A DNA stretch of 64,000 bases from assembly GCF_000708755.2 (NCBI RefSeq), contig NZ_JGVU02000001.1, positions 310,001 through 374,000 on the forward strand, in the 5' to 3' direction. A program made the translations under genes and the position numbers. Below are positions 1-64,000 of this stretch, in pieces. The notes under the pieces are model-generated. The model had not been told where the DNA came from. It was given only the letters and a program-made list of their open reading frames with translations, and made no database searches. This DNA comes from Metabacillus indicus LMG 22858 (GTDB taxonomy: Bacteria > Bacillota > Bacilli > Bacillales > Bacillaceae). How positions within the stretch are numbered: the first letter of the stretch is position 1; every line of letters begins with the position of its first letter.

Positions 1-3000
1 TGCAGAAAGATTTTGAACTTGATAGTTTCCGAATGCATCTGTCACGACAGTTGCAATTAACCCTCTAGTAAAATCAAAAACCTCAACAGTTGCACCCGCA
101 ATAGGCGCAGATGTGCCGGCATTTACCACTCTGCCTGACAACGTGCCGATCTGTGCTGCTAAAGAGACAGCAGTATTTAAAGTCTGGCCCGGTGACAGAT
201 TTACAGCCTGCGAGAAGCTTGAAAAATTCTCTGCTGTAACAGACAGGTTAAGAGACTGAGGAGGCAAGCTCCCAATTGAGGTAAATCCGTTTGCATCCGT
301 TACCCCAATGCCGACAACTGTCCCGTTTGGAAGTGTAATTGTTACGATGGCTCCTGATATAGCAGTGCCGGTATCAGTGCTTGTGACAGTGACATTCACT
401 GCTGCAGGGTTTGGCTGAAGGACAGGGTTTAAAGCAGTAGTTTGTTCAGAAACAACGGTGCTGCTGAATGTTCCCGTCGCATAGTTTGGTGCTGTTACGA
501 CAACCTGATACGTTCCAGGTGCAAGGCCGTTTACGATGAAAGTACCGTCAGAACCTGCAAGAACCGTTTTAACGAGCTGGCCATTCTGATTAAAGACTTG
601 GATTTGCAGATTGTTTCCGGTAATCGGATTGCCTTGCGGATCTGTAATTGTGCCCGCAATCGTCCCAGATAACGGCGTCAGGACTATTGGAGCGTTCGCT
701 GTGGCGTCACTGACAACCGTTGCACCTGTTGTCGCTGCCCCGTACCCATTTCGGACAGCTGTAATTGTATACGTTCCGGGTGCAAGACCGGAGACAAGGT
801 AAGACCCGTCTGTCCCTGACGTCGAATTTGCAACAACAATTGGTGCAGCGCCAGTCCGTCTGACGACAAGATCGGCGCCGGCAATTGGCAGTCCAGTCTG
901 CTGGTCTGTAACGGTTCCTCTGATGGAGCCTGCATTCGGCGTTAGCTGTGCGTTCAGCGTCGTTGTCTGGCCAGGGCTTAACGTGACACCTGTCAGCAGT
1001 GTTCCAAATCCTGAAGCAGAAATTACGGCCGTTTGTGTTCCTTGAGGAAGATTGCCAATTGTATAGTTCCCGTTTTGATCCGTAATACCTGTACCAAGGA
1101 CGGTTTCATTCTGATCAAGAATGCGGACTGTTGCACCGCCTACTGGTGTACCGCCGTTTTGGATGATGGTTCCAACAACGGCTGCCGGATTTGGAGTCAG
1201 ACCCAGGTTCACGGTTGCCTGTGCATTAGGAAACACAGTTGCCCCAGCAGTTCCACGCGCGTAATTTTCTGCACTTGCAGCGACGATATACTCTCCAGGC
1301 TCAATTCCGGCAAACGAGTACCGCCCGTTTTGATCAGTAGCTGCATTTGCAATTGGTATCAAGCTTTGAGAAGGGAAAAGCTGAACAATGGCTCCTTGCA
1401 GCGGATTTCCGCTTACAGCATCTGAAATAATGCCTGTAATAGTTCCCGGATTCGGAGCGAGAGCAGCATTTACGGTAACAGTCTCTCCTGCACCGATAAT
1501 TGCCCCTATCGTTCTGCTTTGAAAATCTGCATTTATCAGGACGATTGTGTAGGTGCCCGGCGTCAGTCCCTGCACAAGGTATACACCATTTAAATCCGTC
1601 TGCACTACGGCAGCTAAAATGCCGTTATCATTTAAAACGCGCACTTGCGTATTAGCAAGCGGATCTCCTGTCTGAGCAGATGTCACCGTGCCGGTAACTG
1701 CGCCAGGGTTTGGAGGCAGGGCAAGAGATGCGTTCGTGACAGCATTTGATTGGACAAGGACCGTTGCCGTCTGTGTGCCAAAATTTGTGTTTGAGGCTGT
1801 AATGGCATACGTTCCCGGCTGGAGGTTCAGTACAGTGAATTGCCCGCTGCTGTCTGTCGCAGTTGACTGCACAATAGGCCCTGAAGGTGAAAATTGACGG
1901 ATGACAATGGCGGCTCCAGTTATAAACGCTCCCGTCTGCTGATTAACAACCGTCCCGAAAATAGACCCAGGATTCGGAGCTAATGCGAAATCTGCGCTTG
2001 TTGTCTGATTGGATAAAACCGTTACATCCTGAACATCAGTGCCAAAATTAAAGGCTGAAGCTATTATTCTGTACTGGCCTGGTGAAAGGTTAGCAAATTG
2101 ATAGAATCCGGCAGCATCAGTCGTAAGCGTGCCAACGATGGCCAATGTGCTGTCAAACACTTGAAGAACAGCTCCTGAGAGCGGATCTCCGGATTGTCCG
2201 TTCGTTACAAAACCGCTGATGGTACCAGGATTCGGCGTTAAGCTCAGAATCGATGCAGCCGTGCCTCCCGGCGTTAAAATAATGGAACGCGAGTCAGATC
2301 CGAAATCAGGTGCAACAGCTGAAATCACAAGTGATCCCGTCGGCAAATTAGGAATAATAAAGTTTCCGCCGCTGTCTGTTACTGTGCTCCCGATCGGCAA
2401 ACCATTGGTGTCTGTAACCGAAACGATTGCTCCTGGTATCGGCGTACCAGTTTGAGCGCTCAGAACCTGACCTGTAGCTGTACCTGGATTTGGCGTAAGA
2501 GATACAGATAGAGTTGTCGTTTCATTGGCTGTAACAGATGCTCCAACCATCATTGCAGCATAGTTTTCTGCCAGAATTGTCAGCTGATAGGAACCAGGAG
2601 GCAAGTTTGTGATGAGAAATGTTCCGTCTGATTGGGCAGCAAGTGTCTGCAAAAGAATGCCGCTTTGATCAAAGACCCGTATTTGAATAGGAACGTTGAG
2701 CAGGGCATTTCCCTGAATATCTGTAACCGTTCCTGAAATCGAGCCGACAAGACGGGGCAGACTGATATCCGCCTGAGTTGTCTGATCACTGACGACAATG
2801 GCTCCTACAACTGAAATGCCAAATCCGGATGCAGAACCTGTAACGGTATAGGACCCCGGCTGAAGGTCCGGAACAAAGTAGTTTCCATTTTCATCAGTAG
2901 AAGTAGATGCAACTACAACAGGTACGCCTGCAATTGTCCTTACAACGGCTATGGCTCCTGTTATTGGCTGGCCGGTATCAGAAGCCGTAATGAGCCCTGC

Positions 3001-6000
3001 TATGCTTCCGGTATTCGCAGTTAATACAAAGTTAACATTTTCAGTCATCTGTCCCGGTGTTAAAATAACTCCTCCGAGCTGCGTGGCAAATCCAGGTGCT
3101 GAGACAATGATCTGCTGGTTGCCTTGAGGCAGATTGGTAATGCTGTACTGTCCCAATTCATTCGTAACGGCTGTAGCAAGAACTGTTTCATTCTGGTCAA
3201 GGATCCGGACAGTAGCATTGATAATCGGCTGACCGAATTCGGATGTAACTGTTCCAGATACTGAAGAAGGATTGGGTGTTAAAACAATATCCGAGCTGGA
3301 AACGGCATTTGAACGTACTGTTATTCCTGTTGAAGACGTTGCATAGTTCGTGTAAGAGCCCACAAGAATATACGATCCCGGCGGAAGACTGTTCAGCGTA
3401 TAACGGCCTGTTCCATCTGTTACAAGAGACGCAATCGGGTTGATGCCTATAGCCGGATAGACAAGTACGGAAGCACCTGCAAGCGGAGTAAATGTCTGAC
3501 CGTCAAAAACCTGGCCTGTAATGCCGCCCGGGTCTGCAATCAGTGCTGCGTTAATAACGGACGTCTGATTTGGCTGGGCTGTGAAGCTGAACGACTGTGA
3601 CTGAAAATCAGGATTTGTAAAGGTATTTGTATAATTTCCCGCAGCAAACCCGTTTATCTGATAGAAACCATTAATATCCGTCTGAGTTTGTGTGACTAAA
3701 ATGCCCGTATCATCAAATAGGCTTACTAACGTATTGATTAAAGGCTGGCCGGTATCTGCATCTGTGATGGTACCTTGCACAGTTGACGGAAGCTGCTGCA
3801 GGGCAAAGTTTACCGTTTCAATTTCACCAGGTTCAAGTGTCACAGTTGAAGCCTGAGAACTGAACGCTGGGTCGATAACGATGACAGTAAATGTTCCCTG
3901 AGGCAGATTAGGCGCTGAATAAAAACCAAATGAATCTGTAGCCGTTGTGGCAATAATCGGGCCTGTAGAAGTAAACTGCCGGATTGTGACACTTGCTCCT
4001 GCGATTGCGTCTCCCGTACCTGCATTCGTAACTGTTCCGCGGATTTGGGAAGGATTCGGCTCCAGAGCAAAGCTTGCAGTCGACTGAGTATCTGAAAAAA
4101 CGATAAAGCTGATGGTCTGACTTGTAAAACCCTGGACAGAGGCGATAGCTGTATAACTTCCAGGTGCAAGACTTGCCGCCGTGAATTGGCCCTGGGCATT
4201 GGTGACAACGGATACGACAGGCGCCCCGGTCTGATCAAAGATCTGAATACTGGCACCAGGAAGGGCATCTCCGTTTTCTCTATTAACGACAGTACCTGCA
4301 GCACTTCCCGGATTTGGAGTGAGGGAAAGGAGTGTATTCGCTGTCTGTCCTGCCGTTAAAATAACAGCGACAGATGCCGTGCCAAAGTTTTGTGCATCGG
4401 CACTTGCAAGAAACGAGCCGGCAGGAAGATTTCCAATTGTAAATGTGCCATCCTGATTCGTCGTGCCGCTGCCGATGAGAATACCCGTATTCGGATTGGT
4501 TACGGACACTATAGCTCCTGCAATGCCTGTAGAAGTCTGCTGGTTAAGAACCTGGCCTGTTAAAACAGCTGGAGATGGATTCAGGGTGACGATGGCTTGT
4601 GTTTCCTGGTCAGCGGCCACTTGCACTCCGATAGAAGCTGCCTGAAATCCAGCGGCAGAAGCATTCAGAATATAGCTGCCCGGCAGGATGTCTAAAAAGA
4701 CAAACGTTCCGTCCGGCTGCGCCACAAGCGTTTGAATGAGTACACCGTTTAAATCGAGAAGCCTTACCTGGAGATTTTCGCCCGTAATGGGATTGCCGTC
4801 CGGATCGCGAAGCTGTCCGCTGATTGAACCTCTTAACTGAACAAGAGAAATATTTGCCGTTGTCACTGTGCTGCTTACAACAGTAGCTCCAGTCGTTCCT
4901 GTTCCAAAGCCAGATAGAGAGGCAGTGACTGTATAGCTCCCCGGTGCAAGACCCTGAACCAGGAAGTTTCCGTCAGGACCCGACGTGACTGTTGCGGCAA
5001 TAACGCCTGAACCAGTAGCCTGGCGGACTACAACCGTTGCTCCCGGAAGCGGAGCACCATTTGCCCCATTGGAAACTAAGCCGCTTAAAGAGCCTGGATT
5101 CGGTGTTAACGTAAAATTGACGTTCGGTACGTTTCCGCCAGGCTGAAGCGTAACACCGGTCAGGGCGGAACCGAAATTAGATGCTGAAGCAAGAACAGTG
5201 AACGAACCTGGAGGCAGGTTTCCTATCGTGTATGCGCCGTTTGCATCTGTCCCGGCCAAGCCAAGGAGTGTTTCATTTGCATCCACTACACGTACAACTG
5301 CATTAGGAACAGGAGCGCCATTAGGATCAAGCACAGTTCCGCTGATAGTGGCAGGATTTGGATTTATCGTGAGATTGACAGTCGTCTGTGCGTTTGAAAC
5401 GACAACAGCTCCTGCGGTTTCTGTTGTATAATCAGGAGCTGACGCCGTCACGATGTAGCTGCCTGGAGCAAGATTTAAAAATTGATAGTTCCCGCTGTTA
5501 TCGGCAAGTGTACTTTGAATGAAAATCCCTTGACCTGTATACAGCTGGACGATCGTGTTTTGAACGACAGGAGAAAGGGTTCCAGTAATGGACCCTGGAT
5601 TTGGCGTCAAATTCACATTGACTACAGTTGTTGCATCCGCAGTAACAATAGCTCCAGTAATAGAAGATTGAAAATTCTGAGCGTTAACGACGACATTGTA
5701 ATTTCCCGGAGGCAGACCGGAGGCCGTATAATTCCCCTGACTGTCTGTGATGACGGATACTATTTGAACATTGTTCTGATCAACGACACTGACAGAAGCT
5801 CCGGCAACAGGATTTCCTCCGCTTGAGACGGTTCCTGTAATGAATCCCGGGTTCGGGGCAAGAGCAATGGCCAGATTTGCCTGACCGCCTGGAGGAATAG
5901 ACACAGACGCAATGTTTGTCTGAAATCCCAAAGCTCCGGCTACAACAGTGTAAGTCCCCGGTGCAAGCTGCTGCGCCTGAAACGTGCCTTGCAGGTCAGT

Positions 6001-8712
6001 GAACAGGGTTGTGACAACTGCACCGTTGGCATCAAGAATACGAACTTGTATTTGAGCACCCGCAATCGGCTGGCCGGTCTGCTGATTGGTGACGGTTCCG
6101 GCAATGGAGACGGGGTTTGGAGAAAGAGTAAAATTAAGGGTAGTGGTCTGATTGGATTGAATGGCAGCACCCTGACTCTGAATTTGAAAGTCCTGCGCGG
6201 CTGCGGATACAAAATAAGTACCCGGTGCTAGGTTTGCAACAAGGTAAATTCCATTCTGATCTGTAACAGTTGTTGCAACGACAGCGCCACTTGCAGATGT
6301 TCTAACATTAATGACAGATCCTGGTACAGGTGTCCCGCCGTTTGCTGTCACAGCGCCTGTTAAAGATCCCGGATCTGGAGAAAGGGAGAAATTTACAAGA
6401 GATGTTTGGAAACCGATCACTTGAACACCCTGCACTTGTGTCTGGAAGTTTTGTCCTGAGGCGGAAACGGTGTAATTTCCCGGTGCAAGATTTGGGATGG
6501 TATAGGAACCATTTCCATTCGTATTTACAGTGGCTACTAAACTATTATTTAAAAAGACATTGACAGTCGCATTGGAAATGGCTCCGCCCTGATTGTCGGT
6601 CACGGTTCCGCTGATTGCGCCGACAATCCTGCTTAGTGATGCATTTAAAGTCGTTGTCGCATTTGGCTGGATAACGGCTCCAATCGTCTGACTTGCATAT
6701 CCTGAGTTGCCAAACGTGACAGAGTATGTGCCCGGCGCGAGGTTTGAGACCGTGTACTGCCCCTGTGCATTCGTCAGAACAGAAGCGACTGTCGCACCGC
6801 TTTGATTGACTACAGTGACAGATGTTCCTGAAAGAACCGCTCCGTTAGCCGCATCTGTGACTGTGCCGCTCAGCGTTCCAGGTGAAGGCTGCAGCACCAC
6901 ATTCTGAGTCGTTGTCTGACCTGCAGCGACTGTAAAACCAAGAAGTCCTGTCTGGAAATTTGCAGCTGTAACGCGCAGCTGATACGTCCCCGGCGCGAGC
7001 TGGCTCACTGTGTACTGTCCACTGGCGTTTGTCACGGTCTGGGCGATGACATTGTTTGCTGCATCAAGAACTTCCACGAGCGCACCCTGAACAGGCGTGC
7101 CGCCATTTACCGTTACGGTCCCAGTGACGGTACCGGGAGACGGGGCAAGCGTAAAGTTTTCTGTCGTTGTCTGGCCGGAAACAATGGTCGTCCCGCGCGT
7201 TTGGGACTGGAAGTTTGCTGCGCTTGCCGAAAGTGTATATTGACCGGGTGTAATGCCGGTAACCGTATACTGACCGCTTGCATTTGTTGTGACGGTCGCA
7301 ATCACGGCATTAAACTGATCAGTCAATCTGACAGTTGCTCCTGCAATTGGGGCGCCGCCTTGAGCTGTAACAGTTCCTGTTAGAGTTCCGGGAACCGGCT
7401 GGAGAATGACATTGACCACTTGTGTCTGTCCTGCGGCTACTGTCGCAGATTGCGTGAGAGTCGTGAATCCTGCTTGTATGAAGGTTAGTGAATAAGTGCC
7501 GGGAGAAAGCTGAGTGAAGCTGTAATTTCCCTGTGCGTTTGTTGTCGCTGTGCCGACAAGAACGTTACTTGAATTGCGAAGCTGAACAGTCACGTTTGTT
7601 AGAGGCAGTCCTGTCTGCCCTGAAGTTACCTGACCTGTAATCGAGGCTGCCGCTGTAACAGTAATATCGTTAAAGGCAACAGCGTTTGCAAGCTGGGCTC
7701 CTGTCTGATCATCAATGCCTGAAGCTGTTACTGTGTTCAGCCTTCTGGTTCCTGCTGAAGTGAACGTGCCTGCGACGGTATAAGTTAACGTAACAGCCTG
7801 CCCTGCTGCCAAGTTGCCGATATTCCAGGATAATGTTCGGTTTGAGCTGTTAAAAACTGCAGAGCCTGCTGAAGCTGTTATATTTGTGACAGACGAAAGC
7901 TGGTCGATGTTAAAAACATCGGCCACTGTGACAGACCTTGCGAGAGCACGGCCGGTGTTTGTAACCGTGACTGTCTGATTCCATGTTGCGATACTTCCTG
8001 TCACAACTGATGCCGGTCCAAATGTAATAACTTTTGATGCTGCAAGCTGCGCACGAATATCCACATCATTTGGTGTAACTGGGTCTGTCAGGGTATCAAT
8101 GAACTGGAATCCTTCAGACGTTCTTAAAGAGTCTTTGTTATAGTTGTTGGCATTTGCAGATGAGAAAATAACGAACTGAAGAGAAGAATTGGCCGTAATG
8201 CCAAGCGTCTGAAAAAATTGTGCAGCAGAAAACTGGTAATCTATAAAATAATCAGGGTTCCCCCCGAAATTGGAGCCGTCATTAGTCAGCGTCACTCTGG
8301 CCACATCAAAATTCACAATCGGAATTCTTACATTTGGCGCGCCGCGTCCATTTGTTCCTTCCGCAGGATCGTTCCATGAGTTAAAAATCTGCTGTGTATT
8401 CTGGACCAGGTTAATGGAATTATCCAGGCCATTAACATTAGTCAGCCAATTATATATCCCCGGAGTACCTGAGGTATTCACCAAAAATCCCCAGCCGAAA
8501 TTAGCAAATCCCGTGTTTTGTGAATTTCTCGGATCCCCGTTTACACGAATCCTGAAATAAATCGTAGTTCCGTCATAAGCTACATATGCTGCCGGAAATG
8601 TCGTATTCCCCACTATATCCGTAGAAATTGGTGATTCATCACCAACCACATCAAAGATCGGCTGACCGTTCAGAATAATTGGCTGAAATTGTGTGTTTGA
8701 TGGAAATGCCAT
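1..8712 (-). CDS. Giant multi-repeat surface-type protein (carboxypeptidase regulatory-like repeats), partial
   Basis: An uninterrupted minus-strand frame of 2904 codons starts at ATG 8712 behind AAGGAGGG (8-nt spacing) and is still open at base 1, so the C-terminus lies outside the window. There is no signal peptide: the N-terminus is MAFPSNTQFQPI. Residues 1 to about 225 form a unique domain. About 225-350 resemble a DUF11/conserved-repeat beta domain (WNQTVTVTNTGRA). From about 351 onward there are 29 complete units and part of a 30th, each of about 87 residues. The unit pattern is GxITGTV..G.PI.GA.V...D..G.......T...G.Y....L.PG.Y.......F......V.....T...N..L.PNP, which is the carboxypeptidase-D regulatory/SpaA-like prealbumin fold. 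Units from about 10 onward follow an 8-unit higher-order period. Such proteins are usually cell-surface or spore-surface adhesins. The function here is unproven, and without a signal peptide a spore-coat/exosporium role or leaderless export is only inference. The small plus-strand frames inside it are shadows. Confidence 0.9.
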   Translation of the reverse strand, partial: MAFPSNTQFQPIILNGQPIFDVVGDESPISTDIVGNTTFPAAYVAYDGTTIYFRIRVNGDPRNSQNTGFANFGWGFLVNTSGTPGIYNWLTNVNGLDNSINLVQNTQQIFNSWNDPAEGTNGRGAPNVRIPIVNFDVARVTLTNDGSNFGGNPDYFIDYQFSAAQFFQTLGITANSSLQFVIFSSANANNYNKDSLRTSEGFQFIDTLTDPVTPNDVDIRAQLAASKVITFGPASVVTGSIATWNQTVTVTNTGRALARSVTVADVFNIDQLSSVTNITASAGSAVFNSSNRTLSWNIGNLAAGQAVTLTYTVAGTFTSAGTRRLNTVTASGIDDQTGAQLANAVAFNDITVTAAASITGQVTSGQTGLPLTNVTVQLRNSSNVLVGTATTNAQGNYSFTQLSPGTYSLTFIQAGFTTLTQSATVAAGQTQVVNVILQPVPGTLTGTVTAQGGAPIAGATVRLTDQFNAVIATVTTNASGQYTVTGITPGQYTLSASAANFQSQTRGTTIVSGQTTTENFTLAPSPGTVTGTVTVNGGTPVQGALVEVLDAANNVIAQTVTNASGQYTVSQLAPGTYQLRVTAANFQTGLLGFTVAAGQTTTQNVVLQPSPGTLSGTVTDAANGAVLSGTSVTVVNQSGATVASVLTNAQGQYTVSNLAPGTYSVTFGNSGYASQTIGAVIQPNATTTLNASLSRIVGAISGTVTDNQGGAISNATVNVFLNNSLVATVNTNGNGSYTIPNLAPGNYTVSASGQNFQTQVQGVQVIGFQTSLVNFSLSPDPGSLTGAVTANGGTPVPGSVINVRTSASGAVVATTVTDQNGIYLVANLAPGTYFVSAAAQDFQIQSQGAAIQSNQTTTLNFTLSPNPVSIAGTVTNQQTGQPIAGAQIQVRILDANGAVVTTLFTDLQGTFQAQQLAPGTYTVVAGALGFQTNIASVSIPPGGQANLAIALAPNPGFITGTVSSGGNPVAGASVSVVDQNNVQIVSVITDSQGNYTASGLPPGNYNVVVNAQNFQSSITGAIVTADATTVVNVNLTPNPGSITGTLSPVVQNTIVQLYTGQGIFIQSTLADNSGNYQFLNLAPGSYIVTASAPDYTTETAGAVVVSNAQTTVNLTINPNPATISGTVLDPNGAPVPNAVVRVVDANETLLGLAGTDANGAYTIGNLPPGSFTVLASASNFGSALTGVTLQPGGNVPNVNFTLTPNPGSLSGLVSNGANGAPLPGATVVVRQATGSGVIAATVTSGPDGNFLVQGLAPGSYTVTASLSGFGTGTTGATVVSSTVTTANISLVQLRGSISGQLRDPDGNPITGENLQVRLLDLNGVLIQTLVAQPDGTFVFLDILPGSYILNASAAGFQAASIGVQVAADQETQAIVTLNPSPAVLTGQVLNQQTSTGIAGAIVSVTNPNTGILIGSGTTNQDGTFTIGNLPAGSFLASADAQNFGTASVAVILTAGQTANTLLSLTPNPGSAAGTVVNRENGDALPGASIQIFDQTGAPVVSVVTNAQGQFTAASLAPGSYTAIASVQGFTSQTISFIVFSDTQSTASFALEPNPSQIRGTVTNAGTGDAIAGASVTIRQFTSTGPIIATTATDSFGFYSAPNLPQGTFTVIVIDPAFSSQASTVTLEPGEIETVNFALQQLPSTVQGTITDADTGQPLINTLVSLFDDTGILVTQTQTDINGFYQINGFAAGNYTNTFTNPDFQSQSFSFTAQPNQTSVINAALIADPGGITGQVFDGQTFTPLAGASVLVYPAIGINPIASLVTDGTGRYTLNSLPPGSYILVGSYTNYATSSTGITVRSNAVSSSDIVLTPNPSSVSGTVTSEFGQPIINATVRILDQNETVLATAVTNELGQYSITNLPQGNQQIIVSAPGFATQLGGVILTPGQMTENVNFVLTANTGSIAGLITASDTGQPITGAIAVVRTIAGVPVVVASTSTDENGNYFVPDLQPGSYTVTGSASGFGISVVGAIVVSDQTTQADISLPRLVGSISGTVTDIQGNALLNVPIQIRVFDQSGILLQTLAAQSDGTFLITNLPPGSYQLTILAENYAAMMVGASVTANETTTLSVSLTPNPGTATGQVLSAQTGTPIPGAIVSVTDTNGLPIGSTVTDSGGNFIIPNLPTGSLVISAVAPDFGSDSRSIILTPGGTAASILSLTPNPGTISGFVTNGQSGDPLSGAVLQVFDSTLAIVGTLTTDAAGFYQFANLSPGQYRIIASAFNFGTDVQDVTVLSNQTTSADFALAPNPGSIFGTVVNQQTGAFITGAAIVIRQFSPSGPIVQSTATDSSGQFTVLNLQPGTYAITASNTNFGTQTATVLVQSNAVTNASLALPPNPGAVTGTVTSAQTGDPLANTQVRVLNDNGILAAVVQTDLNGVYLVQGLTPGTYTIVLINADFQSRTIGAIIGAGETVTVNAALAPNPGTITGIISDAVSGNPLQGAIVQLFPSQSLIPIANAATDQNGRYSFAGIEPGEYIVAASAENYARGTAGATVFPNAQATVNLGLTPNPAAVVGTIIQNGGTPVGGATVRILDQNETVLGTGITDQNGNYTIGNLPQGTQTAVISASGFGTLLTGVTLSPGQTTTLNAQLTPNAGSIRGTVTDQQTGLPIAGADLVVRRTGAAPIVVANSTSGTDGSYLVSGLAPGTYTITAVRNGYGAATTGATVVSDATANAPIVLTPLSGTIAGTITDPQGNPITGNNLQIQVFNQNGQLVKTVLAGSDGTFIVNGLAPGTYQVVVTAPNYATGTFSSTVVSEQTTALNPVLQPNPAAVNVTVTSTDTGTAISGAIVTITLPNGTVVGIGVTDANGFTSIGSLPPQSLNLSVTAENFSSFSQAVNLSPGQTLNTAVSLAAQIGTLSGRVVNAGTSAPIAGATVEVFDFTRGLIATVVTDAFGNYQVQNLSA

Positions 8713-8967
8713 GCAGAACTCCCTCCTTAAAATAAAAATACTTTTATTACCTTATCAGGCAGACAAAATGTCTATAACCTGATTTCTACTAAAAAATAAT
8801 TCCGTTTTTATTTTATTGTTTTAATAGAACAAGAGTGACAGGCTCATTGCTTAAAATAGAGAGAATGGGTCAGAGCGGAAATGACAGATACCGTTATTTA
8901 AAAAACAATCCGTGCTAAAAAAACATTCACGAAATGCCGAAAAATAGCAAGAAAATTCAAAAAAACG

Positions 8968-8996
8968 TTGACACATGATGACATATTCCTTTTAAT
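8968..8996 (+). promoter_or_regulatory. Sigma-A promoter of pullulanase gene
   Basis: TTGACA (8968-8973), a 17-nt spacer, then TTTAAT (8991-8996). It lies 94 nt upstream of the pullulanase start and just upstream of two cre-like sites. Confidence 0.75.
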
Positions 8997-9002
8997 TAAA
9001 GA

Positions 9003-9029
9003 TGTAAACGCTTTATGAAAACGTTTGCG
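9003..9029 (+). promoter_or_regulatory. Two adjoining cre-like CcpA operators
   Basis: TGTAAACGCTTTAT (9003-9016) and TGAAAACGTTTGCG (9016-9029) both fit the Bacillus catabolite-responsive element (TGNAANCGNTNNCA-like, with end mismatches). They begin 7 nt after the -10 box, so they cover the transcription start. Repression of pullulanase by glucose through CcpA is the inference. Confidence 0.65.
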
Positions 9030-9089
9030 CATTAATTTTGAAGTTACATAGTCAGCCAGGGGATAACGATTAAAAACGGGGGTTGAGAC

Positions 9090-12000
9090 ATGACAAAATG
9101 GGTAAAAAGCGCATTGATTTTAGTTTTGTTGCTGGGAGCAGTGTTTCCTGCGCTGCATTTGCCGGCAGCAAAAGCTGCTGAAAAGGATCCGGAGCTTCCG
9201 GAAAACACAGTACGGATTCATTATGTAAAGGATGACAAAAATTATAAAGATCTTGGACTGTGGCTTTGGGAAGACGTAGCCGAAGCACCGAAGGAATGGC
9301 CGAAAGATGCTGTACCATTCACAGATGAGCAGTCTGATGAACACGGCCGCTATATAGATGTGAAAGTGAAGGAAGGCGCAAAGAAGCTCGGTTTTCTTGT
9401 TGTAAACCGCGTGACGGGGGAGAAAACCGGCGGCGACAAAGTGTTTACGATGCTTGAAGACTATAATCACCTTTGGATTAAAAACGCAGATGATACGATT
9501 TACACATCATCCCAGTGGGAAAATCCAGTGGCGATTATAAGCGCTGAAATCACATCAAGCCAAAAACTGCTTGTAGGTTTAACAAGAACGGAAGGACTGA
9601 CGGAGGAAGAGCTCGTATCTTCTATAAAAGTACAAGATGAAGCAGGGGCAGAAGTACCTGTTCAAAGTGCGAAAATCACGTCTGCTTCAACAGTTGAAGT
9701 AACCGTTGGCAGCGAGCTGAATGGGGATGCCTACACGGTCACATATGGAACAAAGTCCGTAACGGCCACAAGAGGCTGGAGAATGATTGATGAGCTTTAT
9801 TCCTATGAGGGCGATGATCTTGGTGCATCATACAGCGGCGGACAAGCTGTTTTGAAGCTTTGGGCTCCAAGAGCAAGCAAAGTGACAGCTGTTTTTTACG
9901 ACAAAAACGATGCATCTAAAGAGATCGGCAAACTCGATTTAACGATGGGCGATAAAGGAGTCTGGTCTGTTGAAGCCAAACCGGGCGATCTTGGAGTCAG
10001 CGATTTAAAAGGATACTACTATCAGTATGAGGTAACAAATGGAGGCGAAACGAAGAAGGTTCTTGATCCTTATGCCAAATCAATGGCGCCTTTTACGGTT
10101 AACACGAAAGGTGAAGCAGGACCGGACGGGGATCTTATTGGTAAAGCAGCCATCGTTGACCTTGCAGGCACAGATCCTGCGGGACTTGATTTTGCAAAGA
10201 TTGACGGTTACGAAAAGAAAGAAGATGCCGTCATCTGGGAGATTCACGTCAGGGATTTCACATCTGATCCTTCAATCGAAGGCGATTTATCTTCTGAGTG
10301 GGGTACGTATGACGCGTTTAAAGACAAGCTGGATTACATTAAATCACTTGGTGTAACGCACGTTCAGCTTCTCCCTGTCATGGCATGGTATTACGGTGAT
10401 GAAACGAACATGAGACAGCGGGAAATGGAATATTCTGCTGCAAATAATGAGTACAACTGGGGATATGACCCTCACAGCTATTTCTCACCGGACGGAGCTT
10501 ATTCAAAAAATGCGGCAGATCCGGAGCTTAGAATTAAAGAGCTGAAAGGCTTGATTGATGCTGTTCATGATGCGGGCATGGGTGTTGTGCTCGATGTTGT
10601 TTACACGCACATGGCCAAAGCAAGCATGCTGAATGATATTGTTCCGAATTACTACGCGTTCCAGGATGCAAACGGCAATTTCATCGGCGGATTTGGCAAC
10701 AACCTTGCGACAAATCATTACATGGCTGAAAAATTGATGATTGATTCTGTGAAGTACTGGTTTGAAGAGTATAAGATTGACGGCATGCGTTTTGACATGA
10801 TGGGGGATGCCACTTATGATTCCATCCAAAATGCGTACAATGCAGCTGCCGGTATCAATAAGGATGCCCTTTTCATCGGGGAAGGCTGGAGAACATTCGG
10901 AGGACAGCTTTCAGATCCTGCGCTTGCCGGTAAAGGTGCTGATCAGGACTGGATGAACAAAACGAATGATGTTGGCGTTTTCTCTGATGAGATCCGAAAT
11001 GAGCTGAAATCGGGATTCGGTTCTGAAGGTGAACCGCGATTCCTTACAGGCGGTGCGAGAAGCATTGACCTCATTTTGAAAAACATCAAAGGCCAGCCAA
11101 CGAATACACCGGCTGACGATCCTGGCGACATGGTTCAGTATATTGAAGCGCATGACAATCTTCCATTGTATGACGTTATCGCGCAATCCATCAAAAAAGA
11201 CCCTGCGGTTCCTGAGAACAACCAGGAAATTCATGACCGTATCCGCCTTGGAAACGCGATGATCCTGACTTCGCAGGGAACAGCCTTCCTGCATGCGGGA
11301 CAGGAGTATGGACGGACAAAACAGTGGTTTGGCGAAGGAATGCCAGAGCAGAAATTCCATGAACTCAAAGACGAGAACGGAAAATCGTTCGGCTACTTCA
11401 TTCACGATTCCTACGACTCGTCTGATGCCATTAACAAATTTGACTGGACAAAAGCAACAGATGCAGGTGCGTATCCGATTAACAATACAACACGCAAATA
11501 CACAGCAGGTCTCATTGAACTGAGAAAATCAACTGACGCCTTCAGGCTCGGCAGCAAAGAGCTTGTAGATTCCAACGTTACGATGATTGAAGCTCCTGAG
11601 ATTCAGGCATCTGATTTGATGATCGGGTACAAAGCTGTCTCCTCGGACAAAAAAGAAGAGTACTCTGTGTTTGTCAATGCAGACTCAAAAGAAAGAACCC
11701 TGACGCTTTCTGAAGATCTTCGGAAAGGAACAGTTGTCGCGGATAACGACGAGGCAGGAGCAGAAAAGGTTAAGAAAGAATCAGGCTTTAAGCTGAAAAA
11801 AGATTCAATCACAATCGAGCCTCTGACTGCAGTTGTTATTAAAGTAACCGATGAAAAGACAAATGGACCGAAAGACCCGGCACCGCCGGCTCCAAAGCCA
11901 AACAAACCGGAAAAGCCTGAAGTGAAACCGGCTGAACCGAAAAAGAACGAACCAAAAAAACCTTCTACTTCAGAGAAAACGGAAGATGAGCAGGAAGCAG

Positions 12001-12152
12001 CAGTTCCAGCCAAGTCTGATAACCATTCAGGCGGGAGCTCACTGCCGGCGACTGCGACCAATCACTATATGCTGATTCTGATTGGAGCTGCAGCGATGGC
12101 TGCGGGAGCAGGGTCGTATTTCCTTATTCGCAGAAGAGCAGCTTTGGCATGA
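9090..12152 (+). CDS. pulA: Type I pullulanase, secreted and wall-anchored
   Basis: 1020 aa. It hydrolyses alpha-1,6 branches of pullulan and starch outside the cell. In order: signal peptide 1-29 (cleavage after AKA), an N-terminal PUD/CBM41-like starch-binding domain (about 40-135), a linker beta domain, a CBM48-like domain (about 245-335), and the GH13 barrel (about 375-830). YNWGYDP near residue 455 is the hallmark of type I pullulanases. The nucleophile Asp is in GMRFDMMG (about 568) and the acid/base Glu in FIGEGW (about 597). The C-terminus is a Pro/Lys/Glu-rich wall-spanning stretch, LPATA (about 985), a hydrophobic segment and RRR: a sortase signal. ATG follows GGGGG. The gene is monocistronic with its own terminator. 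Sortase attachment is inferred from the tail. The motif ends in Ala rather than Gly. Confidence 0.95.
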   Translation: MTKWVKSALILVLLLGAVFPALHLPAAKAAEKDPELPENTVRIHYVKDDKNYKDLGLWLWEDVAEAPKEWPKDAVPFTDEQSDEHGRYIDVKVKEGAKKLGFLVVNRVTGEKTGGDKVFTMLEDYNHLWIKNADDTIYTSSQWENPVAIISAEITSSQKLLVGLTRTEGLTEEELVSSIKVQDEAGAEVPVQSAKITSASTVEVTVGSELNGDAYTVTYGTKSVTATRGWRMIDELYSYEGDDLGASYSGGQAVLKLWAPRASKVTAVFYDKNDASKEIGKLDLTMGDKGVWSVEAKPGDLGVSDLKGYYYQYEVTNGGETKKVLDPYAKSMAPFTVNTKGEAGPDGDLIGKAAIVDLAGTDPAGLDFAKIDGYEKKEDAVIWEIHVRDFTSDPSIEGDLSSEWGTYDAFKDKLDYIKSLGVTHVQLLPVMAWYYGDETNMRQREMEYSAANNEYNWGYDPHSYFSPDGAYSKNAADPELRIKELKGLIDAVHDAGMGVVLDVVYTHMAKASMLNDIVPNYYAFQDANGNFIGGFGNNLATNHYMAEKLMIDSVKYWFEEYKIDGMRFDMMGDATYDSIQNAYNAAAGINKDALFIGEGWRTFGGQLSDPALAGKGADQDWMNKTNDVGVFSDEIRNELKSGFGSEGEPRFLTGGARSIDLILKNIKGQPTNTPADDPGDMVQYIEAHDNLPLYDVIAQSIKKDPAVPENNQEIHDRIRLGNAMILTSQGTAFLHAGQEYGRTKQWFGEGMPEQKFHELKDENGKSFGYFIHDSYDSSDAINKFDWTKATDAGAYPINNTTRKYTAGLIELRKSTDAFRLGSKELVDSNVTMIEAPEIQASDLMIGYKAVSSDKKEEYSVFVNADSKERTLTLSEDLRKGTVVADNDEAGAEKVKKESGFKLKKDSITIEPLTAVVIKVTDEKTNGPKDPAPPAPKPNKPEKPEVKPAEPKKNEPKKPSTSEKTEDEQEAAVPAKSDNHSGGSSLPATATNHYMLILIGAAAMAAGAGSYFLIRRRAALA

Positions 12153-12155
12153 TAA

Positions 12156-12190
12156 AAGACCAGACGGAATTTCCGTCTGGTTTATTTTTT
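12156..12190. terminator. Bidirectional terminator between pulA and yozQ-like gene
   Basis: Stem CCAGACGGAA/TTCCGTCTGG (12160-12169 with 12171-12180), flanked by AAAA on the left and T-rich sequence on the right. It serves pulA, and its right flank overlaps the stop of the convergent small gene. Confidence 0.85.
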
Positions 12191-12340
12191 ACTCTCTTCC
12201 TGATCAATTGTACCTTCGTAATAATCATCGCTGACCTGTTCGTGCGTCTCTGCAAGGCCTTTTTCAAGCTGTGATTTTCCTTCGTAGTCAGAAACCTCGA
12301 ACTGCCTTCCTGCAAGCTCTTCTGATGGCTGTTTTTTCAA
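12182..12340 (-). CDS. YozQ-like small protein (DUF4025 family)
   Basis: 52 aa from a TTG start (12340) behind GGAGGTGT. It reads LKKQPSEELAGRQFEVSDYE..., then a conserved-looking core KGLAETHEQVSDDYYEGTID and a charged tail. It is hydrophilic with no membrane segment. Length and the THEQVSD.Y.EG.ID motif fit the Bacillus YozQ/DUF4025 small proteins of unknown function. It is convergent with pulA and shares that terminator. Confidence 0.75.
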   Translation of the reverse strand: MKKQPSEELAGRQFEVSDYEGKSQLEKGLAETHEQVSDDYYEGTIDQEESKK

Positions 12341-12490
12341 GTTCTACACCTCCGCATCGTTCGTTCGATATTAGATTGCTCCAGGATGGAACAAACCATT
12401 CACAGCACATAATTCATCATCAAAAGGAAACACTAATACAGTCATTTTAAAAAGCATTTTGCAGCGTATATTCTGATATGAGGTGCGGCT

Positions 12491-13723
12491 ATGGCTGAAC
12501 AATGTAAGAAGGTAAGTATTTGGTGCTTAATCAGCATGGCTTCCATCCCTTTGGTCATGACCCTTGGAAATTCCATGCTGATCCCCGTTCTTCCGGTTTT
12601 TGAAAAAGAGGTGGGCATTACCTCTTTTCAGTCCAGTATGGTCATCACAAGCTATTCCATCGCTTCCATAATCCTCATTCCGATTGCAGGGTATCTTTCA
12701 GACCGGGCTGGAAGAAAAGCAGTGATCATACCAAGTTTGATCATTGCCATGATTGGAGGACTGATTGCAGGATTTGCCTCCTGGAAACTGCCGGATCCCT
12801 ATTTGCTAATCATTGTCGGCAGGGTACTGCAGGGCATTGGGGCAGCGGGTGCGTCGCCGATCATCTTGCCGCTTGTCGGTGACTTGTATAAAAATGATGA
12901 CGAAAAGACAAGCTCATGTCTTGGAATTATTGAAACATCAAATACATTCGGCAAAGTGCTGAGTCCGATCATCGGTTCATTTTTTGCATCCATTCTCTGG
13001 TTTGTCCCATTCTTTTCAATCTCTTTTTTCAGCCTGATTTCCATCGTTTTGGTCTTTTTTTTCGTAAAGGTGCCAAAAAAGACAGAAACACCGCCTGCTT
13101 TCAGCGAGTTCCTGTCAAAAACGAGAAAGACGTTTAAAAAAGAAGGGAAATGGCTTTATCTGGTTTTTCTGCTCGGTGCTTTCATTATGCTTATTCTGTT
13201 TTCCATCTTGTACTTTTTGTCCGATTATCTGGAAAAGGAGTACGGTGTGACGGGCATCAAAAAAGGTTTCATGCTGGCTATTCCGCTGCTTGTCCTTTGC
13301 ATCTCAGCGTATGTTACAGGGAAAACCATTAAAGGAAATGTAAAAGTGATGAGGACAATCACGATACTCTGCCTGGTCATTTTATCGGTCAGTACCGCAT
13401 TTGTAGGCTTTGTGAAGGATGAATGGTTTTTGCTGTTTCTCGTGACAAGCATCGCTGGCCTCGCGATTGGCGCCATGCTGCCAACCCTGGATGCGATGGT
13501 GACAGAAAACATTGAAAAAGAAGAGAGGGGAACAATTTCTTCTTTTTACAGCTCAGCAAGGTTTATAGGAGTAGCAGCCGGCCCGCCGATCATGACGGCT
13601 GTTATGAAAAATTACTTAACGATTTCCTTTATCGCAGCAGGCTGTGCAGGTATTCTGCTTTTGATCTTTGTTTTTAAAAATTTTAAAGCCAAGCCTAAAC
13701 CGCTGAAACCTAAGTTTTTCTAA
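12491..13723 (+). CDS. MFS efflux-type transporter (DHA1 family)
   Basis: 410 aa, about 12 hydrophobic segments. The motif GYLSDRAGRKAV (about 67-78) is MFS motif A in the loop between helices 2 and 3. GRVLQGIGAAGASPIILPL around residue 110-130 corresponds to the drug:H+ antiporter-1 helix 4-5 region. Such proteins export small molecules in exchange for protons. The closest Bacillus types include siderophore and multidrug exporters such as YmfD, but the substrate cannot be read from sequence. ATG follows GAGGTG with a 6-nt gap. It is monocistronic. Confidence 0.85.
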   Translation: MAEQCKKVSIWCLISMASIPLVMTLGNSMLIPVLPVFEKEVGITSFQSSMVITSYSIASIILIPIAGYLSDRAGRKAVIIPSLIIAMIGGLIAGFASWKLPDPYLLIIVGRVLQGIGAAGASPIILPLVGDLYKNDDEKTSSCLGIIETSNTFGKVLSPIIGSFFASILWFVPFFSISFFSLISIVLVFFFVKVPKKTETPPAFSEFLSKTRKTFKKEGKWLYLVFLLGAFIMLILFSILYFLSDYLEKEYGVTGIKKGFMLAIPLLVLCISAYVTGKTIKGNVKVMRTITILCLVILSVSTAFVGFVKDEWFLLFLVTSIAGLAIGAMLPTLDAMVTENIEKEERGTISSFYSSARFIGVAAGPPIMTAVMKNYLTISFIAAGCAGILLLIFVFKNFKAKPKPLKPKFF

Positions 13724-13751
13724 AAAGCATCCTTTATCAGGGTGCTTTTTC
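13722..13751 (+). terminator. Terminator of the MFS gene
   Basis: AGCATCC/GGGTGCT hairpin (13726-13732 with 13740-13746) followed by TTTTT, directly at the MFS stop. Confidence 0.8.
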
Positions 13752-13864
13752 TCATGAAAAAGAGGCTGGGATGAATCATATTATATCGGGGTTCAATTGA
13801 AAATCCGGATGAATGCTGTCACACCTATGAATGACGACATAAACGGGCATCCATTCCTGTTAAA

Positions 13865-14163
13865 GTGGCGTCACTAAGGGGAATAACGCCACAAATAAGC
13901 CTCCATCATTGGTAAAAGTGGCGTCACTCCGGCGAATAACGCCACAAATAAGCTTCCATCATTGGTAAAAGTGGTGTCACTAAGGCGAATGACGCCAGAA
14001 ATGAGCCTCCAACTTAGGTAAAAGTGGCGTCACTCCGGTGAATAACGCCAGAAATGATCCTCCATCATTGGTAAAAGTGGCGTCACTATGGCGAATAACG
14101 CCACAAATAAGCCTCCATCTCTGTTGAAAATGGCGTCATTAACGCGAATGACTCCTACAAATC
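13865..14163. repeat. Tandem array 1: six 53-bp units with inverted-repeat core
   Basis: Units begin at 13865, 13918, 13971, 14024, 14077 and 14130, so every step is exactly 53 bp. Each begins GTGGCGTCACT and has an arm close to ACGCCAC about 21 nt later (GTGGCGT/ACGCCAC dyad), then a purine-rich spacer ending GGTAAAA. The last unit is degenerate. The array lies between two convergent genes and outside both of their terminators. No open frame with a ribosome site was seen. It belongs to the same family as the array at 45447-45662. Confidence 0.9.
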
Positions 14164-14171
14164 CAATCAGA

Positions 14172-14207
14172 AAAACCGAACTAGCTGTTATACCCTAGTC
14201 CGGTTTT
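14172..14207 (-). terminator. Terminator of the GvpU-like/permease operon
   Basis: AAAACCGAACTAG pairs with CTAGTCCGGTTTT (one G-U on the minus transcript). The T-run on the minus strand lies on the left, directly after the GvpU-like stop. Confidence 0.75.
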
Positions 14208-14234
14208 GTTGGCTCAAACAGTTACGTTCCAGCC

Positions 14235-14648
14235 TCATATTAACGAATCAAAAGAAAAAGCATCAACGGATGAAACTTTCCCCCGCCACCATGCAGGATG
14301 GGCCGGCTGTGTATGCTGATATTTTGCATTTCTCAAGTGAATATAAGCAGGTGGTTCTTGTTCGTCTTCTTTTTTATCACCCTGCTCTTGTTTTTGTTTC
14401 ACATATTCATCTTTTAAATCTTCAAACCGCTTTCCGATAATGCGTGACATCGTATCATCCCGGAGATCGTGAGCGGACTCTGTAATTCCGTCGTAATAAG
14501 CCCTGGAACCGATTAATACTCCGGAAACCAATGTTCCCTGGACATTCAGGGTGACGTTCATTTCAATCCCGTCATTCTCTGCAAGCGAGAGGAACATCAG
14601 CAGGACTGCATCCTCTGTTGTTGCCTGCTCTTTTTTGGCATTTGCCAT
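14235..14648 (-). CDS. GvpU-like gas vesicle accessory protein (orphan)
   Basis: 137 aa. The start is ATG 14648 with AAGGAAGG 8 nt upstream. A GTG at 14657 is in frame but sits on the ribosome site. Blocks resembling GvpU of Bacillus gas vesicle clusters are visible: MNVTLNVQGTLVSGVLIGS and AYYDGIT near residues 35-60, and IHLRNA...WWRGKVSSVDAF near the C-terminus. The middle is charged and Gln/Glu/Lys-rich. GvpU modulates gas vesicle clustering where studied. No gvpA or other gvp gene is nearby. It follows the permease gene by 14 nt, so the two are probably co-transcribed. The function without vesicles is unknown. Confidence 0.7.
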   Translation of the reverse strand: MANAKKEQATTEDAVLLMFLSLAENDGIEMNVTLNVQGTLVSGVLIGSRAYYDGITESAHDLRDDTMSRIIGKRFEDLKDEYVKQKQEQGDKKEDEQEPPAYIHLRNAKYQHTQPAHPAWWRGKVSSVDAFSFDSLI

Positions 14649-14662
14649 GGTTCGCACCTTCC

Positions 14663-16024
14663 TTAAAAATATTTAGGGGCAGTCTTTTTCACTTTCCATT
14701 TTTTCTTCATAAACAGACAGACAACGGCTATGATCATCACAAAAAGCAGGCTTACATAAAATCCCGGTCTTACTTCATGATCAAGCAGGGTGCCGCTGAC
14801 AGCAAACACAATCAGCCCAAGTCCAATCCAGGAAGCAATCTTCATGAGGACAGATTGCTTCAGCAGCTTAAGCGACGAGATCACAATGAAGAACCAGTTG
14901 TATAAAAGCAGAATGCCTGCTGCCGTTGTGATATACTCATAAATTTTCCCGGGCAATAGCAGCGCCGTAATAATAGAAGCAATCAGACCGATGACGGCGA
15001 GTCCAAGCGAAGGCAGGGGCAGATCTTTTAGTTTCCTGCTCTTTTTGGAAAAAAAGGCCGGTGCGTCGCCATCGTCAGCCAGTATGACAAGAAGATTTGT
15101 TACGCCGAACAAAGATGCCGTCATGGCAGAAAAGCCTGCAATAATAATGGCCCCGTTAAAAACATGAGGGAAAAAGGGCAGATTGTATGCTGAAAGGGCA
15201 GTGACAAAAGGACTTTCATTTTCGTGAAACACATCTGCAGAAACGATGAGAACGGCAAGTGCCAGGGATGCAACATAAACGGCCGCAAGACAGATCAGCA
15301 TCACTGTTCCTGATTTGGGTGCATCTTCTTTCTTTTTCAGCTGCATGGCCATTAGTCCAATAACTTCAATTCCTCCATATGCATAAAATGCGTAGGTGAG
15401 GGAGGCCCAAAAACCTGAAATTCCTCCAGTAAAAAGCGGTGGAAGTCCGCTCCGGACAACAGGTTCCTTTGAACTTGACAGTATTCCTGCAAGAGCCGCC
15501 ACAGCGAGCACGATGAACATGAGGATGGCCGCAAACTTAATCACGGCAAACAAGTTTTCTGTCTTATCAAACCCCTTTGTTCCGGTCAGCACGACAAGGA
15601 TGGACAATATGGCGTAGCCGGAGGCAAAGATCCACAGCGGGACATGCGGAAACCAGAACTGCGAAAGAATCGAAAGGGCGGTGAGCTGACTGCCCATAAT
15701 CAGGATGTTTGAAGCCCAGTAATTCCAGCCGCAGCTGAAGGCAGCCCACTTGCCGAACGCTTTTCCTGCATAGTAGCAGAAACTGCCTGTCTGGGGGTCG
15801 GCTGCTGTCATTTTTGCCAGTACGTTAAAAACGATGTATGTACCGAGTGCTGCCAAAAGAAAAGAAAGAACAATTGACGGCCCGGTGATTTTAACTCCGA
15901 TGCCGGACCCGAGGAAATACCCTGTGCCGATCGTGCATCCGATGCCGATCAGGGATAATTGCCACCATGCAAGATCACCTTTAGCCGGGCTTTTGTTTTT
16001 GCCTGCTGGTGTACAGCTGCTCAT
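14663..16024 (-). CDS. APC-family amino acid permease
   Basis: 453 aa from ATG 16024 behind TAGGAGGGATTGT. An upstream in-frame extension has no ribosome site. The first helix carries IGIGCTIGTGYFLGSGIG, the APC unwound-helix glycine motif that binds the substrate carboxylate. About 12 membrane segments are visible, and GGIEVIGLMAMQ (helix 6 region) is also typical. It resembles Bacillus YdgF/YbxG-type permeases. The amino acid carried is not predictable. It is divergent from the ZIP transporter gene. Confidence 0.85.
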   Translation of the reverse strand: MSSCTPAGKNKSPAKGDLAWWQLSLIGIGCTIGTGYFLGSGIGVKITGPSIVLSFLLAALGTYIVFNVLAKMTAADPQTGSFCYYAGKAFGKWAAFSCGWNYWASNILIMGSQLTALSILSQFWFPHVPLWIFASGYAILSILVVLTGTKGFDKTENLFAVIKFAAILMFIVLAVAALAGILSSSKEPVVRSGLPPLFTGGISGFWASLTYAFYAYGGIEVIGLMAMQLKKKEDAPKSGTVMLICLAAVYVASLALAVLIVSADVFHENESPFVTALSAYNLPFFPHVFNGAIIIAGFSAMTASLFGVTNLLVILADDGDAPAFFSKKSRKLKDLPLPSLGLAVIGLIASIITALLLPGKIYEYITTAAGILLLYNWFFIVISSLKLLKQSVLMKIASWIGLGLIVFAVSGTLLDHEVRPGFYVSLLFVMIIAVVCLFMKKKWKVKKTAPKYF

Positions 16025-16060
16025 ACAATCCCTCCTATACAGTGGTATTGTTCGAATATG

Positions 16061-16121
16061 GGGGGGCAATTATGTATGAGGCGAAAAAACAGGAGGGGGG
16101 CAATTTTAAACAATCATACAT
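16061..16121. repeat. Direct and inverted repeats between the permease and ZIP genes
   Basis: GGGGGGCAATT occurs at 16061-16071 and 16095-16105 (34-bp step). ATGTATGA (16072-16079) and TCATACAT (16114-16121) form an 8-bp inverted repeat enclosing the second copy. It sits in the divergent promoter region and could be an operator or leader structure. Confidence 0.5.
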
Positions 16122-16162
16122 ACCATGGAGTCGTGAATACATTTAAGCAGGAAGGTGATCTC

Positions 16163-16900
16163 TTGCTGGATATGATAATCGGCAGTTCCATCTCTGCGTT
16201 TGCCACTGCTCTCGGTGCTCTGCCCATATTGCTTTTTAACCGTCTGTCGCATAAGTTCAGGGATATGCTGCTTGCCTTCACAGCAGGCATCATGGTGACC
16301 GCGTGCAGCTTCAGTCTGATACCGGAAGCGCTTGCCAAGTCAAATGTATGGGTTGTTTTAACAGGCCTTTTGATTGGGACATTTGTGCTTGACCGCATGG
16401 AAAAATACATCCCGCACAGCCATCCCGAACGTGAAAATCTCAGTTATATGCCTAACCTTGATAAAAAGACGTTTTTAATTGTTTCCGCCCTTACGCTTCA
16501 CAATATTCCGGAGGGACTTTCTGTTGGAGTGAGCTATGCCGGTGATTCCGGAGAGCTTGGAGGAATCATTGCGCTTGCAATCGGCCTGCAGAATGCCCCG
16601 GAAGGTCTGCTTGTTGCCCTGTATCTTGTAAATCAGAACATGTCTAAAGTAAAAGCCTTTTTATTTGCTGCTTTAACAGGAAGCATCGAAATTGCAGCAG
16701 CGCTTCTCGGCTACTCGCTGACAAACTATATTGATGATTTAATTCCCTACGGTTTATCGTTTGCAGCAGGTGCCATGCTCTTTATTGTCTATAAGGAACT
16801 GATTCCTGAAAGCCACGGGGATGGAAACGAACGGTATTCGACCTATGCGTTTATAGGCGGACTTGGGATGATGCTTGCGATCATCAGCATTTTCACATGA
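16163..16900 (+). CDS. ZIP-family metal transporter
   Basis: 245 aa from TTG 16163, which sits 7 nt after the GG of GGAAGGTGATC. ATG 16172 is an alternative but too far from it. The helix 4-5 motifs LHNIPEGLSVGVS (about 118-130) and LQNAPEGLLVALYL (about 150-163) supply the His/Asn/Pro/Glu metal ligands of ZIP proteins. About 8 membrane segments, with an His-containing loop HSHPE before helix 4. It is probably a zinc or other divalent-cation importer in the cytoplasmic membrane. The gene is single and ends in a strong terminator. Confidence 0.85.
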   Translation: MLDMIIGSSISAFATALGALPILLFNRLSHKFRDMLLAFTAGIMVTACSFSLIPEALAKSNVWVVLTGLLIGTFVLDRMEKYIPHSHPERENLSYMPNLDKKTFLIVSALTLHNIPEGLSVGVSYAGDSGELGGIIALAIGLQNAPEGLLVALYLVNQNMSKVKAFLFAALTGSIEIAAALLGYSLTNYIDDLIPYGLSFAAGAMLFIVYKELIPESHGDGNERYSTYAFIGGLGMMLAIISIFT

Positions 16901-16932
16901 AAAAGCCAGGGATTTCCCCTGGCTTTTCCTCA
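16899..16932. terminator. Terminator between ZIP and ykgA genes
   Basis: AAAAAGCCAGGG...CCCCTGGCTTTTC hairpin. It is symmetric enough to serve both convergent genes, and its right end reaches the ykgA stop. Confidence 0.8.
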
Positions 16933-17778
16933 TGCTTCAGATTTCCTGCTTAAAGGCATTGTACAGCACCTGAATGACCCGCCCGATTTTATAATTTCAC
17001 TGAAATCAACTTCAATCACGTCATATCCCCGTTTTTGCAGTTCGCCATTGACCCCTTTATTCTGAGGAAGACTGATGACTTTTTTATGGCCGATGGAAAG
17101 GACGTTTGCCCCCATAGCAAACTGCTCTTCCTCTGATACTTCAATCAGGTCAAAATGTGATTTGAGCAGCTCGTATTCTGCTTCTTCCATCCCTGCTTTA
17201 TGGATAAGGGCTTCGGTAGGGGACAGGATGTTGAAAATGCAGTCCAAATGCAGGATTTCCTGCTTTATTGGGATTGGGATGATTGTATAATCAGGAATGC
17301 CTGCCTGAATATGTTCGATGGCATGCTCGGTTGTCCGTTCGCTGATGCCTATGTAAACGGTCTTTTGATGAATAATGACATCTCCGCCCTCGGTCTGGTC
17401 TTCTGTCAGATCAATATAAGAAATATCATGGTTTTTCAGCCAGTCCTTCAGAATCTGCTCTTCTCCCTGCCTGACCGGCATGCTCATGGCTGAGATGAAA
17501 ATGGTATCCCCGATTGTAAAACCAATGTCTCTGGTGAAAACCTGTTCCGGGAATTCTTTTTTAGGAGGCAAATGGTGCACTTCAATGCCATTTTCCTTCA
17601 GGACATTCATAAACGCGGTATGCTGGGCAATCGCCGTTTCTACATTAATATTTTCCTTATGGTAGCGACGCTGTGTTTCATTGATCACATGATGGATTCT
17701 CATAAATTGGGGTTTGCACAGCACGACGCTTTCCATCACATCGTATTCAGTATGACAGCTTATTTTAGACGGATTCAT
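16930..17778 (-). CDS. YkgA-like amidinotransferase-fold hydrolase (DDAH-type)
   Basis: 282 aa. It has the pentein/guanidino-group-modifying fold: VFTRDIGF (about 80), EGGD (about 130) for substrate carboxylate and guanidinium contacts, HLDC (about 178) with the catalytic His, and a C-terminal GGSFRCCTMPL with the nucleophile Cys. This pattern is that of dimethylarginine dimethylaminohydrolase-like proteins. Bacillus YkgA is the nearest named relative. The in vivo substrate is not known. ATG is preceded by AAGGAGCCC. It follows the small upstream gene by 14 nt, so the two are probably one transcript. Confidence 0.8.
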   Translation of the reverse strand: MNPSKISCHTEYDVMESVVLCKPQFMRIHHVINETQRRYHKENINVETAIAQHTAFMNVLKENGIEVHHLPPKKEFPEQVFTRDIGFTIGDTIFISAMSMPVRQGEEQILKDWLKNHDISYIDLTEDQTEGGDVIIHQKTVYIGISERTTEHAIEHIQAGIPDYTIIPIPIKQEILHLDCIFNILSPTEALIHKAGMEEAEYELLKSHFDLIEVSEEEQFAMGANVLSIGHKKVISLPQNKGVNGELQKRGYDVIEVDFSEIIKSGGSFRCCTMPLSRKSEA

Positions 17779-17792
17779 AGATTCAGGGCTCC

Positions 17793-18041
17793 TTAGAAAG
17801 AATTCGTGCTTTGTAGGGCAGTCAGCGTTTCGTTTAAATGCATCAAATGCTCGCTCGCATGAAGCAGAGCAGGCGTCTCTTCCTCATGTGCCCTGGCAGC
17901 GTTCACATGCTCTTTTGCCAGAGTCAGTGCTTTAAACGCTTTTTGATATTCTTCCGGATTAAAATTCATCTGAGCGTGAATGACAGCTTCACGTGCCTGC
18001 TTGACCAATTCCTGCATCTGATTCATTTCAGATTGTTCCAT
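17793..18041 (-). CDS. Small helical protein, possibly DUF2564
   Basis: 82 aa from ATG 18041 with AGGAGG upstream. ATG 18047 overlaps the ribosome site and is less likely. The sequence is almost all amphipathic helix: NQMQELVKQAREAVIHAQMN, KALTLAKEHVNAARAHEEE, and a Leu-rich end. There is no signal or membrane segment. Size and composition fit the Bacillus DUF2564 small proteins, but I am not certain. It is followed closely by ykgA. Confidence 0.6.
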   Translation of the reverse strand: MEQSEMNQMQELVKQAREAVIHAQMNFNPEEYQKAFKALTLAKEHVNAARAHEEETPALLHASEHLMHLNETLTALQSTNSF

Positions 18042-18106
18042 GACCATTCCTCCTGCTGATTTGCTCTTTCTAGTCTGTACAGGCAAAAGAAGCCTCATAC
18101 AAAAAC

Positions 18107-18736
18107 TCAGAAAAACAGCACAATCAGAGCATGCCATCCAAAATAGAGGCCAAAGCCGATCATCGATACAGAAGACAGGATGGAAATGAGAATGAGCAGC
18201 TTAGAATGGAGAAAACGCCTCGCAAAGCTTGAAGCGAGGGCCATGGCGAAATCCCAGAGCAAAATGCCGAGGATAATCGCTGCACTATAGCCGATTAAAT
18301 CCTGCACGCTTGATTCCGAAGCCGTTTTTGCAAGAACAGACCCGAAAATTCCGAGCCAGAACATCACCGTAAGCGGATTTGAAATGGACATAATAAAACC
18401 GGAAGAAAAAGAGCCAAAAAGGGAGTCTCCTGCATCTTTCCGGTTATCAATATGTATTTCTCCGGCGCCTTTTAGACCTTCACATCCTGAATACATAAGG
18501 ACAAAAAAACCAAATAACCAAAGAAACACCTGCATGAAAGAATTTTCAATCAGCTGAGACACACCTAAAAAAACAAGGAGCATGTACAAAATATCAGCTG
18601 ATAAAGCTCCTATTCCAAACACCCACGCATGAAAAAATCCTTTTTTAATTCCGCGGTTCAGCTGGGCAGCATTCACGGGGCCAACAGGTGCCGCAAGCGA
18701 AACTCCAAGAAGGATGTACGTCAGAAAAACGGTCAT
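18107..18736 (-). CDS. LysE/RhtB-family exporter
   Basis: 209 aa with six hydrophobic segments. The N-terminal motif APVGPVNAAQLNRGIKKG (about 16-33) is diagnostic of the LysE translocator superfamily, as is SNPLTVMFWLGIFG (about 115-130). Members export basic or neutral amino acids and related metabolites; the substrate here is unknown. ATG 18736 follows TAGGAGG with a normal gap. The gene lies 65 nt upstream of the small helical protein and may share its transcript. Confidence 0.85.
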   Translation of the reverse strand: MTVFLTYILLGVSLAAPVGPVNAAQLNRGIKKGFFHAWVFGIGALSADILYMLLVFLGVSQLIENSFMQVFLWLFGFFVLMYSGCEGLKGAGEIHIDNRKDAGDSLFGSFSSGFIMSISNPLTVMFWLGIFGSVLAKTASESSVQDLIGYSAAIILGILLWDFAMALASSFARRFLHSKLLILISILSSVSMIGFGLYFGWHALIVLFF

Positions 18737-18813
18737 TTAACAGCCTCCTAAACACTCTCTATATGTCATCCTATTCTTGAAAAAGTGCCTGTACGACATT
18801 TTTTTGGAAAACA

Positions 18814-18834
18814 CAAAAAGGCCGTGAGCGGCCC
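18814..18834 (-). terminator. Terminator downstream of the 48-aa gene
   Basis: GGCCG/CGGCC hairpin (18820-18824 with 18829-18833), followed on the minus strand by TTTTTG. Confidence 0.7.
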
Positions 18835-18847
18835 CCCTGAGATTTTT

Positions 18848-18994
18848 CTATAGGAAGCAAGGATCATTAAAATAAACAATCTCAGATAAAAATTTGCACC
18901 CTTTTAACTGTTTATACGCATCCCTGGCTTCTTCTTCTGTACTGAATTCATACATTTTGACCGATTCTTTCAAAAAAAGGGTGATCACCCACAT
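18848..18994 (-). CDS. Small protein of unknown function (48 aa)
   Basis: 48 aa from ATG 18994 behind AGGAGGGAT. It starts MWVITLFLKESVKMYEFSTE and ends with GCKFLSEIVYFNDPCF. It looks like a small alpha/beta protein with two Cys and no signal peptide. A good ribosome site and its own terminator support expression. I do not recognise a named family. Confidence 0.6.
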   Translation of the reverse strand: MWVITLFLKESVKMYEFSTEEEARDAYKQLKGCKFLSEIVYFNDPCFL

Positions 18995-19076
18995 GAAAGA
19001 TCCCTCCTGTTTGATGTCCTTATTACAAGCTATTGCATGTTCCGCCAAATATGCATGCAAAAAAAAAGGCCGCTGC

Positions 19077-19643
19077 TTATATTGAGTGGCCTTCCTGTTT
19101 TACCGATTTATTTTTTTTCATACTCTGCCTTTTTTTCATCGACTTTGTTAAGTAACCGCCTTTAAAAGAACGGATTTCATAAGACATCATAAAGGCTGAA
19201 GGCTCCCTCAAGTGGATGATTTCCTGAAGCTCTTCTTCACGTGATCTCTTGGATACAATGTCAAGACGATAGCGGACAGAATTCATTCCCTGTCCTTCAA
19301 AAACCGTCACGCCAAAACCAGCATTTCTTAAGTCACTGACCAGCTCCGTGTTTTTTTCGGGTATGTTTACCTGATACGTTATATAGCCAATTGCAAGCTT
19401 CTTTTCAAGCATGCCGCCGAGCAAGAGCCCAATGCTGAACCCGAGTACATAGGCACTGATGTTATAGAAGTTTGATAGATCCTGAAAAACAATTCCCAGA
19501 CTGATGATGTAGATGATTGCTTCAAGCAATCCTACGCCGGCGGCTGATTTCGTTTGATTTTTCACCAAAAGGATGGTCCTCATCGTCAAAACCGGTACGA
19601 AAATCAGCTGCAGAATAAAGATTAACAGCGCCTGCAGCAGCAT
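19077..19643 (-). CDS. YebE-like UPF0316/DUF5698-DUF2179 membrane protein
   Basis: 188 aa. Three N-terminal membrane segments (about 1-80, including [20 protein letters not shown] and [16 protein letters not shown]) are followed by a soluble DUF2179-like domain (about 85-165: [20 protein letters not shown], then [11 protein letters not shown]). The C-terminus is very Lys-rich. This architecture matches Bacillus YebE. DUF2179 domains may bind ligands or nucleotides, but the role is unproven. ATG 19643 has a GGAGAGGGAG site upstream. Confidence 0.8.
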
Positions 19644-19848
19644 ACAAAAACTCCCTCTCCTGAAGATACGGCAAGCTTACCATAATTCTCTGCCCATTTC
19701 ATGTCATATCAGATATTCTTGAAATTACCAATTTTACTGTCTCTGGTCATATCAGTTGGCAATTGTATAAAATAAAAAGGATCATACCCGTATCTTTTTA
19801 CCCGTCTTCATCCGTTTATAAAGCAGAGAGGCAAAAAGGAGTGAGAGC

Positions 19849-20532
19849 ATGCAAGGCAACAGGCTGTCAACTAATCTGGAAAAGAAGCAGAAGAATCCCG
19901 ATATGAAGGAGCTGTACCTTAAGCTTCAGCAGTACTGCCGGTTTTTGACCCAGGATAAATACGACGGGGAGGATGCAGCCCAGGAAGTGATGCTGAAGGC
20001 GTACTTGACCTATGATCAGAGTGCCTTAAGCTCTGCATTGTTAAATAGGATGGCTTATCATCACTGGATAGATGTAGTCAGAAAGCGAAAGAGAGAGACT
20101 CCGTGCGAACCTCCTGAAAGGGGAGGTGCGGATCATGCGAATCAGATGATTGAACGGCGGAGTTTGCTTGAGCATCTTCTGTCAAAGTGCACACCAAAGC
20201 AGGCGGTTCTCTTTTTACTCAAAGAAGCCTTTCACTATCAGGCGAATGAACTGGCGGAGCTTCTTGGAACGACAGAAACGTCCGTCAAATCAGCTGTATT
20301 CAGAGCGAAAAAGCGTTTATCCAAGGAAAAGGGCGAAGCAGATTCGTATTGGGATGAGGTGGAGAGGGAGTGGCTGTCTGACCTGATGTACACGTCACTG
20401 CAGTTTCAGGATCCTGCACCGCTGCTGAAGGCATTGCCTGATATCCTCACCTTTGAAAGCACTGACAGCCCTGCCCTTGTGTACATTCCGTTCAGACAGC
20501 TTTCGTCTGCTTCTCTGAAAATGGCTGCATAG
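19849..20532 (+). CDS. ECF-type sigma factor with C-terminal extension
   Basis: 227 aa. Sigma region 2 is around 20-85 (FLTQDKYDGEDAAQEVMLKA; AYHHWIDVVRKRKRE). Region 4 is around 105-160 (SKCTPKQAVLFLLKEAFHYQ, then ELAELLGTTETSVKSAVFRA recognition helix). About 60 extra residues follow region 4, an unusual tail that might act as a regulatory domain. No anti-sigma gene is adjacent. Instead a clpP paralog starts 21 nt downstream, so the pair is an operon. ATG sits behind AAAAGGAG. Confidence 0.85.
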   Translation: MQGNRLSTNLEKKQKNPDMKELYLKLQQYCRFLTQDKYDGEDAAQEVMLKAYLTYDQSALSSALLNRMAYHHWIDVVRKRKRETPCEPPERGGADHANQMIERRSLLEHLLSKCTPKQAVLFLLKEAFHYQANELAELLGTTETSVKSAVFRAKKRLSKEKGEADSYWDEVEREWLSDLMYTSLQFQDPAPLLKALPDILTFESTDSPALVYIPFRQLSSASLKMAA

Positions 20533-20553
20533 CCTTATGAAGGAGGAAAAAGG

Positions 20554-21135
20554 ATGAGTACGATCCCTTACGTTATTGAAAGTTCAGGCCGCGGTGAACG
20601 GTCCTATGATATTTATTCCCGTCTGCTGAAAGACAGAATTATTATGATTGGCGATGAAATTAATGATCACACGGCAAACGTGACAGTGGCTCAGCTGTTA
20701 TTTTTGGCAGCAGAGGATCCTGAGAAGGATATATCCATTTACATTAACAGCCCAGGAGGATCGATTACAGCAGGCTTTTCCATTTTTGATACAATGCAGT
20801 ATATCAAACCTGATGTCAGAACAATCTGTACAGGTATGGCCGCATCTTTCGGGGCCCTGCTGCTTTTGGCGGGGACAAAAGGAAAACGGTTTGCTCTTCC
20901 AAACAGTGAAATCATGATCCACCAGCCGCTTGGCGGGGCAAGAGGCCAGGCGGCAGAAATTGAAATTTCAGCTCGCCGCATATTAAAGCTTCGCGAGCAT
21001 ATCAATAAAATCATTGCTGAACGGACGGGACAGCCGATTGAAAAAGTAGCCCGCGATTCCGACCGTGATTACTATTTGAGTGCAGCGGAAGCGAAGGAAT
21101 ATGGCATTATTGATGAGATTATTGGGGGGAAGTAG
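20554..21135 (+). CDS. clpP: ClpP-family protease subunit (second-type ClpP paralog)
   Basis: 193 aa, standard ClpP length. The catalytic triad is present: Ser98 in GMAASFGA, His123 in MIHQPLGG, and Asp172 in [25 protein letters not shown] is the oxyanion/strand motif. In canonical ClpP the residue after Ser98 is usually Met and the following part GAFLL, whereas here it is Phe-Gly-Ala-Leu-Leu, marking a paralog. It forms the chamber of an ATP-dependent protease with a Clp ATPase. GGAGGAAAAAGG precedes ATG. It is co-transcribed with the ECF sigma gene, which suggests stress-specific expression. Confidence 0.92.
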
Positions 21136-21138
21136 ATC

Positions 21139-21174
21139 AAAAACATGTCGGCTTTTAAGCTGACATGTTTTTTC
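21139..21174 (+). terminator. Terminator of the sigma-clpP operon
   Basis: AAACATGTC/GACATGTTT stem (21141-21149 with 21162-21170) and a T-run. Confidence 0.85.
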
Positions 21175-21241
21175 TTCTTGTAATTGTCTTTCTGTTGCCT
21201 GAAAATAGAAAGTATTCTAATTTCCGGGGTGGAATATGACA

Positions 21242-21703
21242 ATGAAACTAGTTAAAACAAATGGACGCAATCATGATTTTCTAAGCCTTGTTAAGCTGCT
21301 TGATCAGGATCTGCATGAACGATACGGGGATCTGCAAAAGGAATACACTCCCCATAATCAGCTGGATGATATTCACGATGTGGTTTTGATTTATAAAGAT
21401 GGCGTGGCAGCAGCCTGCGGAGCCTTTAAAGAATTCGACAGCAGCACCATTGAACTGAAGCGGATTTTCGTTGAAAAAGCGTTCCGCGGACAGGGGCTGT
21501 CAAAGGAGATTGTGCGTCAGCTCGAACAGACAGGAGCAGAAAAAGGGTATGTTGATGCTGTTCTTGAAACAGGCACAAAGCAGCACGAAGCTATTAGTCT
21601 ATACAAAAGTGCCGGATACAGCGCCATTCCAAACTATGGCCCCTATATCGGCAAATCCGCCAGTTTGTGCATGAAAAAGTCCCTGATAAATAAGGAGAAT
21701 TAA
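21242..21703 (+). CDS. GNAT-family N-acetyltransferase
   Basis: 153 aa. Strand 4 and the acetyl-CoA loop are visible: IELKRIFVEKAFRGQGLSKE (about 80-100) with the R-G-Q-G-L pyrophosphate loop. The late motif ISLYKSAGYSAIPNYGPY (about 125-142) is typical. ATG 21242 is 9 nt from GGGGTGG. An in-frame ATG at 21236 is only 3 nt away. It catalyses acetyl transfer from acetyl-CoA to an unknown amine. One nucleotide separates its stop from the next gene. Confidence 0.85.
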   Translation: MKLVKTNGRNHDFLSLVKLLDQDLHERYGDLQKEYTPHNQLDDIHDVVLIYKDGVAAACGAFKEFDSSTIELKRIFVEKAFRGQGLSKEIVRQLEQTGAEKGYVDAVLETGTKQHEAISLYKSAGYSAIPNYGPYIGKSASLCMKKSLINKEN

Positions 21704-21704
21704 C

Positions 21705-22265
21705 ATGAAATTTGTTTTGCTTTTTGGCCCGCAGGCTGTCGGAAAAATGACGGTTGGACAGCAGCTTGAAAAAATAACGGATTTGAAGCTTTTTCATAAT
21801 CATATGACGATTGACCTTGTAAGTCCTTTTTTTGATTACGGGACAGAGAAGGGGAGAAAATTAGTAGGCGAATTCAGGAAGAGAATCTTCGAGGAAGTGG
21901 CAGGGAGTGATTTGCCCGGTTTAATTTTTACATATGTATGGGCGTTTGATCAACAGGGTGATTGGGACTATGTGGAAGAGGTCTGCGCTGTTTTTGAGTC
22001 AAAAGGTGCGGACATATACTTTGCAGAACTTGAAGCGGATACTGATGCAAGACTCCTCCGCAACAAAAGTGAACACCGCCTTGCACATAAACCAACTAAG
22101 CGCAATCTTGATTGGTCAGAAAATGATTTGCTGTCAAGCATGGAGATCTTCAGACTGAACTCGGACGAGGGAGAAATAAAAAGAGCAAATTATACGAGGA
22201 TTAATAATACGAATCTGGCGGCTGAAGAAACAGCTCTCCGCATTAAAAACACGTTCAATCTATGA
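21705..22265 (+). CDS. P-loop small kinase-like protein
   Basis: 186 aa. The N-terminus MKFVLLFGPQAVGKMTVGQQ carries a Walker A (GPQAVGKMT). The following helical region and SEHRLAHKPTKRN resemble a lid region of shikimate- or adenylate-kinase-like nucleotide-dependent kinases. The substrate is unknown. GGAG in the end of the acetyltransferase gene is its ribosome site, so translation is probably coupled. No terminator was found before the next promoter. Confidence 0.7.
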   Translation: MKFVLLFGPQAVGKMTVGQQLEKITDLKLFHNHMTIDLVSPFFDYGTEKGRKLVGEFRKRIFEEVAGSDLPGLIFTYVWAFDQQGDWDYVEEVCAVFESKGADIYFAELEADTDARLLRNKSEHRLAHKPTKRNLDWSENDLLSSMEIFRLNSDEGEIKRANYTRINNTNLAAEETALRIKNTFNL

Positions 22266-22306
22266 TTTCTTAAATCTTCTTTAAAAAATCTTAAGAAAAA
22301 GTTTCC

Positions 22307-22335
22307 TTTAACGCCCCGTGCTGCTGGCTTATAAT
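22307..22335 (+). promoter_or_regulatory. Candidate promoter of the second ECF sigma gene
   Basis: TTTAAC, a 17-nt spacer and TATAAT (22330-22335), 50 nt upstream of the chosen ATG. The -35 is weak. Confidence 0.5.
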
Positions 22336-22385
22336 CAAACAGGAAGAGAGAAAAACAGAATATGAGAAAGATGGGTGAGTGTCTG

Positions 22386-22895
22386 ATGCCCCCAGCAGCA
22401 CTGGTGTATGAAAAGCCGTCATTTAACGAAATCTACCAAACTTACTATACCGCGATTTACAGAATTGCTTTGAGAATGACAAGAGACCCGCACATGGCGG
22501 AGGATATTGTCCAGGAAACCTTTATTAAGGCATTCTTGAAGCTTGATACCATTTTTGAAAAAGACAAACTGAAAAACTGGCTGTCCTCGATTGCCAGAAG
22601 AACGGCGATCGATCTGTTTATCAGGAAAAAGAGAAATGAGACTTCCCTCGAAGACCTTGTTCTTGCGGATGGAAGAGAGTGCGTGGAGGATACCGCTGAT
22701 TATGCGTTTTTGAAAGAAAAAGCAAAAGAAGCGCTGAATGAGCTGAAAGCAGAAGAACGCGAAATTATGATGATGAAGCTGTTTCTTGGCATGAAGGATC
22801 AGGAGATAGCCGAACAGCTTTCCCTGAAACTTCCGACTGTTAAAACGAAAATACATAGAGCGAGAAAGCAGCTGAAGACTGCTCTTGCGTCATGA
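22386..22895 (+). CDS. ECF-type RNA polymerase sigma factor
   Basis: 169 aa from ATG 22386 (GGGTGAG 7 nt upstream). ATG 22362 is possible but its ribosome site is poor. Region 2: RIALRMTRDPHMAEDIVQET and NWLSSIARRTAIDLF. Region 4: ELKAEEREIMMMKLFLGMKD, then EIAEQLSLKLPTVKTKIHRA as the recognition helix-turn-helix. There is no anti-sigma gene downstream; a terminator follows directly, so it may be regulated transcriptionally or by an unlinked partner. Confidence 0.85.
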   Translation: MPPAALVYEKPSFNEIYQTYYTAIYRIALRMTRDPHMAEDIVQETFIKAFLKLDTIFEKDKLKNWLSSIARRTAIDLFIRKKRNETSLEDLVLADGRECVEDTADYAFLKEKAKEALNELKAEEREIMMMKLFLGMKDQEIAEQLSLKLPTVKTKIHRARKQLKTALAS

Positions 22896-22896
22896 C

Positions 22897-22928
22897 AAAA
22901 GGGCTTCCTATTGGATAAGCCTTTTTTG
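22897..22928 (+). terminator. Terminator of the second ECF sigma gene
   Basis: AAAAGGGCTT...AAGCCTTTTTT hairpin immediately after the stop. Confidence 0.8.
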
Positions 22929-22951
22929 TGTTGTATGTTTTTATTTATTTT

Positions 22952-22989
22952 TTTACAAAGCCTCAACATTTCTTTACAGAATCTTAACC
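22952..22989 (+). promoter_or_regulatory. Candidate PhoP box
   Basis: Four direct hexamers at 10-11-bp steps: TTTACA (22952), TCAACA (22963), TTTACA (22973), TTAACC (22984). This matches the Bacillus PhoP pattern of TT(A/T/C)ACA repeats with about 5-bp spacers. A -10-like TACTCT (23012-23017) lies about 22 bp after the last repeat, a usual arrangement for PhoP-activated promoters without a -35. Confidence 0.65.
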
Positions 22990-23052
22990 GTAAACGATAC
23001 CTGTTTTCCGCTACTCTTAAGGTAGGTTTTTAAATGGACAGGAGGAATGAAA

Positions 23053-24735
23053 TTGAAACGTTCAAGTCTGTATTGTAAATTAGGTGCTTTGTCATTAGCA
23101 GGTGTGATGCTATCAGCGGGATTTTTGGGCAATGTTCCTGCAGAAGCCAAATGGAAAGGAGATTCTTCAGCTGACACTCGCTTTACGGACAGCCTTCAGC
23201 TTGAGAAGATTGGAAACTTCAGTACCGGAATGACAGATAAAGACGGCGGAGTCGCTGAGATTGTTAAATACAATTCTGACAACAGAAAATTCTATGTAAT
23301 TAACGGAAAGCAGCAGACAATCGATATAGTAAGCCTTGCAAAACTTGCTTCAGGGAAAAAGCAGGAGCTTATAAAAGAGAAATCTTTGGATATGGCAGGT
23401 GCTGTAAACTCAAACACCTTTCAGTATGGAGATGTAACAAGCATTGACATCCATACGAAAAAGAACATCATTGCTGTTGCCATTCAGGAAGCGGACTACA
23501 CAAAGCGGGGAAAAATTGTCGTATTGGACTATGAAGGGAATTTGCTTAAAACATTTGATGCCGGCGTTCAGCCTGATATGGTCAAAATCTCGGAAAACGG
23601 CCGCTACATCGTATCGGCTGATGAAGGCGAGCCGCGCGAAGGACTGGAAAAGGGGATTGATCCTGAGGGTTCTGTAACAATTGCAGATCTTAAATCTGGA
23701 AGTGTAAAACGGACACTATTTCATGACAAGAATGTTATTGATGATAAAGTTCATATCCGAAATCATGGAACAAAAGCAGATGCTGTAAGGGATTTTGAAC
23801 CTGAATACATAGCCCTTGATGAAAATGGAAGCACTGCTTATGTGACACTGCAGGAAAACAATGCGATTGCAGCCGTTGATCTGAAGGAGGGGAAGGTCAA
23901 ATCTGTTAAATCACTCGGTTATAAAGACCATTCCCTGCCTGGAAACGAGCTTGATGCAGCGCGGAATGACCAAATTGAGCTTGAACGGCTCCCGGTCCTC
24001 GGAGCATACATGCCTGACAGCGTCGCTTATATGAAGATCAAGGGTAAGGAGTATCTTGTTACCGCAAACGAAGGAGATGCTACAGAGTGGGAAGAGTTTG
24101 AAAACATCTCTGATTTCAAGGATGTAAAAAACAGCCTTTCCCTCGACTCATCGCTTTTTAAAGGAATGTCAGAAGCAAAAGCAGAAGAAACATTTCACTA
24201 TATGAAGAAATCAGGCAAGTTCGACAAGCTTGAGATACTGACAGACCGCGGGAAGGATGCCGTCTATACTCTTGGAGGAAGATCTTTCTCTGTCTGGAAG
24301 GCTGACACGATGGAGCTCGTTTATGACAGCGGCAGTGACTTTGAGACCGTGACCTCAGAGCGCTATCCGGATGTCTTTAACTGGTCAAATGAAGATACCG
24401 CCTTTGAAAAGCGCAGTGCGAAAAAAGGACCTGAACCTGAGGATGTAAAAATCGGAAAAATCGGGAAAGACGTGTATGCTTTTATCGGACTTGAGCGGAT
24501 TGGGGGCGTTATGGCTTATAACGTCTCGAATCCTGCCTCTCCGGAGTTTGCCAATTACTTTAACACACGGGATTTTTCAGCAGCTATCGCGGGGGATGTT
24601 TCACCGGAAGGACTTGAATTCATTTCGGCAAAGAACAGCCCGACAGGCAAAGCGATGGTCTTAGTTGGGAATGAAGTCAGCGGGACAGTTTCAGTGAATG
24701 AGATAGAGAAAGTGAAAAATAAAAAGAATGAATAA
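23053..24735 (+). CDS. Secreted choice-of-anchor I family protein (alkaline-phosphatase-associated)
   Basis: 560 aa from TTG 23053, which is 7 nt from GGAGG; the in-frame ATG at 23047 would be only 1 nt from it. A signal peptide ends near PAEAKW (about 30). The rest is a beta-propeller-like protein: IAVAIQEAD, VSADEGEP, LPVLGAYMPDSVAY, VTANEGDATEWEEF, and a C-terminal IGLERIGGVMAYNVSNP and DVSPEGLEFI. These motifs recur in choice-of-anchor I proteins, which are often fused or adjacent to alkaline phosphatases and nucleotidases. It is extracellular. The upstream PhoP-like box suggests induction in phosphate starvation; the activity is not established. Confidence 0.8.
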   Translation: MKRSSLYCKLGALSLAGVMLSAGFLGNVPAEAKWKGDSSADTRFTDSLQLEKIGNFSTGMTDKDGGVAEIVKYNSDNRKFYVINGKQQTIDIVSLAKLASGKKQELIKEKSLDMAGAVNSNTFQYGDVTSIDIHTKKNIIAVAIQEADYTKRGKIVVLDYEGNLLKTFDAGVQPDMVKISENGRYIVSADEGEPREGLEKGIDPEGSVTIADLKSGSVKRTLFHDKNVIDDKVHIRNHGTKADAVRDFEPEYIALDENGSTAYVTLQENNAIAAVDLKEGKVKSVKSLGYKDHSLPGNELDAARNDQIELERLPVLGAYMPDSVAYMKIKGKEYLVTANEGDATEWEEFENISDFKDVKNSLSLDSSLFKGMSEAKAEETFHYMKKSGKFDKLEILTDRGKDAVYTLGGRSFSVWKADTMELVYDSGSDFETVTSERYPDVFNWSNEDTAFEKRSAKKGPEPEDVKIGKIGKDVYAFIGLERIGGVMAYNVSNPASPEFANYFNTRDFSAAIAGDVSPEGLEFISAKNSPTGKAMVLVGNEVSGTVSVNEIEKVKNKKNE

Positions 24736-24739
24736 AGAC

Positions 24740-24772
24740 AAAAGGCTCAGAGCGGATGCTCCTGAGCCTTTT
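24740..24772. terminator. Bidirectional terminator
   Basis: AAAAGGCTCAG/CTGAGCCTTTT stem between the choice-of-anchor I gene and the convergent BCCT gene. Confidence 0.85.
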
Positions 24773-24784
24773 GCCTATTTATTT

Positions 24785-26326
24785 TTATGCAGGAGTCTCA
24801 ACTTTCTTCTTCTGCTTTTTAACAGGAACTTGTGTCATTCCCAGTTCTTTTGCTTCTTTTGATAACGATTTGATTAAGCTTATGGTCATCAGCGTCATAA
24901 TGACTGAGAACGGAAGAGCAGCAATAATCATCGTGTTCTGCAGGGCCTGCAGTCCGCCGGAATAAAGAAGGACAAGGGCAATGGCAGCAAGGAAAATTCC
25001 CCAGACCACTTTGACACTGTTGCTCGGGTTTTGCGAGCCGTTTGTTGTCATCATGCCGAGCACGAATGTTCCGGAGTCAGCAGATGTGATAAAGAATGTT
25101 CCAACAAGCAGCATGGCGATAATGGAAAGAACAGTTCCCATCGGATAGTTTTCAAAGACACCGAAAAGAGATTCTTCTGTGGCAAGTGCAGAAATTTTTG
25201 CAATTCCTTCATGCTCAAGTAAAATAGCCGAACCGCCAAACGTTGAAAACCAGAGGAATCCGATTAGTGATGGAATGAGCAAGACGAACACAACGAATTC
25301 CCTGATGGTTCTTCCTTTTGAGACGCGGGCAATAAAGATGCCGACAAAAGGTGACCAAGCGATCCACCATGCCCAATAGAAAATAGTCCAGCCGTTAATC
25401 CAGCTGCGGTTTTCTTCGTCAAGGGGCGAGATGCGGAAGCTCATGTTCAGCAGGTTCTGAAGATAGGTTCCGATTGTATCTGTAAATAAATTAAGTGTAA
25501 AGAGCGTTGGGCCAAAAACAAACATTAGAATAAAAAGGGCAAATGCCAGCACCATATTGGCGTTGCTCAGAATCTTGATTCCTTTTCCAAGTCCGCTCAA
25601 GGCAGAAAGGATGAAAAGGATGGTGAAAACAGCGACAATAGCGAATTGCACCCAAATAGTAGTCGGAACTCCGTATAAGAATGAAAGTCCTCCGTTAATC
25701 TGAACAGCACCAAAGCCAAGGGTCGTTGCTACTCCGATGACAGTAGCGATAACGGCAATCACATCAACGGCCTTCCCGATAGGACCATCTGCATGGCGGC
25801 CGATTAAAGGCCTCAATGTTGCGCTTATGAGTCCGCGCTCACCTTTGCGGAAGGTGAAATAAGCAAGTACGAGTGCAACGATTCCGTAAATAGCCCAGGC
25901 GTGAACGCCCCAATGGAAAAATGTAAACCGCATCGAATTGCGGATTGCCTGATCTGTGCCTGTCTCTCCTGTAGGCGAGCTGATTGCATAATGGCTGATA
26001 GGTTCAGCTGCTCCCCAGAAAACAAGGCCTATTCCCATTCCTGCACTGAACAGCATGGCAAGCCAGGTTGGACGTGAAAACTCAGGCTTATCCTCCTGTT
26101 TCCCAAGTTTAATCCGGCCAATCGGACTTACGAGCAAATATAAACATACAAACACAAACGCGGTCACGACAATCAAATAATACCATCCAAATTTATCTGT
26201 AATCATTCCTTGCAGACTTCCAGTCACGCTCTCAAGTGTTTTAGGTGCAGCGACACCCGCAAGCACAAGAAGAGATAGAATGGCAGCCGATACGTAAAAT
26301 ACTGCTGAAACTTTTTTCATATTCAA
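24785..26326 (-). CDS. opuD: BCCT-family betaine/choline-type transporter (OpuD-like)
   Basis: 513 aa, about 12 membrane segments. GMGIGLVFWGAAEPISHYA (about 95-115) and the Trp-rich helix WTIFYWAWWIAWSPFVGIFI (about 305-325), with ARVSKGRTIREF after it, are the BCCT signature that forms the trimethylammonium-binding box. Length and the short C-tail fit glycine betaine transporter OpuD, a Na+-coupled osmoprotectant importer. A TTG at 26326 is 7 nt from GGGAG; an ATG at 26320 is 13 nt away, so the TTG is preferred. It is monocistronic. Exact substrate assignment is inference. Confidence 0.85.
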   Translation of the reverse strand: MNMKKVSAVFYVSAAILSLLVLAGVAAPKTLESVTGSLQGMITDKFGWYYLIVVTAFVFVCLYLLVSPIGRIKLGKQEDKPEFSRPTWLAMLFSAGMGIGLVFWGAAEPISHYAISSPTGETGTDQAIRNSMRFTFFHWGVHAWAIYGIVALVLAYFTFRKGERGLISATLRPLIGRHADGPIGKAVDVIAVIATVIGVATTLGFGAVQINGGLSFLYGVPTTIWVQFAIVAVFTILFILSALSGLGKGIKILSNANMVLAFALFILMFVFGPTLFTLNLFTDTIGTYLQNLLNMSFRISPLDEENRSWINGWTIFYWAWWIAWSPFVGIFIARVSKGRTIREFVVFVLLIPSLIGFLWFSTFGGSAILLEHEGIAKISALATEESLFGVFENYPMGTVLSIIAMLLVGTFFITSADSGTFVLGMMTTNGSQNPSNSVKVVWGIFLAAIALVLLYSGGLQALQNTMIIAALPFSVIMTLMTISLIKSLSKEAKELGMTQVPVKKQKKKVETPA

Positions 26327-26847
26327 TTAAAAACTCCCATCTTTGATAGATTCGCAGAGGGTTTACTTCAATTGGAAAACACAAAAACATGCAAAACCAA
26401 CAATTCTCTTTTTTCATTTCTATGAAGCAATAGTAACTAACCCTTAAAGATTGCGTTAAAAAAATGCATTAACCAAATCATTTTCACTTAGCTATTATTT
26501 GCTCATGAACACTAAGCTGCCTGCATTTGCAGGCAAAAATACTGGATGGATGATTGCGCCGTGCGCGCCTGTAAACATGATGTCCGCTGCAGGAAGGGGC
26601 AAAAAAGGCACTCCAACAGTATAACGCATCTTTCCGGACTTGTCTCATTGTGACTTTAAAGTGACAGAAAGCGAGATAGATTTTTTGCATGTTTTTGTGT
26701 TTTTGAAGCAGACCTCTGAGTACAATTCCCTATGCCGGAGGGCTCTAAACCTGTTTCTTTTGAAAGACTGCCCGAAAAACCTTGATGATTCTTCCAGTGA
26801 AGATAGCTATAATAAATACTAGAATTTCTTTTGAAAGGAGAGCGGGA
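26327..26847. other. Divergent intergenic region, opuD-like to yhdT
   Basis: 521 bp without a convincing coding frame. It holds the promoters of both divergent genes. TATAAT (26808-26813) lies 35 nt before yhdT, with TTGATG 20 nt upstream of it (poor spacing). A perfect 16-bp palindrome built on GCCTGCA/TGCAGGC lies near 26520. The long upstream region could carry osmotic control of the transporter, but I see no recognisable element. Confidence 0.4.
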
Positions 26848-27126
26848 ATGAAAAAAAGCAGTGACTGGCGATTTAAAATTGCCCACAGGGAAGCGAAAAT
26901 CGGACTTGTTCTTGTTATTTTTAATTTTATCTGGTGGTTTGGCTTTGCGTACGGCCTCGGTTCGGGCGATCCTGAATCCTACAAATACGTGCTCGGTTTG
27001 CCGGAGTGGTTTTTCTACAGCTGTGTGCTTGGATTTATTGTGATGCTTGTCCTTGTTGTGCTTGTTGTTCGCTTCTTTTTTAAAGAAGTGCCGTTTGATG
27101 ATGCAGAAGAGGGGGATTCGAATTGA
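26848..27126 (+). CDS. yhdT: YhdT-family small membrane protein (PanF partner)
   Basis: 92 aa from ATG 26848 (AAAGGAG upstream). Two membrane segments (about 17-37 and 55-80) and the motif IWWFGFAYGLGSGDP between them are characteristic of YhdT/DUF997. In many bacteria it is encoded immediately before panF and presumed to be an accessory subunit. Here its TGA overlaps the TTG start of panF by 3 nt, which predicts translational coupling. Confidence 0.85.
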   Translation: MKKSSDWRFKIAHREAKIGLVLVIFNFIWWFGFAYGLGSGDPESYKYVLGLPEWFFYSCVLGFIVMLVLVVLVVRFFFKEVPFDDAEEGDSN

Positions 27127-28553
27127 ACTGGTCTGTTATTTTTCCTCTTTTGCTGTTTTTGGTTCTGATTTTTTTCATTGGATTCTGGGCAAACCGTCAT
27201 GTGAAGTCCGCTGATTCGTTCCTGCAGGAATATTTTCTTGGAGGGAGACAGCTCGGGGGATTTGTTCTTGCGATGACCATGATTGCTACATACGGAAGTG
27301 CAAGCTCCTTCATTGGCGGTCCGGGTGTTGCTTACACGAAAGGCCTCGGATGGGTGCTTTTGTCAATGGCCCAGCTTGCGACAGGTTATTTTGTCCTGAT
27401 GGTGCTCGGCAAAAAATTCGCCATCATGGCAAGGAAATATAAAGCGATCACGCTGATAGATTTTCTGAAAGAACGGTATAAGAGTCATGCCGTTGTCATT
27501 CTCTCCGCTATAAGCATCATCGTCTTTTTATTTTCAGCGATGGCAGCCCAATGGGTTGGAGGGGCGCGATTGATCGAATCTCTCACGGGATTGTCTTATA
27601 CGTCAGCCTTATTTATTTTCGCGGTGGCCGTGCTTGTTTACGTCATCATCGGCGGTTTCAGGGCAGTCGCACTCACAGATGCTGTCCAGGGTGTCATTAT
27701 GTTTATCGGGACTCTTGTCCTTCTGATAGCAGTGATCATAGCCGGAGGAGGGATTCCAGCCATAATGGCAGATCTCACAGCCGAAAATCCGGATTTTGTG
27801 TCTCCGTTCGGCGCTGAGAGAGACTTGACGCCGCTTTATGTGTCCTCCTTCTGGATTCTTGTCGGGGTTGGAGTAGTGGGCCTCCCGCAAATTACGGTCC
27901 GTGCTATGTCTTACAGGGATTCAAGGTCGATGCACAAGGCCATCATTATTGGGACGGGCGTCATCGGCTTCATTATGCTCGGCATGCATCTGATTGGCGT
28001 TTTTGCACGTTCCGTTCTTCCCGGAATTGAAGTAGGAGATCAGGTAATGCCGATGCTGACGCTCGAAGTGCTTCCACCGCTGCTTGCAGGTCTTGTACTG
28101 GCAGCGCCGATGGCAGCCATCATGTCAACGGTTGACTCCCTGCTGATTCTTGTCAGCTCGGCTGTTGTGAAAGATATTTACCTGAATTACATCAAGCCTG
28201 ATGCGAGTGAAAAACAAGTGAAAACAGCGAGCTTCTGGGTGACGACTATTATAGGAGTATCTGTTGTGCTGTTTGCCCTGAGTCCTCCGGATTTGCTGAT
28301 CTGGCTGAACCTGTTTTCTTTTGGAGGTCTGCAGTCTGTCTTTATCTGGCCTGTGATTTTCGGGTTGTACTGGACCCTTGGAAACAAATACGGAGCGCTT
28401 GCATCGATGATTTTCGGAATGGGGTCCTACATTCTGTTTGACAGGTTGTATCCGAATGCGCTCGGCATGCACACAGTCGTTCTGCCTATCCTCATTTCAC
28501 TCTGTGCTTATGTCCTTGCGAGCTTGTTTACACAGCGGGCATCTGAGAATTAA
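27123..28553 (+). CDS. panF: Sodium/pantothenate symporter
   Basis: 476 aa of the sodium:solute symporter family. It starts TTG (27123), overlapping the yhdT stop. The N-terminal YFLGGRQLGGFVLAMTMIAT (about 37-57) and GSASSFIGGPG (about 58-68) match the SSSF helix 1-2 region; VYVIIGGFRAVALTDAVQG (about 178-196) is the SSSF signature region with substrate contacts. It imports pantothenate, the precursor of coenzyme A, with Na+. Gene order yhdT-panF supports the name over other SSSF members. Confidence 0.88.
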   Translation: MNWSVIFPLLLFLVLIFFIGFWANRHVKSADSFLQEYFLGGRQLGGFVLAMTMIATYGSASSFIGGPGVAYTKGLGWVLLSMAQLATGYFVLMVLGKKFAIMARKYKAITLIDFLKERYKSHAVVILSAISIIVFLFSAMAAQWVGGARLIESLTGLSYTSALFIFAVAVLVYVIIGGFRAVALTDAVQGVIMFIGTLVLLIAVIIAGGGIPAIMADLTAENPDFVSPFGAERDLTPLYVSSFWILVGVGVVGLPQITVRAMSYRDSRSMHKAIIIGTGVIGFIMLGMHLIGVFARSVLPGIEVGDQVMPMLTLEVLPPLLAGLVLAAPMAAIMSTVDSLLILVSSAVVKDIYLNYIKPDASEKQVKTASFWVTTIIGVSVVLFALSPPDLLIWLNLFSFGGLQSVFIWPVIFGLYWTLGNKYGALASMIFGMGSYILFDRLYPNALGMHTVVLPILISLCAYVLASLFTQRASEN

Positions 28554-28689
28554 TCATATGGAAATTTGAAACCAATCAGCCCCATCATTCGTACCTATAT
28601 GGAGGTTCAAGTACTTTCTGGGAATACATAAAGAATGGAACGGCAGTCAGAGTACCTGAACGGAATGATTTTTTCAGGGGGAAGTACAT

Positions 28690-29088
28690 ATGTCATTAGA
28701 TGCAAAAGCGTATTCGTGCAACGGGAGAAGTGCATGGGAAGAAAATGCCCGTACAGAAAATGAAGGTTATCAGTGGATCATCAGCAAGTCGGATAAAGGC
28801 TTTGTCCGGTCCGGCGGTATCATCTGCGGAGTCGTCCTCAGCAATACCGTGATTGATTTCAGCCATGCGTATCTTGCCAAGAACGGTTATTCGGGCAACA
28901 AGTCCGCCTATGTCGCCGCCATTCAGAGGACGCTCTCCTGTCTCGGCTATTCGCCGGGTGCTGCTGACGGAATTTTCGGAAGTATGACTGAACGTGCCGT
29001 GAAGGCATTTCAGGCTGGTAAAGGCCTGTCATCTGACGGCATTGTCGGGAAAGATACGTATTACTGTCTGTCTATTGCGAGGTATTAA
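28690..29088 (+). CDS. Peptidoglycan-binding-domain protein without signal peptide
   Basis: 132 aa. Residues about 70-130 are a PG_binding_1 module: IQRTLSCLGYSPGAADGIFG and ERAVKAFQAGKGLSSDGIVG followed by DTYYCLS. The N-terminal 65 residues are unique, Cys-containing and lack a secretion signal. GGGGGAAG lies upstream of ATG. Such cytosolic-start proteins in Bacillus are sometimes spore-cortex or coat associated; that is only a guess here. It is monocistronic. Confidence 0.75.
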   Translation: MSLDAKAYSCNGRSAWEENARTENEGYQWIISKSDKGFVRSGGIICGVVLSNTVIDFSHAYLAKNGYSGNKSAYVAAIQRTLSCLGYSPGAADGIFGSMTERAVKAFQAGKGLSSDGIVGKDTYYCLSIARY

Positions 29089-29095
29089 GTTTCGT

Positions 29096-29133
29096 CCAGC
29101 TTTGCTGTTTACATGCAGAGCTGGATTTTTTTT
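29096..29133 (+). terminator. Terminator of the peptidoglycan-binding gene
   Basis: CCAGCTTTG/CAGAGCTGG hairpin with an eight-T run. Confidence 0.8.
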
Positions 29134-29153
29134 ATATTTTTAAAAAAACATAG

Positions 29154-29181
29154 TTGACTTATCGGATTAATAAGTTATAAA
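29154..29181 (+). promoter_or_regulatory. Promoter of the ssu operon with dyad operator in the spacer
   Basis: TTGACT (29154-29159), a 16-nt spacer and TATAAA (29176-29181). ACTTAT (29157-29162) and ATAAGT (29170-29175) form a perfect 6-bp inverted repeat around a 7-nt centre that fills the spacer. A repressor such as the cysteine-metabolism regulator CymR is the obvious candidate, not proven. Confidence 0.6.
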
Positions 29182-29294
29182 ATACAGACAATTACAAAAA
29201 AATATGATATGCTAATCGGAAAACCGAAGGCTCCATTCTCTGCTTTTTTAAACAGATATTGGGGCCTTTGTACTTATTGGAAAGGATGATGGTA

Positions 29295-29849
29295 GTGAGT
29301 TATCTTGTATCAATTTCCGGGAGCCCGTCTGAAGCATCAAGGTCATCAGTTGTATCTGCCTATATTAAAAGGAAAGCAGAGGAAAGAGGATTATCTGTAA
29401 GAGAGATTTCAGTGCTTGATTTTGATCCGGATGTTTTAATCCGGGGGAAATATGATGATCCGTCCATCACAGAAGCAATTTCGGTTCTTCACGGAGCCAG
29501 CGGAGTTGTCATTGTCTCGCCTGTATACAAAGCGGCCTATACAGGCGCATTAAAAACTCTATTGGATTTGCTTCCTCAGGACATCTTCAAGAATAAACCC
29601 TTATTTCCTTTAATGGTCGGCGGAAGTGCTGCGCACTTACTTGCCATTGATTACGCACTTAAACCGCTGCTAGCTGCTTTAAGTGCACAGACCATTCTTA
29701 AAGGAGTCTATGTACTTGATAAGTATGTAGATAAATCAGATGCCAATGAGCCAATAAAGGATGAAGAGGTTCAGGAGAAGGTTGACGTTCAATTTGAACA
29801 ATTTGCAGAAATTGCCCAAAATCTGAGCATTCAAAAAGAATTGAAGTAA
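29295..29849 (+). CDS. ssuE: NAD(P)H-dependent FMN reductase of sulfonate utilisation
   Basis: 184 aa from GTG 29295, 9 nt after GGAAAGG; two in-frame ATGs at 29286 and 29289 overlap the ribosome site. YLVSISGSPSEASRSS (N-terminus) is the FMN-phosphate loop, and VVIVSPVYKAAYTGALKTLL (about 72-92) is the SsuE active-site segment. It reduces FMN to FMNH2, which diffuses to the monooxygenases encoded downstream. It is the first gene of the sulfonate cluster. Confidence 0.9.
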   Translation: MSYLVSISGSPSEASRSSVVSAYIKRKAEERGLSVREISVLDFDPDVLIRGKYDDPSITEAISVLHGASGVVIVSPVYKAAYTGALKTLLDLLPQDIFKNKPLFPLMVGGSAAHLLAIDYALKPLLAALSAQTILKGVYVLDKYVDKSDANEPIKDEEVQEKVDVQFEQFAEIAQNLSIQKELK

Positions 29850-29861
29850 GGGGGAACACGG

Positions 29862-30020
29862 ATGGCCAATGTAAAAGAATCACATCTTCAGCAAATTTTA
29901 ACCGCCGTTAAGAAAATCGATTATGGATCTGTGCTGATTACCATTCACGGAGGGGAAATCACCCAGCTCGACAGCACCGAAAAGAATAGGTTTACGAAGC
30001 CGAAGCCTGTTAAAAGCTAA
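29862..30020 (+). CDS. yezD: YezD-family small protein (DUF2292)
   Basis: 52 aa, ATG behind GGGGGAA, 12 nt after ssuE. The core YGSVLITIHGGEITQLDSTE matches YezD/DUF2292, a small protein that recurs in bacterial sulfur-assimilation operons and whose function is unknown. The C-terminus is basic. Position between ssuE and ssuD fits this association. Confidence 0.8.
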   Translation: MANVKESHLQQILTAVKKIDYGSVLITIHGGEITQLDSTEKNRFTKPKPVKS

Positions 30021-30048
30021 GCTGAAGTCATTCGACCGGTCATCCGGA

Positions 30049-30087
30049 GAAGACACGAATTCTACTTGTAGAACGTGTCTTTTTTTA
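30049..30087 (+). terminator. Intra-operon terminator between yezD and ssuD
   Basis: AGACACG/CGTGTCT (30051-30057 with 30074-30080), with an inner TTCTAC/GTAGAA stem, then TTTTTTT. It lies 30 nt before ssuD, and no promoter was seen after it. It may set a lower level of the downstream genes or be regulated. Confidence 0.8.
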
Positions 30088-30116
30088 ATGAGAAAAATGA
30101 GAGAGGATGATGAGGT

Positions 30117-31301
30117 ATGAGTATAACAGGACACCAGATTGAGTTTGGCTGGTTTATTCCAACGACGGGGGACGGAGCCTACATAGGAGTAAAACCGGAA
30201 AGGGAGTCAACAGCAGAATATATGATCAGTGTAGCAAAAAAAGCTGAAGAAGCAGGATTTACATTTGCTTTAATTCCTACAGGCGGCTCTTGCCTAGACG
30301 CATGGATAACGGGGTCCATGATTGCTTCGCATACAAGTATCCTAAAGCCTCTAGTAGCCATGAGACCTGGTCTGATTGAGCCTGTTCTTGCAGCGAGAAT
30401 GGCAGCAACTCTTGATGTCTTATCGAAAGGACGTGCCCTGGTGAACATAGTGACAGGCGGTTCTCCTGATGATTTGCGGGCAACCGGAGATCCTCTAGCT
30501 GACCATCATGACAAAAGATATGACAGAACGCTTGAATTTTTGCAAATCGTAAAAGGACTGTGGGACCAGCAGGCTCCAGCAGAAGGAAATGAGTTTTTAG
30601 CGGCTCATGCCGCCGGCAGCGGAAAGGGACTTTTTTATAAAGGCGACTATTATGCGATAGAGCGGGGTGCAAGCCAGCCCGCACCCGTCCAAAAACCACA
30701 TCCTCCCATTTACTTTGGAGGCAGTTCAGCTGCAGGTAAAAAGACGGCAGCTAAAACGGCAGACGTATATCTAATGTGGGCTGAGCCGCTTGAGTGGATT
30801 AAAGAGCAGATGGAAGAGATGAGAGACTTGCTAAAAAAAGAAAAGGAAGAAACTGGGGTTGAGCGCAGTCTGAAATTCGGTTTGCGGGCACAGGTGCTTG
30901 TAAGGGAGACTGAAGAAGAGGCATACCGTGCTGCATGGAACATTATCAGTAAAGTTGATCAACGTGCAGTTGAACAGTCTTCTGTGCGGTTCAACCGCAG
31001 CGATGCCGTTAACCAAAAAAGACAGAATAAGCTTAGGGCTCAGTCGGCGGATCAAGATTATTTTGCAGGTCCCAATCTTTGGACCGGCCTGTCATCAGTC
31101 AGGGGAGGCGGTTCCCTGCTGCTTGTAGGTACGCCGGATCAAGTTTCAGATCGAATATTGGAGTACGCTGATCTAGGCATCTCATCCTTTATTTTATCTG
31201 GATATCCAAATCTTGAGGAATCTGAAATAACAGGGAAACTGCTGCTACCGCTTATAAAAGAAAAACGAAAGGCTGCCGCCCTGGAAGGTGGGCATGTATG
31301 A
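30117..31301 (+). CDS. ssuD: FMNH2-dependent alkanesulfonate monooxygenase
   Basis: 394 aa, luciferase-like TIM-barrel family. Motifs: [15 protein letters not shown] at the N-terminus, [20 protein letters not shown] (about 105-125) and [20 protein letters not shown] (about 127-146) typical of Ssu[21 protein letters not shown] (about 198-218). It releases sulfite from C1-C14 alkanesulfonates using FMNH2 and O2. GAGAGG lies 10 nt before ATG. Its stop overlaps the ssuB start (ATGA). Confidence 0.93.
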
Positions 31302-32068
31302 CGCTGCTTGAAATCAGTCAGTTAAACAAACGGTTTCGATCTGAAAAGGGTGTAACTCATGCTTTGAAAGATATTCAGCTTACTGTTCATAACGGAGAAT
31401 TTATCACGATTATCGGTCCGAGCGGGTGCGGAAAAAGCACCCTGCTCAAGATTATTGCGGGACTCGACACGGACTTTACGGGAAGTGTGCAAATTGCTGG
31501 GGAAGAGGTGCAGGGTCCAAGCATTGACAAAGGGTTCATCTTCCAGGAGCCAAGGCTATTTCCGTGGCTGAACGTAGAAAAAAATATAGCGGCCAATCAC
31601 TCCCTCTTTGAAAGGGAAACGTGGAAAAAAGTGAAAGAGCTGATTGAACTTGTGAAGCTTGCCGGTTTTGAAAAAGCCTTTCCAAAAGAACTGTCAGGGG
31701 GAATGGCTCAGAGGGCAGCTATAGCAAGAACCCTCCTCAGAAACCCTAAAGTATTGCTCCTTGATGAACCTTTTGGAGCCCTTGATGCTTTTACACGTTC
31801 ACATATGCAGGAAGTTCTTCTTGATATCTGGCAAAAAAACAGAACAACAATGCTGTTTGTCACTCACGATATAGATGAGGCTATTTATCTCGGGGGCCGA
31901 GTTGTCATTATGAATGCAAGACCCGGTTCCATTCGGAACATCGTCAGCATTGACCTTCCTCATCCAAGAAAAAAAACGAGCCGATTCTTCCAGGAATACA
32001 GGCAGCTGATCCTGAACGAATTTGAAAAAACAGATGAACTTGAGCTTGTAGACAGTGCGGGAATATAA
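31298..32068 (+). CDS. ssuB: Sulfonate ABC transporter ATPase
   Basis: 256 aa. Walker [10 protein letters not shown] (about 40-48), Q-loop [11 protein letters not shown], signature [12 protein letters not shown] (about 130), Walker [13 protein letters not shown], and H-loop VTHD are all intact. The C-terminal region resembles SsuB/TauB ATPases. It starts within the ssuD stop (ATGA), implying coupled translation. Confidence 0.93.
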
Positions 32069-32081
32069 GGAGGAGGTCAAT

Positions 32082-32927
32082 TTGAGCCAAAAAGCATTAT
32101 GGATTTTTGCACCCGGTCATAAATCACAGCAAGGGGAAGCCGCCATAGATGAAGTGAGAAAAAAAGGGAAATCATCAGCGGTCGCAAGAGGGATGCTGCT
32201 TCCCGCAGCTCTACTGGCATTGTGGGAGCTCGCGGGGTATCTCGGACTGATTTCCCCGACTCTTCTGCCGAGGCCGACCGATATTTTCCTTTCTTTTCTT
32301 GATCTTCTGACAGGAGGGAATCTTCTTTATCATTTTCAGGTGAGTCTGCTCCGTGCTATTGGAGGCTTTGTGATTGGAGGATCTCTTGGACTTCTCTTTG
32401 GACTGGTAGTTGGCTTTTCCAGTAAGGCAGAAGAAACGATTGATCCCACCATGCAGATGCTGAGGACCATTCCTACTCTTGCTGTCATTCCGCTATTCAT
32501 TCTCTGGTTCGGTTTTGGTGAGGCATCAAAGCTCTTGTTAATCGCTAAAGGAGCGTTTTTCCCGCTTTACGTTAACACATTTTTAGGAATACGGAGTGTA
32601 GATGTAAAGCTGTTTGAAGTTGCTAAAGTCCTTGAATTCAGTAAATGGAAGCAAATCAAAAACCTGATCCTGCCTTCGGCCCTCCCGAATATACTCCTTG
32701 GAATAAGGCTCTCGCTTGGCGCAGCATGGCTTGCACTTGTGGCTGCAGAATTAATGGGATCAAGCGAGGGGATCGGGTATTTAATTACAGATGCAAGGCA
32801 GTTCTCGCAGACCACGGTTGTATTTGTCGGAATCATTATCTTTGCTGTATTTGGTAAAGCATCTGATTCTTTCGTGCGTCTTTTTGAAAGAAGGCTGCTG
32901 AAATGGCGAGACAGCTACAAAGGTTGA
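32082..32927 (+). CDS. ssuC: Sulfonate ABC transporter permease
   Basis: 281 aa from TTG 32082 (AAGGAGGAGGTC upstream). Six membrane segments follow a hydrophilic N-terminal tail of roughly 35 residues, longer than in many SsuC proteins. The BPD_transp_1 coupling region EVAKVLEFSKWKQIKNLILP (EAA-like loop) is near residue 190. It partners the ssuB ATPase and ssuA lipoprotein. Twelve nt separate its stop from the next gene's start. Confidence 0.9.
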   Translation: MSQKALWIFAPGHKSQQGEAAIDEVRKKGKSSAVARGMLLPAALLALWELAGYLGLISPTLLPRPTDIFLSFLDLLTGGNLLYHFQVSLLRAIGGFVIGGSLGLLFGLVVGFSSKAEETIDPTMQMLRTIPTLAVIPLFILWFGFGEASKLLLIAKGAFFPLYVNTFLGIRSVDVKLFEVAKVLEFSKWKQIKNLILPSALPNILLGIRLSLGAAWLALVAAELMGSSEGIGYLITDARQFSQTTVVFVGIIIFAVFGKASDSFVRLFERRLLKWRDSYKG

Positions 32928-32938
32928 GGAGGAGACGT

Positions 32939-34273
32939 ATGGAGAAAAAAAAGCAGATGCATCTGAATTTGTTTCTTTCGGGCATGGGACATCATGAAGC
33001 GGCATGGAGACATCCTTCAGCAGAAATTGAACGTATTCATGATATCTCCTATTACAAAGAGATTGTTCAAAAGGCTGAAGCAGCAAAGCTTGATTCTATT
33101 TTTCTCGCAGACAGATATTCTGTTTCCAAAATAGGAGCAGCCTTCGGCGAGTTTGGAGGGGGAGGCCTCGAACCTCTTACTCTCTTATCCGCCCTTTCAG
33201 CAGTTACATCAAAGATAGGCTTAATAGCCACTGTATCAACGTCTTTTAACGAACCTTATAATGTTGCGCGCAGATTTTCATCACTCGATCATATCAGCAA
33301 AGGCAGAGCCGGGTGGAATGTGATTACGTCAGGTACTGATGAAGAAGCACAAAATTTCAGCCTGCAGCAGATTCCTCCACACAGTGAAAGGTATTTAAAA
33401 GCTGAAGAATTTATGGATATTGCTCTCAAGCTGTGGGACAGCTGGGAGGAAGATGCGTTTATCGGGGATAAAGAAAACGGCAGGTACGCAGACTCATCGA
33501 AAGTACATGAAATTCATCACAAGGGAACGTATTTTTCTGTTAAAGGTCCTCTTAACAGCTCCAGGTCCCCTCAGGGACGCCCGGTCATTGTGCAGGCAGG
33601 CTCCTCCAAAACAGGAATCGGTTTTGCTGCAAAATATGCTGATGCCATTTTTACGGCGCAATCGTCTATTGAAGATGCACAAATGTTTTACAAGGCATTA
33701 AAAGCCAAAGCTCTGGAGTTTAGGCGCACAAAAGAAGAAACCATTGTTCTTCCGGGTATTTGCCCTGTGATAGGGAGAACAGAGGAAGAAGCGAAAGAAA
33801 AGCAAGCGCAGCTTCATGAACTTGCTGATCCGGAGTACGGACTGATTCAGCTGTCAAAGCGTGTGGGAGCAGATTTGACAGGGTATCCGCTTGACGGTCC
33901 GCTTCCCGAGCTTCCGGCTGTTATTCAGGGGCATAAAAGCAGAACACAGCTCATCAGTAATTTGGCTGGAAAAGAACAGCTGACAATCAGACAGCTTCTG
34001 CAGAGGCTTGCCGGCGGAAGAGGGCATTTTACACTGGCGGGAACTGCCGTTCAGATTGCTGATGAGCTTGAAAACTGGTTTGTTTCTGAAGCAGCGGACG
34101 GATTTAACATAATGCCGCAGATAATGAGCGAAGGATTTGATGCCTTTGTCCATCAAGTCATTCCGGAACTGCAGCGCAGAGGCTTATTCAGACACGAATA
34201 TGAAAGCGGCACCTTGCGCGGACATTTAGGACTTTCAGCAGTGAAAAAAATGAAAAGACAGGGAATCAGGTAA
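32939..34273 (+). CDS. Second FMNH2-dependent monooxygenase (NtaA/SnaA/DszA type)
   Basis: 444 aa from ATG 32939 (GAGGAGGAGACGT upstream). LNLFLSGMGHHEAAWRHP at the N-terminus, GRAGWNVITSGTDEEAQNF (about 120-139), HHKGTYFSVKGPLN (about 195) and GRPVIVQAGSSKTGI (about 213) are typical of the NtaA/SnaA/DszA flavin monooxygenases that oxidise organosulfur or amine substrates. Being placed inside the ssu transporter genes, it likely cleaves another C-S compound with FMNH2 from SsuE. Relatives in Bacillus include YxeK/YtnJ. The substrate is unknown. Confidence 0.85.
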   Translation: MEKKKQMHLNLFLSGMGHHEAAWRHPSAEIERIHDISYYKEIVQKAEAAKLDSIFLADRYSVSKIGAAFGEFGGGGLEPLTLLSALSAVTSKIGLIATVSTSFNEPYNVARRFSSLDHISKGRAGWNVITSGTDEEAQNFSLQQIPPHSERYLKAEEFMDIALKLWDSWEEDAFIGDKENGRYADSSKVHEIHHKGTYFSVKGPLNSSRSPQGRPVIVQAGSSKTGIGFAAKYADAIFTAQSSIEDAQMFYKALKAKALEFRRTKEETIVLPGICPVIGRTEEEAKEKQAQLHELADPEYGLIQLSKRVGADLTGYPLDGPLPELPAVIQGHKSRTQLISNLAGKEQLTIRQLLQRLAGGRGHFTLAGTAVQIADELENWFVSEAADGFNIMPQIMSEGFDAFVHQVIPELQRRGLFRHEYESGTLRGHLGLSAVKKMKRQGIR

Positions 34274-34299
34274 ACTCGTAACCAGGAGGGAGTTTGTAT

Positions 34300-35310
34300 A
34301 TGGAAAGAAGAAAATGGTTTAAATGGGGCACAATTGTCAGTTTACTGGTCATGATCCAGCTAATTCTGACGGGGTGCGGCAACGGCGGAAGTTCTGAAAA
34401 GGATGCAGCTGCATCAAGCGGTAATACAGTCGTCCATATAGGGGTGCAGGGAAGCACGGGAATACTTCCATACGCCCGTGAGAAAAAAACGTTTGAAAAA
34501 GCATTTAAGAAAGCAGGAGCAAAAGTTGAATGGAATGAATTTGCAAGCGGCCCCCCGCATTTTGAAGCACTCGTATCGGGAAAGCTTGATTTTGGTGCAA
34601 CAGGAGGCACGCCTCTTATTGCAGGACAATCGGGCGGAATTGATTTTAAGGCTATTGCTGTCACAACAGACGGAAAAAAAGGAAACTCGATTGTCGTTCC
34701 AAAGGGAAGCACAATTAAAGAACTTAAGGATTTAAAAGGAAAGAAAATTGCTGTTGCAAAAGGAAGCAGCGCCTACAATTTTTTATATCTTGCGCTCGAT
34801 CGTGCAGGATTAAAAGACACCGATATAAAAGTCGTTCAGCTGCAGCCTGATGAAGCAAGACCGGCACTCGACAACGGATCCATTGACGCGTGGTCCACAT
34901 GGGAGCCGTATGTGACAACAGCAGTATTTCAAACTGGAGCTGAGATATTGGCCAGTGGAGAAGATTTAAACATTAATGCCCCGGGATTTCTGATAGCACG
35001 CTCTGGTTTTACAGAAGAACACCCGGAACTGACCGTTCTTTTCCTGAAAACATATGAAGAAGTCAGAAAGCATTTCACAGAAAATCTTGATCAAACAGCA
35101 AAAGAAATAGCTGATGCAGAAAAGGTGGATGTTGAGATCATCTCTGCTGTATTAAAAAATACAACTCAAATCTTATCACCCGCCACAGATGAATTTAAAA
35201 AAGCCCATCAGGATCAGGCAGACTTTTTATACAAGGCAGGCGGAATCAACAAAAAACTGGATACATCAGAGGTCATTGATAATCAATATGTGGAGAAGGC
35301 TTTGAAATAA
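34300..35310 (+). CDS. ssuA: Sulfonate-binding lipoprotein
   Basis: 336 aa from ATG 34300 behind GGAGGG (9 nt); an in-frame TTG at 34294 is too close. The lipoprotein signal has the lipobox LTGC (Cys about 25). VVHIGVQGSTGILPYAREKK, FEALVSGKLDFGATGGTPLI and DAWSTWEPYVTTA are SsuA/TauA-like substrate-binding motifs. Anchored outside the membrane, it delivers sulfonates to SsuBC. Confidence 0.9.
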   Translation: MERRKWFKWGTIVSLLVMIQLILTGCGNGGSSEKDAAASSGNTVVHIGVQGSTGILPYAREKKTFEKAFKKAGAKVEWNEFASGPPHFEALVSGKLDFGATGGTPLIAGQSGGIDFKAIAVTTDGKKGNSIVVPKGSTIKELKDLKGKKIAVAKGSSAYNFLYLALDRAGLKDTDIKVVQLQPDEARPALDNGSIDAWSTWEPYVTTAVFQTGAEILASGEDLNINAPGFLIARSGFTEEHPELTVLFLKTYEEVRKHFTENLDQTAKEIADAEKVDVEIISAVLKNTTQILSPATDEFKKAHQDQADFLYKAGGINKKLDTSEVIDNQYVEKALK

Positions 35311-35372
35311 GAATTGTAAGTTCTCTCCACCGCAATGTTAATCGAACTCGTTTATTTTAGGAGGAAACCGTG

Positions 35373-35660
35373 ATGAAGAACGTATTAATTGCAGGAGGGG
35401 ACAGAATAGAACCCATTATTTCAAAGCTTGGGCAGCAGGGAGTGAAAGTCATTTCTCATATGGACGGCAGAAAACCCAAAATTAAGTTGAAGGCAATTCC
35501 AAGCAATGTAGACATCGTTTTAATTCTCACAGATTATATTAACCATAATTTGTCTTCTGTCATAAAAAAGAAAGCACAGGAACAAGCGATACCTATCCTA
35601 TTTTCCAAGCGGTCCTGGACATCGATTTCCACCGAAATGAAAAAAACAGGTAATGCCTAG
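35373..35660 (+). CDS. DUF2325 family protein
   Basis: 95 aa from ATG 35373 (AGGAGG upstream; a GTG immediately before is also in frame). MKNVLIAGGDRIEPIISKLG gives a Rossmann-like glycine loop, and VDIVLILTDYINHNLSSVIK is the DUF2325 core. The function is unknown. About 60 nt after ssuA with no terminator between them, so it may end the sulfonate operon. Confidence 0.75.
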   Translation: MKNVLIAGGDRIEPIISKLGQQGVKVISHMDGRKPKIKLKAIPSNVDIVLILTDYINHNLSSVIKKKAQEQAIPILFSKRSWTSISTEMKKTGNA

Positions 35661-35737
35661 TAAAGTCAGGTATTAAATCCGACTTAACACATAGTAATAA
35701 TAAAGTATGGTGGTTATTTCCGCTGATCGGACAGCCG

Positions 35738-35766
35738 AAAGCTCATGCATATTATGCATGGGCTTT
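35738..35766. repeat. 29-bp near-perfect palindrome
   Basis: AAAGCTCATGCATA, one T, then TATGCATGGGCTTT: 13 of 14 positions pair, and the fourteenth is a G-T type on one strand. No T-run follows. It lies between the DUF2325 gene and the small basic protein gene and could be an operator or transcript-end hairpin. Confidence 0.7.
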
Positions 35767-35868
35767 GTTGATGAAAGAATTCATCATCAGCAGCAAACCG
35801 CATTAACCATTTTCAGGCATCAGCCAGTAATTGACCAATCCATTAGTAACGGTGAAAGGGGTGCAAAG

Positions 35869-36021
35869 ATGGGGCACATGATCCGCCGGGCAATTGAAAA
35901 GCGGAAGAATCATCTGATAAAAAAGCTATTAAGCTCCGGAATCTACAAAAGAAATGATTTGCATTTATTTCAATTAACTTTGTCAGAACTTGAAGAAGAG
36001 TGCAAACGTGCTGTGAAATAA
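35869..36021 (+). CDS. FbpA-like small basic protein
   Basis: 50 aa from ATG 35869 (AAAGGGGTG upstream). The long upstream frame has no ribosome site. MIRRAIEKRKNHLIKKLLSS and LTLSELEEECKRAVK match the Fur-regulated basic protein FbpA family, small proteins linked to iron-sparing regulation in B. subtilis. I do not see a convincing Fur box upstream, so iron control here is not supported. Confidence 0.6.
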   Translation: MGHMIRRAIEKRKNHLIKKLLSSGIYKRNDLHLFQLTLSELEEECKRAVK

Positions 36022-36024
36022 CTT

Positions 36025-36056
36025 AAACCCCTGATCGACAGTGATCAGGGGTTTAT
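36025..36056. terminator. Bidirectional terminator
   Basis: AAACCCCTGATC/GATCAGGGGTTT perfect 12-bp stem between the FbpA-like gene and the convergent anti-sigma gene. Confidence 0.85.
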
Positions 36057-36067
36057 AAATGTGCCAG

Positions 36068-36976
36068 TTAATCTTCCAGCTTCAAAATCCTCATAGGATC
36101 AAACTCGATTTCTTTTGCTCCCTCTGGCGGAACGGCATCGAAAAGCGTATGATTCTTCTCTGCTTCAATCACCTTGAATTCAACAAGCTGAGGCAAGTCA
36201 TCGTTCGATATCTTTACTCCGTCTTCATATCTGAACTCATTGATCACCCAATCCGTTTCCTGGTCAAACCAGTATTCAACCTTCGAACCGTCATTAAACG
36301 TAATTTCGTACATGTCTGCCTTTCTTCCGACATACGTGGTCTCTCCCAGTTTATTAATTTGATCAGGGCCCAGTCCTTCAAAAATATCCTGTGTCATTTG
36401 GGAGATGGAGTTATCAAGTTTTTCAGATGTGTAGACATGGTCATCTTTATAATAAGTAAGGCGTGTGGTTCCATCTGAGACTTCGTAATTCCCGTTTTCG
36501 TACTCCTGCCTGTTTTTTCGGCCTGACATATAGGAAATTGTCTTTTTTCCTTCGGGTGATACTTTAACTGTATAGATGACAGGCACAGTCTCTTTTTCTT
36601 TCTCTTTGTCACTTTCTTTGTGCTCAAGAGGTTTGTCCATTTCAAGGAATTTGTCCCCAATCAGCTCGTTCAGCGTTTTTTCGATGGCTGCTTTTACCGG
36701 AGGGGTATTCCAGGCTGCAAGGCAAAGGATGAAAAGGGATGCGCATATGAGAGCTGCACGTTTGAAATAGGTGTATGGCTTCTTTTTCTTCCTGGCTGAA
36801 ATCATGACAGCTTCATCTTGTAAAACGAGATCAAGGGCTTCTTCAAGCTGCAGATATTCCTCAAAAGCCTGAGAACATCCGTCACACTCTCCAATGTGTT
36901 CAAGCAAGGCATCCTGTTCTGCTTCAGAAAGCTGGTCGAATAGGAGAATCCGGTCCCGGCACGTTTCGCAGTTCAT
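36068..36976 (-). CDS. Anti-sigma factor, zinc-finger type
   Basis: 302 aa. The N-terminal CETC...H...CDGC pattern (Cys3, Cys6, His27, Cys31, Cys34) is a zf-HC2 anti-sigma domain. One membrane segment (about 74-91) follows a KKKK stretch. The extracytoplasmic part (about 95-302) resembles a MucB/LolA-type sensor (VEYWFDQETDWVINEFRYED). It starts directly after the TAA of the sigma gene (zero gap), with GGGGGTG as ribosome site. It presumably holds the sigma factor until an envelope signal arrives. Confidence 0.85.
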   Translation of the reverse strand: MNCETCRDRILLFDQLSEAEQDALLEHIGECDGCSQAFEEYLQLEEALDLVLQDEAVMISARKKKKPYTYFKRAALICASLFILCLAAWNTPPVKAAIEKTLNELIGDKFLEMDKPLEHKESDKEKEKETVPVIYTVKVSPEGKKTISYMSGRKNRQEYENGNYEVSDGTTRLTYYKDDHVYTSEKLDNSISQMTQDIFEGLGPDQINKLGETTYVGRKADMYEITFNDGSKVEYWFDQETDWVINEFRYEDGVKISNDDLPQLVEFKVIEAEKNHTLFDAVPPEGAKEIEFDPMRILKLED

Positions 36977-37489
36977 TTAGAGCACCCCCTTACTTTTAAG
37001 TGCTTCCAATAGTTTCTTGCGTCCCCTGAATACCCTTGTTTTGACCTTTGCTAGAGTAATATTGAGCAGAGAGGCGATTTCATCATACGAATGGCCCTGG
37101 TTTCGCAGAATCAGAATGTTTTTCGTTTCTTGATCAAGTGATTGAAAAACTTCTTTTACTTCGAGCATCATTTCTTTTGAGAGAAAAGCACGTTCAGGAG
37201 TTTCGCTGTCCATGGAGCCATGGCGTTTCAATTCTTCGCTTGCGTGCGAAACAGCATCCTGAGTGCGTTTAAGTTTCCGCAAGTGATCATAGGCTGTATT
37301 TTTAGAGAGGATGGTAATCCAGGCTTCCATGTTTTCAGGGAGTGTTCTCGTTGAATCCGAGAAATACCGGAAAATCTTGATGGAAGCATCCTGGATAATA
37401 TCATCGGCCAGAGAGGGATTTTTTATGATTTTTCTGATCGTTCTCTCCATTCTGGGCCGGTGCGTTTCTATCAGCTTTTCAACATTCAC
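36977..37489 (-). CDS. ECF-type sigma factor with adjacent anti-sigma gene
   Basis: 170 aa from GTG 37489 (GGTGGG 9 nt upstream). An in-frame ATG at 37522 is excluded because it abuts the -10 of the promoter and would be upstream of the transcript start. Region 2: IIKNPSLADDIIQDASIKIF and NMEAWITILSKNTAYDHLRK. Region 4: QSLDQETKNILILRNQGHSY, EIASLLNITLAKVKTRVFRG. Co-transcribed with its zinc-finger anti-sigma. Confidence 0.88.
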   Translation of the reverse strand: MNVEKLIETHRPRMERTIRKIIKNPSLADDIIQDASIKIFRYFSDSTRTLPENMEAWITILSKNTAYDHLRKLKRTQDAVSHASEELKRHGSMDSETPERAFLSKEMMLEVKEVFQSLDQETKNILILRNQGHSYDEIASLLNITLAKVKTRVFRGRKKLLEALKSKGVL

Positions 37490-37522
37490 GTTCTTCTTCC
37501 CACCCTTTTGCCTTACTGACAT

Positions 37523-37548
37523 GACGTATTTCGTTTCATATTGTTTCG
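37523..37548 (-). promoter_or_regulatory. ECF-sigma autoregulatory promoter
   Basis: On the minus strand CGAAAC, exactly 16 nt, then CGTC, the -35/-10 pattern of sigma-M/W/X-class ECF promoters. It directly precedes the ECF sigma gene, so autoregulation is likely. Confidence 0.75.
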
Positions 37549-37649
37549 GTTATATGTAAAGAATGCAGGAAATTTATCAAACATCTGTCATTATAGCAGA
37601 GGAAAACGCCTTTATTGGTCCTTTTTTCTATAAAAAATTCAATTTTTAG

Positions 37650-37675
37650 GTTTAAGGTGATAGAAAACAGGGAAA
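37650..37675 (+). promoter_or_regulatory. Sigma-B-type promoter of the RsbR-like gene
   Basis: GTTTAA (37650-37655), a 14-nt spacer, GGGAAA (37670-37675), matching the Bacillus sigma-B consensus GTTTAA-N12-15-GGGWAW. It lies 126 nt upstream of the GTG start. Confidence 0.7.
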
Positions 37676-37800
37676 TTAAAATATTGCCCAATTTATTGGA
37701 GTTATTTGGCATGCCTTACAAAATCATTCATTTGGCGCTTTTTTCAAGATTGAAGTAAAATAAGAGAAGGAAATGAGCTAGAAGCAGGAGGAGAAACATC

Positions 37801-38637
37801 GTGCACAGAAACCAGAAATTCTACACCTATTTGCAGCAGCGTGCTCCGCAGTTAACAGAGGAATGGTATGAATCCATTGACCGGTCAGAAACTGGAGGGG
37901 TTTATACATCCAATGATCCGGAAGTCATTAAAGCGCTTAAAGCGCAAAATCAGGAATTTCACCAGCGGTTTATTCAAGTCTTCTCAGAAGAAGATGTGGA
38001 CTTTATGGAATTGTTCGAGGAGTGGATTGTACGCATTGCAAAGGACGGCGAGCATTTAAGCACACCGATTCAATTTGTGATCAAAGAGTTTATGCGTACA
38101 CGAAGCCAGTATTTAAAAGAGGTCGCAGCATTTATTCGAATGTATCCAAATGAGTATACAAGCGAGAAAATAGAGGCAATAAAAGATCTGATCGTAAGAG
38201 CTCATGACAGAGTGATTTATCATTTTGTCGTTGAAACACAAAGAACGTCAGAACTGCAGCTTAAAGCCCAGCAGGAAATGATTTATGAACTGAGTTCACC
38301 CGTGATTAAATTGAAAGGTGAAACGGCACTTCTTCCTCTAGTAGGAGATATAGATACAGCACGTGCAAAAATGATACTCGAAAATACACTGAAGCAGTGC
38401 ACAGAAAAAGGTGTCGCTCATTTATTCATCGATCTGTCAGGGGTAGTGATGATCGATACAATGGTTGCACACCAAATCTTCCAGCTGATTGATGCTCTGA
38501 ATTTAATCGGCATTAAATCCACGCTCTCAGGCATCCGTCCGGAAATTGCCCTTACGTCGATGCAGCTTGGACTTACGTTTGAAAACGTTTCGATCAAATC
38601 AACCTTGTCAAAAGCGCTTGAAGAAGAAAATAAATAA
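37801..38637 (+). CDS. RsbR-family stressosome protein (co-antagonist)
   Basis: 278 aa, GTG start behind GGAGGAG (8 nt). The N-terminal half is a non-haem-globin-like sensor helix bundle (EVIKALKAQNQEFHQRFIQV region). The C-terminal STAS domain (about 165-275) carries LVGDIDTARAK and MIDTMVAHQIF, whose two Thr correspond to the RsbT-phosphorylated T171 and T205 of RsbRA. It assembles with RsbS into the stressosome that releases RsbT to activate sigma-B. A sigma-B-like promoter upstream suggests feedback. It is closer to RsbRA-type than the second paralog at 45726. Confidence 0.87.
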   Translation: MHRNQKFYTYLQQRAPQLTEEWYESIDRSETGGVYTSNDPEVIKALKAQNQEFHQRFIQVFSEEDVDFMELFEEWIVRIAKDGEHLSTPIQFVIKEFMRTRSQYLKEVAAFIRMYPNEYTSEKIEAIKDLIVRAHDRVIYHFVVETQRTSELQLKAQQEMIYELSSPVIKLKGETALLPLVGDIDTARAKMILENTLKQCTEKGVAHLFIDLSGVVMIDTMVAHQIFQLIDALNLIGIKSTLSGIRPEIALTSMQLGLTFENVSIKSTLSKALEEENK

Positions 38638-38672
38638 AATGAGAGCGGACACGTCGTCCGCTCTCATTTTAT
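38637..38672. terminator. Bidirectional terminator
   Basis: AAAATGAGAGCGGAC/GTCCGCTCTCATTTT stem. Its right arm overlaps the end of the convergent minus-strand gene. Confidence 0.85.
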
Positions 38673-39062
38673 TTTCTCAAGAACTGCAGCTTCAATTTTA
38701 TGCAAAACCGTCGTCATTTTCCCGTCTATATCCTTTTCCGTTACACCGACTACTTTCCAGCCCTGTTTCCGTAGATAATTCCTTTTGCCGAGATCTTCTA
38801 TTTTTTCTGCATCCATCAGGCAGCGGAGAGCAACTCTGTAATAGGGAAGAACCAAATCAAGCGTGTAAGGCCCGCACTTTTCTTTGACCCTGACATAGTA
38901 GCCATTGTTCCGGAGAGCTGTGTAGAGGCGCTTTTGCACCCTGTTTTCAAAGGTGATTGCCTCTTTGTTTAAATGGGGATCAGGGTTTTTGTGAAAACGG
39001 AACAGGACAATAAATAACGGCATCCATATTAAAATAAGAAAGATAAGGGTAATCTGTGTCAA
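38664..39062 (-). CDS. Membrane-anchored nuclease-fold-like protein
   Basis: 132 aa from TTG 39062 (GAGGTGACAGG upstream; GTG 39071 overlaps the site). One N-terminal membrane helix (about 5-24: TLIFLILIWMPLFIVLF), then a soluble domain FENRVQKRLYTALRNNGYYV, GPYTLDLVLPYYRVALRCL, LRKQGWKVVGVTEKDI. The order resembles a DUF559/Vsr-like PD-(D/E)xK fold, but the second acidic residue expected after the LDLV strand is replaced (ALRCL), so nuclease activity is doubtful. I do not recognise a named gene. Confidence 0.55.
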   Translation of the reverse strand: MTQITLIFLILIWMPLFIVLFRFHKNPDPHLNKEAITFENRVQKRLYTALRNNGYYVRVKEKCGPYTLDLVLPYYRVALRCLMDAEKIEDLGKRNYLRKQGWKVVGVTEKDIDGKMTTVLHKIEAAVLEKIK

Positions 39063-39213
39063 ACCTGTCACCTCTGTCTATACGTTCTTTTAACAGGATG
39101 TGCCCTGTATTCCGCTGTTATTCGTGGTAAAATAATGAAGATCATGCCGTTCATCATTTTAGTCTGTCAGTGTGTTTAAGCAACTCAACTCACATTAGAA
39201 AGAAGTGGAAGGA

Positions 39214-40218
39214 TTGAAACTAAGTATACTCGATCAGTCCCCGATTTCATCCGGATCCTCAGCGGGAACAGCTCTGAGGGAATCAGCCCGTCTTGCCAGG
39301 GCAGCTGAAAAAATGGGCTATCACCGCTACTGGATAGCAGAGCATCATGACATGCCCGGTCTTGCCTGTCCTGCTCCTGAAATTATGCTGAGTTATATCG
39401 GAGCAGAAACAGAAAAAATCCGCATAGGTGCCGGTGCTGTTTTGCTCCCGCATTATAAGCCCTATAAAGTCGCAGAAACCTTTCATATGCTCTCTGTGCT
39501 TTTCCCGGGAAGGATAGATCTTGGCATCGGCAGGGCACCAGGGGGATCGGCAGAAGCAACAATGGCGTTATCAGACAATTTCCTGGAAAATGTCCGGACA
39601 ATGCCGCACAAATTTAAAGAGCTGCTTCATTTTATTCACGGTGATTTTCCTGAAGAAAATTTCTATTCCAGTCTGAAAGCAGCACCGGTGCCTGCGGTCC
39701 CGCCTGAAGTGTGGCTTCTTGGGACAAGCATAAAGAGCGGAAGGCTTGCTGCGCAGACGGGAACAGCCTATGCATTTGGAGAGTTTATGAGTGACAAAGA
39801 CGGGGTTGACATGCTAAAAGAATACAAAACCCGCTTTCAGCCAAAATATGAGCTGAAACAGCCGAAATCACTGCTTACTGTGAGTGCTGTATGCGCTGAT
39901 TCCACTGAAAAAGCAAAAGAGCTGGCCGGGAGTCTCAGACTTTGGCGAATTCAGCAGCTGAAGGGCATCACCGGTGGCATTCCGTCGGTTGAAGAAGCAA
40001 AATCCTATACATACAGCCGGGAAGAACGTGAGATGCTGAAGAGCTCAGAAGGCAAATTAATCGCAGGCAATCCCGCAGAAGTGAAAAGGAAGCTGATTGG
40101 CATGGCGGGAAAATACGGCGTGAACGAAATCATGATTGTTACGATTACACACAGCTATGAGGACAGGCTGAGATCGTATGAACTGATTGCAAATGAAATG
40201 GGAGAGATGATGACATGA
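39214..40218 (+). CDS. LLM-class flavin-dependent oxidoreductase
   Basis: 334 aa from TTG 39214, giving the family-typical N-terminus [23 protein letters not shown] 39205 is an alternative. [20 protein letters not shown] (about 42-62), [20 protein letters not shown] and [15 protein letters not shown] (about 98-112) are bacterial luciferase-like group motifs seen in the Bacillus YceB/YvbT-type alkanal monooxygenase-like proteins. FMN-dependent; the substrate is unknown. Its stop overlaps the next start by ATGA, coupling it to the cyclophilin. Confidence 0.85.
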
Positions 40219-40838
40219 AAAAGACGGCAGTACTCATCATGGCCATGCTTTTGCTCATCCTGACAGCATGCGGAAACAAAGATCAGGAGCAAAGCGCTGA
40301 CAAGCCAGTTAAAAAAGTAGATAAAAATCCAATTGTCACCATTACAATGGAAAATGACAAGCAAATCAAAGTAGAGCTGTATCCGGAAGTCGCGCCAAAT
40401 ACGGTTGCAAACTTTATTTCACTGATTAACGATAAGTTTTATGACGGACTGATTTTTCACCGTGTGATTCCTGAGTTTATGATTCAGGGAGGAGACCCTG
40501 ACGGAAATGGAACAGGCGGTCCAGGCTATTCGATTAAAGGAGAGTTCAGTTCAAATGGCTTTGAAAACAGCCTGAAACACGAACGTGGCGTTATCTCAAT
40601 GGCGCGCTCACAGCAGCCTGACAGCGGAGGTTCGCAGTTTTTTATTATGGTGGCTGACTATCCAAGCCTTGACGGCGAGTACGCCTCTTTCGGGAAAGTA
40701 ACGGAAGGTATGGATGTGGTCGATGAAATTGTTTCAGTTGAAACGGAGAACGATAAGCCGCTTGAAGACCAGAAAATGAAATCTGTTACTGTTGAAACAT
40801 TCGGCGAGAAATACAGCGAGCCGGAAAAAGCAAAATAA
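40215..40838 (+). CDS. Lipoprotein cyclophilin-type peptidyl-prolyl isomerase
   Basis: 207 aa. Lipobox LTAC (Cys about 19). Cyclophilin domain 40-195: [40 protein letters not shown] and [20 protein letters not shown], with the catalytic Arg in FHRV and Gln in FMIQGG. Unlike cytosolic PpiB it is exported and membrane-anchored, acting on proteins outside the membrane. It shares an operon with the flavin oxidoreductase by overlap. Confidence 0.9.
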
Positions 40839-40845
40839 AAAGTTT

Positions 40846-40875
40846 ACCCCCTGCCATGATGGCAGGGGGTTTTAT
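40846..40875. terminator. Bidirectional terminator
   Basis: ACCCCCTGCC/GGCAGGGGGT with TTTT. Its end overlaps the stop region of the convergent AbrB-like gene. Confidence 0.8.
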
Positions 40876-41162
40876 GGCCGTATGATAAAGCTCGTGCTGC
40901 CGCCCAGTCTGTTTTTTAAGATATCTACTCCCTCAGGACTGAGGACAACTTTTCCGTCGCAGCAAACAAAATTGTCCGGATCGATTTTCCCTGTAATGAA
41001 GCATTTTTTCTGTGGCTCAAATTTTCTGATCGTGATGGAATGGTGGTCTGCAAATATTTCAACATGATCATAGCGTTTAATGCCTAAATACTTTCTCCAT
41101 TTTTGAGGCAATGTGACTCTGCCTTCTGAATCCATTTTTCTTAGCACGGTCTGTGTTCTCAT
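40872..41162 (-). CDS. AbrB/Abh-like transition-state regulator
   Basis: 96 aa from ATG 41162 (GGATGG upstream). The N-terminal swapped-hairpin DNA-binding domain reads VLRKMDSEGRVTLPQKWRKY and YDHVEIFADHHSITIRKFEP; the C-terminal half KKCFITGKIDPDNF and LSPEGVDILKNRL resembles the AbrB multimerisation domain (CQVTGE...LSKEG in AbrB). It is probably a global-type regulator paralog of AbrB/Abh, and differs in several positions of the Arg-rich hairpin. Confidence 0.8.
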   Translation of the reverse strand: MRTQTVLRKMDSEGRVTLPQKWRKYLGIKRYDHVEIFADHHSITIRKFEPQKKCFITGKIDPDNFVCCDGKVVLSPEGVDILKNRLGGSTSFIIRP

Positions 41163-41386
41163 TGTATTCCATCCTAATATGTATTTGCACATGCCTTAAG
41201 CGCTTTCTTTCTGTTTTCTGCATGTACGGCTCTATTGAAAAGTTTATTTCATGACCATTAAACCGTGCTGAATGAAACCTTAAAATTTGCTTAAATATGT
41301 GACAAATTGCCCGGAATTCATATGAAATAAAGGGAATCGGGGCTTTCCGGCCTGAAAGGGTGATGAACATGCGTGAAAAAACTGAT

Positions 41387-41836
41387 TTACCACCAGGTGA
41401 AATCAGTTTCAGATGGAACTATTTTCGTGATAAATGCATGATCTTCTTCTGAAAGTCCGTAAACGGCAAGTTCAGTTCCCCAGTGACCGGAATGCAGAAC
41501 TGTCTCACCGCTGCTGATCAAATTTACCGTAAACCATTTAAGGCGGCCGTTCGTTACGTGGTTCTTTATGAGAAAATCAGAAAGAGCATGTGTTTTCTTT
41601 TCGGTGAAAATACAGAGGTCCCCGTCATCGGTCATAACAGTTATTCCTTCAAATTCCTTGAGTTCATTGATTGCAGCTTTCTCATCTTTCCAGCAATGAA
41701 TCTCAACCGTATCTGCCTTTGTGAGGAAATAAGATATGATTTTTTCCCAATAGGTATATGTTTCTCCGACGGGACTCTGAAAGCCTGAATCATCAGGCGA
41801 ATAGGAAGGAATTGCAAGCAGTACATTTCGGTTCAA
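41387..41836 (-). CDS. Protein of unknown function (149 aa)
   Basis: 149 aa from TTG 41836 (AAAGGAG 10 nt upstream). It begins LNRNVLLAIPSYSPDDSGFQ. Alternating hydrophobic strands follow (ITVMTDDGDLCIFTEKK; LKWFTVNLISSGETVLHSGH) with an acidic helix between; it ends TDFTWW. No signal peptide or membrane helix. I do not recognise a family. It lies 52 nt downstream of a small membrane protein gene in the same direction. Confidence 0.6.
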   Translation of the reverse strand: MNRNVLLAIPSYSPDDSGFQSPVGETYTYWEKIISYFLTKADTVEIHCWKDEKAAINELKEFEGITVMTDDGDLCIFTEKKTHALSDFLIKNHVTNGRLKWFTVNLISSGETVLHSGHWGTELAVYGLSEEDHAFITKIVPSETDFTWW

Positions 41837-41888
41837 ATTACATATGCTCCTTTTCAATGTTTTTACACAGAAATAAGGAAGGAATTTC

Positions 41889-42095
41889 TTATTTTCTCTC
41901 CTCGTATTCTTCATATCTTGCTTCATGTTTGCTTTCATTTAAGGGAATTTCATTCTGATAGTTTCGAACGAGGCCGTTGTCAATATCATTCATGGGTGTG
42001 TACTCATTGTTAGGCAGCCTGCGGTTTTTTCTAAGGAGATTAAAAAGGAAAAACCCGACGGCAGCAACGACGCAAATCAGATAAACAGTTTCCAA
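41889..42095 (-). CDS. Small membrane protein (possibly DUF3951)
   Basis: 68 aa from TTG 42095 (GGAGGT 7 nt upstream; the in-frame ATG is on the ribosome site). One N-terminal membrane helix (TVYLICVVAAVGFFLFNLL), then a basic patch (RKNRR) and an acidic cytoplasmic tail with NEYTPMNDID. The YTPxxDI element is reminiscent of DUF3951. Function unknown. Confidence 0.6.
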   Translation of the reverse strand: METVYLICVVAAVGFFLFNLLRKNRRLPNNEYTPMNDIDNGLVRNYQNEIPLNESKHEARYEEYEERK

Positions 42096-42203
42096 GCACA
42101 GCACCTCCAAATGTTTGTGAGTTAATAGTTCTTGTTAAATGTACGTGAATCCTGCATGATTTGTAACCGACTTCAAAAATAAAGAAATAATACCAATATT
42201 TTC

Positions 42204-42232
42204 TTGATTATCAGTTACACCTGTCATAAAAT
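42204..42232 (+). promoter_or_regulatory. Promoter placing transcript start at the ATG
   Basis: TTGATT (42204-42209), 17 nt, TAAAAT (42227-42232). The expected transcription start (42239-42241) coincides with the ATG at 42241, and no ribosome site exists upstream. Confidence 0.65.
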
Positions 42233-42240
42233 TATTACAT

Positions 42241-42561
42241 ATGAAAAAACAAATGAATGGAGACAGTTTACTTAAGGTTCTGGATGCTCTCTCCAATCCT
42301 TACCGGCTGAAAATTATAGCCGTCCTTCATAAGGACCGGCAATACGTCAGCCAGATGGCAAGGGAGCTTGGCATCAGCCGCCCGCTATTATATTTGCATC
42401 TCAAGAAGCTTGAAGAAGCGGGACTGATACAGGGAGAGCATGAAATTTCAAACGATGGGAAAGCAATGAAGTATTTTGAGCTTCTGCCCTTCAGTGTTCC
42501 GCTCGATGCCGGAATCATTGCAGAAGCATCAGAAAGCATATCTGATAAAAAGAAAGAATAA
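42241..42561 (+). CDS. ArsR-type winged-helix regulator, probably leaderless
   Basis: 106 aa. MKKQMNGDSLLKVLDALSNP, YRLKIIAVLHKDRQYVSQMA, RELGISRPLLYLHLKKLEEA form the winged helix (HTH_20/ArsR-like); the C-tail is acidic. There is no Shine-Dalgarno sequence before ATG 42241, and the promoter -10 ends 8 nt upstream. It shares an operon with a small membrane protein; ArsR-type/membrane pairs of this shape often act as a local regulator and its target. Effector unknown. Confidence 0.78.
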   Translation: MKKQMNGDSLLKVLDALSNPYRLKIIAVLHKDRQYVSQMARELGISRPLLYLHLKKLEEAGLIQGEHEISNDGKAMKYFELLPFSVPLDAGIIAEASESISDKKKE

Positions 42562-42588
42562 TTGTGCAGAACGAAAAGGAGATATTTT

Positions 42589-42816
42589 ATGGGGGATATT
42601 ATTACTTTAGTAGGGCCATTGTTATTCTTGATCATCTTCATCATTCTTCCCTTAATTTTTATTATCCGCTATTTCAAACGGATGGAAAAAAGAGCCGAAG
42701 AGAGACTGAAACTGGAGAGAGATCATGCGGCTTTTCAGCAGGAACAAGTAAAAGTAAACGAAGAGATAAACCAAAGACTGACTTCCATTGAAAAAATGCT
42801 GAAGGAAGTGGAATGA
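42589..42816 (+). CDS. Small membrane protein with coiled-coil tail
   Basis: 75 aa from ATG 42589 (AAAGGAG upstream). One or two membrane segments (GDIITLVGPLLFLIIFIILP LIFIIRYF), then a charged coiled-coil (ERLKLERDHAAFQQEQVKVN). It starts 28 nt after the ArsR-type gene. Function unknown. Confidence 0.7.
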   Translation: MGDIITLVGPLLFLIIFIILPLIFIIRYFKRMEKRAEERLKLERDHAAFQQEQVKVNEEINQRLTSIEKMLKEVE

Positions 42817-42832
42817 AAAGGAGAGGAGCGCA

Positions 42833-43402
42833 ATGGCTGAAAATAGCAGCATCTGGCAGGGGGAGCTTGTCAGACTCAGGCCTGTTCAGCCGTCTGACTG
42901 GGTGAAGTTTCACAAGGACGGGATGGATTCAGAGATAGCTAGACTCAATGATGCTGTCTATGGCCCAAGATCAGAAGAGGGAACAAGACGATGGACAGAA
43001 GCTGAGACGGAAAAGGGCTGGAACGGGGATTCGGTCAGACTTTCAATTGAGAATGCAGCGGGGGAATTTGCAGGCAGCATCAGCACGGATAAGTGCGATC
43101 CCCGAAACGGCACATTCAGCTATGGCATCAGTATATTCAGAGAGTACTGGAGAAAGGGATATGCAGGAGATGCCATCAGAATTGTGCTTCGGTATTTCTT
43201 TGAAGAACTGCGCTATCAAAAAGCAAATGCCCATGTGTACAGTTACAATGAGGCTTCGATCAGCCTGCACAGAAATCTGGGCTTTCAGGAAGAAGGCAGA
43301 ATGCGGAACATGATCTATACGAAAGGCAGCTATCATGACCTGCTGCTGTTTGGAATCACCAGGGAAGAATATAAAAAAATCTCAGAGCCGCTCAGGCTCT
43401 GA
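42833..43402 (+). CDS. GNAT N-acetyltransferase (RimJ/RimL type)
   Basis: 189 aa. ELVRLRPVQPSDWVKF at the N-terminus, FSYGISIFREYWRKGYAGDA (about 98-117) with the acetyl-CoA loop RKGYAGDA, and ISLHRNLGFQEEGRMRNMIY (about 143-162) are classic RimJ/RimL/SpeG-like motifs. GGAGAGGAGCG precedes ATG. It is 16 nt after the coiled-coil gene. Substrate unknown. Confidence 0.87.
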   Translation: MAENSSIWQGELVRLRPVQPSDWVKFHKDGMDSEIARLNDAVYGPRSEEGTRRWTEAETEKGWNGDSVRLSIENAAGEFAGSISTDKCDPRNGTFSYGISIFREYWRKGYAGDAIRIVLRYFFEELRYQKANAHVYSYNEASISLHRNLGFQEEGRMRNMIYTKGSYHDLLLFGITREEYKKISEPLRL

Positions 43403-43411
43403 GACTTTTTA
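43381..43411. terminator. Terminator at the acetyltransferase/pgl junction
   Basis: CTCAGAGCC/GGCTCTGAG stem overlapping the acetyltransferase stop, then TTTTT. Confidence 0.8.
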
Positions 43412-44455
43412 TTGATTTAAGAATTTTACGCAAACCGGATAAGGCACATGAACACCTGACTGCAGAAGAGACAGTTTGCCTGTTTCGCGGTTTCTTTCAA
43501 ACAGGATCAGGCTGCTGCTTTCCTGGTTGGATGCAATCAGGAAGTTTTCAGTTGGGTCGAGTGCGAAGTCACGCGGCCAGTTTCCTTCAGTGGACGTTCG
43601 TTCGACGAATGTCAGTTTACCTGTGTCGCTGTCTGTTTTGAAAACGGCGATGCTGTCATGCCCGCGGTTGCCGGCATACACGAATTGTCCATCAGATGAA
43701 ATGTGAATCGCAGAACCCTGGCTGTTTTCTGTGAAATCCTCCGGAAGAGTCGAGATATACTGAAGCTCTGTGAAGCTGCCGTCTTCCTTGTAGTCAAGTA
43801 CAACTACTTCGTTGCTGAGCTCTGTCAGCAGATAAGCAATTTTCCCGTTCGGGTGGAAGGTTAAATGTCTCGGTCCGCTTCCTCTTTTCAGGTGAAGGCT
43901 GAAAACTTCATAAAGTTCACCGTCATTTAGTTCATACGTATAAAGTTTGTCAGTGCCAAGATCAATTGCAGCGACGTATTTTTCATCCGGCGTGAAGCCT
44001 GCATAGTGGGCGTGGGGAGCGTCCTGTCTTTCTTCATTAGGCCCTGAACCTTCATGCTTGCGGATAGAGAGGGCGGATGAAAGAGTTCCGCTTATCACAT
44101 CCATCTCATGTGATTCAATCGTTCCGTTATGGTAATTTGCAGATACAACAAACTGGTTGCTTGAATCGACACTTACGTGGCATGGTGATGCTCCTTCGCG
44201 AAGCTGCCTGTTAAGCTCCGTCAGTTCCCCTGTTTTCTCATTTCTGGAGTAGGCAACCAAGCCTCCTGCTTCGCCGTCTTTTCCAATCGCATAAACGAAA
44301 CGGTTATCTTTGCTTAAATTTAAGTATGTAGGACTGCCGATCTCAGCTGCAACGACTGGTTCACTCAGTTTCTTTGCATCTGTATCCAGTGTAAAGGAAT
44401 AAATCCCTTTGCTGTCTCCCTTTGTATATGTACCAATATACCCGCTGTATTTCAT
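43409..44455 (-). CDS. pgl: 6-phosphogluconolactonase (beta-propeller type)
   Basis: 348 aa, seven-bladed propeller of the YbhE/YkgB lactonase family. YIGTYTKGDSKGIYSF (N-terminus), PHAHYAGFTPDEKYVAAIDL (about 145-165), GSGPRHLTFHPNGKIAYLL (about 195-213) and NWPRDFALDPTENFLIASNQ (about 295-314) are blade motifs. It hydrolyses 6-phosphogluconolactone in the oxidative pentose phosphate pathway. GAGGAGGAT precedes ATG. Monocistronic. Confidence 0.9.
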   Translation of the reverse strand: MKYSGYIGTYTKGDSKGIYSFTLDTDAKKLSEPVVAAEIGSPTYLNLSKDNRFVYAIGKDGEAGGLVAYSRNEKTGELTELNRQLREGASPCHVSVDSSNQFVVSANYHNGTIESHEMDVISGTLSSALSIRKHEGSGPNEERQDAPHAHYAGFTPDEKYVAAIDLGTDKLYTYELNDGELYEVFSLHLKRGSGPRHLTFHPNGKIAYLLTELSNEVVVLDYKEDGSFTELQYISTLPEDFTENSQGSAIHISSDGQFVYAGNRGHDSIAVFKTDSDTGKLTFVERTSTEGNWPRDFALDPTENFLIASNQESSSLILFERNRETGKLSLLQSGVHVPYPVCVKFLNQ

Positions 44456-44663
44456 CTTTTATCCTCCTCTAATTGGTATGTCTTTATTTTAGCATAAATC
44501 CCGCCAAATCAAGCTATTAACCGTATACCCATATCCTTGTGTGCGGAAAACGTCTGTTTTTGTCGAAAGGGGCGGGGGCTAACGCATCAAATAGTGTAAC
44601 CTCTTAGACAAACTCTTACTAAGATATAAAGTACTGCACTGCTTTTAGAAAGGAGCAATGAAT

Positions 44664-45431
44664 TTGGATCTATTCAGCTTGAAAAATAAAACGGCAATTG
44701 TTACCGGCGGAGGAAAGGGGCTCGGCGCACAAATGGCAAGAGTGCTTGCACTTGCGGGAGCTAATGTTGTCGTATGTTCAAGGGATTTGGAGGCATGCGA
44801 AAAGGTCAGTGGCGAACTGGTTTCTTTCGGCGCCCAGTCCCTTGCGATTGCCTGTGATGTAACAAGCCAGAAGGATATCCAGAATGTCATCGACCAGACG
44901 GTAGCTCAATTTGGAACAATTGATATCTTAATCAACAACAGCGGTACCTCATGGATGGCGCCTGCGCTTGAACTCCCCGCCGATAAATGGGACAAAGTCA
45001 TGAATGTCAATGTCAGGGGGGTCTTTCTTTTCAGCCAGGCAGCTGCCAAAGTAATGAAAAGCCAGGGCTCGGGCAAGATCATCAATATCGCCTCAGTGAC
45101 AGGAATGGGAGGGACTCCCGCAGAGCTTATGGATACGATTGCCTACAGCACAAGTAAAGGAGCTGTCATCAGTTTTACGAAGGACCTTGCAGTAAAACTC
45201 GCTCCGGACAATATTCAGGTAAATGCAATCGCACCGGGCTTTTTCCCGACGAAAATGACAAAAACGATTTTAGAAAAAGAGAATGCGGCCATATTAAAAG
45301 GGGTGCCTGCCCGCCGCTTTGGTACAGAAGGCGACCTTGACGGTGTTATTCTGCTGCTCTCGGGAAAAGCATCCGATTATATAATCGGCCAGGTATTAGT
45401 TGTGGATGGCGGAATAACTGCACTAGTTTAA
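44664..45431 (+). CDS. Short-chain dehydrogenase/reductase
   Basis: 255 aa from TTG 44664 (AAAGGAG 8 nt upstream); ATG 44658 is only 2 nt from that site. NAD(P) loop TGGGKGLG (about 16-23), NNSG (about 93), Ser in IASVTGMGG (about 144), and YSTSK (about 161-165) with catalytic Tyr/Lys. The length and C-terminus (IIGQVLVVDGGITALV) fit classical SDRs such as gluconate 5-dehydrogenase-like or 3-oxoacyl reductase-like enzymes. Substrate unknown. No terminator is seen before the following repeat array, which is thus in its 3' untranslated region. Confidence 0.88.
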   Translation: MDLFSLKNKTAIVTGGGKGLGAQMARVLALAGANVVVCSRDLEACEKVSGELVSFGAQSLAIACDVTSQKDIQNVIDQTVAQFGTIDILINNSGTSWMAPALELPADKWDKVMNVNVRGVFLFSQAAAKVMKSQGSGKIINIASVTGMGGTPAELMDTIAYSTSKGAVISFTKDLAVKLAPDNIQVNAIAPGFFPTKMTKTILEKENAAILKGVPARRFGTEGDLDGVILLLSGKASDYIIGQVLVVDGGITALV

Positions 45432-45446
45432 GAAAAGCCTGTAAAT

Positions 45447-45662
45447 GTCGCCACAAATGAGTAGGTATCACATGTAAAAGTGGCATTACTCCATGTAATG
45501 GCGCCACTAATAAAGGTTCCTCAAGTAGAAAAGTGGCAGCATTCTGGTGAGTGGTGCCACTAATCGGGGTTCCTCAAGTAGAAATGTGGCATCACTCCGA
45601 GTAATGGTGCCACAAATGAGGGTTCATTATCTAGAAAAGTGGCATCACTCCGAGTAACAACC
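45447..45662. repeat. Tandem array 2: 53-bp units with inverted-repeat core
   Basis: Units start at 45480, 45533, 45586 and 45639 (exact 53-bp steps), with the trailing part of an earlier unit from 45447. Each has GTGGC...GCCAC arms about 21-28 nt apart. The first complete unit also pairs ATTAC with GTAAT inside the arms, the third ACTC with GAGT: different bases, same pairing. The last unit is cut short by the terminator region. It is related to array 1 (13865-14163). Confidence 0.9.
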
Positions 45663-45670
45663 CGAAACAG

Positions 45671-45710
45671 AAAAAATCCGAACTGATGAAATCTCAGTTC
45701 GGATTTTATT
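45671..45710. terminator. Bidirectional terminator
   Basis: AAAATCCGAACTGA/TCAGTTCGGATTTT, 14-bp perfect stem between the array and the second RsbR-like gene. Confidence 0.85.
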
Positions 45711-45725
45711 GTATATAAGCTTCTT

Positions 45726-46556
45726 TTATTGTCGTCTGAAACCAAGGTCATATAAAGCTTTTCTCATGTTAAACTTTGTTTCGATATGATTAAAATCAAG
45801 GCCGAGACTCATGATGGTCTGTGCGATTTCAGGACGAAGGCCTGTAAGCACAGTATGGATGCCGCTGATTTTGAGTGCACTGACGATTTTGAAAATCTGA
45901 TCTGCCACCATAGTATCAATAATGGGAACTCCGGATACATCCAGGATGACTTCTTCAAGATTCAGGCGTGCGCCTTCTCTAAGGGAAACTTCCATGATCA
46001 GTGCGGCCCTTCTTGTGTCAACCGCTCCAACAAGAGGAATGACGGCGATTCCTTCTGCCACAGGCACAACGGGAACAGACAGCTCTTCCAATGCTGAATA
46101 AGCCACTTCCATTAACTCATTGCTGTGGTTTTCATACACACTGCCGGTCACACTGCACGCTCTGTCAATCAGCGGATCAATCATTTTGGAAACATCCAGC
46201 ATGGTAATTGCATAAAAATTGTTTTTATGAAGCTCTTCTGTCAAAGTGTCCCAAACAGCCGTCCTGTATGCCCCGATCGCACGGAGGCACTGGGCCAGCG
46301 GGACGTCATAATGGATGGCTCTCTTTGCTATTTTCATGCTCCACTGGTCTACTTTTCCCTCAACTTTCACATCACACAGAGCCTGTCCCAAATAACCGAT
46401 CAGTTCTTCCCGGTAGGCAATTCGCTCTTCTAATGGGAATCCCGAATTCTCCAGCTGCTTAGTATGCTTGGCATCCTGGACGTTCGGAATATTCAAAGTA
46501 ATTTCACGTGCGTTTTCCTGAATCTTATTGCCTATATAATGCAGTTCGTCTTTCAT
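45726..46556 (-). CDS. Second RsbR-family stressosome protein
   Basis: 276 aa. The N-terminal half (about 1-160) is a helical sensor of different sequence from the paralog at 37801. The STAS domain (about 165-275) contains LVGAVDTRRAALIM and PIIDTMVADQIFKIVSALKI, keeping both RsbT-target Thr positions. LTGLRPEIAQTIMSLGLDF is the STAS C-terminal block. It probably feeds a separate signal into the sigma-B stressosome. GGGGAAC lies 6 nt before ATG. Single gene; I see no sigma-B promoter. Confidence 0.85.
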   Translation of the reverse strand: MKDELHYIGNKIQENAREITLNIPNVQDAKHTKQLENSGFPLEERIAYREELIGYLGQALCDVKVEGKVDQWSMKIAKRAIHYDVPLAQCLRAIGAYRTAVWDTLTEELHKNNFYAITMLDVSKMIDPLIDRACSVTGSVYENHSNELMEVAYSALEELSVPVVPVAEGIAVIPLVGAVDTRRAALIMEVSLREGARLNLEEVILDVSGVPIIDTMVADQIFKIVSALKISGIHTVLTGLRPEIAQTIMSLGLDFNHIETKFNMRKALYDLGFRRQ

Positions 46557-46660
46557 GAAAGTTCCCCTTTTAACCGATTGAATAGATTAAGTATATAGGA
46601 TTGAAAGGGAAATAGACAGGTGAGGGGGAGAGAAAATTTAATCGTGCAATCAAGCGGGAG

Positions 46661-47728
46661 TTATGACTCCCCTTTCCTTGAAATTCTCTCAATAATTGCT
46701 CCCAGCTCGTCAGGACGGTGAAATTCAATAGGAGATACCCCTTTTTCAAATTGAATGCTGTCCGCTTCTACGAGGAGGACATATCTACCGTTGATTTTTC
46801 CTAAATGAATGTTTTCCCCGTAGTCTGCAAGGAGTCCTTTAATAGAAGTTTCCCCGAGCTTCATCTTCAGCTCGGCTTCAGGTGTATGCTCCACAATTTG
46901 CGCAGCCGCTTCAATGACCTGATGGGTATCCAGACGCTCCTGAATTTCCCGCTTCTCGCTTGCTTCCCAGATTTCCATGTCTTGTTCGAACTGCTGGCGT
47001 TCCTGGCTGTTCTCTTCATACGTCTCAAGGACATGCTCCTGAACCATGCTCATGACTTGAGTTTTCATGATCTCAGGCATGGATTCGCCGTATTCGACAA
47101 ACTTCAGAAAATCTTCAAAGTAGCGTGCATGTGACGCCTGATGAATTTTAAGCTCGCCGGGCTCTGTCATTCCTTCTTCAGGCATGTGGGGATATTGGAT
47201 GGATTTCATATTTTTCGTCGTAATTGCCATCTGCACATTGCGGATCAGAGTTGATTCATCCGAAATGGAAGCCACTTTAGGTTCAAAATCACATTTTAAA
47301 ATAAACACAAATGAATCCTCAAAATACTTCTCAGGTGTTGCCGACAAAACAAGGAATGCTCCGCCACGGACGGCGCTTGCATCGAGATAGGCAGAAACGA
47401 ACTTTTCGCCGGCTTCTTTAAAAGCTTCCTTTGTTTCCGCTGTCAGTGCGCGGTGAAAGAGATTATAGTTCGGGTTTGAATCGAGTTCATAACCGGGTTC
47501 GACTACGAAGTGTCCGAGTTTTGTAGGGACCTGTTCGCTCCGGGGATGTTTTTCGACCTTCCGTTTTACTATTTTCTTCAGCTCGCCGTCCAGAAAGTCC
47601 TTCAGGGCGTTCTGCTCGTACTCTTCCGCCGTTAATGTTTGAAAGTGCTTGTACTGTTTATTGGCATTCTCGTCTTTTCCGTCCACCTGGATCAGATAGA
47701 ATGAGAGATAATTAATCTTGAATTCCAC
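46661..47728 (-). CDS. DUF3900-like protein
   Basis: 355 aa from GTG 47728 (AGGTGAT upstream; GTG 47737 lies on the ribosome site). Soluble and strongly acidic: VEFKINYLSFYLIQVDGKDE, LVLSATPEKYFEDSFVFILK, ISDESTLIRNVQMAITTKNM, KINGRYVLLVEADSIQFEKG. These and the length fit the Bacillus DUF3900 family, of unknown function; some features recall nucleoid-associated NdpA-like proteins (an early FxVxxG-type DUF3900 block), without certainty. Confidence 0.65.
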   Translation of the reverse strand: MEFKINYLSFYLIQVDGKDENANKQYKHFQTLTAEEYEQNALKDFLDGELKKIVKRKVEKHPRSEQVPTKLGHFVVEPGYELDSNPNYNLFHRALTAETKEAFKEAGEKFVSAYLDASAVRGGAFLVLSATPEKYFEDSFVFILKCDFEPKVASISDESTLIRNVQMAITTKNMKSIQYPHMPEEGMTEPGELKIHQASHARYFEDFLKFVEYGESMPEIMKTQVMSMVQEHVLETYEENSQERQQFEQDMEIWEASEKREIQERLDTHQVIEAAAQIVEHTPEAELKMKLGETSIKGLLADYGENIHLGKINGRYVLLVEADSIQFEKGVSPIEFHRPDELGAIIERISRKGES

Positions 47729-47737
47729 TGGAATCAC

Positions 47738-48080
47738 CTGCTTCTTTTTTCAGTTCTTCAAGTGTAAAAGATTGGCCATAGGGAGTCAATCGGCAGGATG
47801 GAAAATGGAGAAGCGGAAGTCTGATAGAATCTAAATGTATAGAATTTTCAAAAAAAGGTTGCCTGTTTTCGGAATACTGGATATACTTCTAATAACTAAT
47901 CGCATTTCACGCCTATGGAATTAGCCTTCCTGTGATCCGTGATGACGGTTAGCACCAGTGAACATATGACTAACTCTTATTGCTGTTTTGTCTATGGAAG
48001 AGATTTCTTAACGTTGACAAAAGCCGGCTGCCTTTTTGCGCAGCCGGCTTTTTTATATCTACTAAAAGGGGATGAAGCAA
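47738..48080. other. Intergenic region upstream of acyl-CoA dehydrogenase
   Basis: About 340 bp between divergent genes. No coding frame with a ribosome site. Its right end holds a strong terminator-type hairpin directly before the acyl-CoA dehydrogenase gene, which implies that an RNA is started upstream of it on the plus strand. No clear promoter could be chosen. Confidence 0.5.
48019..48054 (+). terminator. Terminator-like hairpin in the 5' region of the acyl-CoA dehydrogenase gene
   Basis: AAAAGCCGGCTGC (48019-48031) pairs with GCAGCCGGCTTTT (from 48040), followed by six or more T. It ends 27 nt before the ATG, so it may be an attenuator or the end of a small RNA. Confidence 0.75.
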
Positions 48081-49298
48081 ATGATGAATTTTAACTTGTC
48101 TGAAGAACAGAACGCTGTAAGAAAAATGGTCCGTGATTTCGTTGATAAAGAGATTAACCCGTACATTGCCGAGTGGGATGCGGAAGGTCATTTTGAACCG
48201 TCTATTTTGAAAAAACTTGCAGATCTTGGATTGATGGGAATCTGCGTGCCGGAGGAATACGGCGGCAGTGCCATGGATTATAACACTCTAGCGATTGTGT
48301 GCGAGGAGCTTGAACGCGGGGATACAGCCTACCGTACTGCCGTTTCCGTTCACACCGGCTTAAACAGCCTGACGCTGCTGCAGTGGGGAAATGAAGAACA
48401 GAAGCAGAAATACCTTACTCCGCAGGCAAAAGGGGAAAAAGTTGGAGCGTTCGGCTTAACAGAACCGAATGCAGGGTCCGACGTTGCGGCTTTGCAGACT
48501 TCAGCGGTTTTGGAAGGCGATCATTACATACTGAATGGTCAGAAGACGTGGATTTCTCTTTGCGACTATGCTGATCACTTTCTTGTATTCGCTTACACAG
48601 ATAAAAGCAAAAAGCACCACGGCATTTCGGCGTTTATCGTGGAGCGCACGATGCCTGGCTTTTCGTCCAAAGCCATTAAAGGCAAGCTTGGCATTCGCGC
48701 AGGGAACACAGGTGAAATCTTTTTTGACAACATCCGGGTGCCGAAAGAAAACCTTCTTGGCCAGGAGGGGGATGGCTTTAAAATTGCCATGTCCGCTCTT
48801 GATAATGGACGGTTTACCGTTGCAGCCGGCGCCTGCGGACTCATTCAGGCGTGTATTGAACAGAGCGTCAACTACTGCCATGAGCGGAAAACATTCGGAA
48901 AAGAGATTGGCAAACACCAGCTTGTTCAGCAGATGATCGCCAAAATGGAAGCCGGGTATCACATGTCCCGCCTCCTTGTCTTCAGAGCAGGATGCCTTAA
49001 AAACGAAGGAAAACGAAACACAAGGGAAACGTCCCTCGCCAAGTGGCAATCCTGTGATTTCGCAAACGAAGCGGCAAACGATGCGGTACAGATCCACGGT
49101 GCGTACGGTTATTCCAATGAATATCCGGTTGAACGATTCCTTAGAAACTCTAAAGCACCTGTCATTTACGAGGGAACAAGAGAAATTCATACCGTGATGC
49201 AGGCGGAGTATGTGTTAGGGTACAGAGAAGATAAAACGCTTAGCCATATGCTTCCGAGCTGGCCGTTTGAGGAAGAGAGGGAGAAGGTTAATAACTGA
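48081..49298 (+). CDS. Acyl-CoA dehydrogenase
   Basis: 405 aa from ATG 48081 (GGGG 9 nt upstream; ATG 48072 is on the site). FGLTEPNAGSDVAALQT (about 125-142) is ACAD signature 1, WISLCDYADHFLVFAYTD follows, GKEIGKHQLVQQMIAKMEAG region about 275-295, and the catalytic-base region VIYEGTREIHTVMQAEYVLG (about 360-380) holds the Glu. FAD-dependent alpha-beta oxidation of an acyl-CoA. It is a single gene, set apart from the operon at 57190. Confidence 0.9.
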   Translation: MMNFNLSEEQNAVRKMVRDFVDKEINPYIAEWDAEGHFEPSILKKLADLGLMGICVPEEYGGSAMDYNTLAIVCEELERGDTAYRTAVSVHTGLNSLTLLQWGNEEQKQKYLTPQAKGEKVGAFGLTEPNAGSDVAALQTSAVLEGDHYILNGQKTWISLCDYADHFLVFAYTDKSKKHHGISAFIVERTMPGFSSKAIKGKLGIRAGNTGEIFFDNIRVPKENLLGQEGDGFKIAMSALDNGRFTVAAGACGLIQACIEQSVNYCHERKTFGKEIGKHQLVQQMIAKMEAGYHMSRLLVFRAGCLKNEGKRNTRETSLAKWQSCDFANEAANDAVQIHGAYGYSNEYPVERFLRNSKAPVIYEGTREIHTVMQAEYVLGYREDKTLSHMLPSWPFEEEREKVNN

Positions 49299-49317
49299 AT
49301 AATACTCTTTCAGGTAA

Positions 49318-49354
49318 AAGAAGCAGGCTAAAACGTTCAGCCTGCTTCTTTTTC
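49318..49354. terminator. Bidirectional terminator
   Basis: AAGAAGCAGGCT/AGCCTGCTTCTT stem and T-run between the acyl-CoA dehydrogenase and the convergent MerR gene. Confidence 0.85.
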
Positions 49355-49367
49355 TATTATGTTTGAA

Positions 49368-50252
49368 TTAATCCTTTTTCTCTATAAGGATCTGAACCTC
49401 TGTTAAAATGTTCTCAACAATTTGATCGGGCTGAAGGCTGATCATGTCAGTGTGCAGCAAATCAATCAGCGGACCTGTAGCTCTGTAGTTGTTTTCAATC
49501 AGCCATTTTTGAATACGCGAATAAATGTCAATGAACGTATCTTTTCCTGCCATTCCTTTTGTAATCATCGATAAGTACATTCCTTCAGGTATTTCACTTA
49601 AAAAGGGAGAATCCTGGAGCTGTCCTGCCGGCATACCGACCTCAAGATCTTTCATCAAACTCTGAAATTCCTTCTGATTGAATCGTTGATTCACATTTAT
49701 ATGATGATGAATTAACAGAAGGTTTCCTGATGGAATCATCTTTTCTTTTTTCGCCAGTTCAATCAGTTCATTAAAATAATGGACATACACACTTAAATTA
49801 GCACGCTCAGTCTGCTTTCTCAAAGAAAGAATCTTCCTTGCAGGCTGCCATGAAGTCGTAATAATGGAATCAGAGGGAGAATCAGAATGGATGATTGTTA
49901 ATTCCTTTTCCATATTTTCAATTCGCTGATTGATGGATGCAGCTGTTTTCTTTAATTCGTATATTTCATCCTCGATTTCATCACGCTTCTTTTTCATGAC
50001 AGACAGCTGATTTGATAGGCTGTCTTCCTCAAGCATTTTGCTTATGTCCCCAATGGAAAAATTCAGCTCTCTCAAATTTTGGATGATTCTGATCTTGGCA
50101 ATATCCTTAAAGGTATAGTAGCGGTAGTTTGTGATCTTGTTCAGCCCTGCTGGTTTTAACAGGCTGATTTGATCGTAATAGCGTAATGTTGAAGCAGCTG
50201 TGCCGCATAGCTTGGCAGCCTCACCGATTGTGTAGTAGTCTTTTTCATCCAT
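49368..50252 (-). CDS. MerR-family regulator with effector-binding domain
   Basis: 294 aa from ATG 50252 (AAGAGGTG upstream). Winged helix: YYTIGEAAKLCGTAASTLRY, YDQISLLKPAGLNKITNYRY (about 5-45). A coiled-coil (about 80-130) follows, then a GyrI/BmrR-like ligand-binding domain (about 140-290). Divergent from a serine hydrolase gene whose promoter has the MerR-type 19-bp spacer, so that gene is its likely target. Confidence 0.85.
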   Translation of the reverse strand: MDEKDYYTIGEAAKLCGTAASTLRYYDQISLLKPAGLNKITNYRYYTFKDIAKIRIIQNLRELNFSIGDISKMLEEDSLSNQLSVMKKKRDEIEDEIYELKKTAASINQRIENMEKELTIIHSDSPSDSIITTSWQPARKILSLRKQTERANLSVYVHYFNELIELAKKEKMIPSGNLLLIHHHINVNQRFNQKEFQSLMKDLEVGMPAGQLQDSPFLSEIPEGMYLSMITKGMAGKDTFIDIYSRIQKWLIENNYRATGPLIDLLHTDMISLQPDQIVENILTEVQILIEKKD

Positions 50253-50321
50253 TTTGACACCTCTTGTCTTCTTTTGCGCCTGAGAAAAGTATAACAAATC
50301 ATCCTATTTTTAAAAAAGAGG

Positions 50322-50352
50322 TTGACCTTAAAGCTGCTTTAAGGCTGATAAT
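50322..50352 (+). promoter_or_regulatory. MerR-type promoter with 19-bp spacer and perfect dyad
   Basis: TTGACC (50322-50327), 19 nt, GATAAT (50347-50352). CCTTAAAGC (50326-50334), T, GCTTTAAGG (50336-50344) is a perfect 19-bp palindrome centred in the spacer. The long spacer is the hallmark of MerR-activated promoters. Confidence 0.85.
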
Positions 50353-50386
50353 CATGCTTATCAATCAACAAGGAGAAGATTTTACA

Positions 50387-51469
50387 GTGAAGAAAACAGC
50401 CATAATAGTAGCAGCAGTTCTATTTTTTAGCACAGCAGGAGCTGCCGGTTATTTATCCATTCCATTTACAATTTCAAAAAACAATCAATTTCATAAACAG
50501 CTGAATCAGTCTGATTATGACAGTCAGAATACAATGAACAGGTTAACTGAAATCATGGACAAAAATGAGGCGGACTCGTTGTTTATTATGGAAGGCCAGA
50601 ACGTGCTTGCCGAATACGGAGAGAGTGATCAAATTTCAAATGTTGCCTCCGTCAGAAAAAGCCTCATTAGTGCTCTTTTTGGAATTGCCGAGTCAAAAGG
50701 ATTAATCAATGTAGATCAAACACTGGAGGAGCTGGGGATTGATGACACGAAAAATCCGCTTTCTGAAAAGGAGAAACAAGCGACAGTAGAAGATTTGCTG
50801 AAAGCACGGTCCGGTATTTACATTACATCCTTGGGCGAATCAAAAGATATGAAAGAAAAAAGACCTGAGAGAGGCACCTACAGCCATAACGAGCATTACT
50901 ACTATAACAACTGGGATTTTAATACTCTAGGCGTCATTTTTGAACAGGAGACAGGTACATCCCTAGGTGAAGCTTTCTACGAATGGATTGCCAAACCAAC
51001 AGAGATGAAGAAATTTCAGCCGTCAAATGTGGTTTATCAGGAGTCAGAAGAAACTTCCATGCCAATGTACAGATTCTACATGTGCGCAGAAGACCTTGCG
51101 AGGTTCGGCTCGCTTTATGCCAATGACGGGAAGTGGAGAGATAAGCAAATCATTCCTGAAAATTGGATTGATGCCAGTTTTGAAGCGTACTCTGAAATAA
51201 CCGATGTCGACAGATTTACGGGGTACGGCTATTTATGGTGGCTGGAAAAGCAAAAGGATCAAATGCTGCAATGGGCGGTTGGCGCAGGGGGACAGTATGT
51301 GGTTGTAGATAGAGAAAGCAAGATCTCTCTTGCGATGATGAACAACACGGGGACGTCTCCATTGGGAGTGTTCTGGTACCGTACATTTGATGGAGGGGAA
51401 GAACCTTATTCAGATGTCAGGGACGTTTTTGAGCTCGCTAAAAACAGTATAATGAAAAGACAAAAGTAA
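50387..51469 (+). CDS. Exported beta-lactamase-fold serine hydrolase
   Basis: 360 aa from GTG 50387 (AAGGAG upstream). An N-terminal membrane/signal segment (about 3-25: TAIIVAAVLFFSTAGAAGYL). The class C beta-lactamase/penicillin-binding fold has SVRKS (SxxK, about 90) in place, a Tyr-Asn (YYYNNWDF region, about 175) and a late GAGGQYVVV (about 305) in the position of the KTG/HxG strand. It probably acts on wall or small amide/ester substrates outside the membrane. The divergent MerR regulator likely controls it. Confidence 0.83.
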   Translation: MKKTAIIVAAVLFFSTAGAAGYLSIPFTISKNNQFHKQLNQSDYDSQNTMNRLTEIMDKNEADSLFIMEGQNVLAEYGESDQISNVASVRKSLISALFGIAESKGLINVDQTLEELGIDDTKNPLSEKEKQATVEDLLKARSGIYITSLGESKDMKEKRPERGTYSHNEHYYYNNWDFNTLGVIFEQETGTSLGEAFYEWIAKPTEMKKFQPSNVVYQESEETSMPMYRFYMCAEDLARFGSLYANDGKWRDKQIIPENWIDASFEAYSEITDVDRFTGYGYLWWLEKQKDQMLQWAVGAGGQYVVVDRESKISLAMMNNTGTSPLGVFWYRTFDGGEEPYSDVRDVFELAKNSIMKRQK

Positions 51470-51474
51470 ACTGC

Positions 51475-51507
51475 TGCCCCTTATGCTTATGCTGAGGGGC
51501 ATTTTTT
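51475..51507 (+). terminator. Terminator of the serine hydrolase gene
   Basis: TGCCCCT/AGGGGCA hairpin with an AT-rich loop and a six-T tail. Confidence 0.75.
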
Positions 51508-51633
51508 ATGAGATGCTGTTTTTTCAGAAGGTAACGACTGTACGTTTTTGATACAAAAGGAAGGAGATTCGCGGATTGTAAAGAAGTAAGGTTAGAGAAG
51601 CGAAATCATTTACTGAAAGAGAGGGACCTCACC

Positions 51634-51954
51634 ATGCATTCACAGACGATGTTTATTGCGGGACATGCGCGCCTGCCTGCAGGAATGGCGGCGAAGAACG
51701 TATACGATATGCTGACCATTACGGTTGAAATTGATAAAAGATATGCGGTGATTCTTGAAGCCTCCTGCACCCTTGCAACGGAGCACGGAAGAGATTTTGT
51801 CGGACGCCTTCTCCGGGGCTACAGCCTCCAGAACGGGGTGGATGAAGTCACTGAGCATGTCAGGGAACATTACTGCGGAAAAGCCATCCATGCCATCATC
51901 GCTGCGCTGTCTGATTTGCATTTTCAATATCAGCAGCTGAAGATTGAACGGTGA
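51634..51954 (+). CDS. DUF3870 protein
   Basis: 106 aa. AGHARLPAGMAAKNVYDMLT, EIDKRYAVILEASCTLATEH, DFVGRLLRGYSLQNGVDEV, REHYCGKAIHAIIAALSDLH: a compact alpha/beta protein matching DUF3870, with conserved Cys. It is encoded 4 nt before the sigma-54 activator, and such a pair suggests it senses or modifies the activator's ligand. That is inference; the function is unknown. Confidence 0.75.
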   Translation: MHSQTMFIAGHARLPAGMAAKNVYDMLTITVEIDKRYAVILEASCTLATEHGRDFVGRLLRGYSLQNGVDEVTEHVREHYCGKAIHAIIAALSDLHFQYQQLKIER

Positions 51955-51958
51955 GGAC

Positions 51959-53641
51959 ATGAAAACAGAAACGCTGATGAATATCCCTTTTCCGTGCATG
52001 ATGACTACGGACGAGCAGGTGATTGTACAGGCCAATGCCTCTTTAAAGAAGCTGAGTGGCGGTATGGAAACTGATGGACGCCATATCAATCAAGTATTTG
52101 ACGTGTGGGATGAGCTTGGCGGCGGGAAGCTGATTCAGGCTGCATGCGGCAACACCAGCTGTATTTTCATAAAAACGTCCATACAGGATTCAGCGGACTG
52201 CCTTTATATTGGCACGATTTCGACTGAGCTTGTTTCATTGATTGATGAACTGAAGGAATCAAAGCGGATTAACCGGGAACTGGATGCGATTATTGATAAT
52301 TCCTATGACGGCATTTACATAACAGATAAAGATGGGGTCACTCTCAGGACGAACCGTGCCATCGAGCGGATTACAGGCATACCAAAGGAATATTACACAG
52401 GGAAAAATGTAAACGCTCTTATTGAGCGCGGGATTCTTGAAAATTCAGTGACCCATAAAGTGATGGAAAAAAGAAGAAGCGTGTCAGTGGTGCAGCTCAA
52501 CCGGACAGGAAAAGAAACGCTGCTGACAGGAAACCCTGTCTTTAACGACAAAGGGGAAATTGAGAGCATTGTTACGAATATCAGAGATCTGTCTGAGCTG
52601 AACGATTTGCAGAATGCTCTCAGAAAAGCAACGAAACTCAATGACAGCTATAAAAGGGAAATTGAACGGCTGAAGAGTAAAAACAGCAGCATCAGTGACG
52701 TTATCATTGAGAGCGAAGAGCTTGCGGCCATTTATGAAACAGCCGACAGAATTGTCAACGTGGAAGCGACCGTCCTCATTCTTGGTGAGACAGGTGTCGG
52801 GAAGGATGTGCTTGCCCGCTACATTTACAGCAGGAGCGGGCGGTCAGATAAAGGGCGGTTTATTAAAGTGAACTGCGGGGCCATCCCGGCGGATCTTCTG
52901 GAATCCGAACTGTTTGGCTATGAAGGCGGAGCCTTTACTGGCGCAAATAAACATGGAAAGCCCGGGATGTTTGAACTTGCAGACGGAGGCGTCCTGTTTT
53001 TGGATGAGGTGGGCGAGCTTCCGCTAAATCTGCAGGTTAAGCTGCTTCGCGTGATTCAGGAGAAAGAAATTCAGCGGGTCGGTGCAACGGTTTCTAAAAA
53101 AGCAGATGTCCGGATTCTTGCTGCGACAAATAAGGACTTGAAAGAAATGGTTCAAAACGGAGAGTTCCGCGAAGATTTATTTTACCGTCTCAATGTTGTT
53201 CCAATTTTCATTCCTCCTCTCAGGAACCGGAAAAACGACATACTGCCGATTGTTACTTTCTTTTTGGAAAAAGCCAATCTGAAGTACGGCAAGAGCAAAC
53301 GGATGGATGCAGCGCTGAAAGATTTCTTTTACACCTACAGCTGGCCGGGAAATGTCCGGGAGCTTGCCAATTTGGTTGAGAGGCTTGTGCTGATCAGTGA
53401 AGAGGATGTGCTGACACATGAGAATCTGCCGGCCGAGTACAAAGGGGAAGGGCCGATTAAGCTATCTGAAATTGTCACGTTAAAAGAAGCTGCTGAACTC
53501 GCGGAAGAAAAAATCCTGACTCTTGCCGTCCAAAAATACCGGACAACCTATGAAATGGCAGAAGCTCTGGACAGCAGCCAGCCGACGATTGTCCGAAAAC
53601 TGAAGAAGTACGGACTTGCTGTCAGGCAGCCTGTCCACTAA
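51959..53641 (+). CDS. Sigma-54-dependent transcriptional activator (PAS-AAA-HTH)
   Basis: 560 aa from ATG 51959. Two PAS-like domains (about 1-95 and 105-215; the second has [20 protein letters not shown]), a short linker helix, AAA+ domain (about 255-485) with Walker A GETGVGKD (about 276), GAFTGA sigma-54-contact loop (about 324), Walker [11 protein letters not shown], and arginine finger region [11 protein letters not shown]-terminal Fis-type [23 protein letters not shown]. It binds upstream sites and opens sigma-54 promoters. The sigma-54 promoter at 57138 and its palindromes make the acyl-CoA operon the likely target. Confidence 0.9.
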
Positions 53642-53750
53642 TTTGCCTGAGGAACGGCCTGTCGCCGGCACATCCTTCATACAATTGTCGAATATTCTGC
53701 GCTCTCCCCGTGGTACAATAAAGCATATTGAAACACAAGGAGAGAATTTT

Positions 53751-54293
53751 ATGGAACAGACACATCGCTCAGGCAAGAATTACACGGCGATTATCGTAAC
53801 CCTTTCCCTTGTCGTCAATGCCATCATCCTAGGCTTGTTCTTTTTGCCGATCGGATACGGCGGCGAGGTTACATTCGATATTCATATTTTTCCGCGGATC
53901 AATGCCGTACTGAACAGCTTCACCTTTGTCTTTTTAGTCATTGCGCTCGTATCGATTATTAAGAAAAACGTCAAGCTTCATAAAGGCTTCATACTGGCAG
54001 CCTTTACTACAACTCTGCTTTTCTGCGTGTCGTATTTGACCTATCATTACCTTTCAGTTGAAACGACCCGGTTCGGCGGAGAAGGAATCATCCGCAGCGT
54101 GTACTTCTTTATTTTAATTACACACAGCTTCCTCGCAGCCATCATTGTGCCGCTTGCGCTTTTCTCACTCGTGTGGGGATGGACTGGCCAGCTTGACAAG
54201 CACCGCAAAATTGTCCGCTGGAGCATGCCGATCTGGCTTTATGTAAGCTTTACAGGTGTTGTTGTGTATTTGATGATTTCCCCATACTATTAG
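53751..54293 (+). CDS. DUF420 membrane protein (YozB/CtaM-like)
   Basis: 180 aa from ATG 53751 (AAGGAGAG upstream). Five membrane helices; FFLPIGYGGEVTFDIHIFPR, NAVLNSFTFVFLVIALVSII, KLHKGFILAAFTTTLLFCVS, and HSFLAAIIVPLALFSLVWGW contain the His residues of DUF420. CtaM in staphylococci is needed for a haem-copper oxidase; YozB is its Bacillus relative. A similar terminal-oxidase assembly role is likely. An extended -10 (TGGTACAAT) lies near 53711-53719. Confidence 0.8.
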   Translation: MEQTHRSGKNYTAIIVTLSLVVNAIILGLFFLPIGYGGEVTFDIHIFPRINAVLNSFTFVFLVIALVSIIKKNVKLHKGFILAAFTTTLLFCVSYLTYHYLSVETTRFGGEGIIRSVYFFILITHSFLAAIIVPLALFSLVWGWTGQLDKHRKIVRWSMPIWLYVSFTGVVVYLMISPYY

Positions 54294-54295
54294 GG

Positions 54296-54321
54296 AGCTC
54301 AGCTTTTGCTGGGCTTTTTTT
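54296..54321 (+). terminator. Terminator of the DUF420 gene
   Basis: AGCTCAGC/GCTGGGCT hairpin (one mismatch) and a T-run right at the stop. Confidence 0.75.
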
Positions 54322-54379
54322 TATGTTTTCAAAAGACGGAACTATTTTTAAAAGTATAATGACTATAATAGAACTTTTT

Positions 54380-54406
54380 TGAAACTTTTCCAGCATGTGT
54401 TTCCTC
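54380..54406 (+). promoter_or_regulatory. Possible ECF-type promoter
   Basis: TGAAAC (54380-54385), 17 nt, CCTC (54403-54406) then TAA; the -10 differs from CGTC at one base. It sits 25 nt before the sigma gene, consistent with autoregulation. Two TATAAT-like sequences nearby are an alternative. Confidence 0.4.
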
Positions 54407-54430
54407 TAACAGCTGAAAGGAGAGGAAGAA

Positions 54431-54958
54431 GTGGACATACATACAGTAAAAAAAGCGATGAAAGGCAATGAAAAAGCCTTTGAAAAACTTATCAAACAGG
54501 AAAGTACAAAGCTGTATAAAACCGCGTTTATATATGTGAGAAACAAAGAAGACGCACTGGATGTTCTCCAGGACACAGTCTGCAAAGCGTTTATCTCGAT
54601 CGGAACGTTAAAGCAGCCCGAATATTTCAGTACGTGGCTTATGAAAATTTTAATCAGAACAGCCTTTGAGCTGCTGAGAAAAAAGAAGAAAGCCGTTGCC
54701 ATGGAAAGTGCGTTCCTTGAGAACGTTTCTTTTGTGCAAAAGGAAAATGACCTGGATCTTGTCCGTGCGATAAGCGGACTTAGTGAAAACTACCAGACCG
54801 TTATTCTCTTGTTTTATTATCACGATTTACCAATAAGGACGATTTCAGGCATGATGGAAAAACCGGAAAACACAGTGAAAACCTATTTGCGCAGAGCTAA
54901 AGCTGAGCTGAAAGCAGCCCTTGAAGGAGGAAAAGACCATGAACAAAAGCTGGTTTGA
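54431..54958 (+). CDS. ECF-type sigma factor (SigV-like)
   Basis: 175 aa from GTG 54431 (AAAGGAGAGG upstream). Region 2: LYKTAFIYVRNKEDALDVLQ and YFSTWLMKILIRTAFELLRK. Region 4: GLSENYQTVILLFYYHDLPI, ISGMMEKPENTVKTYLRRAK. Its end overlaps the start of the DUF4179 anti-sigma gene by 20 nt. It resembles B. subtilis SigV-type sigma factors, but orthology is not established. Confidence 0.87.
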   Translation: MDIHTVKKAMKGNEKAFEKLIKQESTKLYKTAFIYVRNKEDALDVLQDTVCKAFISIGTLKQPEYFSTWLMKILIRTAFELLRKKKKAVAMESAFLENVSFVQKENDLDLVRAISGLSENYQTVILLFYYHDLPIRTISGMMEKPENTVKTYLRRAKAELKAALEGGKDHEQKLV

Positions 54959-56273
54959 CAGTCAGATCGATGATATTGCCGTACCGGAAGACGACATAAT
55001 GGCCGCCGTGTCCCGCGGAATACATGAAGGCAAAAAACAGAAAAAGAAGAAAATGTTCGCTTCTGCCGGAGTTTTGTCAGGATCTGCAGCTGCCATCATC
55101 CTTGGAACAGGGTTTTTCTTTGCGCCAGTCAATGGGGTGCTCGCGAGTGTTCCACTGATTGGATCACTCTATGAACCGTTCTCTTCCTTTAAGATAGGAA
55201 AAGAACTTGCTTCAGCAGGACTGGTCAAGGAACTGAACGAGAAGGCTGAAAGCGGCGGAATAAGTATTACGCTGACAAGTGCTTATTATGAAGGAAATGT
55301 TGTCGGAATCACGTTTAAAGCCGAAGGGGAAAACCTGCCGGAGAAATGGAAAGAAGGCCCGAATGATCCCGCTTCCGGCTACAGCCTGTCATTATTTGAC
55401 GGCAAAGAATCCAGTCAGCTGGCGGGCAGTCATTCACTCGTTGAAACAGAAAATGGATACATTGGAACGGCTGAGTATTACTTGGATGAAAAGAAGCTTC
55501 CCTCGGACTTTACTCTTCCGTTGACATTCACTTCAATTGCCGGAGAAAAAGGTGACTGGAAATTTGAAGTACCTTTAAAGCGGATTGAACCTAAGGTACT
55601 TGCCGTAAACGGAGTGTCGAAATCAGGAAGCGAATCGGTAACTATTCAAACTGTCGCAAAAGGGAAAGCGACGACAGTGATTGAATACAAAACGATTCTT
55701 TCAAACGAATATGACCAACTCTCTTTTAAGATAAAGGATGCAGGAGGCAAAGAACAGTTTCCAGTGAGCAGCGAGGTGATCCGTTCTGAGAAAAAAGCTG
55801 GAATGATCGTCACAGACTGGCGCGTGTTATATACAGATGATCTTTTAAAAAATGAAGATGTGTTAACAGTTCTTCCTGTTATTGAAAGGGATGAGTCTCC
55901 GACAATGGCTAAACTGTCACCAGCGCTTGTCGTTGAAAGCAGCCGGTTTGGCTATCAGCTGCGCGTGGAACAGTTGAAAAGAGATGGTGATCAGCTCATT
56001 GTTGATTATCATCTTTCAAATGCTTCTGGTGAGGCATTCAAAAAGGATGTACTCCAGAACTTTGCAGAAGGGGTTTCCATCAAAAACACAGAGACTTTTA
56101 TGAACGGTAAAATAAGTATAGCTGCTGATCAGAAGGAACTCCGCTTTCAGTCGGTCTATGCCATTCCCTCTGAAACCGATATGAAAGATTTAACACTGTC
56201 TGTGCCGTTTGGTGTACTTAGCATGAACCGGCCTTCTGAAAAAATGGAGCCGATTAAAATAGAGTTGGAATAG
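54939..56273 (+). CDS. DUF4179-type anti-sigma factor
   Basis: 444 aa from ATG 54939 (GGAGGAAAAG upstream, inside the sigma gene). N-terminal cytoplasmic domain of about 35 residues (PEDDIMAAVSRGIHEGKKQ), one membrane segment (about 42-64), then a large extracytoplasmic DUF4179 domain (about 70-200) and a second beta-rich domain (about 210-444: SSRFGYQLRVEQLKRDGDQL). Similar to RsiV-like/YhdL negative effectors. It likely controls the upstream sigma factor by regulated proteolysis or signal binding. Confidence 0.82.
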   Translation: MNKSWFDSQIDDIAVPEDDIMAAVSRGIHEGKKQKKKKMFASAGVLSGSAAAIILGTGFFFAPVNGVLASVPLIGSLYEPFSSFKIGKELASAGLVKELNEKAESGGISITLTSAYYEGNVVGITFKAEGENLPEKWKEGPNDPASGYSLSLFDGKESSQLAGSHSLVETENGYIGTAEYYLDEKKLPSDFTLPLTFTSIAGEKGDWKFEVPLKRIEPKVLAVNGVSKSGSESVTIQTVAKGKATTVIEYKTILSNEYDQLSFKIKDAGGKEQFPVSSEVIRSEKKAGMIVTDWRVLYTDDLLKNEDVLTVLPVIERDESPTMAKLSPALVVESSRFGYQLRVEQLKRDGDQLIVDYHLSNASGEAFKKDVLQNFAEGVSIKNTETFMNGKISIAADQKELRFQSVYAIPSETDMKDLTLSVPFGVLSMNRPSEKMEPIKIELE

Positions 56274-56300
56274 GACGGTTTGTACCTGATATAAAATGAT

Positions 56301-56329
56301 GCTCCCAACCTATAGTTGGGGGCTTTTTT
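56301..56329 (+). terminator. Terminator of the sigma/anti-sigma operon
   Basis: GCTCCCAAC/GTTGGGGGC hairpin plus T-run. Confidence 0.85.
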
Positions 56330-56433
56330 AGTGGTGAAAACAGCAATCAGCCGCAGCAAAAAAAGAGCGAAGATGCCTCTTTTCTAGAAACCTTGTGACC
56401 AGGATACCTGCTCCATTAAAAAAAGAGGTCATC

Positions 56434-56545
56434 TCAGAGTCTCTAAACGAGCTAACAGTCCGAATCCAGTGTCTAACGATCCGAATCGCACCTCTAACAA
56501 GCGCGATACCCGGTCTAACGATCCAACTAGGCTTCTAACCGTCCA
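56434..56545. repeat. Short 21-bp-period degenerate repeats
   Basis: Repeated TCTAACgATCCgAA-like words occur about every 21 bp from about 56434 to 56545 (TCTAAACGAGC, TCTAACGATCCGAA, TCTAACAAGCGCGA, TCTAACGATCCAAC, TCTAACCGTCCAAC). They lie just before array 3. No protein-coding role is evident. Confidence 0.6.
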
Positions 56546-56561
56546 ACGCCAAATCCATGCC

Positions 56562-56955
56562 GCACCGAGTTTGTGCTGCTAACTCAAGATTAGAACACTA
56601 TCGGCTGGGCCTCGCACCGAGTTTGTGCTGCTAACTCATTTATACAACACTTTCGGGCTGGCCCCGCACTGAGTTTGTGCTTCTAAATCATGTATAGAAC
56701 ACTTTCGGTGGGGCTCCGCACTGAGTTTGTGTTGCTAAATGATTTATAGAACACTTTCGGCGGGGCTCCGCACTGAGTTTGTGCTGGTAAATCATGTATA
56801 GAACACTTTCGGCCGAGCCCCGCACCGAGTTTGTGCTGCTAACTCAAGTTTAGAACACTATCGGCTGGGCTTCGCACTGAGTTTGTGCAGCTAACTCATG
56901 CATAGAGCACTTTCGGCTTGGCCCCGCACTGAGATTGTGCTGCTAATTCATAATA
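56562..56955. repeat. Tandem array 3: eight 52-bp units with inverted-repeat core
   Basis: Unit starts are 56562, 56614, 56666, 56718, 56770, 56822, 56874 and 56926, all exactly 52 bp apart. Each unit starts GCAC(C/T)GAGTTTGTGC, where GCAC/GTGC pair, and GAGTT can also pair with AACTC further on; it continues with about 20 bp around AGAACACT and a GGC-rich end. The last copy decays. It lies upstream of the sigma-54 operon, between its regulatory region and the preceding operon's terminator. Confidence 0.92.
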
Positions 56956-57017
56956 GTCTAAAGCCAGCACCAATCAGCCCTTGATGCTCCCGAAGGTTTG
57001 GCACAGCACCCTCCATC

Positions 57018-57096
57018 ATTCATTCCTGAATCCTCTGATTCAAAAATGAATCGCAAATACCCCGTAATCTCGACAAATTCAATTCAAAAATGAATC
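57018..57096 (+). promoter_or_regulatory. Three ATTCA-N4-TGAAT palindromes (candidate upstream activator sites)
   Basis: 57018-57031 (ATTCA-TTCC-TGAAT), 57038-57051 within a longer GATTCA-AAAA-TGAATC, and 57082-57095 (ATTCA-AAAA-TGAAT). Centres are 20 and 44 bp apart. They lie about 70-150 bp upstream of the expected sigma-54 transcript start, the usual position of enhancer sites. The half-site orientation is opposite to the known FadR box. Confidence 0.7.
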
Positions 57097-57137
57097 ACCT
57101 CATTCTTTAAATCCTTTAAGATTCCCGTTTTACATCT

Positions 57138-57153
57138 TGGCACACTTCTTGCA
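57138..57153 (+). promoter_or_regulatory. Sigma-54 (SigL) promoter of the acyl-CoA operon
   Basis: TGGCACA-CTTC-TTGCA, matching the -24/-12 consensus TGGCACR-N4-TTGCW at every conserved base. The expected transcript start is near 57165, 25 nt before the ATG with GGGGG as ribosome site. Confidence 0.88.
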
Positions 57154-57189
57154 TCTATATAAGCAACAACAAAAAAGGGGGATTTAAGG

Positions 57190-58338
57190 ATGCAGGCAAC
57201 CGTCACACCGGAAATTGAACAAATGAGGAAAATGGTTAGGAGTTTTGTTGATCAGGAGGTTGAACCGTACGCTCAGCAGATTGAGGATGAGGACAGGATT
57301 CCGGATCATCTTGTGGAGCAGGCGAAGGATCTGGGACTGTTTGGGATCAGCATTCCTGAGGAGTACGGCGGTATTGGGCTGAATGCGGTCGGAAAGGCGG
57401 TCGTGCTTGAACAGCTCGGTCATACCCACAATGGGTTTGTCAGTCTGATCAGCGCTCACACTGGCATCGGAAGCACAGGACTGGTGAAGCTCGCATCAGA
57501 GCACTTAAAACAAAAATATTTGCCGGAAATGGCAGCGGGGAAAAAGATTGCTGCTTTTGCATTATCTGAGCCGGGTGCGGGATCTGATGCGACGAATCTT
57601 TCAACTCGTGCAGAAAAAAGAGGCAATCAGTGGATCTTGAACGGAACGAAGCATTTCATTACGAATGCGCCAGTTGCGGATGTGTTCACTGTTTTTGCTC
57701 TGACGGACAAGGATAAGGGAGCAAAAGGCGGAATCACCGCGTTTTTAATCGAAAAGGATTTTCCGGGATTTTCTCTTGGAAAAAAAGATAAAAAAATGGG
57801 TCTTCGCGGGTCTCATACGGCACAGCTGATTTTTGAGGACTGTATCGTTCCTGAGGAAAATGTGATTGGTGAGGTCGGGATGGGATACATGTCGGCACTG
57901 AAAATTCTCAGTGAAGGCAGGGTTGGCCTTGCTGCTAGGGCTGTCGGGTCATGCGACAAACTGATAGCGCTTTCAGCATCTTACGCAAAAGAAAGGGTAC
58001 AATTCGGAAAACCGATTGCCGACAATCAGGCGATCCAATGGATGCTTGCGGATATGGCAACTGAAACAGAGGCAGCACGTACTTTGACTTACATGGCAGC
58101 ATCTATGATTGACGAAGGGAAAAAAGTAATCAAAGAAGCATCGATGGCTAAGCTTTTTGCATCCGACGTTTTTAACCGCGTTGCGGACAAAGCGGTACAG
58201 ATTCACGGCGGGATGGGCTATGTTTCCGACTATCCGGTTGAGCGCTTTTACCGTGATGCGCGAATTACTAAGATTTATGAAGGAACGAACGAAATTCAGC
58301 GTCTGATCATTGCTAGACGCGTGCTTGAAGAAAATTAG
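57190..58338 (+). CDS. Acyl-CoA dehydrogenase, first gene of the sigma-54 operon
   Basis: 382 aa. FALSEPGAGSDATNLSTRAE (about 118-137) is signature 1; KMGLRGSHTAQLIFEDCIVP (about 200-219) and GRVGLAARAVGSCDKLIALS follow; RITKIYEGTNEIQRLIIARR (about 358-377) has the catalytic Glu. It introduces the alpha-beta double bond of a short- or branched-chain acyl-CoA. GGGGG lies 8 nt before ATG. First gene downstream of the sigma-54 promoter, 18 nt before the carrier gene. Confidence 0.92.
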   Translation: MQATVTPEIEQMRKMVRSFVDQEVEPYAQQIEDEDRIPDHLVEQAKDLGLFGISIPEEYGGIGLNAVGKAVVLEQLGHTHNGFVSLISAHTGIGSTGLVKLASEHLKQKYLPEMAAGKKIAAFALSEPGAGSDATNLSTRAEKRGNQWILNGTKHFITNAPVADVFTVFALTDKDKGAKGGITAFLIEKDFPGFSLGKKDKKMGLRGSHTAQLIFEDCIVPEENVIGEVGMGYMSALKILSEGRVGLAARAVGSCDKLIALSASYAKERVQFGKPIADNQAIQWMLADMATETEAARTLTYMAASMIDEGKKVIKEASMAKLFASDVFNRVADKAVQIHGGMGYVSDYPVERFYRDARITKIYEGTNEIQRLIIARRVLEEN

Positions 58339-58356
58339 GCGACTGGGGGAATCAAC

Positions 58357-59622
58357 ATGCGCTGGACTGTGCTTGTACTGCTGTTTTTCGGAATGTTCAT
58401 TAACTTTGCTGATAAATCCATTACTGGACTTGCGGCTGTGCCGATTATGAAGGAATTTAATCTTTCCTATGCCGACTGGGGTCTTGTGGGAAGCAGCTAT
58501 TACTGGCTGTATCCGGTGACGGGTATTTTCGGGGCTGCCTGGGCAGACAGAGTCGGAGCGAAGAAGGTTCTCGGTTTTCTGATGCTTACGTGGGCTGTGC
58601 TGCAGATTGGAGTACTGGCCATTGCCGGTCTTCCGCTTCTTTTGCTTTACCGGTTTTTGCTCGGAGCCTTTGAAGGTCCGTTCAGTCCGATTGCCTATAA
58701 TCACGCCAATACGTGGTTTCCGCCGAAGCTTCGCGGCCTGGCAAATTCCGTTGTCGTTTCAGGAGCAACTCTTGGAGCCATGGTCGCCGCTCCGATTTTA
58801 GTCGCCCTGATACACATGTTCGGCTGGAGGGTTGCGTTTGCAGTTCTTGGTCTGGCAAGCATTGTGTGGTTTGTGGCGATTCAGTTTACTAGAGATGTTC
58901 CTCGTGCAGATGAGCTTGAAGAAGAGGAAAAGCCAAAAGTGAAAAAACTCGAAAAACTTGATTTGAAAGCATTTATGCTGATGCTGTCAAAACCTTCCGC
59001 CCTTTTTACGACGCTTGCTTATTTTTCAACCTATCTTCTTGTCGTCTGGTTTGCCGTCTGGCTCCCTGTTTACCTTGTGAAGGTTGTCAATATGAGCAGC
59101 ATGGAGATGGGTTATGCCGTTTCTGGCATTGGTCTCGTTTCAGTCGGCGTTTATATCGGAGTATCTGTTTTATCAGACAGAATGTTTAAGAAAAACAAAG
59201 ACTGGAAGACCTCGCGTGTTTATGTTGTCGGTTACGCCATGATTATCGGGGCAGTGCTTCTTGCTTCTACTGCTCTTGTCACAAACGCTGTCTGGGTCAT
59301 CATCGCGATGTGCCTTGCTAAAGGTCTTACATACGCCATCCTGACGATAGGACCGACGATCATGATTCAGCTTCTGCCTGACAGGGGAAATCTTATGACG
59401 AGTATTCTGACGTCTTCAGGGAATCTTGCGGGAATTGTAGGTCCGCTTATTACAGGGTATATCGTTGCTGCCGGCGGAGAAAACAGTGCAGCAGGGTTCG
59501 ACTGGTCCATCTTGTTTATGGCCGGACTGATCGTTTTGTTCGGAGTCTTATTTACTGCATTTGTCAGACCGCAGCAGAAAATCGATTTTGCGCCCGAGCA
59601 GCAGGCCGCAATTGGCAAGTAG
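58357..59622 (+). CDS. MFS carboxylate-type transporter (ACS family)
   Basis: 421 aa, about 12 membrane segments. FGAAWADRVGAKKV (about 57-70) is MFS motif A; FLLGAFEGPFSPIAYNHANT and PPKLRGLANSVVVSGATLGA (about 98-140) match anion:cation symporter (ExuT/hexuronate-like) members that carry organic acids with protons. Placed in the operon between the dehydrogenase and acyl-CoA ligase, it likely imports the carboxylic acid that the ligase activates. Confidence 0.85.
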   Translation: MRWTVLVLLFFGMFINFADKSITGLAAVPIMKEFNLSYADWGLVGSSYYWLYPVTGIFGAAWADRVGAKKVLGFLMLTWAVLQIGVLAIAGLPLLLLYRFLLGAFEGPFSPIAYNHANTWFPPKLRGLANSVVVSGATLGAMVAAPILVALIHMFGWRVAFAVLGLASIVWFVAIQFTRDVPRADELEEEEKPKVKKLEKLDLKAFMLMLSKPSALFTTLAYFSTYLLVVWFAVWLPVYLVKVVNMSSMEMGYAVSGIGLVSVGVYIGVSVLSDRMFKKNKDWKTSRVYVVGYAMIIGAVLLASTALVTNAVWVIIAMCLAKGLTYAILTIGPTIMIQLLPDRGNLMTSILTSSGNLAGIVGPLITGYIVAAGGENSAAGFDWSILFMAGLIVLFGVLFTAFVRPQQKIDFAPEQQAAIGK

Positions 59623-59634
59623 GGGGTATACATT

Positions 59635-61254
59635 GTGAAAAAAGGAATAGAACGGCCCTGGCACTCTTTTTACCAGCACAGGGATGTCCATCTGCCTGAG
59701 CAATCTCTCTACATGATGCTGCAGGATACAGCAGAGAGATACGGAAATCAGACGGCCATTTTGTTTGAAGGAGAAGAGACGTCATATTTGGAGCTTAAAG
59801 ACCGTGTTGAAAGGCTGGCAGGAGCCTGGAGGGAACTGGGCCTTGTAAAAGGGAACCGTATTGGCCTGATGCTAGCCAATCACCCTGATTATGTTGTTTC
59901 GTACTATGCCGCACATGCACTTGGTCTTGTTGTGGTTCAGATTAATCCGATGTATACGGCCCGGGAGCTTCTTCAGATTGTGATGGACGCGGAAGTGACC
60001 GCTATCGTCGCAGATAAAGCGGGAAGAGAAACCATCAGGAAAATCAGTGATATCTTCACTTTCTCTTATACATTTGGTTCTCAGCCGGACGGGCAGGACG
60101 ATTCATTTTCCAGTCTTGATCACTTGATTGAATCCGGGAAGCCTCTCCATCAGCCGGAAGAAATTGATGCAGCGGAAGATGTGGCGGTGATTCAGTACAC
60201 AGGCGGGACAACCGGAAAAATGAAAGGCGCCATGCTCACTCACTACAACCTGACCGCAAATGTCTATCAAAGCTACCTGATGTATGGCGACTCTATGATT
60301 CAAGGAGAGGAAACCGTACTCATTGCAACGCCTCTCTACCATGTTTACGCGATGACAAGCGGGATGAATCTTGGCATTTTCATAGGCGGAAGGCTTCTGC
60401 TTTTCCGAAAATTTGAGATTGATGATGTTCTGGAAAAAATCAAAGTGTACAGACCGACTTTTTTTCCCGGTGTTCCAAAGATGTACATTGCGTTTGTCAA
60501 TCATCCCCAAATTGAGGAAGCGAAGCTCCATTGCTTAAAGTTGTGTTCCTCAGGGTCTGCACCGCTTCCGGTGGAAATCATTCAGCGCTTTGAAAAGCTG
60601 ACAGGTACAAGAATCGGAGAAGGGTTCGGTCTTTCCGAAGCTTCACCTTCCACCCACCGCAATCCGCCTTTTGGAAAACGGAAAATAGGGAGCATCGGCA
60701 TTCCTGTTCCCCTGACAGACTGCATGATTGTAGATGAAGACAACAGGGAGCTCGGTCCAAAAAGCGTGGGGGAACTGCTGATTAAGGGACCCCAGATTAT
60801 GAAGGGCTACTGGAAAAATGAAAGCGAAACGCATGCAGCACTTCAAAACGGCTGGCTGTATACGGGAGATCTCGCGACGATGGATGAAGAAGGCTATTTT
60901 TACATCGTCGGGCGGAAAAAGGAAATGATCATTCTTGGCGGATTCAATGTTTATCCTCAGGAAATTGAGGGTGTCCTTTATGAGCATCCGGATGTAAAAG
61001 AAGCTGCTGTAGTAGGGCTGCCTGATGAAGAACACGGGGAGAGAGTCAAAGCTTACGTTGTTCCTAAAGATGGAAGACTAATAGATGCAGAGGAATTAAA
61101 AGGATACTGCTATACAAAGCTGACGCCTTATAAAGTGCCGAAGCAGTTTGAAGTCAGGGAGAGCCTCCCGAGAAACACAGTGGGAAAACTGCTGAAGCGG
61201 CTGCTTATTAAAGAAGAGAGTTTGAAAGGGGAGAATGGAAATGAAGATTCATGA
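59635..61254 (+). CDS. Acyl-CoA ligase (AMP-forming)
   Basis: 539 aa, GTG start behind GGGGGTATAC. AMP-binding motif YTGGTTGKMKGAMLTH (about 188-203), GEGFGLSEASPSTH (about 328), GWLYTGDLATMDEEGYFYIV (about 405-424) with the ribose-binding Asp, RKKEMIILGGFNVYPQEIEG hinge (about 426-445), and the C-terminal catalytic Lys in RNTVGKLLKRLL. It activates a carboxylic acid to acyl-AMP and then the CoA thioester. Chain length unknown. It overlaps the next gene by 14 nt. Confidence 0.93.
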   Translation: MKKGIERPWHSFYQHRDVHLPEQSLYMMLQDTAERYGNQTAILFEGEETSYLELKDRVERLAGAWRELGLVKGNRIGLMLANHPDYVVSYYAAHALGLVVVQINPMYTARELLQIVMDAEVTAIVADKAGRETIRKISDIFTFSYTFGSQPDGQDDSFSSLDHLIESGKPLHQPEEIDAAEDVAVIQYTGGTTGKMKGAMLTHYNLTANVYQSYLMYGDSMIQGEETVLIATPLYHVYAMTSGMNLGIFIGGRLLLFRKFEIDDVLEKIKVYRPTFFPGVPKMYIAFVNHPQIEEAKLHCLKLCSSGSAPLPVEIIQRFEKLTGTRIGEGFGLSEASPSTHRNPPFGKRKIGSIGIPVPLTDCMIVDEDNRELGPKSVGELLIKGPQIMKGYWKNESETHAALQNGWLYTGDLATMDEEGYFYIVGRKKEMIILGGFNVYPQEIEGVLYEHPDVKEAAVVGLPDEEHGERVKAYVVPKDGRLIDAEELKGYCYTKLTPYKVPKQFEVRESLPRNTVGKLLKRLLIKEESLKGENGNEDS

Positions 61255-62113
61255 GATTGCTGTTATTGGTTCAGGAACAATGGGGTCGCAGATTGCCATG
61301 GTGTGTGCACTTTCAGGCTATCCTGTAACGCTTCAGGATGTGAGCGGAGAAAGTCTGGCAAAAGCAAAGGATTTTCTTCATCAGCAGATGGATAAGCGGG
61401 TGAAAAAGGGGAGGTATACAGCTGAAGAAACGGATGCTGCATTCAGCAGAATTTTATTTACCTCAAACCTGGCGGATGTAAGAGATGCCGACCTTGTCAT
61501 TGAGGCCATTGTTGAAAAGCTGGATGTAAAAAGAGAACTGTTCAGGCAGCTGGATAAAATCACGCAGCCGCATGCTATTTTGGCTACAAACAGCTCAACG
61601 ATCGTAAGCTCGAAACTTGCTGATGCGACCAGCCACCCTGACAAAGTCTGCAACATTCACTTTTTTAACCCAGCCCTTGTCATGGAGCTTGTAGAAGTCG
61701 TAAAAGGGCCGCACACGTCAGAAGAAACAGCTCATACAGCCATGGAATTTGTTAAAACGATTAAAAAGACTCCTGTTTTGCTGAAAAAAGAGATTTCTGG
61801 TTTTATAGCCAACCGCATATTAGGCAAGCTCATGGATGAAGCTGTCTTTCTGCTTGAAAACGGTTATGCCTCTCACGAAGAAATTGATCTTGTGTGCACA
61901 AAAGCGCTGAATCATCCGATTGGTCCTTTTGCCCTGATGGACCTGACCGGTATTGACGTCAATTACTTTGTCCGCATGCAGCGCTATGAAGAGAGCGGGG
62001 ACGAACGCGACATGCCTGCAAAGATAGTCCGTGAAAAAGTACAGAACGGAGAACTCGGCCGGAAGACCGGAAAAGGCTTCTATACGTATGAAAAGGCCGC
62101 TGTGGAGGGATAG
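61241..62113 (+). CDS. 3-Hydroxyacyl-CoA dehydrogenase (first of two)
   Basis: 290 aa from ATG 61241 (AAAGGGGAG 7 nt upstream; ATG 61235 is on the site). NAD loop VIGSGTMGSQIAMVCALSGY (about 7-26), catalytic-region NPALVMELVEVVKGPHTSEE and KALNHPIGPFALMDLTGIDV (HCDH C-terminal signature). Oxidises (3S)-hydroxyacyl-CoA to 3-oxoacyl-CoA; HBD-type length. Overlaps the ligase gene, and its stop is 1 nt before the next start. Confidence 0.9.
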   Translation: MKIHEIAVIGSGTMGSQIAMVCALSGYPVTLQDVSGESLAKAKDFLHQQMDKRVKKGRYTAEETDAAFSRILFTSNLADVRDADLVIEAIVEKLDVKRELFRQLDKITQPHAILATNSSTIVSSKLADATSHPDKVCNIHFFNPALVMELVEVVKGPHTSEETAHTAMEFVKTIKKTPVLLKKEISGFIANRILGKLMDEAVFLLENGYASHEEIDLVCTKALNHPIGPFALMDLTGIDVNYFVRMQRYEESGDERDMPAKIVREKVQNGELGRKTGKGFYTYEKAAVEG

Positions 62114-62114
62114 G

Positions 62115-62933
62115 GTGAAAAAAATCAGTGTGATCGGTGCAGGTACAATGGGGCGGGGAATTGCTTATGCATGTGCTGCTGCAGGCTATGAAGTGACCAT
62201 ACAGGACATATCAGAACAATCTTTGGAAACAGCGCGCTCTTATATCAGCAAGCAAGCCGCAAAAGCCGGATTAAGCATAGAGAACGCAAACCTTGAATTT
62301 ACAACTGACCTGAAATCAGCTGCTGCGGACGCCGACTTAATCATAGAAGCCGTTCTTGAAGTAATGGATCTTAAAATCAGCGTGTTTAAAGAGCTTGACC
62401 GATATGCAAAGCCTTCAGCCATTCTTGCGACGAATACATCAACCATGAGCCCGACTGAAATTGCCGCGCAGACAGGCAGACCGAAGCAGTGTATTGCCCT
62501 GCACTTTTTCAACCCTGTCCCTAAAATGAAGCTGATTGAAATCATATGCGGTCTCGAAACATCAGATGAAACGGTTGAAAGCTGCTTTCATTTCGGCGAA
62601 AAGCTTGGAAAAGAATGCGTGAGAATCAATGAATACCCGGGTTTTGCGGTCAGCCGGATGAATTGCCTGATCGGCAATGAGGCGATGACGATGCTTATGG
62701 AGGGTGTCGGATCTGCAGAAGACATCGATAAAGCCATGAAGCTCGGATTAAATCACCCTATGGGGCCTCTGGAATTAGCCGATTTGGTGGGACTTGATAC
62801 AAGGCTTCGCAACATGGAATATCTGCACCGGACACTCGGTGAAAAATTCCGACCTTGTCCGATTCTTGTGAAATACGTGAAAGCCGGATGGCTCGGAAAG
62901 AAAAGCGGACGCGGTTTTTATACTTACAGCTAG
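62115..62933 (+). CDS. 3-Hydroxyacyl-CoA dehydrogenase (second of two)
   Basis: 272 aa from GTG 62115 (GGAGGG upstream, inside the end of the first dehydrogenase). NAD loop VIGAGTMGRGIAYACAAAGY, HFFNPVPKMKLIEIICGLET (about 131-150) with the catalytic His, and KLGLNHPMGPLELADLVGLD C-terminal signature. A paralog rather than a duplicate: identity to the previous gene is visible only in the motifs. Two dehydrogenases suggest two substrates or a two-stage pathway. Confidence 0.9.
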   Translation: MKKISVIGAGTMGRGIAYACAAAGYEVTIQDISEQSLETARSYISKQAAKAGLSIENANLEFTTDLKSAAADADLIIEAVLEVMDLKISVFKELDRYAKPSAILATNTSTMSPTEIAAQTGRPKQCIALHFFNPVPKMKLIEIICGLETSDETVESCFHFGEKLGKECVRINEYPGFAVSRMNCLIGNEAMTMLMEGVGSAEDIDKAMKLGLNHPMGPLELADLVGLDTRLRNMEYLHRTLGEKFRPCPILVKYVKAGWLGKKSGRGFYTYS

Positions 62934-62945
62934 GAGGCCATGCAT

Positions 62946-64000
62946 ATGAATTTTCAATTGGATGAGGATATTCTTCTGTTAAAGCGGGGTGTCCGCGACT
63001 TTGTTCAAACAGAGGTTGAAGCGGCTGCAATGGAAATTGAAGAATCGAATGCAATCCCTGAACGGATCATTGCCATGTCAAAAGAGCTTGGATTATTTGG
63101 TTTAAGTATTCCTGAAGAATACGGGGGCCTTGGCATCGGAATGGTTGGAAAGTGTGCTCTGTACGAAGAGATTGGCGCCACACATAACGGGTACACCACG
63201 CTGATTGGCGCCCATACAGGAATCGGCACCGTTGGAATTGTGGAAATGGGGAATGAAGAGCAAAAACAAAGATATCTCCCTAAAATGGCAGCCGGAGAGC
63301 AGATCGGAGCGTTTGCCCTGACTGAGCCGAGCGCCGGATCCAATGCGACAAACCTGAAAACAACAGCTGTAAAAAGAGGTGATAAATACATCCTGAACGG
63401 GACGAAGCATTACATTACAAACGCGACGGAAGCAGGTGTTTTTACGGTAATGGCTGTGACGGATCCCGCCAAAGGTCCGAAGGGAATCACCTCCTTTATT
63501 GTGGAAAAAGATTTTCCCGGCTTCCAAGTAGGAGCTGTTGAAAAGAAAATGGGCCTTCGCGGGTCTCATTCGGCTGAAATCATCATGGAGGATTGTGAGG
63601 TTCCAGCAGAAAACGTTCTCGGTGAGGAAGGGCAGGGGTATGTGAATGCCCTGAAGATTCTGGCCAACGGAAGAGCGGGGCTTGCTGCAAGGAATCTTGG
63701 TTCATGTCAAAAACTGCTCGATCTTTCCATGCTTTATGCAAAGGACAGAGTGCAATTTGATGTTCCAATCTTTGAGCATCAGGCAGTTTCCCACATGATT
63801 GCGGAGATGGCCATGGAAATTGAAGCATTGCGTTCTTTTACCTACAGGGTCGCCTGGATGGTTGATGAAGGCATGAAAGTCATAAAAGAAGCAGCCATGC
63901 TGAAGCTGTTCGGGTCAGAGGTGTACAACAGAATTGCAGACAAAGCGGTTCAAGTGCACGGCGGGATCGGGTACATTGCGGATTATCCGATTGAACGTTT
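62946..64000 (+). CDS. Acyl-CoA dehydrogenase, second of the operon, partial
   Basis: At least 351 aa; the frame is open to the window end. ATG 62946 follows TAGGAGG (ATG 62940 is 2-3 nt from it). MNFQLDEDILLLKRGVRDFV..., FALTEPSAGSNATNLKTTAV (about 119-138; the Asp of AGSDA is Asn), FKMGL-type KKMGLRGSHSAEIIMEDCEV, and ADKAVQVHGGIGYIADYPIE at the edge. It closely resembles the dehydrogenase at 57190. The catalytic Glu region lies outside the window. Confidence 0.92.
   Translation, partial: MNFQLDEDILLLKRGVRDFVQTEVEAAAMEIEESNAIPERIIAMSKELGLFGLSIPEEYGGLGIGMVGKCALYEEIGATHNGYTTLIGAHTGIGTVGIVEMGNEEQKQRYLPKMAAGEQIGAFALTEPSAGSNATNLKTTAVKRGDKYILNGTKHYITNATEAGVFTVMAVTDPAKGPKGITSFIVEKDFPGFQVGAVEKKMGLRGSHSAEIIMEDCEVPAENVLGEEGQGYVNALKILANGRAGLAARNLGSCQKLLDLSMLYAKDRVQFDVPIFEHQAVSHMIAEMAMEIEALRSFTYRVAWMVDEGMKVIKEAAMLKLFGSEVYNRIADKAVQVHGGIGYIADYPIER

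Follow-up and report, generated by a model that had tools for sequence, protein, structure and literature searches.

Fatty-acid degradation in Bacillus is taught as a case of FadR repression. A locus at the end of the 64-kb window (the whole stretch of DNA analysed here) raises the question of whether genes for acyl-CoA catabolism can also be switched on by sigma-54, since the original prediction placed a -24/-12 promoter and three palindromic sites before an acyl-CoA operon and assigned an activator gene to them. Our comparative analysis indicates that the locus is very probably a sigma-54 catabolic switch, in which the activator works from a "two plus one" set of dyads on a SigL-dependent promoter and turns on the uptake and beta-oxidation of an external carboxylate.

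The pattern TGGCACN5TTGCW has a single exact match in the window, TGGCACACTTCTTGCA at 57138-57153 on the forward strand, and the predicted perfect promoter is indeed present. It has 0 mismatches, and the spacing of its GG (-24) and GC (-12) elements is correct for a sigma-54 promoter. Transcription would start at about 57163, and the first operon gene begins at 57190. A consensus scan of 56200-57200 found no sigma-70-like promoter. A terminator-like hairpin (56301-56323) lies upstream of the promoter region, 3' of an anti-sigma gene. Between that gene and the dyads there is a tandem array of a 52-bp unit (56560-56951, 7.5 copies), which has 14 more matches in the genome at 66%-81% identity, some of them within the same array.

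The three predicted ATTCA-N4-TGAAT dyads are all exact: a distal one, D1 (ATTCATTCCTGAAT, 57018-57031), a middle one, D2 (ATTCAAAAATGAAT, 57038-57051, 20 bp from D1), and a proximal one, D3 (ATTCAAAAATGAAT, 57082-57095, 44 bp from D2), with centres at about -139, -119, and -75 relative to the proposed start site. No other exact copy occurs in the window. Dinucleotide shuffles of the window gave a mean of 0.28 exact dyads and reached three in 1 of 100 shuffles, and when the 158-bp region alone was modelled at first order, three were reached in 0 of 200,000 draws; these results, together with the composition-matched palindrome controls described below, led us to reject a chance origin. Genome-wide, 14 exact dyads were found, 11 of which lie outside the locus and are not part of a dyad-promoter composite. 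An exact dyad besides the three of the promoter region (L149:2174, genome C1:377173) is located in the gap between the last operon gene and a separate operon; the 4-kb stretch of L149 contained no sigma-54 promoter at one mismatch or fewer.

The genes downstream of the promoter share one orientation and are separated by short gaps, so they would form a single transcript. Within the window, all on the forward strand, these are the acyl-CoA dehydrogenase gene acdA (57190-58338; Pfam Acyl-CoA_dh, with each of the 23 NCBIfam models listed scoring under its cut-off), an MFS transporter (58357-59622; the best models, for D-galactonate and phosphoglycerate transporters, are below cut-off), an AMP-forming acyl-CoA ligase (59635-61254; long-chain ligase models top the best 25 of 106 matches, below cut-off), two 3-hydroxyacyl-CoA dehydrogenases (61235-62113 and 62115-62933, identified by Pfam and NCBIfam searches), and a second acyl-CoA dehydrogenase, acdB, identified by profile searches and cut by the window end (62940-64000). 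Genes for a thiolase, a thioesterase-like protein, an enoyl-CoA hydratase, and a thioesterase follow past the window, to approximately window-equivalent position 66908. The operon therefore comprises at least 10 genes instead of the predicted six and runs beyond the window end.

The beta-oxidation set is complete: ligase, acyl-CoA dehydrogenase, hydratase, 3-hydroxyacyl-CoA dehydrogenase, and thiolase. Its assignment is based on Pfam for the five window genes and on NCBIfam for the thiolase, which is over a cut-off, and for the hydratase, which is below the cut-offs among the matches listed. The thioesterase-like gene had no NCBIfam match. In the NCBIfam listings, which give the best 25 matches each for the ligase, the thiolase, the hydratase, and the second 3-hydroxyacyl-CoA dehydrogenase, two products alone exceed a cut-off: the thiolase does so with a general thiolase model and the last thioesterase with a fold-domain model. 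The names therefore do not reveal the substrate. The MFS transporter of the window is replaced by a DctM-type TRAP system with an NMT1_3 binding protein in two loci of other lineages (L039, L054) and by LIV-type ABC components in five more (L044, L045, L051, L055, L194), while the ligase and acyl-CoA dehydrogenase genes are retained. Because importer types swap while these enzymes remain, the substrate would be an imported small or medium carboxylate, not bulk lipid; instead of an ordinary fatty acid, it may be a carboxylate of short or medium length, or a modified one.

Elsewhere the genome contains a YsiA-like locus encoding an AMP-binding ligase, a TetR regulator (PF08359, E 5.3e-62), an enoyl-CoA hydratase, and both ETF subunits. 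We take this regulator to belong to the FadR family of B. subtilis. The FadR box is TGAATGA..TCATTCA, and a perfect TGAATGA-N4-TCATTCA lies between the ligase and regulator genes (L152:6116-6133). No FadR box was found in the window promoter region, where the best match at a 4-bp gap has 5 of 14 mismatches, and the arm order of the dyads (ATTCA..TGAAT) is opposite. The proposed contrast with FadR control thus held. With a separate YsiA-like locus that carries the box and a window promoter that lacks it, two control systems for acyl-CoA genes seem to coexist in this genome.

The alternative that survives best is that the operon is an ordinary additional SigL regulon, run by a standard activator and serving ordinary fatty-acid oxidation with no specific acid signal. 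Statistical enrichment of sigma-54 promoters at acyl-CoA families in Bacilli and Clostridia, as given in excerpts of PMC12316311, is in line with it, while a specific substrate from outside the cell is favoured by the dedicated importers and by the coexistence of a YsiA-like locus that has both ETF genes along with a ligase and a hydratase of its own. This argument is not decisive, and we consider such an ordinary regulon rather unlikely but still a serious competitor of the substrate-specific switch.

The genome encodes the sigma-54 factor SigL (PF04552, E 2.6e-60, one match). The candidate activator gene (51959-53641, forward strand, alternative TTG start at 51944) encodes an AAA+ sigma-54 interaction domain (PF00158, E 4.2e-68), with GAFTGA seen in the alignment, and one detected PAS domain (residues 107-210); the first approximately 95 residues match no listed family. 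The C-terminal helix-turn-helix is Pfam HTH_50, presumably TyrR-like, and a Fis-family model was absent among the models listed. Of the PAS-AAA-Fis activator 3.5 kb upstream that had been predicted, the PAS domain, the AAA+ domain, and the distance stand, while the Fis assignment and the plurality of PAS domains do not. The other six strong activator genes of the genome fall outside the class with the recognition helix SQ[PA][ST], and their 9-kb loci contain no exact dyad.

The 3' end of the activator gene is 3.5 kb from the promoter, that is, distant here, not adjacent. The interval holds a membrane-protein gene and an ECF sigma/anti-sigma pair, and the gene block at this place differs among relatives. 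The ECF pair was considered as a part of the circuit; it is missing from the interval in two relatives (L035, L036). Directly upstream of the activator gene is a DUF3870 gene (PF12986, 51634-51954, forward strand, Pfam E 7.9e-28), which adjoins the activator in 7/7 genomes of the genus and was considered as its obligate partner. DUF3870 is present in 43 of 150 genomes, and beyond the genus it occurs near an activator of the window's clade, among the matches listed, only in G122 (L042), with two genes between. An acyl-CoA dehydrogenase gene at 48072-49298 also stays near the activator, at 94%-99% identity in the genus and 85%-86% in L039 and L045-L047. Its best models, acryloyl-CoA reductase and glutaryl-CoA dehydrogenase, are both below cut-off, and neither an exact dyad nor a sigma-54 promoter was found near it in the window.

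Joint conservation of promoter, dyads, and activator among relatives had been proposed as a check, and the locus passed it in 7/7 genomes of the genus and in further genera. Activator orthologues are 75%-96% identical in 6/6 other sampled genomes of the genus and 51%-66% identical in other genera. The promoter is identical in all seven genus genomes, and in each of them exact dyads begin 120, 100, and 56 bp before it; the sequence between the sites changes while the promoter and the dyad spacing stay fixed. Outside the genus, the activator gene is often directly upstream of the dyads and promoter. Three exact dyads are present in L039 and L043, and exact and near dyads precede perfect promoters in Neobacillus sp. 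Marseille-Q6967 (L054, activator identity 66%) and Peribacillus simplex (L055, 62%). In the usual layout, with dyads of up to two mismatches, a pair 18-21 bp apart is followed by a third site 43-63 bp on and then by the promoter; at one promoter of L047 the third site is 32 bp on. The start of the proximal dyad is mostly 54-57, 65-68, or 74-85 bp from the promoter, with outliers at 134 bp (L039) and 195 bp (L048, an imperfect dyad) and hand-measured distances of 45 bp (L195) and 146 bp (L188). Other or incomplete dyad sets were seen in L040, L041, L051, and L063. In Peribacillus simplex, a second dyad and sigma-54 promoter (L055:2662-2732) precede a ligase-acyl-CoA dehydrogenase set upstream of the activator, and its regulon may have at least two promoters.

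The association of dyads, promoters, and activators extends to genome-wide searches. The composite of a dyad, 32-62 bp, and a -24/-12 promoter matched 18 sites in 16 of 150 genomes, covering nine of the 62 sampled genera, as compared with one site for the backward-read control. Among the matches listed, 17 of the 18 composites (8/9 genera) are located 48-7145 bp from an activator gene; the composite of G080 is a miss, with no activator gene in 20 kb. When the search was repeated on 11 genomes reached through the loci, matches were found in nine and the control gave 0. A Peribacillus genome (G853) has four composite sites, two of them outside this locus.

The dyads are associated with the recognition helix of the activator HTH_50. 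Activators with the helix SQ[PA][ST] have dyads nearby in 26 of 30 loci, versus 4 of 81 for the others, and in 21 of 25 without L140-L144, which were fetched after dyads had been seen beside two of these five. Four SQ[PA][ST] loci were without dyads: the contig of L049 is short, the dyad sets of L073 and L074 lie 5.5 kb upstream, and L065 has none. L140-L144 contain a paralogous activator (43%-44% identity) with dyads just before its gene (two each in L140, L142, L143, and L144, and one in L141) and a sigma-54 promoter just behind it, so that the enhancer-promoter distance is about 1.4 kb; in L140 this promoter leads to a class-III aminotransferase and a sodium:solute symporter.

In 12 clade loci, each representing one close group and retrieved solely through activator similarity, there were 20 ATTCA dyads in 11 loci, versus eight sites for 29 composition-matched palindromes combined. 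A sigma-54 promoter lies within 300 bp downstream of 20/20 dyads and of 0/8 control palindromes. Within the order, which the named hits suggest to be Bacillales, 16 of 397 genomes and 12 of 135 genera carry an exact dyad pair (control, 0), at 19 sites in total. The 10 newly fetched loci all hold an activator, nine as long frames and L189 as a C-terminal fragment, and acyl-CoA operons were present in 4/10 of them and absent in 6/10. In a sample of the phylum, 2 of 398 genomes had the pair; both belong to the genus of the window, and the strict pair is therefore not phylum-wide.

In a 62-row activator tree, built by a quick method with no bootstrap after 16 truncated or near-duplicate rows had been left out, the window belongs to a 21-row clade with an SH-aLRT of 100. 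Within a counting range that opens 3 kb before the activator and closes 9 kb after it, dyads are present in 20 of its 21 rows, or in 16 of 17 without L188, L191, L194, and L197, which were fetched by the dyad pair; L050 is the member without dyads. Acyl-CoA genes nearby, defined as matches to at least three of seven query enzymes, two of which may match one gene, are likewise present in 20/21 rows; L034 falls short here, since its operon extends past the 9-kb limit. The other 41 rows have dyads in 15 cases and acyl-CoA matches in two. Ten of these 15 rows were fetched because of their dyads, and the remainder gives 5/31. About 11 rows entered the tree because of dyads (L188 and L190-L197 were found with the pair, L198 and L199 with the composite, and L140-L142 after dyads had been seen beside two of the five paralogues), and dyad counts over such rows are not independent evidence. 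L073 and L074 were counted as lacking dyads because their sets, 5.5 kb upstream, fall outside the counting range.

Followed beyond this clade, the dyads point to a clade of 11 rows and to the pair L063/L193. Genes neighbouring these activators include those for class-III aminotransferases, a sodium:solute symporter, an amino-acid permease, a Gate-domain protein, and an arginase-family enzyme; the dyad-bearing distant activators beside aminotransferase, permease, or arginase-family genes are 42%-46% identical to that of the window. The site therefore occurs more widely than at acyl-CoA genes, and on this sequence evidence the window clade is the acyl-CoA branch of the dyad-associated activators. 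We tentatively suggest, as a possibility that we hold at less than even, that the ATTCA-N4-TGAAT pair 18-21 bp apart, often with a third site, is an enhancer code common to several diverged activator lineages of the order, serving acyl-CoA as well as aminotransferase, arginase-family, and permease genes, and that regulons may be cross-activated in genomes with two activators. If so, one DNA code would tie carboxylate catabolism to that of amines and amino acids, and the sensor domain or the geometry, not the site, would set specificity.

Taken together, comparative conservation and co-occurrence in and beyond the genus support the predicted sigma-54 control of the acyl-CoA operon. By analogy with well-studied activators of the same type, GabR and SoxR among them, the PAS/N-terminal region would sense the substrate acid or its CoA ester, and the helix-turn-helix would bind the three dyads, with two dimers occupying D1 and D2, which are spaced by two helical turns, and a third dimer sitting on D3. 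On these 2+1 sites the dimers would jointly nucleate the AAA+ hexamer. DNA looping would bring the hexamer into contact with SigL-RNA polymerase at 57138-57153, and ATP hydrolysis would open the promoter. The induced operon would import the carboxylate by the MFS transporter, activate it by the AMP ligase, and oxidise it by the full beta-oxidation set.

Since dyads also stand beside distant activators, the dyad alone is no proof that the neighbouring activator acts here, and a different sigma-54 activator, or several including the neighbouring one, could work through it. Other lineages of activators also occur with this dyad, and five relatives in the genus (G001, G002, G003, G005, and G006) carry one paralogue with its own dyads. 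However, this paralogue scores 374-390 bits in those five genomes, whereas the window genome and G004 have no second activator above approximately 283 bits among the matches listed and nevertheless keep the triple dyad. Moreover, outside the genus the activator is often the gene directly upstream of the dyads. We therefore regard the involvement of another activator as improbable and retain the neighbouring activator as the one that probably acts at this promoter.

Least probable, and in our view hardly credible, is that the dyads are operators of a FadR/TetR-type repressor, the operon belongs to the ordinary FadR regulon, and the -24/-12 match is incidental: the FadR box is also built from ATTCA/TGAAT arms, the genome has the YsiA-like TetR gene, and a near match (TGAATCACCTCATTCT at 57091) has only 2 of 14 mismatches, but its gap is 2 bp and it is lost in L034-L038, the box at the YsiA-like locus has 0 mismatches versus 5 of 14 for the best window match at the same 4-bp gap (the ground on which we rejected this reading), the dyads track the activator recognition helix and sigma-54 promoters, and the consensus scan of 56200-57200 found no sigma-70-like promoter.

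The proposed activator-dependent switch resembles the B. subtilis FadR regulon in controlling acyl-CoA degradation genes; FadR, however, is a TetR-type repressor acting at sigma-A promoters through an operator of inverse arm order. The locus predicts positive, ATP-driven control of acyl-CoA catabolism that runs in parallel with the FadR-type locus which this genome also contains.

Among sigma-54 systems, GabR/gabT of Bacillus thuringiensis is similar, according to excerpts of PMC4279683, in having a PAS-AAA-HTH activator, a SigL-dependent target, and a repeat-containing upstream binding region, deletion of which lowers expression; its inducers are GABA and succinic semialdehyde. It differs in its target, GABA catabolism; its site is a 21-bp inverted repeat. 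A search for the GabR target promoter in 16 genomes of the family gave five one-mismatch matches, none before an aminotransferase-sized frame. CrbR, as described in part of PMC6615313, is likewise a predicted sigma-54 activator with multiple upstream sites and acyl-CoA genes as targets; it serves butyrate synthesis in anaerobes, in contrast to import and oxidation here. PrdR (NF041552) is the top NCBIfam model for the activator, at 393.3 bits far under its cut-off of 795, and its targets, as listed in a table of PMC6615313, are proline-related, unlike the window operon. PMC4941409 concerns SoxR sites, and PMC3162934 and PMC4324140 provide general background.

A search by title and abstract, with subscription journals mostly outside its scope, returned no paper on the activator or the dyads among the matches listed. 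The main text of PMC4428206 has 0 occurrences of "acyl-CoA" and "fatty acid" and so names no operon of this kind in B. thuringiensis. A PLoS One 2025 study of genome-wide sigma-54 predictions (PMC12316311, in excerpt) places acyl-CoA dehydrogenase, 3-hydroxyacyl-CoA dehydrogenase, thiolase, and acyl-CoA synthetase families among the targets in Bacilli and/or Clostridia. These are family-level statistics, and the excerpts name no activator, enhancer site, or geometry for acyl-CoA genes. Sigma-54 catabolic regulons are thus a known kind, while the regulator, the site, and the geometry look new; as far as the literature searched extends, so do the DNA code, the proposed link to acyl-CoA catabolism, and the conservation of the geometry. 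With these named, and with a search pattern (dyad, 32-62 bp, -24/-12) that recovers the circuit, the family-level statistic of the literature is turned into a testable regulon.
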